NCBI GenBank assembly: GCA_030431475.1
Contig: JAUIJD010000048.1
Span: 1-36,643 of the forward strand
Source of the DNA: Verrucomicrobiia bacterium
GTDB lineage: Bacteria; Verrucomicrobiota; Verrucomicrobiia; Verrucomicrobiales; Akkermansiaceae
Length of the DNA stretch: 36,643 nt
Direction: 5' to 3'
The translations under genes were made by a program, and so were the position numbers. Each line of letters opens with the position of its first letter. Positions within the stretch are counted from its first letter, which is position 1. The notes beneath the pieces were generated by a model. It was given only the letters and a program-made list of their open reading frames with translations. It did no database searches and was not told the origin of the DNA. Positions 1 through 36,643 of this stretch are shown here, piece after piece.

Positions 1-145
1 CTGGCAGGGGGCCTTTGTTCTTCCGCTTCCGGTCGCCTTGAATCACCTTGTCGCCCGGTCCTGCAACCCGTAGAACCATCCCCGGATCTTCTCACTCCGA
101 GTGGGCCATAAAGTCGACGGCGGCCAGCCTCGCCGGGGTCGGTCC
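1..145. other. Unassigned left edge
   Basis: No gene can be supported here. On the minus strand a reading frame is open to the window edge, but it gives a basic, low-complexity peptide I do not recognise. It could be the end of a gene lying mostly outside the window. Confidence 0.3.
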
Positions 146-400
146 TTGAATTACGGCGTTTGATGAATCGGGCTCCGCCCGATCTGAGAAGTCCGACTCG
201 GTCGTGGATTGGGGGACCCGGGGCTGCGTTCGCTTCGCGATCTGACCCCGGGCTAAGTTCTGTGGCCCCGTTGGGGCCGGGGAGTGGCGACTTTGTCGGG
301 GTGGCGAGAATCCTAGGGTGGCGCTCGCTCTGCGAGCCGACCCCGGGGGATCGATGGGTGACCCCGTTGGGGTCGTGGAAGAGGCGTTGGCTGGCCGGGC
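146..400. repeat. GC-rich hairpin repeat modules (degenerate copy)
   Basis: This stretch upstream of the DUF1294 gene is built from modules seen again further right. There is a small hairpin ATCGGGC/GCCCGAT at 167-183, a CCCGGG-containing palindromic stretch at about 215-255, and the perfect stem GGCCCC-gtt-GGGGCC at 264-278. A second, diverged round of the same order follows at about 313-380. The same modules occur at about 2215-2530 and 5149-5340. It looks like a decayed member of a dispersed intergenic repeat family; no coding function is visible. Confidence 0.6.
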
Positions 401-485
401 CGGAACCGTCGCCGGGATCGTCTGCATGTCAGGATTCCCAGGAATCGCACGCGCAATCGAAGACCCTTGAGACGTAGGGGTGGCC

Positions 486-1124
486 ATGAATCTGGTGGAG
501 AACGAAACCTCGGAACCCGATCCACGGATCGCCGGGGTGATCGCGGAGTGGAACGACGCGCGCGGGTTCGGCTGGGTGGAGGTCGAGGGCAAGCGGAGCT
601 TCGCCCACATCCGGGATTTCGCGAAGTCGGCGCGGCGCCCGAAGGTTGGCGACGAGGTCAGTTTCCTCCCCGGCAAGGACCCGAAGGGCCGCGACTGTGC
701 CACCCGACTGAAGTTCAAGGGCGGATCCCCCGCCCTGCCCGGGCTCGGATGGAGCAATGCGGTGATCCTGCTTTCGCTGGTGCTGCTGCCGCTGGCATCG
801 GGACTGAAGCTGGCGGCCGCCCCCTGGATTCTGGCCGCCTGGCTGCTGATGGCGTCACGCATGAGCTGGCTGCAGTATTCCTTCGACAAGGAACGGGCGC
901 AGGCCGGCATGAACCGGCTCAAGGAGCGGACCCTGCTCGCGGGCGACCTCGTCGGCGGCTGGCCGGGAGGATTCCTCGCCCAGCGCAAGCTCCGCCACAA
1001 AAGCCGCAAGTGGAGCTACCAGCTGCGCTTCTGGCTGATCGTCGCCCTGTGGCAGTGGATCGCCTTCGAGGTCGTGATGGGAGGCGTGGTGGTCGAACTC
1101 GTCAAAGAGCGCCTCGGAGGGTGA
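486..1124 (+). CDS. Cold-shock-domain / DUF1294 membrane protein
   Basis: The N-terminal ~70 residues resemble a cold-shock nucleic-acid-binding fold: GVIAEWNDARGFGWVEV, then SFAHIRDF, then VGDEVSF. After a linker come two hydrophobic stretches (about residues 90-120) and a DUF1294 segment with FDKERAQ, ERTLL, GGWPGGFLAQ and RHKSRKWSY, followed by a last membrane helix. This cold-shock plus DUF1294 architecture is a known bacterial membrane protein of unknown role; RNA or DNA binding at the membrane is inference. I chose ATG 486 because AGGGG lies about 7 bases upstream; GTG 480 is the alternative. About 50 bp of this gene (858-907) recur in two intergenic repeats downstream. Confidence 0.85.
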   Translation: MNLVENETSEPDPRIAGVIAEWNDARGFGWVEVEGKRSFAHIRDFAKSARRPKVGDEVSFLPGKDPKGRDCATRLKFKGGSPALPGLGWSNAVILLSLVLLPLASGLKLAAAPWILAAWLLMASRMSWLQYSFDKERAQAGMNRLKERTLLAGDLVGGWPGGFLAQRKLRHKSRKWSYQLRFWLIVALWQWIAFEVVMGGVVVELVKERLGG

Positions 1125-1181
1125 TCGTCGTGGATCGGGGGACGGCCGGTCTGCAGCAGCTCTGGAAAGCCGCCCTCTCTC

Positions 1182-1899
1182 TCAATCCCTCAAACTGGCG
1201 GCAAACCTTTCCACCTTCTCAAGGCCGCAGGACTGCAAGTGGGTGACGGGAATGAGGTCCGCAGCATCAACATCGACGACACCAAGCGCACGTAAGACCT
1301 GCGGGTAGGCAAGGATCTGCTGGAAGACTTTGATTTCATTGATCAAAGCTCTCTCAGTGAGGTTTCCGGACGCGGCCTGGGCAATCAGTTCGATCAGGTG
1401 GGCCGGCACGATGTGGCAGAGCATCCGGACATGGTGCTCATCCTGGCGCCCCGCCTGATCGAGTCCAATCAGACAGGAGCACTTGCTCTGGAAGAGGAGC
1501 AACGGATCGATTACCTTGATCTCTCCGATGGTGAGGGAGCGTTTCCTCGTGCGCTCGATTTGGTGGGCCGGAATTCCGAAGACGTTGGAGAGAATATCAA
1601 CGATCCGTTCCGGCTCTCCTGCAATCTTGAAGATGGCGACCTGACCGTCCGCAGGAGAACTGCTCATGATCAGGCGACCGCTGATCTTTTGTTGACGAAG
1701 ATATTGAAGCAGCGGGTAGCCGGCCCAGATGTCGCAGTCTTTCGAAGTGAACGGGGCGAAGCACCGGAGAGTATCGCCGCCGACTTTCTCCGCATAAAAT
1801 TCGGCCCAGAAGTTGACCACCTTCGAGAAAATACTCCAGCCCGTTGCCGGCAAGGTCGCGAAGGAACGCAAGGTAGTCGGAAACGCGAGTCTCCGGCAT
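1182..1899 (-). pseudogene. Nucleotidyltransferase-like gene, frameshifted
   Basis: Translation from ATG 1899 begins MPETRVSDYLAFL and continues through LEYFLEGGQ, then runs into a different product. The following frame carries the rest of a plausible protein: NFWAEFYAEK, FTSKDCDIW, RSLTIGEIKVIDPLLLF and RQDEHHVRML. Joined, they give about 240 residues with features of the nucleotidyltransferase fold: a GG near the N-terminus, an Asp-x-Asp pair (DCD), and a later Asp/Lys helix as in AbiEii-type proteins. The break lies at about 1810-1821, where GGTCA is met once but the expected GGQ-x-V-N would need it twice. An 8-base deletion between short repeats explains it. The start is 2 bases after the stop of the 62-codon gene, so the two were one operon. 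Family assignment is tentative; a sequencing error is possible. Confidence 0.6.
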
Positions 1900-1901
1900 G
1901 A

Positions 1902-2090
1902 TCAGCGCCCGATTGCTTCCTTCAGATTCTCGATTTTCGCACCCTTGAAGAAGCCCTCGGGGAAAATCGAGTTCTCGCGCTGCAAAACCATCGGGTCCTC
2001 GCCGGCCGCGAGACGGGCCGCATCCTCCCGGCGCGACGCGGCTTTCTCCGCGTCCCGTGCCTTCCGGTCGAATGGCTGCTGCTCGTTCAT
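1902..2090 (-). CDS. Small hypothetical protein (62 aa), possible partner of nucleotidyltransferase
   Basis: This short, highly charged protein has an N-terminal Arg/Glu/Ala-rich helix-like stretch (residues 5-30) and a C-terminal part with the run ENSIFPEGFF. I do not recognise the family. It ends 2 bases before the start codon of the frameshifted nucleotidyltransferase gene, so the two should share a transcript. A small charged protein ahead of a nucleotidyltransferase is the layout of some toxin-antitoxin or abortive-infection pairs, but no antitoxin domain is visible and that role is inference only. A good promoter stands immediately upstream, so close that the mRNA would have almost no leader; no Shine-Dalgarno sequence is seen. 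Confidence 0.6.
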   Translation of the reverse strand: MNEQQPFDRKARDAEKAASRREDAARLAAGEDPMVLQRENSIFPEGFFKGAKIENLKEAIGR

Positions 2091-2098
2091 GCGGCGAA

Positions 2099-2127
2099 AA
2101 GATATCCGTCTGCCGGCAGAAAGTCAA
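2099..2127 (-). promoter_or_regulatory. Sigma70-type promoter with palindromic spacer
   Basis: On the minus strand, -35 TTGACT (2127-2122) is separated by exactly 17 bases from -10 TATCTT (2104-2099). The spacer contains the perfect 12-base palindrome TCTGCCGGCAGA (2109-2120), a natural place for a repressor. A start site about 7 bases past the -10 would fall at about 2092, essentially at the ATG at 2090, which predicts a leaderless mRNA. Promoter elements and palindrome are seen; regulation is inferred. Confidence 0.55.
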
Positions 2128-2179
2128 ATCTACCCAAATCTCTGGGAATCAGTAGGTTCTTTCGGCACGAGTCCCAGGT

Positions 2180-2341
2180 CCCGGGGGGCGTGAATTGCGG
2201 CATTGTCGATGGGTGAGAGTCCGTCGCCCCTTCAGGGCTCGGGGAGATTTTGGATACGGGCGTCCTGGCACCCGGGGCTCATCTCCATCGCCCCGTTGGG
2301 GCTTGTGTGGCGGGGGGGCGTGAATCGAGGCATTTGGTGAC
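2180..2341. repeat. GC-rich hairpin modules
   Basis: Two near-identical phrases beginning GGGGGGCGTGAAT (about 2180 and 2314) flank a module with ACCCGGGGC and the stem GCCCCGTTGGGGC (about 2297-2310). The same module occurs at 264-278. No coding content is seen. Confidence 0.5.
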
Positions 2342-2746
2342 TCGGGCTGTGCCGGATCTTCCCCCTACGCCACCACCTTCGCCAAGGCTAGGGCGGTCGA
2401 GACGGCTTCGGAGGACAGGTTTTCGTGCCGACTTCGTCGTGGAGCGGGGGACCCGGGGCGGCGCCCGGTGGGCGGGCTGACCCCGGGCTAGGTTCTCTGG
2501 CCCCGCTGGGTCCGGGAGTGGCGACTTCTTCGGGGAATCAAGGGCGGGGCACCGGCCTCGCGCATGAGTTGGTTGCAGGATTCCTTCGACAAGGAGCGGG
2601 CGCAGGCCGTCGGCGGGGAATGGGGAGAGCGGCTTTTCAAGCCGTGGGGTTCTCCGGGGATGGGGACGTCTGGGGAGCGAGCGGGAAGAAGCGGGTTGGC
2701 CGCCGACCCTGGTCGGGGTGCCTGCGGCAAAACCCGCTCTCCGTAT
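2342..2746. repeat. Composite intergenic repeat, copy A (~405 bp)
   Basis: It is clearly related over its whole length (roughly 90% or more by eye) to 5149-5554, in the same orientation. Module order is a diverged CGGGC hairpin; a conserved block starting CTACGCCACCACC with two inverted GCC-rich arms; an ACCCGGGGC/GACCCCGGG block; a 50-base piece (2561-2610) nearly identical to codons in the DUF1294 gene; and a GCGGGTT...AACCCGC hairpin. There are no transposase and no terminal inverted repeats. The two copies bracket the pentapeptide and DUF3024 genes. Confidence 0.75.
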
Positions 2747-2995
2747 TTTGAGCCGATTTCATAATCGGCGGTCCGCCCGGGGTACTGGAGTGAGAAGAAG
2801 CGGGTTGGCCGCCGACCCTAGTCGGGGTGCCTGCGGCAAAACCCGCTCTCCGTATTTTGAGCCGATTTCATAATCGGGGGTCCGCCCGGGGTACTGGAGC
2901 GGGAAGAAGCGGGTTGGCCGCCGACCCTGGTCGGGGTGCCTGCGGCAAAACCCGCTCTCCGTATTTTGAGCCGATTTCATCATCGGCGGTCCGGC
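2686..2995. repeat. Three tandem 109-bp double-hairpin units
   Basis: Units start at about 2686, 2795 and 2904, and the shared GCGGGTTGGCCGCC recurs at 2691, 2800 and 2909, so the period is exactly 109. Each unit holds hairpin 1, with outer stem GCGGGTT/AACCCGC and nested GCCGC/GCGGC and CCGA/TCGG pairs, and hairpin 2, CCGATT-tcat-AATCGG, followed by CGGTCCG and CCCGGGGTACTGGAG. The third unit has one base change in hairpin 2 and loses the tail. Copies are nearly identical, so expansion is recent. Partial copies lie at about 5490-5554 and 6486-6600. Confidence 0.8.
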
Positions 2996-3075
2996 TGGGG
3001 AGGTGGAAGAAGAAGCGAACCGGGGCCCTTTCAGCTTCACGAGAAAAGAGGAATCCGCTTTGTTTTTGGTTGAGC

Positions 3076-4746
3076 ATGAAAAGTTTCCTCTCCTTCACCT
3101 TCGGCCTCCCTCTTATCGCCTGCACCACGCTGCACGGAGCCAGCTACACGAAGACGAATGGCAGCATCGTGGACCCCATTCTGGACAATCTCGGTGCGGC
3201 TCACCCCTACTGCGGCTCGAATCTGGACGAGAACCTGACCAGGAGCTTCGCGAGTCTGAGTAATGCGGATCTCGAGGACGCGGACTTACGCTTCGCGCTC
3301 CTGACGAACGTCGACCTCAGCAATGCCGACCTTGGGAACGCCGATCTGCGCTTTGCGGTCCTGACGAACGTGAATCTAACCGGAGTCGATCTGGCTGGGG
3401 CTGATCTGAACAGCGCCGAACTTGATGGCGTGAACCTGGCAGGGGCGGATCTGTCAGATGTCGACCTGGGCAGCGCCATCCTCACGGGTGCTCAGGGCCA
3501 GCTCGCGGCATCGACGAACCTGTCAGTGCCGGCAGGCTACGTGCTTCACAATCAGTACCTGGTGGGCCCCGGTGCGATCCTGACAGGTGCGGACCTGAGC
3601 GGGATCGACGTCGACGGGATCGACTTGAGCGGAGCCGATCTCACCGGTGCCACGCTCACGGGGGTCGAGGGTGAGCTTGCCGGCTCGACGAACCTGACGC
3701 TCCCGCAGGGTTATGGGGTGGTGAATGACCTGATCGTCGGACCCGGTGCCAATCTGTCCCAAGCCCTCTTGTCCGGAGCCGATCTTCAAGGGGTCGACCT
3801 GAGCGGTGCCGACCTGACCTTTGCGCTACTGAACGACACCAACCTTGCGGACGTCGATTTCAGCGGTGCGACCATGACCTTCGCCCTCCTGAACAACGCG
3901 ACGCTCGGCGGAGCCGATCTATCGACTGCCGATCTGGGCAGCGCCGGCCTGACGGGCGTGCAGGGTCAGCTTTCGGCGGCCGCAGGTGTCAGCCTGCCGG
4001 CGGGCTATTTCGTGGCTGGCAATCACCTGGTCGGTCCGGGCGTGAACCTGGCGAACGCCAACCTTGCGGGCGTCAGCCTCAACGGGGTGAATCTGGACGG
4101 CGTGAATCTCAGTGGTGCCGACTTGAGTGGAGCCAGCGTGGAAACGGTCGGTCTCGATGGGGCCAACCTGGCGGGAGCGAACCTGAGCGGGGCGACATTC
4201 AACAATGCCGACCTTTCCAATGCCACGGTGAGCGGCGCACTTCTCACCAACGCCGATCTGGGCAACGCCAACGCCGCCGATGCCAACTTCGTCGGGGCCG
4301 ACTTGAGCGGCGCGGATCTGGGGAACGTGACCCTCACGAGTGCGGTGTTCACCGGCGCCCGCTACAATGAGAGCACCACCTTTCCTGGAGGGGCCGACCC
4401 GCTGGCGCTGGGGATGATCCTGAACAGCCTGGATACCGATGGCGACGGGGTGGCCGATTTTGTTGAGTTGGCCTTCGGGGGAGATCCCAACGATGGCACC
4501 GACGCCCATCTCGTCGCCACGGCCGTGGCTGAGCGGGAGGAGAAATTCACCGAGGAGCAGATCCTGGATCTGCGGGTGGGTGGAGTGATGTTGCAGCGGG
4601 ACGGGGCGAACTTCACCCTGAACTACAGCATCGAAGAGTCCGAGGACCTTCTGACCTGGACCCCCTTCGCGGAGCAACCCGGGCCCTTCGTGTTTGCCCC
4701 GGGTGATGCCGACAAGAAGTTCGTGCACATCACGATCGAAGAGTAG
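3076..4746 (+). CDS. Exported pentapeptide-repeat protein
   Basis: The 556-residue product begins MKSFLSFTFGLPLIAC, a short export signal; LIAC could be a lipoprotein box with Cys16 lipidated, although the basic region is short. Residues 60-430 are A(D/N)LXX pentapeptide repeats (ADLSG, ADLGN, VDLSG and similar), which fold as a right-handed quadrilateral beta-helix. They are interrupted three times (about 139-167, 197-226, 295-323) by a related ~30-residue insert containing LPxGY and VGPG. DTDGDGVADFVE at 453-464 is a calcium-binding type 3 loop, followed by a short beta-rich tail of the kind found at the C-terminus of many exported verrucomicrobial proteins. ATG 3076 was chosen over longer in-frame starts because those would translate the tandem repeats. 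The function is unknown; the DUF3024 gene starts 11 bases after its stop. Confidence 0.85.
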   Translation: MKSFLSFTFGLPLIACTTLHGASYTKTNGSIVDPILDNLGAAHPYCGSNLDENLTRSFASLSNADLEDADLRFALLTNVDLSNADLGNADLRFAVLTNVNLTGVDLAGADLNSAELDGVNLAGADLSDVDLGSAILTGAQGQLAASTNLSVPAGYVLHNQYLVGPGAILTGADLSGIDVDGIDLSGADLTGATLTGVEGELAGSTNLTLPQGYGVVNDLIVGPGANLSQALLSGADLQGVDLSGADLTFALLNDTNLADVDFSGATMTFALLNNATLGGADLSTADLGSAGLTGVQGQLSAAAGVSLPAGYFVAGNHLVGPGVNLANANLAGVSLNGVNLDGVNLSGADLSGASVETVGLDGANLAGANLSGATFNNADLSNATVSGALLTNADLGNANAADANFVGADLSGADLGNVTLTSAVFTGARYNESTTFPGGADPLALGMILNSLDTDGDGVADFVELAFGGDPNDGTDAHLVATAVAEREEKFTEEQILDLRVGGVMLQRDGANFTLNYSIEESEDLLTWTPFAEQPGPFVFAPGDADKKFVHITIEE

Positions 4747-4757
4747 GCCCATTCCGC

Positions 4758-5108
4758 ATGGCATTCACGGGAGACGAAACGGAAGTGATTCTCCGACAGT
4801 TGGAGGAGGAATTCTGGGTCCGCCATCGCCCGCCGCTTCGTTTGCGGGACAAGGTGCGCGAGGGCCAGCGGATCGACGGGCATGCCATCGAGCTGTTTCT
4901 CAATCGTCCCGCCTTCCAGCGTCCGGGAAAGTGGATCGAGGAACGGATTGCCAGGATCCGCTACTTCCGGTCGCGTGATGCATGGGCGATCTACTGGCAA
5001 CGGGCGGACCTCAAGTGGCACCGCTTTGAGCCCTGCCCCGAGACCCGATCCCTGCCGGAAGCCTTGGCCGTGATCAGCGAGGATGAATACGCCTGCTTCG
5101 TCGGCTGA
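4758..5108 (+). CDS. DUF3024 family protein
   Basis: The 116-residue soluble protein has the DUF3024 signature in its C-terminal half: ARIRYFRSRDAWAIYW, then RADLKWHRFEP, then SLPEALAVISEDEYACFVG. Length and motif order fit the family, which is small, widespread and without known biochemical function. The start at ATG 4758 lies 11 bases after the pentapeptide gene, so co-transcription is likely. The stop codon sits in a small inverted repeat, CTGACC/GGTCAG (5105-5123), which has no T-tract and is at best a weak terminator. The composite repeat copy B begins 40 bases further. Confidence 0.85.
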   Translation: MAFTGDETEVILRQLEEEFWVRHRPPLRLRDKVREGQRIDGHAIELFLNRPAFQRPGKWIEERIARIRYFRSRDAWAIYWQRADLKWHRFEPCPETRSLPEALAVISEDEYACFVG

Positions 5109-5148
5109 CCTGTCGAGGGTCAGACGGTGACTCTCGGCCTTCGTGGAA

Positions 5149-5554
5149 TCGGGCTGCGCCCGATCTTCCCCCTACGCCACCACCTTCGCCAAGGCTAGGG
5201 CGGTCGAGAAGGCTTCGGAGGACAGGTCTTCGTGCCGACATCCTCGGGCATCGGGGGACCCGGGGCGGCGCCCGGTGGGCGGGCTGACCCCGGGCTAGGT
5301 TCTCTGGCCCCGCTGGGTCCGGGAGTGGCGACTTCGTTAGGGAATCAAGGGGCGGGGCACCGGCCTCGCGCATGAGTTGGTTGCAGGATCCCTTCGACAA
5401 GGAGCGGGCGCAGGCCGTCGGCGGGGAATGGGGAGAGCGGCTTTTCGAGCCGCGGGGTTTTCGGGGATGGGGACGTCTGGGGATGGAGCGGGAAGAAGCG
5501 GGTTGGCCGCCGACCCTGGTCGGGGTGCCTGCGGCAAAACCCGCTCTCTCTATT
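5149..5554. repeat. Composite intergenic repeat, copy B (~406 bp)
   Basis: This is the direct repeat of 2342-2746. The opening hairpin is intact here (ATCGGGC-tgc-GCCCGAT). The DUF1294-derived piece is at 5369-5418. The element ends with a single GCGGGTT...AACCCGC hairpin, without the second hairpin and without tandem copies. Confidence 0.75.
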
Positions 5555-5627
5555 GGGTCCGGCATCGGATGAATCCCGCCCTCGCCGTCGAGCTTGCCGG
5601 GGGGCGGATTCGGGGATACTCGGAGCC

Positions 5628-6311
5628 GTGAGTTCGTTCATCGATATCGACAAGACCACGCTGCCCGACGGGACCGTTCTCTCGCTGCATCTCGATGGCA
5701 GCGATTTCGTCCTGGAATACGACGGGCTCGAGCTGATGAGCACGAACCTGACGCACTCCGAGCAGATGCTGGCGGAGCTGGGTTGTGTGGATCTGCTGGA
5801 GGGCGCGGCGACCCGGCCGGAGCACCCGCGGGTGCTGATCGGGGGGCTGGGGATGGGGTTTACGCTGAAGCGGGTGCTGGAGCTGATCGGCTCGCCGGCC
5901 ACGGTGGATGTGGCGGAGTTGGTGAGCCGGGTGATCGAGTGGAACCGCACCTATCTCGTCGAGCACAACGGGCCGCTGCTCGACGATCCGCGAACGAATG
6001 TGATCCTCGCCGATTTCCACGACTGCCTGGGCGGCGGGGTGAGCTACGACGCGATCCTGATCGACATCGACGACACGCCGAACGACGTGATCACGGCCGA
6101 CAACGTGAAGCTCTACACCCCGGATTTTCTCGCGCTCCTGCGCCAGTCGTTGAGTCCGGGCGGTTGCCTGGCCTACTGGATGGCGGAGCCGTCGCCGAAG
6201 CTGGAGATGGTGCTGAAGCGGGCCGGGTTCACGGTGACGGAGCATCTGGCGAAGTCTCATGAGGAGGACGAGGAAGCGTGGCACCGGATCTATGTGGCGA
6301 GGCTGAGCTAA
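5628..6311 (+). CDS. Spermidine synthase-like protein
   Basis: The 227-residue protein has the aminopropyltransferase/SAM-methyltransferase fold. It shows an N-terminal beta-strand region with DFVLEYDG and LELMST, a nucleoside-binding loop VLIGGLGMGFTL (about residues 65-76), then VDVAELVSRVIEWN with the acidic residue that contacts the substrate, and YDAILIDIDDTPND in the active-site region. The C-terminus includes SPGGCLAYWM. It may transfer an aminopropyl group from decarboxylated SAM, but the loop reads GGLGMG rather than the classical GGGDG, so a methyltransferase-like role is possible. GTG 5628 is chosen; the in-frame TTG further upstream would translate part of the repeat. The gene stands alone between two repeat regions. 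Confidence 0.8.
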   Translation: MSSFIDIDKTTLPDGTVLSLHLDGSDFVLEYDGLELMSTNLTHSEQMLAELGCVDLLEGAATRPEHPRVLIGGLGMGFTLKRVLELIGSPATVDVAELVSRVIEWNRTYLVEHNGPLLDDPRTNVILADFHDCLGGGVSYDAILIDIDDTPNDVITADNVKLYTPDFLALLRQSLSPGGCLAYWMAEPSPKLEMVLKRAGFTVTEHLAKSHEEDEEAWHRIYVARLS

Positions 6312-6610
6312 GAGGGGTGAAGGGAGGAGTCGGGGCGTGGGTTGGCGGCGGCTTGGGTTGATGGGGCTTGTGGGGTTGTGGTGAGCTGGGTTGGTGGAGT
6401 CGCGGGGTTGCGGTAGCGGGGTTGCGGTAGCGGGGTTGCGGTAGCGGGGTTGCGGTAGCGGGGTTGCGGTAGCGGGGTTGCGGTAGCGGGTTGGAAACCC
6501 GCTCTCCTTAGGGGGTGCCGATTTCATAATCGGCGGTCCGTCCCGGGGTTGATGCAGCGGGTTGCAAACCCGCTCTCCTGATTGGCGCGGGTTGCCAACT
6601 TGCTGTCTCG
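6312..6610. other. Repeat-filled intergenic region
   Basis: There is no coding content. It holds the 14-base tandem repeat at 6402-6485, then GCGGGTTGGAAACCCGC, then the CCGATT/AATCGG hairpin with CGGTCCG (about 6523-6542), then GCGGGTTGCAAACCCGC (about 6558-6574). These last three are simplified versions of the modules in the 109-bp units. Confidence 0.7.
6402..6485. repeat. 14-bp tandem repeat, six perfect copies
   Basis: The unit GCGGGGTTGCGGTA is repeated six times without a mismatch, then merges into a GCGGGTT hairpin module. Perfect copies suggest recent slippage and likely length variation between strains. Confidence 0.9.
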
Positions 6611-7297
6611 ATGGGTAGCGTCCGTGCGCTGATGAACCCCGCCCAAATCAAGAACATCTTCTGGGACGTCGATGGGGTCCTGGCGGACCTGAATTACGCC
6701 TACTTCCATTTTCTCACCGGGCACCCGAACTACCGGGAGCGCTACGCGGGGCTGAAGTGGGAGCAGTTGCCCGAGGTGCTGCCCATCGTGCCGGAGTACG
6801 GGGCGCTGGAGCTGAAGACGCATCCGGAGCTGGGGAAGGCCATGGACCGCGACTTCTGCGCGGATCAGGACTTCTTCCGCAATCGGCCGCTGTATCCGAA
6901 GGTGATCGAGACGCTGAAGCGGCTGAACGATCGTGGGTATCGCCAGTTCACGATGTCGGCGACCTTCGACGTGGAGGCGAAGACGGCCTACCTGAACGAG
7001 ATCCTCGCGCCGGTGACGGACTTCCTGACGATCGAGTGCGTGCAGCACGGGGAGTTCATGCACGACACGGCGAAGGTCGATCGGCTGCGGGAGTGCTACC
7101 GGAAGTATGAGCTGGAGCCGACCGAGACCATCCTCGTCGATGACCGCATCTACAACCAGCACGCGGCGATCGAGTCGGGCGCGCATCCGGTGCGGCTGCG
7201 GTGTGAGTTCACGACGGATCTGCCGGAAGAGCTGGCGTGGATCCCGGAGTTCAAGGATGTGGAGGCGGTGGCGGATTGGTTGGTGGGGGAAGGGTGA
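6611..7297 (+). CDS. HAD family hydrolase
   Basis: The protein carries the four haloacid-dehalogenase motifs: motif I DVDGVLAD near the N-terminus (first Asp the nucleophile, second the acid/base), motif II Ser/Thr in TMSATF, a motif III Lys in DTAKVDR, and motif IV LVDDR for Mg2+. It should be a Mg2+-dependent phosphatase of ~228 residues; the substrate cannot be told. A cap region with EYGALELKTHPEL lies between motifs I and II. Two starts are possible, ATG 6611 and ATG 6632 (MNPAQIKN); neither has a clear ribosome-binding site. It is followed 99 bases later by phoH. Confidence 0.85.
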   Translation: MGSVRALMNPAQIKNIFWDVDGVLADLNYAYFHFLTGHPNYRERYAGLKWEQLPEVLPIVPEYGALELKTHPELGKAMDRDFCADQDFFRNRPLYPKVIETLKRLNDRGYRQFTMSATFDVEAKTAYLNEILAPVTDFLTIECVQHGEFMHDTAKVDRLRECYRKYELEPTETILVDDRIYNQHAAIESGAHPVRLRCEFTTDLPEELAWIPEFKDVEAVADWLVGEG

Positions 7298-7396
7298 AAG
7301 GAGGACAGGAGTGTCCTCCCTCCAATCACGACTGGAAGCCGCAGCCACGGCTTTGCGGTTGAGGCGGGGGGCGGGGGCGGGTAGGGAAAGCGGCAG

Positions 7397-8365
7397 ATGA
7401 TCGCCGATGAGGTCGAGGTGAAGCTGGAGTTCGAGACGGCTCCGTTCCTGCATTCGTTGTTCGCCAACGACACGGAGGAGCTGCGCTTTCTCGAAGAGAA
7501 GCTCGGAGTCCGGACGGTAACCCGCGACGGGTGGATCCTGTTGGTGGGGCCCGAGGCGGGGGTCGAGGTGGCGCAGCGGGTGTTCGGCGATCTGGAGCAG
7601 GCGAAGCGCGGCGGGGCGGAGATCACGCCGCGGGACTTCCGGCTGGCGGTGGAGGTCGGCGAGCGCGGCGGCGAGACCGGGGTGAGCGAATTGACGGAAG
7701 TGCGCCTGCTCGGTCGGCGCGGGCGCAAGCCGGTGGTGCCGAAGACACCGAACCAGCTCGAGTATCTGCGCACGATCGAGGCCTGCGACGTGAGCTTCGG
7801 GCTCGGTCCGGCGGGCACCGGCAAGACCTACCTGGCGATGGCGATGGCGCTGAGCATGCTCAAGGAGAAGCGCATCCACCGGGTGGTGCTGACCCGTCCG
7901 GCGGTGGAGGCCGGCGAGGCGCTGGGTTTCCTGCCCGGCGACCTGCGGGAGAAGGTGGCGCCCTACCTGCGGCCGCTCTACGACGCGATCCACGACATGA
8001 TCGGGGCGGAGGAAGGCGAGCGCTACCTGGAGGACGGAACGATCGAGATCGCGCCGCTGGCCTTCATGCGCGGACGGACGCTGGCGCGGAGTTTCGTGAT
8101 CCTCGACGAGGCGCAGAACACGACCCGCGAGCAGATGTTCATGGCGCTGACCCGGCTCGGCGAGGAGTCGCGGATGGTGGTGACGGGTGACTCGTCGCAG
8201 GTGGACCTGAAGCCGAACATTCCGTCGGGTCTCGCCGAGGCCGAACGAGCGCTGACGAAGGTGAAGGGCATCGGCTTCGTGCGCTTCACCGGCGAGGACG
8301 TGGTGCGGCACCCGGTGGTGGGCCGCATCATCGAGGCCTACGAGCGGGAGCGGGCGGATCGCTGA
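7397..8365 (+). CDS. phoH: PhoH family ATPase (YbeZ/PhoL type)
   Basis: The 322-residue cytoplasmic ATPase has an N-terminal KH-like region (1-110) followed by the PhoH domain. Visible motifs are Walker A GPAGTGKT (137-144), TRPAVEAGE (166-174), GFLPGD (177-182), Walker B FVILDEAQN (233-241) and VTGDSSQVDL (262-271). This is the usual length and layout for the YbeZ type, which works with YbeY in RNA metabolism. AGGGAAAG stands about 8 bases ahead of ATG 7397. It opens a conserved cluster with the HD hydrolase and ybeY. Confidence 0.95.
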   Translation: MIADEVEVKLEFETAPFLHSLFANDTEELRFLEEKLGVRTVTRDGWILLVGPEAGVEVAQRVFGDLEQAKRGGAEITPRDFRLAVEVGERGGETGVSELTEVRLLGRRGRKPVVPKTPNQLEYLRTIEACDVSFGLGPAGTGKTYLAMAMALSMLKEKRIHRVVLTRPAVEAGEALGFLPGDLREKVAPYLRPLYDAIHDMIGAEEGERYLEDGTIEIAPLAFMRGRTLARSFVILDEAQNTTREQMFMALTRLGEESRMVVTGDSSQVDLKPNIPSGLAEAERALTKVKGIGFVRFTGEDVVRHPVVGRIIEAYERERADR

Positions 8366-8508
8366 CCGGGTGCGACAAGCTGTCGCGCCCCCTTCTTTGC
8401 CGATTGCCAAGCGGGTGGGCTTGGGGTAGCGGAGGGGTGTTGAGGGGCGTGCCGGTCACGCCCCTCCGGTGTCTCCGGACGCCCATCGGAAAGTCCATTC
8501 TTTCGCCT

Positions 8509-10221
8509 GTGGGATTCATCGACGCATTCAAACGCTGGCGCCTCGCCCGGAAGGGTCTTTCCTCGGGAAAGAAGCGCCGGGTTCAAAACGACGACTCCGT
8601 TTCGGTTTCCCTGGACCGCTCGCCCTGGGTTCGTTTCTCCTTGTACCTGATGTTCTGCGTCGCCGCCGGCGCGCTGGTGATGCGGGGACTGGCGGACGAG
8701 GCCGGCGATGGCGAGGTGCCGCTTTCGGGCGCGCTGTACGCCTTCTTCCTGGCGCTGAGCGGGGTGACGGTGATCGAGCTGAACCACCCGAAGGTGGTCC
8801 AGCGCAACAGCCGGGTGATCCTGCTGCTGGCCGGGGTGCTGGCGCAGCTGTCGCTGATCCGGGCGGTCGACCTGATCGTCGAGCTCAACGATCTGCCTCC
8901 CTGTGTGGGCCTGCTGATGACGCCCTTCGTGATGGCTCCGATGACCCACGCGGTGCTGCTCGGCGGACGGGCCGGCGTGTTTTCGGCGGTGTATGTCTCG
9001 CTGCTCGGCACCCTGCTGGTGCCGGACGAGGGCAAGGCGCTGTTCCTGACGGTGAGCCTGCTCTGTGGCCTGGTGGCGGCGCTGGCCCTGCGCAAGACGC
9101 GGCGGCGGGCGCAGCTGCTGCGGGCGGGGCTCTACTCCGGGGTGATGGCGCTGGTGCTCGGCGTCGTCTTCGGCGTGGTGGATCTCGGGGCGGTGACCGG
9201 CGGCGGCACGGCGGCGGATTGGCGCCTGATCGGTCTGGCGTCGGCGTCGGCGCTGGGCGTCGGCATCGGCACGGCCCTGCTGGTGGGAGGATTCCTGCCG
9301 GTGCTGGAGGGGACCTTCCACCTGACCACCGACATCAGCTGGCTCGAGCTGAGCGACCTGAACCACAAGCTGCTGCGGCAGATGCAGCTCGAGGCGCCGG
9401 GGACCTTCCACCACAGCCTGGTGGTGGCTTCGTTGGCCGAATCGGCGGCCGAGGCGGTCGGGGCGAATGCCGCGATGTGCCGGGTGTGTTCCTATTTCCA
9501 CGACGTCGGCAAACTCAAGAAGCCGGAGTATTTCATCGAGAACCAGCACGAGGGGGCGGAGAACCCTCACGACTCGCTGACGCCGACGATGAGCGCGCTG
9601 ATCATCATCGCGCACGTGAAGGACGGCGTGGACATGGCCCTGAAGCACCACCTGAATCCGCGGGTGATCGACGTGATCCGGGAGCACCACGGGGACTCGC
9701 TGGTGAGTTATTTCTACCGCCGCGCGCAGGAACAGAAGCGGGCGGAGAAGGACAAGATCGACAAGAAGCTCGAGAACCCGGAGGACCTGCCGAAGGTCGA
9801 CCAGAAGAACTTCCGCTATCCGGGGCCGTGCCCGCGCAGCCGCGAGAGCGGGATCATCAGCCTGGCCGACGCCGTGGAAAGCGCCTCGCGGAGCCTGAAG
9901 AAGCCGACGCCGGGACGGATCCGGGCGCTGGTGGAGGACCTGATCGAGCAGCGCATCTGCGACGGCCAGCTCGACCAGTGCGACCTGACGATGCGCGATC
10001 TGGCGGTGGTGAAGGACGTCTTCTGCAAGACGCTGCGCAGCATGCTGCACAGCCGGATCGACTATCCGAAAGACGAGGACAAGGGCCGGAAGTCCGACCT
10101 CTCCCGGAAGGCCGACACCGCCAAGCCGGCGGAAACGGCCAAGCCCGCGGGCGGCGGCGAGTCGGCCAAGGGGGGGGAGAAGCCCGCCACCAAGACCCGT
10201 CCGGCCGGGACCTCCTCATGA
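8509..10221 (+). CDS. PgpH/YqfF-like HD-domain membrane hydrolase
   Basis: The 570-residue protein has several membrane segments (about residues 42-60, 74-90, 102-120, 130-150, 155-172, 178-195, 207-225, 238-262) followed by a cytoplasmic HD domain. HD residues seen include FHHS (300-303), YFHDVGKLKKP (329-339), AHVKDG and REHHGD (391-396). PgpH proteins degrade cyclic di-AMP; this role is taken from the family. The usual large extracellular 7TMR-HDED domain between the first two membrane segments is absent: only about 15 residues separate them. The C-terminal 50 residues are a Lys/Ala/Pro-rich tail. GTG 8509 is my preferred start. The stop overlaps the ybeY start (ATGA), so translation is probably coupled. 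Confidence 0.88.
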   Translation: MGFIDAFKRWRLARKGLSSGKKRRVQNDDSVSVSLDRSPWVRFSLYLMFCVAAGALVMRGLADEAGDGEVPLSGALYAFFLALSGVTVIELNHPKVVQRNSRVILLLAGVLAQLSLIRAVDLIVELNDLPPCVGLLMTPFVMAPMTHAVLLGGRAGVFSAVYVSLLGTLLVPDEGKALFLTVSLLCGLVAALALRKTRRRAQLLRAGLYSGVMALVLGVVFGVVDLGAVTGGGTAADWRLIGLASASALGVGIGTALLVGGFLPVLEGTFHLTTDISWLELSDLNHKLLRQMQLEAPGTFHHSLVVASLAESAAEAVGANAAMCRVCSYFHDVGKLKKPEYFIENQHEGAENPHDSLTPTMSALIIIAHVKDGVDMALKHHLNPRVIDVIREHHGDSLVSYFYRRAQEQKRAEKDKIDKKLENPEDLPKVDQKNFRYPGPCPRSRESGIISLADAVESASRSLKKPTPGRIRALVEDLIEQRICDGQLDQCDLTMRDLAVVKDVFCKTLRSMLHSRIDYPKDEDKGRKSDLSRKADTAKPAETAKPAGGGESAKGGEKPATKTRPAGTSS

Positions 10222-10673
10222 AGCGGGAAGTGCTGGTCTGCGATCACCAGAACCGGGTGGCCCTGCCGTCCGGCTGGCTGGTGTCGCTGGAAAAGGCGGG
10301 GCTGGCGGCGGCCGAACGCATCGTCGCCGGGCACCTCGCGACCGGGGGGGCGCCCTTGGTCGACATCGAATGCGTGGAGGTGGCGCTGGTGGACGACGCC
10401 GAGAGCGACCGGGTGCACCGGGAGTTCATGGGGATCGACGGCGCGACGGACGTGATCACCTTCGACCACGGCGAGATCGTGATCGGCGCGGAGGTGGCGA
10501 AGCGCCAGGCCGCCGAGTATGGCGAACCGGAGCTGCGCGAGTTGCTGCGGTATCTCGTCCACGGCCTGCTGCACCTGGCCGGCCACGAGGATGCCGAGCC
10601 GGGCGAGCGCGAGCGGATGGAGGCGGCGCAGGAAGCGCTGGTGGCCGAGCTGTGGCCGGGGATGGCGAGCTGA
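10218..10673 (+). CDS. ybeY: Endoribonuclease YbeY
   Basis: The 151-residue product contains the YbeY core. VEVALVDDAES is followed by REFMGIDGATDVITF, the typical LN..R...TDVLSFP-like block, and then the metal-binding helix HGLLHLAGHED. YbeY is a metal-dependent RNase for 16S rRNA 3' maturation and ribosome quality control. In the usual motif HGxLHLxGYDH three His bind zinc; here the third position is Asp (and the Tyr position is His), so the ligand set is altered. It overlaps the HD hydrolase gene by 4 bases and belongs to the phoH-HD-ybeY cluster. The convergent epimerase gene ends 12 bases away. Confidence 0.9.
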   Translation: MKREVLVCDHQNRVALPSGWLVSLEKAGLAAAERIVAGHLATGGAPLVDIECVEVALVDDAESDRVHREFMGIDGATDVITFDHGEIVIGAEVAKRQAAEYGEPELRELLRYLVHGLLHLAGHEDAEPGERERMEAAQEALVAELWPGMAS

Positions 10674-10685
10674 CCTCGCCCGCGC

Positions 10686-11534
10686 TCATTCCAGCGTGGC
10701 GGCGATGTCCGGGGCGGCCTCGAGAAAGTCGGGGTGCCGGGGTTGCCAGCCGGTGGCGCGGAGCCGGGCGTTGGAGACCTGCTTGTGGGTCCAGCCGCGT
10801 TTGCGGCCGAGGTCGCGGGGAACCGAGGGAGGCAGCGGCCGGTCGAAGATCCCCGCGAGCGCGGTGAAGGTGTCGAGCTGGCTGCGGGGGTGGGAGTCGG
10901 CCACGTTGTAGATGCCGCTCCCGAGCGGCGTGGTCACGGCGTGGTGGATGGCCGAGGCGGCGTCGTCGCGGTGGATCTGGTTGAGGAAGCGCCGGCCGTC
11001 CTCCTCGAGGGTCGACTCGCCGGCGAGGAACTTCTTCAGGATGATGCTACGATGGGGACCGTAGATCCCGGCGAGCCGGAGGATGATGCCGCCGTGGGAA
11101 AGGACCAGTTCCTCGGTCTCGCGGAGGAGGCGGCCGGTTTCGCGATCGGGATCGGCGGGGCTTTCCTCGGTGACCACGGAGCCATCGGTCTGGGCGTAGA
11201 CCGAGGTCGAGGAGGTGAAGAGCAACGGGACCCCGGGGAAGGCGTCGAGGAGATGACGGCAGCCGCCGAGGTAGACGGCGCGGTAGGCGTCCGGGCCGCC
11301 GCGGCCGGAGGAGGCGCAGTGGAGGATGGCGTCGGGGCGGGGGATGGTGTCGGCGAGGGCGGCGATGCTCCCGGCGGAGGAGAGGTCGGCTGCGTGCTCG
11401 TTGAGAGGTGCGACCGGAGCCCCGCGGTCCGCTTCGCTTCGCGAAAGGGCCGTGACCTGCCAGCCGGCGGCGAGGAAGTCGCGGGAGACGGCCCGGCCGA
11501 TGTAGCCGTGGCCGGCGATGAGGAGGTGCTTCAA
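10686..11534 (-). CDS. NAD-dependent epimerase/dehydratase family protein
   Basis: The 282-residue extended short-chain dehydrogenase-like protein has an N-terminal Rossmann motif GHGYIG (about residues 8-13), AILHCAS near residue 75, TSSTSVYAQTDG in place of the SVYG region, ILRLAGIYGPHR, and the C-terminal NVADSHPRSQ. It resembles the YeeZ-like branch of NAD(P)-dependent sugar epimerases; the substrate is unknown. The start is TTG 11534, whose last two bases lie inside the stop codon of the upstream gene (TTGA), which strongly suggests translational coupling. It is last in a four-gene minus-strand run. Confidence 0.85.
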   Translation of the reverse strand: MKHLLIAGHGYIGRAVSRDFLAAGWQVTALSRSEADRGAPVAPLNEHAADLSSAGSIAALADTIPRPDAILHCASSGRGGPDAYRAVYLGGCRHLLDAFPGVPLLFTSSTSVYAQTDGSVVTEESPADPDRETGRLLRETEELVLSHGGIILRLAGIYGPHRSIILKKFLAGESTLEEDGRRFLNQIHRDDAASAIHHAVTTPLGSGIYNVADSHPRSQLDTFTALAGIFDRPLPPSVPRDLGRKRGWTHKQVSNARLRATGWQPRHPDFLEAAPDIAATLE

Positions 11535-12991
11535 CGAGTCGGGTGGGGGATTTCGTTGAGGGTGTACCAGGCGGAGGCGTGGGCAAGCTTTTCGCCCCCG
11601 GCCGAGGGAACCTCCCGGAGGTCGAGCTGGTGGACGTGGCCGCGGACGAGACCGTCGACGACGAGGCGGACCGTCCGTCCGTCGTCCGAAACGCGGGCGG
11701 CGGTGACCGTTGGCCGGCTGTCGTCGACCTCGGGCGAGCCGTACTTCGACTGGTAGAGGTAGGTCCACGCGCGCATCGCGTAGCGACCGGGGTCGGCGGC
11801 GGCGTCGGGGTCGACGGGTTTCGTGAAGGTGAGCTCGAAGCCGTCGGGCCGCGCCGACATCGTGTGGATCTCGAAGTCGGTTTTCCCGTCCCAGCGGACG
11901 CGCTCGAAGGTGAAGGGCTTGGAGCCGCGGGAGGCCCAGCCGCGGTTGGTGCCGCCGATGAAGAGGGTGCCGGAATCGCTGAGGCGCATCGGCACGATGC
12001 CGGCTTCGAAGCCCTCCAGAAAGTGGAAGACGGCGCCCTGATAGAGTCCGTTGACCTTCTCGAGGTGGACGCGCTGGACCTGGGAGTGGGTTTGTTCGCC
12101 GACGAGGACCTGACCGGCGAAGGGGCCGAACTTTCCGCCGCTGTGGTCGGTGATGACGGCGGTCGGGGACTGGCCGACCTTGCCGTGGGGGAGGATGACC
12201 GCGGGAGGGACGAGCTCCGGGAAGCGCTCGCGCTCGGTGAGGATGCGGGACCCGTCGCGGGGCTCGGGCGGCGCGGGCAGGTCGGCGAGCTGGTGGTAGC
12301 GGTTGGCGGTGGGGTTGCCCTGGAAGGACCCGGGCCGCAGCCACTTGAGCGACGAGGAGCCGTTCCAGACGCCCTGGTTGTCGGTGTAGAAGCAGTCGCC
12401 CGCGGCATTGAAGCCGATGCCGCCCGGCGAGCGGATGCCCGAGCAGGTCGGGATCATCTCGCCCTCGGGCGTGACGCGGACACACCAGCCGCGCCAGTCG
12501 GAGCGGGCGTGGAAGGAGCCGGTGAGGCAGAGGACGATCCAGACGTTGCCCTCGCGGTCGGGCGTGCTGCCGAAGGCGTACTCGTGGTAGTCGCCGTTGA
12601 TGCCCCAGTCGTCGCAGACGGTCTCGAAGACGTCCCCGAGACCGTCGCCATCGGTGTCCTGGATGCGGGTCAGCTCGGGGCGCTGGGTGAGCCACAGCGA
12701 GTCGTCCTTCCAGAACATGCCGAGCGGTTCGTGGAGGTGCTCGGCGAAGCGGTGCCACTTCACCTGGGAGAGGTCGTCGCCGTAGGCGCCGTCGCAGATC
12801 CAGAGATCCCCGCGGCGGGTGGTGACGGCGACCTTGTCCCCGGGCATCAGGGCGATCGAGCCGATCTCCATCACCTCGCCGGGAGGCAGCGGGATTTCTT
12901 CCCGGAGGTAGCCGGCGTGGAGGAGGCCGGGGACCAGGGCGGCGGCGAGAAGGCCGTGGAGGCGTGAGGGAAGGGAGAGCAGGGATTTCAT
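11531..12991 (-). CDS. PVC-type membrane-bound dehydrogenase-like protein (beta-propeller)
   Basis: The 486-residue exported protein has a signal peptide (MKSLLSLPSRLHGLLAAAL, about 1-26). The body looks like the sorbosone-dehydrogenase-type beta-propeller found in many Verrucomicrobiota and Planctomycetota: LPPGEVMEIGSIALMPGD, RGDLWICDGAYGDD, LWLTQRPELTRIQDTDGDG, CSGIRSPGGIGFN and HGKVGQSPTAV. DTDGDG at 112-117 is a likely calcium site. No haem motif is present in this protein, but the gene overlaps by 4 bases the upstream cytochrome c gene, so the pair probably forms a periplasmic oxidoreductase with its own electron acceptor. The substrate is likely a carbohydrate (inference). Confidence 0.8.
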   Translation of the reverse strand: MKSLLSLPSRLHGLLAAALVPGLLHAGYLREEIPLPPGEVMEIGSIALMPGDKVAVTTRRGDLWICDGAYGDDLSQVKWHRFAEHLHEPLGMFWKDDSLWLTQRPELTRIQDTDGDGLGDVFETVCDDWGINGDYHEYAFGSTPDREGNVWIVLCLTGSFHARSDWRGWCVRVTPEGEMIPTCSGIRSPGGIGFNAAGDCFYTDNQGVWNGSSSLKWLRPGSFQGNPTANRYHQLADLPAPPEPRDGSRILTERERFPELVPPAVILPHGKVGQSPTAVITDHSGGKFGPFAGQVLVGEQTHSQVQRVHLEKVNGLYQGAVFHFLEGFEAGIVPMRLSDSGTLFIGGTNRGWASRGSKPFTFERVRWDGKTDFEIHTMSARPDGFELTFTKPVDPDAAADPGRYAMRAWTYLYQSKYGSPEVDDSRPTVTAARVSDDGRTVRLVVDGLVRGHVHQLDLREVPSAGGEKLAHASAWYTLNEIPHPTR

Positions 12992-14469
12992 CGCCAGATG
13001 TAGGTGAGGGTGACGGAGTCGGCGGGGGCGAGGGTGAGGTGGAGCTTCCTGCCATCGAACTCGGGCCGGCCGCCGGCGATGCGGACCACGAGGGTGTCGG
13101 AGAGCCTCCAGGTCGTGTCGTCCAGCCGCTCGATCGACCCGGTGTCGGCGACGAGGACGCGCGTCCGGGTCTCCTCGCCGCGGCTGCGCAGGGTGCGGAG
13201 CAGGTGGCCTTCGCGGGCGCGGTAGGCGTCCTCGATCACGACGCCGGGACGGGTGATGCGGAAGGTCGGGTTGCCGGCGGGGTCGAGGGTGTAGCCGCGG
13301 AAGCGGGCCTCGGCGGGGAAGGCGGGCGTCCGGCTGAGTCGGACGAGGCGATGGCCGGCCGGCTCCTGCGCGCCCTGGCCGCGGGCGGTCCAGTGGCGTC
13401 CGGCGTCGATGAACGGGCCGGTCCATGCCAACTCGGGGGCGAGGTGGTCGGCGGACCAGGCGAAATTGATCCCGCCGGGCAGTCCGATGCCGATGGCGCG
13501 CGGGGTGGTGCCGGCGATGAAGTTGCGGTAGATGGCGGCGCGCTCGGGGGTCGGCTCGATGGGAATGGACGGCCGACCGCCGCGGTTCGGGCCGGTCTCG
13601 CTTTCCGAGAGGTAGTGCCAGCGCGAGGTGCCCCCGGGGAGTTTCCAGGCGAGCACGATGTCCTCGTGGCCCCGGGCTTCGAAATACTCGATGCGGATCG
13701 GATGCGCACCGGCTTCCAGGCGGATCCCTTTCTCATCGGAGCGATCGGCGGAGATCGGGCCGGTGCCGTCGACCTTGAGCAGCTCCTTGCCGTCGATGAC
13801 CACCCGCGCGCCGTCGTCGCAGGCGAGGCGGAACCGATGGACCGCGCTCTTCTCCGCGACGAACTCGCCTTCCCAGACGAGCCCGAAGTGGTCCTCGCGG
13901 TCGGCGTGGGTGACGCTGATGCGTCCGTCGTGCTCCTCCTCGATGTTGCGCGCCTCGAGCGGGTCGAAGTCGGGAAGCTTGTCCCATTGTCCGTGGTAGA
14001 TGCGCGAGGTCAGGTTCCGCAGGGCGCTCGGTTCGCGCGGGATGGGATGCTGCTTGAGGAGACCGGCGGCGGTGTAGGGCTTGTCGCGCTGGGCGGTGGC
14101 GAGGCGGAGGTCGGCGACCTGCTGCGGGGTCACCGCGCTCTCCCGGTTCCCCCACGAGGTGCGGACGTAGCTGAGGATCGCGGCGATCTGGTCGTCGGGC
14201 AGCGCGGCGCCCTGCGGCGGCATGATGAGGTTGTAGCCGCGGCCGCCGACCTCGATGGGTCCGCTGAGCCCGTGAAGCACGATCTTGATCGCGCGGTCGG
14301 GCTCGCCCCGCAGCCACTCGCTTTCCGCCAGCGGCGGAAACTGCCCGCCGGTCGCGCCGAGGCCGTCGTTCGCGTGGCAGGCGGAGCAGTAGGTGGCATA
14401 GAGCTGGCCGCCATCCTGCGCGGCGAGCGGCGCGGCGACGAGGGTCGCGAGAACGAGCGGGAGGCGCAT
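12988..14469 (-). CDS. Cytochrome c with PA14 domain
   Basis: The 493-residue exported protein has a signal peptide at 1-18 and then a c-type cytochrome domain with haem-binding CSACH (28-32). A probable distal Met ligand lies in YNLIMPPQG. Residues of about 155-295 look like a PA14 carbohydrate-binding-type domain (YHGQWDKLPDFD, FRLACDDGARVVIDG, GAHPIRIEYFEARG). The remainder is a beta-rich region of unknown role. Cytochrome c plus PA14 is a combination typical of PVC-superphylum bacteria. An AGGA lies about 10 bases ahead of ATG 14469. The stop overlaps the start of the dehydrogenase-like gene (ATGA). Confidence 0.85.
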   Translation of the reverse strand: MRLPLVLATLVAAPLAAQDGGQLYATYCSACHANDGLGATGGQFPPLAESEWLRGEPDRAIKIVLHGLSGPIEVGGRGYNLIMPPQGAALPDDQIAAILSYVRTSWGNRESAVTPQQVADLRLATAQRDKPYTAAGLLKQHPIPREPSALRNLTSRIYHGQWDKLPDFDPLEARNIEEEHDGRISVTHADREDHFGLVWEGEFVAEKSAVHRFRLACDDGARVVIDGKELLKVDGTGPISADRSDEKGIRLEAGAHPIRIEYFEARGHEDIVLAWKLPGGTSRWHYLSESETGPNRGGRPSIPIEPTPERAAIYRNFIAGTTPRAIGIGLPGGINFAWSADHLAPELAWTGPFIDAGRHWTARGQGAQEPAGHRLVRLSRTPAFPAEARFRGYTLDPAGNPTFRITRPGVVIEDAYRAREGHLLRTLRSRGEETRTRVLVADTGSIERLDDTTWRLSDTLVVRIAGGRPEFDGRKLHLTLAPADSVTLTYIWR

Positions 14470-14507
14470 GAACGCATCCTACGGCGGCGCGGGCGGCGGG
14501 CTTACCG

Positions 14508-15794
14508 TCATTCGACGGGCCGGTTCTCGCGGTAGTAGTCGGCGAGGCCGTCGGCGACGGCGTCGGCGTACTCGCGGAAGATCGACGGCTGTTCCTTTCC
14601 ATCGACCGTCCGGATGCCCTCGTAGTCGCCGGCCTGGATGCGCGGGTAGTCGAGGGTCGAGTTCATCACGTAGGGTTCGAGGAAGATCACGGGCCGCTGG
14701 TAGAGGCGGTTGGCGAGGAGGTTGCGGGCCCAGATGTAGGGGTTGTTGTCGACGTTGAGCGCGCGTTTCGAATCGATCTCGTAGAGGTAGGGGTCGAGCC
14801 GGGTCTGGCGGACGAAGCTTGAGGCGACGGCCTCGGCCAGGCCGGCCTCCTCGGGGTGGATGCCCTCGACGATCTTGCGGACGAGGTGGTAGCGCTGATC
14901 GGCGAGGCCGACTTCGCTGTCGGTGTAGGCGCCGTTGACGAGGAGGTGGAAGTGATGGCGCGGCACGAGGGTCGGATTCGACGGGTCGCCCCAGCTCTCG
15001 GCGTTGAAATGGAGGCACAGGACGAGGTCGGGGCGCAGGGTCTTGTTGACCCGCCGGGCGCGGGCCCGGATTTCCGCGGTGCGGTAGAACAGCCGCTCGG
15101 CGAGCTGCTGCGGCGAGTCCGGCTCAATCTCGCGGGCGGCGTCCATCAGCGACTCGGGGCGGTATTCGGTCACCGGCTCGGTGGTTTTCCGGACCATCGA
15201 GACCTCGGCGCCGAGGGCCTCGAGCCGGGGCTCGAGGAGCTGGGCGACCATCAGGGTCATGTCGCCCTCCTGGACCGGGGCGTCCTGCCCGATCTGGAAC
15301 CACCGTTCCTCGATGCGGGCCCAGCGGCCGCCGATGTGGCCGGGGTCGATGGCGATGCGCACGCCCTCCAGCGGCCGATCCTCGGTCGCGGGTTCCATTT
15401 CCGCCGCGGTGCGCCAGCCGCGCGGGTTGGTGCCCTCGAGTTCCGGCTTGGCGAAGCGCAGGCGGAAGCGTTGCTCGGGGACGCCGGTCTCGATGAACAC
15501 GTCGGTCTCGCCGATGTGGAACCATTCGCGCCACTTCGGCGACACGGTGAAGACGGACTCGAGCTGCCGGACGAACTCGTCGCGGGTGATGGTGGACTGC
15601 CAGTCGTTGAGCTCCTCCCAATCCGGCGGGTCGGCGAGGCTGGAGAGGGCCGGGTGATCGCCGAGCGGTTCGTCGATGGGGACGTCCGGCGCGACCGCCG
15701 TCGGCGGGGCCGGCTGGCGGAGGATCCACCACACCAGTCCGGTCGCGATGGCGACGACCATGGCGAGGGGAACGAGCGAGCGGGCGGTCTTCAT
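14508..15794 (-). CDS. N-acetylmuramoyl-L-alanine amidase (Amidase_3)
   Basis: The 428-residue protein has an N-terminal membrane anchor (about 8-26), so it is probably periplasmic and tethered. The catalytic domain starts near residue 145. Zinc ligands and catalytic residues are visible: His153 in IAIDPGHIGG, Glu177 in QEGDMTLMVAQ, His262 in LVLCLHFNAES, and Glu373 in VIFLEPYVMNS. It should cut the amide bond between N-acetylmuramic acid and L-alanine in peptidoglycan. The region between the anchor and the catalytic domain (30-140) is unassigned. It is the first gene of the minus-strand run (gap of 38 bases to the next) and is divergent from the metallophosphoesterase, with 56 bases between start codons. 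Confidence 0.88.
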   Translation of the reverse strand: MKTARSLVPLAMVVAIATGLVWWILRQPAPPTAVAPDVPIDEPLGDHPALSSLADPPDWEELNDWQSTITRDEFVRQLESVFTVSPKWREWFHIGETDVFIETGVPEQRFRLRFAKPELEGTNPRGWRTAAEMEPATEDRPLEGVRIAIDPGHIGGRWARIEERWFQIGQDAPVQEGDMTLMVAQLLEPRLEALGAEVSMVRKTTEPVTEYRPESLMDAAREIEPDSPQQLAERLFYRTAEIRARARRVNKTLRPDLVLCLHFNAESWGDPSNPTLVPRHHFHLLVNGAYTDSEVGLADQRYHLVRKIVEGIHPEEAGLAEAVASSFVRQTRLDPYLYEIDSKRALNVDNNPYIWARNLLANRLYQRPVIFLEPYVMNSTLDYPRIQAGDYEGIRTVDGKEQPSIFREYADAVADGLADYYRENRPVE

Positions 15795-15850
15795 CGGGAA
15801 TTTGCTTGGCGGAAGGGGCGTGCGCCGCTCCGATGGTCAAGCGAAGCGGC

Positions 15851-16663
15851 ATGCAACCCTTGCGAATCCTTTTTCTCGGAGATGTGGTCGGTGAACCCGG
15901 CCGCAGCGCGGTTATCGATCAACTCCCTGAACTGCGCAAGGAGCTGTCGCTGGATTTCATCGTCGTCAACGGCGAGAACGCCGCCGGAGGGCGGGGGATC
16001 ACGCCGAAGATCGCGATCGATCTGCTGCGCGCCGGCGCAGCGGTGATCACGACCGGCGACCACGTCTGGGACCAGCAGGAGATCGTCGACTACTTTCCGA
16101 CCGAGCCGCGACTGCTCCGGCCGATCAACTACCCCGACGGCACGCCGGGGGCCGGATCGGTCGTCCTCGAGACGCCGAAAGGCGAGGTGGCCGTGATCCA
16201 GGCCCAGGGCCGGACCTTCATCCAGCCGCCCCTTGAGAACCCGTTCCTGCTGGTCGATCGCGAGATCGAGCGTCTCCACGCCCGGGGGGTGAAGATGATC
16301 TTCCTCGATTTCCACGCGGAGACCACCAGCGAGAAGATCGCGATGGCCTACGCGGTCGATGGCAAGGCCTCGCTGGTCGTGGGCACCCACACCCACGTGC
16401 AGACCGCCGACGAGCGGATCCTCGCCGGCGGGACCGGCGCGCTGACCGACGCCGGGATGTGCGGCCCCGAGGAATCGGTGCTCGGCCGGGCGGTGGAATC
16501 GGTCGTCTGGCGCTTCCGAACCGGGATGCCGACCCGCTTTCCCATCGCCAAGGGTCCGGTGCGTCTCTGCGGGGTGGTGGCCGACCTCGATCCCGGGTCG
16601 GGTCGGTGCCTTTCGATCGAGCGCCTCTCGCGCCGGATCGATGACTCGGCGACGGCGGACTGA
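15851..16663 (+). CDS. YmdB/TIGR00282-type metallophosphoesterase
   Basis: The 270-residue cytoplasmic protein keeps all family signature blocks: LFLGDVVGEPGR at the N-terminus, VVNGENAAGGRGIT, TTGDHVWDQQEI, FLDFHAETTSEK and VVGTHTHVQTAD. These supply the Asp, Asn, Glu and His residues that bind two metal ions. YmdB of Bacillus is a 2',3'-cyclic-nucleotide phosphodiesterase affecting biofilm and sporulation decisions; the role here is unknown. ATG 15851 fits the family N-terminus (MQPLRILFLGD). It is transcribed away from the amidase gene. Confidence 0.92.
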   Translation: MQPLRILFLGDVVGEPGRSAVIDQLPELRKELSLDFIVVNGENAAGGRGITPKIAIDLLRAGAAVITTGDHVWDQQEIVDYFPTEPRLLRPINYPDGTPGAGSVVLETPKGEVAVIQAQGRTFIQPPLENPFLLVDREIERLHARGVKMIFLDFHAETTSEKIAMAYAVDGKASLVVGTHTHVQTADERILAGGTGALTDAGMCGPEESVLGRAVESVVWRFRTGMPTRFPIAKGPVRLCGVVADLDPGSGRCLSIERLSRRIDDSATAD

Positions 16664-16761
16664 GCCGGGTGGCGAAACCCCGCTCCGGCGGTCGGATGAC
16701 GTGCCGGAATCCCTAGAAACACAAGGCTTCCAGACAAAAATCTTCTCGTTCCATATTTTTT

Positions 16762-16789
16762 TTGACAGGGTGGTCGGCTTTGGTAACAG
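16762..16789 (+). promoter_or_regulatory. Promoter of the tRNA-Thr/tuf operon
   Basis: -35 TTGACA (16762-16767) follows a T-rich stretch; 16 bases later TAACAG (16784-16789) is a weak -10. A start near 16796 would give a transcript entering tRNA-Thr at 16893. It is the only sigma70-like site I see upstream of this operon. Confidence 0.5.
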
Positions 16790-16892
16790 TCCGCCCGCTT
16801 TTCCCGGGGGGCCTGACTCGGAAATTCGTAGACGCCAGCGAGCGCGCTACGGGCAATGAAGGGTCCGCCGGGTTTCGCATCATAGCCGTCAA

Positions 16893-16967
16893 GCTTGTGT
16901 AGCTCAGGGGTAGAGCACACCCTTGGTAAGGGTGAGGTCGTGGGTTCAATTCCCACCACAAGCTCCA
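16893..16967 (+). tRNA. tRNA-Thr (anticodon GGT)
   Basis: This is a 75-base cloverleaf with encoded CCA. Acceptor GCTTGTG pairs with CACAAGC, the D-arm reads GCTC...GAGC, the anticodon stem CACCC/GGGTG encloses loop TTGGTAA with anticodon GGT, and the T-arm has GGTTCAATTCC. It lies 42 bases ahead of tuf on the same strand, so it is probably cut out of the tuf transcript. Confidence 0.96.
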
Positions 16968-17009
16968 GCGGCGTCCAAACAGATCAGCAGTCCAAAGCAA
17001 ACCACCACC

Positions 17010-18194
<1,185 letters not shown>

Positions 18195-18244
18195 TCCTCC
18201 GACGGGACGTCAAGTTGCCGGTCCGCCGGCAAACGGCCCTTTTC

Positions 18245-18280
18245 CGGGGCACCTTGGGATTTCGTTCCCGGGGTGCCCCG
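18245..18280 (+). terminator. Strong hairpin after tuf (processing site or weak terminator)
   Basis: Arms CGGGGCACC and GGTGCCCCG plus an inner TTGGGA/TCCCGG pairing give about 15 base pairs around a TTTCGT loop. No T-tract follows, so it may protect the tuf mRNA end or separate tuf from the tRNA-Trp transcript rather than fully terminate. Confidence 0.4.
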
Positions 18281-18303
18281 CCATCGCCTCAAATCAGGGT
18301 AAA

Positions 18304-18379
18304 ACGGCAGTAGCTCAATTGGTAGAGCATCGGTCTCCAAAACCGAGGGTTGCGGGTTCGAGTCCCTCCTGCCGTGCCA
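18304..18379 (+). tRNA. tRNA-Trp (anticodon CCA)
   Basis: This is a 76-base cloverleaf. Acceptor ACGGCAG pairs with CTGCCGT, followed by discriminator G and encoded CCA. The D-arm is GCTC-AATTGGTA-GAGC, the anticodon stem TCGGT/ACCGA has loop CTCCAAA, and the T-loop is TTCGAGT. The T-stem has one C-T mismatch. Position between tuf and secE is conserved in several bacterial phyla. Confidence 0.96.
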
Positions 18380-18414
18380 TCCCTTCCGTCCACCGCCACC
18401 GTCTCTAGAATCAC

Positions 18415-18642
18415 ATGTTCGCGAAAGTCTCCCGCTTCATCGGTGAGGTCAAAGGCGAGCTCCGCAAGGCCAACTGGCCCTGGGAGTCCGACCCGAAGAT
18501 CAAAGGATTCCGGAAATACAAGGAACTCGTCGATTCCACCGTCGTGGTTCTGATCGCCACCGTGCTTCTCGCCGGTTTCGTGGCGCTGTGGGACATCGTT
18601 CACGCCCAGGTCATCTTCTTCCTCACTCGCCTCGGAAGCTGA
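18415..18642 (+). CDS. secE: Preprotein translocase subunit SecE
   Basis: The 75-residue short SecE has an amphipathic N-terminal part with FIGEVKGELRKANWPW (the conserved E-(x)2-K-V-x-W-P-like block) and one membrane helix (about 42-64, TVVVLIATVLLAGFVALW). It stabilises SecY in the Sec translocon. It lies between tRNA-Trp and nusG, the usual place; no Shine-Dalgarno is seen. Confidence 0.95.
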   Translation: MFAKVSRFIGEVKGELRKANWPWESDPKIKGFRKYKELVDSTVVVLIATVLLAGFVALWDIVHAQVIFFLTRLGS

Positions 18643-18656
18643 GCTTCCTCCCTGTC

Positions 18657-19226
18657 ATGCCTGTCATTCCTCCACCCGAAAAGCAGTGGTACGTCGTCCA
18701 CGTTCTCTCCGGCCAGGAGCAGAAGGTGCGCAACCGCATCCTCCGCGAGGCCGAAGCCGAGGAACTCGGCGACTGCATCTTCGAGGTGCTGGTGCCGATG
18801 GAGATGGTCTCGGAGATTCGGGCCGGCAAGAAGACCGAAACGAAGAAGAAGTTCTTCCCGGGCTACATCATCGTCAACATGAACCTCCTCACGGAGGACA
18901 ACCAGCTCGTCGAGAAGACCTGGTACTTCATCAAGGAGATGGAAGGCGTGATCGGCTTCGCGGGCACCAAGGATCGTCCGATCCCGATGCGCCAGCGTGA
19001 GGTCGACGCCATGCTTTCCCAGATCAAGGAACGCGAGGAGAGCGCCCGCCCGGCGATCAGCTTCGAGGTCGGCGACACCGTCAAGGTGGCCGACGGCCCC
19101 TTCCAGAGCCAGAACGGCGTGGTCGAGGAGATCGATCCCGAGAAGGGCAAGCTCCGCGTCTCCGTCACCATCTTCGGCCGCGCGACGCCGGTCGAACTCG
19201 AATACTGGCAGGTCGAGCGCGACTGA
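18657..19226 (+). CDS. nusG: Transcription termination/antitermination factor NusG
   Basis: The 189-residue protein has the NGN domain starting [14 protein letters not shown], with [13 protein letters not shown] binding the polymerase clamp, then [11 protein letters not shown] and a C-terminal KOW domain ([23 protein letters not shown]). It couples RNA polymerase pausing, Rho and the ribosome. ATG 18657 (MPVIPPPEK) fits the start of the NGN domain; it is 14 bases after the secE stop. Confidence 0.97.
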
Positions 19227-19279
19227 GCCCGTTTCAGCTTTTCAGCATCTCAGTATCCCAGCTTTTACCCACTAGATCC

Positions 19280-19708
19280 ATGGCCAAGGAAATCACCAAT
19301 GTCATCAAGCTCCAGATCCCGGCTGGAGGCGCCAACCCGTCCCCGCCCGTCGGTCCGGCCCTCGGTCAGGCCGGGGTGAACATCATGGGCTTCTGCAAGG
19401 AGTTCAACGCCGCCACCCAGGCCCAGCAGGGCGAGGTGCTGCCCTGCATCATCACCGTCTTCAAGGACAAGAGCTTCACCTTCATCACCAAGAAGCCGCC
19501 GGCAGCGAACCTTCTCAAGAAGGCCGCCGGCATCGCTTCGGGATCCGGCGAGCCGAACAAGTCCAAGGTCGGCAAGATCACCAAGGCCAAGCTCATGGAG
19601 GTCGTCGAGATCAAGATGGACGACCTCAACACCCGCGACCCCGAGGCCGCTGCCCGCATCCTGGCCGGCACCGCCCGTCAGATGGGTCTCGAGATCGAGG
19701 GAATGTGA
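19280..19708 (+). CDS. rplK: 50S ribosomal protein L11
   Basis: The 142-residue protein keeps the L11 landmarks: [21 protein letters not shown] at the N-terminus (the thiostrepton/EF-G contact side) and the C-terminal rRNA-binding domain with [15 protein letters not shown] and [17 protein letters not shown]. Length is standard. The 53-base leader from nusG is pyrimidine-rich and lacks a Shine-Dalgarno. It is part of the nusG-rplKAJL-rpoBC run. Confidence 0.98.
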
Positions 19709-19799
19709 CCTTTCGTGGTCCGGCGTCATCCGCCGGGCCGTCCGAAACCGCAGGAGGGCCCCGACCCGTCGGGGTTCGATCGCACTGCAAACCAACAAC

Positions 19800-20501
19800 A
19801 TGGCTAAAACACACAGCAAACGCTACCAGAAGGCCGCCGCCCTCGTGGAGGACGGCAAGACCTACGGTCTGGCCGAAGCGGTCGGCACGGTGAAGAAATT
19901 CCCGGCGCCGAAGTTCGACCCGACCGTCACCGTTTCCTTCCACCTCGGAGTGGACCCCCGCAAGAGTGACCAGATGGTCCGCGGCTCGGTTTCGCTGCCG
20001 CACGGCACCGGCAAGAACGTCCGGGTCGCCGTCTTCGCCGCCGGCGCCGCCGCCGATGCCGCCAAGGAGGCGGGCGCGGAGCACGTCGGCTTCGAGGAGC
20101 TGATCAAGCAGGTCCAGGAAGGCTTCACCGATTTCGACGTCGCCATCGCCACGCCCGAGGCGATGACCGAGGTCCGCAAGATCGCCCGGGTGCTCGGTCC
20201 CCGCGGCCTCATGCCCAACCCGAAGACCGGCACCGTGACCGACGACACCGCCAAGGCGGTCAACGAGGTCAAGGCCGGCCGCATCGACTACAAGCTCGAC
20301 AAGAACGGCAACATCGCCGGTGCCATCGGCCGTGCCTCCTTCGACGAGGCCGCCCTGGTCGAGAATGCCCAGGCCTTCATCGACAGCGTCGTCAAGGCCA
20401 AGCCGGCCTCGGCCAAGGGCAACTACATCCGCAACGTCACCGTCGCCGCGGCCATGTGCCCGGGCGTGCCGTTGGAGTCCACCCTCTACGCCACCATCTG
20501 A
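19800..20501 (+). CDS. rplA: 50S ribosomal protein L1
   Basis: The 233-residue L1 of the stalk base has FDPTVTVSFHLGVDPRKSDQMVRG, then GPRGLMPNPKTGTV and the C-terminal NYIRNVTVAAAMCPGVPLE. L1 also represses its own operon in many bacteria. The 91-base spacer from rplK carries a small hairpin CCCCGA/TCGGGG (about 19759-19774) that could take part in control, though the classical site is ahead of rplK. The start ATG follows CCAACAAC, without a Shine-Dalgarno. Confidence 0.98.
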   Translation: MAKTHSKRYQKAAALVEDGKTYGLAEAVGTVKKFPAPKFDPTVTVSFHLGVDPRKSDQMVRGSVSLPHGTGKNVRVAVFAAGAAADAAKEAGAEHVGFEELIKQVQEGFTDFDVAIATPEAMTEVRKIARVLGPRGLMPNPKTGTVTDDTAKAVNEVKAGRIDYKLDKNGNIAGAIGRASFDEAALVENAQAFIDSVVKAKPASAKGNYIRNVTVAAAMCPGVPLESTLYATI

Positions 20502-20513
20502 TCCATCACCGCC

Positions 20514-21026
20514 ATGAATCCCGACAAGAAGATCATCATCGACGAACTGCTCGAGCGGGTGAACACCTCGCCCTTCGTGCTGGTGGTGGAATACACCGGC
20601 ATGACGGTGCCCCAGTTCTCGGAGCTCCGGAACCGCCTGGCCGACGCCGGCGCCGAGTGCCACGTCGCCAAGAACACCTACATGAAGAAGGCCTTCGCCG
20701 AGGCCGGCCTGCCGGACACCGGCGACGCGCTGGTTGGCCAGACCGCCTTCGTGACCGGTGAATCCGACGTCGCCGCCGCCGCCAAGGTGCTCAAGTCCTT
20801 CGAGAAGGAGTTCCAGAAGCCGGCGATCAAGCTCGGCGTGCTCGACGGGGACATCCTCGACGAGAACCAGGTCAAGGCGATCGCCGAACTTCCGGCGCGC
20901 GAGGTCCTGCTGGCGACCCTGCTTTCGACGATCAACGCCCCGGCCTCCCAGCTGGTGCGCACCCTCAACGAGCCGGCGTCCTCGCTGGCCCGCGTCATCC
21001 AGGCGAAATTCAACCCCGAAGGCTGA
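20514..21026 (+). CDS. rplJ: 50S ribosomal protein L10
   Basis: The 170-residue L10 anchors L7/L12 dimers on the ribosome. The N-terminal rRNA-binding part includes VLVVEYTGMTVPQFSELRNRL and CHVAKNTYMKKAF; the C-terminal helix (about 138-170, LLSTINAPASQLVRTLNE and onward) binds the L7/L12 dimers. It starts 12 bases after rplA. The C-terminal helix length would fit two or three dimers; I cannot decide which. Confidence 0.97.
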   Translation: MNPDKKIIIDELLERVNTSPFVLVVEYTGMTVPQFSELRNRLADAGAECHVAKNTYMKKAFAEAGLPDTGDALVGQTAFVTGESDVAAAAKVLKSFEKEFQKPAIKLGVLDGDILDENQVKAIAELPAREVLLATLLSTINAPASQLVRTLNEPASSLARVIQAKFNPEG

Positions 21027-21047
21027 ATCGAAACAATCTGAACGGAC

Positions 21048-21071
21048 GGTGCCGCCTCTCCGGGTGGCGCC
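21048..21071 (+). promoter_or_regulatory. Hairpin in rplJ-rplL spacer
   Basis: GGTGCCGCC pairs with GGTGGCGCC over 9 positions (two G-T pairs) around a 6-base loop, in the 137-base gap before rplL. It could block read-through of translation or tune the rplL mRNA; there is no T-tract. Confidence 0.3.
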
Positions 21072-21151
21072 CGAACTCATAAATGGTTCCTCGTCGTCCC
21101 GCGGCCGTGGGATGAAAGGGTGGGAGGCTTCCCGCCGCGACGATACCGCAC

Positions 21152-21156
21152 AGGAG
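21152..21156 (+). promoter_or_regulatory. Strong ribosome-binding site of rplL
   Basis: AGGAG stands 7 bases ahead of ATG 21164, followed by A-rich sequence. This is the only clear Shine-Dalgarno among the protein genes from tuf to rpoC, which fits the need for several L7/L12 copies per ribosome. Confidence 0.75.
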
Positions 21157-21163
21157 AAAAACA

Positions 21164-21547
21164 ATGGCTGATATTGCTGCAATTGCTGAAGAACTCGGAA
21201 AGCTTACCGTTCTGGAAGCTGCCGAACTCGTGAAGAAACTGGAAGAGGAGTGGGGCGTTTCCGCCGCTGCTCCGGTGGCCGCCGTCGCCGCTCCCGCCGC
21301 TGGTGGGGACGCAGGTGGTGCCGCTGAAGAAAAGACCGACTTCGACGTCGTGCTGGCCGAAGCCGGCGGCAACAAGATTGCCGTCATTAAGGCCGTCCGC
21401 GAGGTTGTGCCCGGTCTGGGTCTCGCCGACGCCAAGAAGATGGTCGAAAGCGCTCCCGCCACCCTCGTCGAAGGCGCCGCCAAGGACGCCGCCGAAGAGG
21501 CCAAGAAGAAGCTCGAGGAGGCTGGCGCCAAGGTCGAGCTCAAGTAA
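21164..21547 (+). CDS. rplL: 50S ribosomal protein L7/L12
   Basis: The 127-residue stalk protein has an N-terminal dimerisation domain (1-35, [24 protein letters not shown]), an Ala/Pro hinge (38-55) and a C-terminal factor-binding domain with [40 protein letters not shown] and [14 protein letters not shown]. The first ~25 codons use many A/T-ending codons (GATATTGCTGCAATTGCTG), unlike its neighbours, which lowers mRNA structure at the start and fits high translation. It has its own strong ribosome-binding site and is followed by a UUCG-capped hairpin. Confidence 0.98.
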
Positions 21548-21563
21548 GACCACACGGTTTTGC

Positions 21564-21599
21564 GGTTCCGGGGGCGCTGTTCGCAGCGCCCCCGGAATC
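21564..21599 (+). promoter_or_regulatory. UUCG-capped hairpin between rplL and rpoB
   Basis: TTCCGGGGGCGCTG (21566-21579) and its exact complement (21584-21597) form 14 perfect pairs closed by the loop TTCG; two more outer pairs are possible. No T-tract follows. In Escherichia coli this gap holds an attenuator and an RNase III site, so a similar partial stop or cleavage role is likely here. Confidence 0.6.
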
Positions 21600-21740
21600 C
21601 ATGCCGGCACCGACGAAAGCGCTCGATCCGACCGAACGTTTCCGCCGATTCCGGAAGTCCGCTCCAGAACCTGAAACTCTCTCCGCCCGGCCGTGAATAC
21701 GGCTCGGGCTCAATCCGCACTCCGCACCAACCAGCACATC

Positions 21741-25688
<3,948 letters not shown>

Positions 25689-25730
25689 TCGCCCGCCACT
25701 CCGAGACCCAACTTACAAGATTCCCATATC

Positions 25731-29912
<4,182 letters not shown>

Positions 29913-29932
29913 TCCGCTTCCCGATCCATTCC

Positions 29933-29969
29933 AAGCCCGGCACTGCCTCGAGCGGTGCCGGGCTTTTTT
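29933..29969 (+). terminator. Intrinsic terminator of the rpoBC operon
   Basis: AAGCCCGGCAC and GTGCCGGGCTT form 11 pairs around a short loop, directly followed by a T6 run. It is a textbook Rho-independent terminator 20 bases after the rpoC stop. Confidence 0.92.
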
Positions 29970-30038
29970 CATGTCCGGACGCGGTAACAACTCCCGGCTT
30001 TCCGCGAATGCTCCCGATGCTATAGCTCGATCCTGACG

Positions 30039-30722
30039 ATGAACGACGACCGCCTATTCCTGACGACTCGCTGGTCGCTGGTGGCCGGAGCGGCCGCGCA
30101 GGCCGAGGAATCGCTGGAAGCGTTGTGTCGCCAGTACTGGCAGCCGGTCTATGCGGTGGTGCGGCGGGCGGGGCACGATGTCGAGTCGTCCAAGGACCTC
30201 ACCCAGGGGTTCTTCGAGCTGCTCCTGCGCAAGGACTCCTTCGCACGGGCGGACCGGGAGCGCGGGCGCTTCCGGACGTTTCTGGTGACGGCGCTCAAGC
30301 GCTACCTCGTCAGTGAGTGGCGTCGAGAGCATGCGGCCCGACGGGGTGGCTTCGCCGAACGGGTGCCGCTCGATCCCGAGCTTGCGGAGCGGATTGATCT
30401 CGGCGCGGCGGAGGCTTCCCCGGATGAGTTGTTCGACCGCCGGTGGGCGCTGGTGCTGCTCGACTCGGCCTTGCAGCGCCTCAGGACCGAGGTGGGCGGG
30501 GATTTTGAGGTTCTGAAGGACTGTCTCACGGCCGGTCGGGGTGAGATCGATTATACGGGCCTGGCGCAGACCCTCGGCTGTCGCGAGGGGGCGGCGCGGG
30601 TGGCGGTGCACCGCTTGCGCAAGCGCTACCGGGTTATGATCCGGGCGGAGGTCGCCCGCACCGTGAGGGATGAAGGGGAGGTCGACCAGGAGATGCGGGT
30701 GCTGATGGAGGCCCTCGGGTAA
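30039..30722 (+). CDS. ECF-type RNA polymerase sigma factor
   Basis: The 227-residue protein begins FLTTRWSLV, the opening seen in a large PVC-type ECF sigma family. Region 2 covers about 25-95 (LCRQYWQPVYAVVRR, DLTQGFFELLLRKDSFARADRERGRFR) and region 4 about 130-205 with the helix-turn-helix YTGLAQTLGCREGAARVAVHRLRKRYR. It should redirect RNA polymerase to a small regulon. There is no membrane anti-sigma gene beside it; instead a membrane Ser/Thr kinase follows 30 bases later, and such pairs are thought to be controlled by phosphorylation. It starts downstream of the rpoC terminator, so it has its own promoter. Confidence 0.9.
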   Translation: MNDDRLFLTTRWSLVAGAAAQAEESLEALCRQYWQPVYAVVRRAGHDVESSKDLTQGFFELLLRKDSFARADRERGRFRTFLVTALKRYLVSEWRREHAARRGGFAERVPLDPELAERIDLGAAEASPDELFDRRWALVLLDSALQRLRTEVGGDFEVLKDCLTAGRGEIDYTGLAQTLGCREGAARVAVHRLRKRYRVMIRAEVARTVRDEGEVDQEMRVLMEALG

Positions 30723-30752
30723 CAACATGGCGAGAATCGCGAATCAACGGTC

Positions 30753-33308
30753 ATGAGCGAACCGAGGACCTGTCAGCGTTGTGGTGCCGACCTTTCGGAG
30801 GTGATGACGGGAGGACTGTGCCCGCGCTGCCTGATGGCGATGAATTTTGAGTCGAGGACGATGCCGGACGGGGAAGAGTCGCCGCAGGATCTACCTCCAG
30901 AGCCGGAGGAAATCGCGGACCGCTTCCCGCAGTTTGAGGTCATCGAGTGCCTCGGCCGGGGCGGGATGGGGGTCGTCTACAAGGCGCGGCAGAAGTCGCT
31001 CGACCGCTGGGTGGCGATCAAGGTTCTGGCGCCGGAGAGGGTTCATGAGGAGGGATTCTCGGAGCGCTTCGGGCGTGAGGCGAAGACGCTGGCCAGGATG
31101 AGCCACCCGAACATCGTCACGGTCTTTGACCACGGTGAGGCGGACGGGCTCTTCTACATCGTCATGGAGTATGTCGACGGGGTGAACCTGCGCGACCTGC
31201 TGCGGGAGGGGAAGATGGCGCCCGAGCAGGCGCTGACCATCGTGCCGCCGATCTGCGAGGCGCTCGAATACGCCCACGGCAAGGGCGTAGTGCACCGCGA
31301 CATCAAACCGGAGAACCTGCTGCTGGACCGCGACGGACGGATCAAGATCGCCGACTTCGGCATCGCGTCGCTGGTGGGCGCCCGTGGCGAAAAATCGGGC
31401 ACGCCCCCCTACATGGCCCCGGAGCAGGAGAAGGGGGGCGTCGATCGCCGGGCCGATATCTACGCTTTGGGCGTGGTGCTCTACGAGATGCTTACCGGCG
31501 AGCGTCCGACCCGCGACCTCGTGGCGCCGTCGAGCAAGGTCGCGGTCGATGGGAGAATCGACGAGATGGTGCTGCGTGCGCTGGAGGAGGAGCCCGCGCG
31601 CCGCTACCAGACGGCGGAAGAGTTTCGAAGCGTGGTGGCGACGATTCAGGCACCGTCGGCGGAGCCGGCGTCTCCGGCCTCCGCTCGTCCCCGCGGCATG
31701 TTCCGGCGATTCTGGTGGATCCTGTTGGGCGCCACCTTGCTCGGGCCGTTGCTCGGCATCATGGCGGGCATGGCTTGGAGCTACATCACGCCCAAACGCT
31801 ACGAAGCCAGCGCGATGGTGCAGGTGTCCTCAGCCTCCGCCGTCACGATGCCCCAGACCTTTTACCCGACGACCTTCGAGGCCATCCGTGCTCGGAAGAC
31901 CTTGGAACCGGTGATGGAAGAACTGGATCTGGCCCGACGCTGGGATCTGCCGTCAGAGGAAGTGATGGTCCGGTTGGAAAAGATGATCGAGACGCGGCAT
32001 CTCCGTGGGACGGATTTGATCGAGATTCGTGTTCGCGATAGGGATGCCGAGGGAGCCGCCGACATCGCCAACGGGGTGGTGAAGGCCTTTTCCACCCGCT
32101 CGGAGCCGCTGGGGGTAAGGGTCACGCAGCACCAGGTGGCGACAGCGCCGAGGAAGCCGGTTTCCCCGAATCTCGCGCTGGCCCTGCTGATGGGAGCGGC
32201 AGCGGGGTTGCTGCTGGCACCGCTCGCGGGGTTGGTGTTGGTGGCGGTTCTGCACCGGGTGTTTCCCGTGAGGACGGCCGGGATCAGCAGGCCCGTGTCC
32301 GGGGCCACATCCCGCTGGGCGCTGGGACTCATGACAGGAGTTCTGCTGGGGATACCGCTGCTTCTCGCCCTTGTGCCGGGGGGACGGCACGAGTGGGTGC
32401 TGTTGTTCGGAGGGCTGTGTTCGGTGGGGTCCTTGGGCTGCGCCATCGCCTCGTGGCGCACGCGGATGGGGCGTGCGGTGGGGATCATCTGGATCGTGAT
32501 CGTAGTGGTGTGCCTCGCCCTCGCAGGAGGATACTTTGCCCTGCTGCGTGGAGAGGAGACAACCGCGCGGGAGAGACACAAGCGGATGGCGGACGAGGCC
32601 AGGGCGCTCCAGGCGGAGGAAGCCAGGCGTGCCGGGCGAGAGGCTTTCGTCGGCCGTTGGAAATGGGAGGAGGAAGGCGGCGGTGACGTGGTCTGGCTGC
32701 TGGTGCCCGCCTTCGACGAGGCGGTGGTGGTCGGCAGCGATCACGAGGGGGAGATGCAATTCCGCTACGAACCCGGGTGGAAGCTCGAAGGGGAAACGGT
32801 GGTGTTTCACGAGTCCGGCAAGGAGAACCGGGGAGAGGTGAGTGAGGATGGCCGGGAGCTCCGGTTCACGAGGGCCGACGAGGAGGTGGTGGTCTTCCGC
32901 AAGACCACGGATGCTCCCGACGGGATCGACCCCGACCTCGTGGCCATCGAGGATCTGGCGGTTCGGATGATCGCGGCGATCCGGGAGGCGGATGAGGACG
33001 GTCTGAAGTCGCTGGCGGTGGACCGGACGCCGGGATGGCGCGGCGCGCTCCCGGCCTTCGCCGGGGAACTGCGGGAACGCCACCGTCACCTCACCGGCTC
33101 GGAGGCTTTCGGGCTTTGGCCGACCGAGGTGCTGGTTCAGGGCGACTACGGTCTGGCCCGCTGCACCGGTTCGGCGGAGCTTCAGGGGAAGTGCGTCGTG
33201 CTGTCGTTCGTGAAGACCGACGAGGGCTGGAGGAACTGCCTGGTGCGGAGCGGCACCGACGACATCCCGCTTCGCGGCTATCTGGCGGAGCTTGAAAAAG
33301 TGAGGTGA
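30753..33308 (+). CDS. Membrane Ser/Thr protein kinase with zinc ribbon and Wzz-like segment
   Basis: The 851-residue protein has several parts. A zinc ribbon is made of Cys7, Cys10, Cys23 and Cys26. The kinase domain (about 60-295) is complete: [12 protein letters not shown], Lys90 in [15 protein letters not shown] with Asp183, DFG at 201-203 and APE at 222-224, so it should be active. A first membrane helix (321-342) is followed by [15 protein letters not shown], a Wzz-like chain-length-determinant segment that ends in a second helix (473-500). Three more hydrophobic stretches (523-541, 547-567, 577-597) precede a C-terminal region with a lipocalin-like start ([10 protein letters not shown]) and a SnoaL-like end. 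It probably senses an envelope signal and acts with the adjacent sigma factor (inference). Confidence 0.88.
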
Positions 33309-33313
33309 GCACC

Positions 33314-33338
33314 GGGGCGGTCCGTGCGTGGACGCCCC
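33314..33338. terminator. Hairpin between convergent genes
   Basis: GGGGCGGTCC (33314-33323) pairs with GGACGCCCC (33330-33338) with one bulged base. It fills the 30-base gap between the kinase stop and the hydrolase stop, so it could end both transcripts; there is no T-tract. Confidence 0.35.
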
Positions 33339-34034
33339 CTATCGACTTCGCTGCATCATCCAGGCGTAGACGGCGGGGTTGTCGTAGGTCTGCGTCCAAC
33401 TGTCGTGGCCGACGCCCTCGTAGTAGGTGGCGTGAAGATCCTTCGCCCCGGCGTCCCGCAGGGCTTTCTCCATCTCGCGCGTGTTGGCGACGGGGACGAC
33501 CTCGTCGGCCTCGCCGTGGAAGGCCCAGATCGGCATGTCCTTGAAGGCTTCCACCTTCTCGGGATCACCCCCGCCGCAGACGGGCACGGCCGAGGCAAAC
33601 AGACCGGGCTCCTTGGCGAGGATGGCCCAGGTGGCGAAGCCGCCCATGCTGAGTCCGGTGAGGTGGACCCGCTTGGGGTCGATGTCGTGTTCGCGGATGA
33701 CCTTCCGGGTCAGGGCGATCACGAGGTCCGGATTCCACCACACGCCTTCGGGACACTGCGGCGCGACCAGGACGAAGGGCAGGCCGTCGCCGTCCATGAA
33801 GCGGGCCGGCGGACCGTGCTCCTTGACCTTGGAAAGGTCGTCGCCCCGCTCCCCGGAACCATGAAGAAACAGAACCAGCGGGCGTGGCTGATCGGGCGGC
33901 ATCAGCGCCGGCGAGGGTTCAAAGAGGAGATAGGAGAGGCCCTTGTCCGGCGAGGACTCGAACCGGTGTCGGGATTCCGTCGGGTCGGCGAGAAGGGGAA
34001 GCGTCATCAGGAGGGCGAGGCAGGGGGCTTTCAT
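33339..34034 (-). CDS. Exported alpha/beta hydrolase (esterase-like)
   Basis: The product of about 231 residues has a signal peptide (MKAPCLALLMTLPLLA). The alpha/beta-hydrolase fold is clear: oxyanion-region motif LVLFLHGSGERG, nucleophile Ser in GLSMGGFATW, catalytic Asp in HGEADEVVP and catalytic His in GVGHDSW. The GSGERG motif and length place it with the prolyl-oligopeptidase-like carboxylesterases and phospholipase/carboxylesterase group; the substrate is unknown. ATG 34034 is chosen, and ATG 34043, with GCGGGA just ahead, is equally possible. It is convergent with the kinase and divergent from the GYF-domain gene. Confidence 0.85.
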   Translation of the reverse strand: MKAPCLALLMTLPLLADPTESRHRFESSPDKGLSYLLFEPSPALMPPDQPRPLVLFLHGSGERGDDLSKVKEHGPPARFMDGDGLPFVLVAPQCPEGVWWNPDLVIALTRKVIREHDIDPKRVHLTGLSMGGFATWAILAKEPGLFASAVPVCGGGDPEKVEAFKDMPIWAFHGEADEVVPVANTREMEKALRDAGAKDLHATYYEGVGHDSWTQTYDNPAVYAWMMQRSR

Positions 34035-34089
34035 CGAAAGCATTCCCGCACGGGCGGCGAGCGATGGCAAGCGGGCGCAAAGGAGGAAA

Positions 34090-34118
34090 TTGACCCTTGC
34101 CGATATTCAGGATAAACG
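34090..34118 (+). promoter_or_regulatory. Possible promoter of the GYF-domain gene
   Basis: TTGACC (34090-34095), a 17-base gap, then TAAACG (34113-34118), just ahead of ATG 34126. A start site here would give an almost leaderless mRNA. Confidence 0.4.
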
Positions 34119-34125
34119 AAGCTCC

Positions 34126-34896
34126 ATGGGGGAGACAAAGGACGAATGGTGGGTTTCCCGGGGCGGTCAGCGCTTCGGGCCCGTGGACTTCGCCACCTTG
34201 GTGGAGTCGGCCCAGGCGGGCCGTCTGGAACCACGGTCCGATCTGGTGATCGGTGGGGATCTCGAGGACTGGGTGCCGGCGGGGGAGGTCGATGGGATTT
34301 TCGAGCGGAGCGAGCCGGAGGTGGGGGACGAGGAAACCGCCGGCCACAAGCCGCCGAACGACTCGATGGCCGACAGCGGCAGCTATGATTTCGGAGAGAA
34401 GCAGACGCAGCTCAAGCTCCCGGGGGCACCCCGCCTCGGCTACATCCTCGGGGTCACGGTGCTGCCGACCATCCTGATCATCGGCCTCGGCAAGATCCTG
34501 CCGCAGTTGCAGTCCTTCGCGGGGCCCGACATCGGGCGTTTCGTCCCCTTGGTCGTGTTCGTGATTCCGACCTCCCTGGTGCTCGCCATCACGGTGAAGC
34601 GTTTCCAGAACCTCGGGATGAACGGCTGGTGGATTCTCGGCTTGCTGGTTCCGCTGCTCAACTGGTGGTTGAACTACCGGCTCATCGCCTGTCCGCCGGG
34701 CTACGTATTCACCAAGAAACTCGACGTCTGGGGGTGGATCCTCGCGGTGCTGTACTGGCTGAGCATCATCGGCTCGATCGTGGCGGCCGTCCTTTTCGGA
34801 GCGGTGGCGATCAAGCAGTTGGTCGAATCCGGGGAGTGGCAGCAGATCAAGAACCAGATCGAGATCATGAGATCGGAAGCGCCACCGGCGCAATGA
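34126..34896 (+). CDS. GYF_2-domain membrane protein
   Basis: The 256-residue protein has an N-terminal GYF_2-type domain (about 5-50: EWWVSRGGQRFGPVDFATL, WVPAGEV), which typically binds proline-rich peptides in bacterial membrane proteins. A charged linker (55-100) leads to four or five membrane segments (about 103-123, 135-152, 163-182, 200-228). No catalytic motif is seen in the membrane part. ATG 34126 puts the WW of the GYF domain close to the start. It may be co-transcribed with the oxidoreductase 37 bases downstream. The role is unknown. Confidence 0.8.
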   Translation: MGETKDEWWVSRGGQRFGPVDFATLVESAQAGRLEPRSDLVIGGDLEDWVPAGEVDGIFERSEPEVGDEETAGHKPPNDSMADSGSYDFGEKQTQLKLPGAPRLGYILGVTVLPTILIIGLGKILPQLQSFAGPDIGRFVPLVVFVIPTSLVLAITVKRFQNLGMNGWWILGLLVPLLNWWLNYRLIACPPGYVFTKKLDVWGWILAVLYWLSIIGSIVAAVLFGAVAIKQLVESGEWQQIKNQIEIMRSEAPPAQ

Positions 34897-34933
34897 GGTT
34901 GCCGCCCGGCGTCGCGCCGGGGAGAGTCGCGGC

Positions 34934-36493
34934 GTGCGAACGGTCGACATCACCCTGCCGCTGGCCGCTTCGGAGGATCCCGAAGCGTGGAGGCGGGCGG
35001 CTGCCAGGCGGCTGAAGGTGCCGCCGCGCCGGATCGCCGACATGCGGCTGGTGAAGCATTCGATCGACGCGCGGCGGCGTCCGGTGAAAGTGCAGCTCCG
35101 CCTCGAGGTGGGTCTCGACGAGCCCCTGCCCGAAGCGGTGGCGGCGACGTGGCAGGCCCCGCCGCTGGCGGCGGGCGCGAGGCGGGTCGTCATCGTCGGC
35201 TGCGGCCCGGCGGGGATGTTCGCGGCACTGCGCTGCCTCGAACTCGGGATGAAGCCGATCGTGCTCGAGCGCGGCAAGGACGCCAGCGCGCGGCGTTTCG
35301 ACCTCGCGCCCATCCTGCGGCAGGGCCGGGTGATCGAGGACTCGAACTACTGCTTCGGGGAAGGAGGCGCGGGTACCTTCTCCGACGGCAAGCTCTACAC
35401 CCGGGCCACCAAAAGGGGGCCGGTCCGCAGTATCTACGAGACCCTCGTCACCCATGGGGCGCCGGAACGGATCCTTGTGGACGCGCACCCGCACATCGGT
35501 TCGAACCTGCTGCCGAAGGTGGTGATGGCGATGCGGCGCTCGATTCTCGAGTCGGGCGGCGAGGTGCATTTCGGCGCGAAGATGGCGGGCCTGCTTCGGG
35601 GTGGGGCCGGCATGGCCGGCGTGGTGCTGGCGGATGGCCGTGAGATCGAAGGGGAGGCGGTGATCCTCGCCACCGGCCACAGCGCGCGGGACATCTACGG
35701 CTTGCTCGCGGCGGAAGGGGTGCGGATGGAAGCGAAGCCCTTCGCGGTCGGGGTGCGCATCGAGCATCCGCAGCCGTTCATCGACGCCTGCCAGTATCAC
35801 CTCCGGGGTGACGAACGGCGACCGGATCTTCTGCCGGCCGCACGCTACTCGTTGGCGACGAAGATCGACGGCCGCGGGGTCCATTCGTTCTGCATGTGCC
35901 CCGGCGGCTTCATCGTTCCGGCGGCGACCGAGAACGACGAGGTGGTGGTCAACGGCATGAGCCTGGCGCGGCGTGACTCACCCTTTGCCAACTCGGGGCT
36001 GGTGGTGACGGTCGAGCCGGAGGATGTCGCCGCGTTCGAGAAGGAACACGGCATCCTGGCGGGAATCGCCTACCAGAAGGAACTCGAGCGGGCGGCGAAG
36101 CAGGCCGGAGGCGGGGGACAGGTGGCGCCGGGGCAGCGGGTGAAGGACTTCCTTTCCGGAAGAATTTCGAAGGACCTGCCGGAGATGAGCTATTTCCCCG
36201 GAGGAAACCCGGCGCCCCTGCACGAGATCCTGCCGGAGGGAATCGTGAGACGGATGAGGTCGGGGCTGAAGTTGTTCGACCGCCGCATCCGGGGCTACGC
36301 CGGCGAGCATGGATTGCTGCTCGGCTTCGAAACGCGGACGAGTTCTCCGCTGCGGATTCCGCGTGGGGACGGATCGCTCGAGCATCCCGAGGTCGCCGGG
36401 CTGTTCCCGTGCGGGGAAGGGGCGGGCTACGCGGGTGGGATCGTCAGCGCGGCACTGGATGGCATGCGGGTGGCCGAGGCGGTGGCGGGGTAG
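34934..36493 (+). CDS. FAD-dependent oxidoreductase (COG2509-like)
   Basis: The 519-residue protein has an N-terminal extension of about 80 residues, then the FAD-binding Rossmann motif VVIVGCGPAGMFAAL (85-99), NYCFGEGGAGTFSDGKL, an NAD(P)/FAD-type second segment VILATGHSARDIYGLL, MCPGGFIVPA, and the C-terminal FAD motif LFPCGEGAGYAGGIVSAALDGM. It matches the uncharacterised FAD-dependent dehydrogenases of COG2509; the substrate is unknown. The GTG start at 34934 has GGAGAG 7 bases upstream. An insertion-sequence end lies directly downstream. Confidence 0.88.
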   Translation: MRTVDITLPLAASEDPEAWRRAAARRLKVPPRRIADMRLVKHSIDARRRPVKVQLRLEVGLDEPLPEAVAATWQAPPLAAGARRVVIVGCGPAGMFAALRCLELGMKPIVLERGKDASARRFDLAPILRQGRVIEDSNYCFGEGGAGTFSDGKLYTRATKRGPVRSIYETLVTHGAPERILVDAHPHIGSNLLPKVVMAMRRSILESGGEVHFGAKMAGLLRGGAGMAGVVLADGREIEGEAVILATGHSARDIYGLLAAEGVRMEAKPFAVGVRIEHPQPFIDACQYHLRGDERRPDLLPAARYSLATKIDGRGVHSFCMCPGGFIVPAATENDEVVVNGMSLARRDSPFANSGLVVTVEPEDVAAFEKEHGILAGIAYQKELERAAKQAGGGGQVAPGQRVKDFLSGRISKDLPEMSYFPGGNPAPLHEILPEGIVRRMRSGLKLFDRRIRGYAGEHGLLLGFETRTSSPLRIPRGDGSLEHPEVAGLFPCGEGAGYAGGIVSAALDGMRVAEAVAG

Positions 36494-36573
36494 ATGTGGT
36501 GTAAAGCTCCCTCCTTGCAGCCTGTCGGACTTAGGACAGCGACAAATCCGTTTCGCGCTGGCATGATCCGCGC
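36494..36573 (+). mobile_element. Probable left end of an insertion sequence
   Basis: The sequence between the oxidoreductase stop and the transposase start contains the inverted repeat CTGTC...GACAG (about 36521-36538), within an imperfect TGTCG...CGACA. It may hold the terminal repeat and transposase promoter. The exact end cannot be set without the other end of the element. Confidence 0.4.
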
Positions 36574-36643
36574 ATGGCCGCCCGGTTCGTCAACGTTGAC
36601 CACGACACCCCGCTTCTTCTTCCGCCCGACCTTCGCGACTGGG
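36574..36643 (+). CDS. Transposase, N-terminal part only (IS1182-like)
   Basis: Only 23 codons are inside the window; the product begins MAARFVNVDHDTPLLLPPDL. This opening resembles IS1182-family transposases, which start with RFxxxDRxTPLLLPPDLREW. The gene runs off the right edge, so completeness cannot be judged. Confidence 0.6.
   Translation, partial: MAARFVNVDHDTPLLLPPDLRDW

Follow-up and report, generated by a model that had tools for sequence, protein, structure and literature searches.

The tandem array and its two hairpins

The window analysed here is the whole 36,643-nucleotide stretch of contig C91 from a Verrucomicrobiia genome of the family Akkermansiaceae (G000), which was searched in full (4.73 Mb, 109 contigs). 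At 2679–3000 on the plus strand it carries a tandem array with a period of 109 bp, 3.0 copies, 94% matches and a score of 588 (TRF), which bears out the three tandem double-hairpin units described in the initial annotation. The units start at 2679, 2788 and 2897 and run head to tail, with copies 2 and 3 being 95% and 92% identical to copy 1.

TRF and repeat-family comparison both delimit the array, and each unit consists of two hairpins that are oriented alike. The first, REP-A, has the form GCGGGTT...AACCCGC followed by TCTCC and is found at 2691–2742 (folding, pattern match and alignment), 2800–2851 and 2909–2960 (pattern match and alignment). The second, REP-B, reads GCCGATT TCAT AATCGGC followed in the window copies by the tag GGTCC, and pattern matches place it at 2753–2774, 2862–2883 and 2971–2992. 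The plain REP-A copies at 6486 and 6557, when aligned with that of the array, show the latter to be a nested form, a plain REP-A with 30 nt inserted in its loop; in predicted structures this insert itself folds. Folding of the single-stranded DNA gives z scores, relative to dinucleotide shuffles, of −2.7 (plus strand) and −3.2 (minus strand) for the array unit, −3.0 for 5486–5560 and −4.1 for 6484–6600. With up to 3 mismatches, the REP-A and REP-B patterns match four window sites each, against 0.00 in 100 shuffles. The array is thus confirmed, and its 109-bp unit is formed by two different REP hairpins joined together.

Other REP copies and repeats in the window

Pattern matching also located two minus-strand REP-A copies, opposed to plus-strand ones, that the initial annotation does not mention. 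The copy at 2624–2645 lies in REPIN geometry with REP-A copy 1 of the array (2691, plus strand), the tags pointing outward, and the copy at 5432–5453 belongs to a second pair, in which it faces a nested REP-A at 5498–5549 (plus strand; blast and alignment). The latter region, 5490–5554, had been described as a stripped form of the unit, which does not hold: the whole nested REP-A is kept (97% over 69 nt), REP-B is absent, and the tag is TCTCT in place of TCTCC. The region 6486–6600, described in the same way, consists of a plain REP-A (6486–6507), a REP-B whose 22 nt are identical to copy 1 (6518–6539), a second plain REP-A (6557–6578) and a decayed REP-A that extends to 6615 (6587–6615, a 76% repeat-family match), all on the plus strand. 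The plain REP-A copies were identified by pattern match and alignment, and the REP-B by pattern match. A 14-bp G-rich tandem repeat of 6.4 copies (6402–6490, plus strand; TRF) reaches into the REP-A at 6486. The REP copies of the window sit between Pfam-supported genes, the position of one copy depending on the chosen start codon: with the first ATG (6611) as start, the final 5 nt of the decayed REP-A at 6587–6615 would fall within the following gene.

Preceding the array is a 340-bp repeat (2320–2658), of which repeat comparison finds a second copy, 90–92% alike, at 5127–5466, both on the plus strand. Parts of it match 193–301 and 851–906, the latter within a DUF1294 gene (486–1121), so that one stretch of the repeat resembles part of that gene. 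The repeat was considered as a RAYT and rejected, since C91 has zero Y1_Tnp matches and parts of the repeat match 193–301 and the DUF1294 gene. A G+C-rich block with small palindromes occurs upstream of the DUF1294 gene (193–301) and in both 340-bp repeats (2428–2535 and 5235–5341). Across 2320–5549, a pentapeptide-repeat gene and a DUF3024 gene lie between the two direct repeats, each of which is followed by nested REP-A.

REP-A and REP-B in the genome

The possibility that the hairpins have no further copies was not borne out. At up to 3 mismatches, REP-B has 77 sites in the genome (38 plus, 39 minus), with 0 in the reversed-pattern control. REP-A has 37 (control 0), or 44 with a degenerate pattern (control 1). 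The initial annotation had treated the double hairpin as one family. There are instead two REP families, and each has copies next to a RAYT gene or genes of its own (see below). A REP-A with a REP-B after it within 250 bp was seen at five places, of which this window contains four.

Successive neighbours within 250 bp were compared for the 77 REP-B and 56 REP-A-type sites; the latter list omits the overlapping long matches at C52:18577 and C53:36611–36654, and the window copies at 2624 (−), 5432 (−) and 5498 (+), which the search patterns do not match. The neighbours comprise 26 B−B+, 8 A−A+, 5 A+B+, 5 A−A−, 3 B+A+ and 1 A+A+, so that same-orientation and mixed arrangements are also present. 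Among these sites there are no B+B− or A+A− neighbours with tags pointing inward. All inverted same-family neighbours therefore point outward, as in REPINs.

The REP-B sites end in GCTCC (foot GGAG) in 67 of the 77 cases, in GGTCC in 6, and in GTTCC and GCTTC in 2 each, while 36 of the 37 REP-A sites end in CTCC; these shares are upper bounds because the tag was within the search patterns. On the opposite strand, where the foot lies 5′ of the hairpin, it reads GGAG (GGAC for the REP-B copies of the window) and not the canonical GT[AG]G. Stem conservation was assessed on the distinct 22-mers, 15 from the 37-site REP-A list and 16 from the 77-site REP-B list. In REP-A 97.1% of stem cells are paired and there are 6 both-side changes, each value being reached by 0 of 500 shuffles; the number of pairs changed on both sides is reached in 79 of the 500, and that of further pair types in 76. 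For REP-B the paired share is 92.7% of stem cells (reached by 37 of 500 shuffles), both-side changes number 2 (9 of 500), and 7 of 16 variants have a broken loop-closing pair. The stems are thus mostly paired in both families, and the unconserved stems that would have spoken against the initial annotation were not seen, though the covariation signal for REP-B is modest.

A pattern for nested REP-A has 5 matches in the genome, three in the window array and one each on C53 and C87, and misses the fourth nested window copy (5498) because of its tag. The C53 match is a chance span across a plain REP-A, and that on C87 (29124–29176) is a REP-A with a different loop insert, so the nested hairpin was rejected as a genome-wide element. 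The C87 insert suggests that REP-A loop insertions arose more than once.

RAYT genes beside the REPs

The window encodes no RAYT, and to that extent the absence of a mobilizing enzyme noted initially stands. It does not extend to the genome, in which a profile search gives 19 Y1_Tnp matches, three of them beside REP-A or REP-B. The RAYT at C34:20898 (RAYT-B) has 4 REP-B within 1.5 kb, and those at C93:4885 (RAYT-A1) and C93:186851 (RAYT-A2) have 6 and 7 REP-A-type copies within the same distance. The area-based chances, multiplied by 19, are 5e-6, 1e-8 (for at least 5 copies) and 3e-13, respectively. The remaining 16 of the 19 loci have neither REP-A nor REP-B within 1.5 kb, and several of them are flanked by other hairpins.

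RAYT-B passes the NCBIfam RAYT model NF047646 (93.6 bits against a cut-off of 80), whereas RAYT-A1 and RAYT-A2 fall below that cut-off with 69.1 and 72.1 bits. In the PDB, RAYT-B matches a single entry, TnpArep (4er8; E 4e-4), whose HxH and Y-x-x-x-N-P stretches align with its own. RAYT-A1 and RAYT-A2 are sisters (support 99/97) in a tree of 40 RAYT domains.

Adjoining RAYT-A2 is a 145-bp unit with REP-A copies, repeated 3.9 times in tandem. Every unit contains a minus-strand REP-A, and a plus-strand partner whose CTCC tag is intact is present only in the last. The array is followed by 33 copies of a 14-bp repeat (L031:2120–2572, G000:C93), which differs in sequence from that at 6402–6490 in the window. 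The arrangement beside RAYT-A2 resembles the 109-bp array and 14-bp repeat of the window.

Comparison with related genomes

When the 109-bp unit was searched in 37 relatives, matches were obtained only in G002 and G017 and only in the REP-B part. A distant blastn search of 2300–3020 against a phage collection gave zero matches. Were REPs tied to particular RAYTs, the hairpins beside related RAYTs would be expected to be related too, and this prediction was examined across species. Four stems each occur beside the RAYTs of one supported tree group: GCGCGAC in G000, G001 and G017, ATCGACA in G000 and G002, TGGC in G000 and G017, and GGCACC in G002 and G017. The comparison covers the flanks of part of the members (those of G001_C25 and G001_C132 are not included), and in one member of the GCGCGAC group, G002_C1_3901, no such hairpin was found in the flanks.

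The best G017 match to RAYT-B (60%) is surrounded by four GCCGAT/ATCGGC hairpins with GGTCC tags, one pair with the tags outward and the other with the tags inward. The tree does not resolve this RAYT and RAYT-B as sisters. None of the 5 REP-B matches in G002 lies near any of the 9 places where that genome matches the RAYT-B query, and the two closest of these RAYT-B matches (54%) have no REP-B flank. Overall, related stems are mostly retained beside related RAYTs of the congeners.

RAYTs in frame within host genes

One RAYT of the genome, at C23:34417, is in frame inside ispG (L161, G000:C23:32000–37500), and another, at C29:5482, is in frame inside a DUF5107-TPR gene (L162, G000:C29). A RAYT is present at the same IspG hinge in six open full-length genes, from G000, G002 and G017 and at the named loci L185, L186 and L187 (the six loci being L161, L155, L171 and L185–L187). 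Three congeners have DUF5107-TPR genes with an in-frame RAYT, namely L162 (G000), L154 (G001) and L177 (G017), the last cut before DUF5107. In the scan of the ispG-RAYT frames (all but L186 and L187), Pfam Y1_Tnp is reported at 0.001 in P0002, L171 and L185; in the ispG frame of G002, where no Y1_Tnp was seen at 0.001, the RAYT is identified by sequence comparison.

The ispG loci were classed for 77 of the best 80 (all but L193, L241 and L248). Three of the 77 (L185–L187) carry a RAYT, a proportion that is not a frequency because the loci are the best 80 among 590 and the insert itself contains two of the six peptides used in the search. At the partial locus L193 the same insert begins, and a stop follows six residues before the contig end. 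The insert is absent from ispG at L188 and L190. At L194 (Haloferula rosea) there is no RAYT, but the residues VERDAPAT resemble part of the 3′ REP peptide found elsewhere and are possibly a footprint. Among the named loci without the insert, ispG of Luteolibacter marinus has the highest best-segment identity to G000 ispG (90%).

REP hairpins flank the ispG RAYT on both sides and, judged from the DNA, would be read as peptide. In all six genes GTGG (five genes) or GTAG (L187) stands immediately before one or more of the 5′ hairpins, and CCAC immediately after one or more of the 3′ hairpins. One clade (100/99) unites the six ispG RAYTs with the three TPR RAYTs, and in it the two host groups are sisters, each a clade of its own (96/95 and 100/97). 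This pattern fits old insertions that would have been inherited since.

At other loci one open frame joins Y1_Tnp with an Eco57I methylase, adenosine deaminase, glycosyltransferase, NUDIX or CinA domain, and another joins MnmG with a RAYT-like stretch that Pfam at 0.001 does not report. These fusion loci are L156, L157, L158, L159, L160 and L175; L153, which lacks a host domain, is not counted. The products of such frames would be fusion proteins. No description of a RAYT in frame inside ispG was found in the literature covered, with subscription papers mostly outside its scope. PMC5771137 was rejected as a precedent, ISPg being, in the text of that paper available, the name of an insertion sequence and not ispG. 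We give roughly an even chance to a reading in which this RAYT lineage is a branch of the REP/RAYT system that moved out of intergenic DNA and became a translated in-frame domain at the IspG hinge and in the DUF5107-TPR protein, inherited across species with its GTGG/GTAG-tagged REP hairpins as linker peptides, and in which other RAYTs encoded by this genome act on the GGAG-tagged hairpins of the window. If so, housekeeping enzymes would carry a domesticated single-strand nuclease.

Discussion

The array is part of a REP/RAYT system, as its dispersed palindromes, conserved foot, outward inverted pairs and neighbouring RAYTs with HUH and Y1 motifs indicate. It is a variant of that kind and not a canonical GTAG REP, because its foot is not GT[AG]G and the published REP-like classes 2.6 and 3 likewise differ from that motif, according to the part of PMC6006769 consulted. 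The REP-like nature proposed initially is upheld by the dispersed families, paired stems, inverted pairing and RAYT adjacency. The REP, BIME and REPIN elements of E. coli, Pseudomonas and Stenotrophomonas and their RAYT (TnpAREP), in the accessible portions of PMC6006769 and PMC8266576, are similar in being short dispersed palindromes with inverted pairs whose feet point outward, and in that families go with an HUH-Y1 gene, several families may share a genome, and clusters occur. Relative to the systems of these accounts, the present one differs in its GGAG/GGAC foot instead of GT[AG]G, in a tandem unit that joins two families, and in the ten RAYT tree rows that come from a single genome.

As described in the sections seen of Di Nocera et al. 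(2013, PMC3733652), the verrucomicrobial O. terrae is rich in REPs, and the loops of GTAG REPs in Bradyrhizobium end in GCGG/CCGC and are self-complementary in their inner part. A CCGC/GCGG-ended hairpin inside the REP loop is found here too. Unlike those loops, the nested form was found in four copies within 2.9 kb and at one locus with a different insert, and no word starting with GGAG occurs in the text of that source that was available. The Rickettsia palindromic elements and other intragenic REPs mentioned in the same portion of text are also palindromes read in frame within genes, as in ispG, although in that text they are palindromes only and the ispG case includes a whole RAYT.

It is very probable that the array consists of two REP families, each most likely the substrate of a RAYT encoded elsewhere, and that an A+B segment was triplicated in tandem. 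Direct observation covers the sequence with its copy numbers and geometry, the RAYTs adjacent to REPs, and the occurrence of related stems beside related RAYTs; from these we infer cutting and transfer by the RAYTs, mobility, the order in which the array was built and the way its units were copied in tandem. As set out in the parts examined of PMC8266576 and PMC6006769, TnpAREP acts on a folded single strand, which it recognizes along with the foot on the 5′ side of the hairpin and then cuts and rejoins. By analogy, a RAYT (an HUH/Y1 single-strand nuclease) may recognize the folded REP with its GGAG or GGAC foot, cut and rejoin it, and in this way could spread REPs, often as inverted pairs (REPINs). 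One loop of a REP-A pair in the window would have gained the 30-nt folding insert, and a REP-B would then have come to adjoin the nested REP-A. Finally, slippage or unequal recombination would probably have multiplied the A+B segment into three tandem units, a step for which a transposase would not be needed.

The hairpins might instead be RNA elements, kept as terminators, attenuators or mRNA stabilizers, with mobility incidental or past. Their position between Pfam-supported genes (with the possible 5-nt overlap at 6587–6615) and their mostly paired stems agree with this. However, read directly from the sequence, they are followed by TCTCC or GGTCC and not by a T run, Rfam at gathering thresholds matches only two tRNAs in the window, and the outward inverted pairing and RAYT adjacency are left without explanation. 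We consider this account unlikely in place of a REP/RAYT origin, with which it can coexist.

A minisatellite grown by slippage, with hairpins arising only from composition, is very unlikely: the head-to-tail units and the 14-bp satellite close by are what it predicts, but the same hairpins at dozens of other sites, single or as inverted pairs, contradict it as a full explanation, and slippage may account for the triplication only. Least probable of all is a MITE, the whole 109-bp unit being moved by a DDE transposase. The unit is short, non-coding and repeated, but no terminal inverted repeats bound it among the 25/26 inverted pairs listed, which leaves the initial MITE-like label unsupported. 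Outside the window the unit matches only in its REP-B part, REP-A followed by REP-B occurs there once, and the genome search with the unit revealed no intact copy at an unrelated locus.

Under the REP/RAYT interpretation the repeat is now placed in a mechanism, and its likely enzymes are named: the search for a RAYT gene that was initially suggested led to C34:20898 for REP-B and to C93:4885 and C93:186851 for REP-A. The GGAG-type foot, the two families in one tandem unit and the nested loop distinguish this variant within the known REP/RAYT kind. A genome with several RAYT–REP pairs, and with feet unlike GTAG, offers a natural setting in which to test foot recognition by RAYTs, and its in-frame RAYTs raise the question of whether a single-strand transposase can exist as a domain within host genes.
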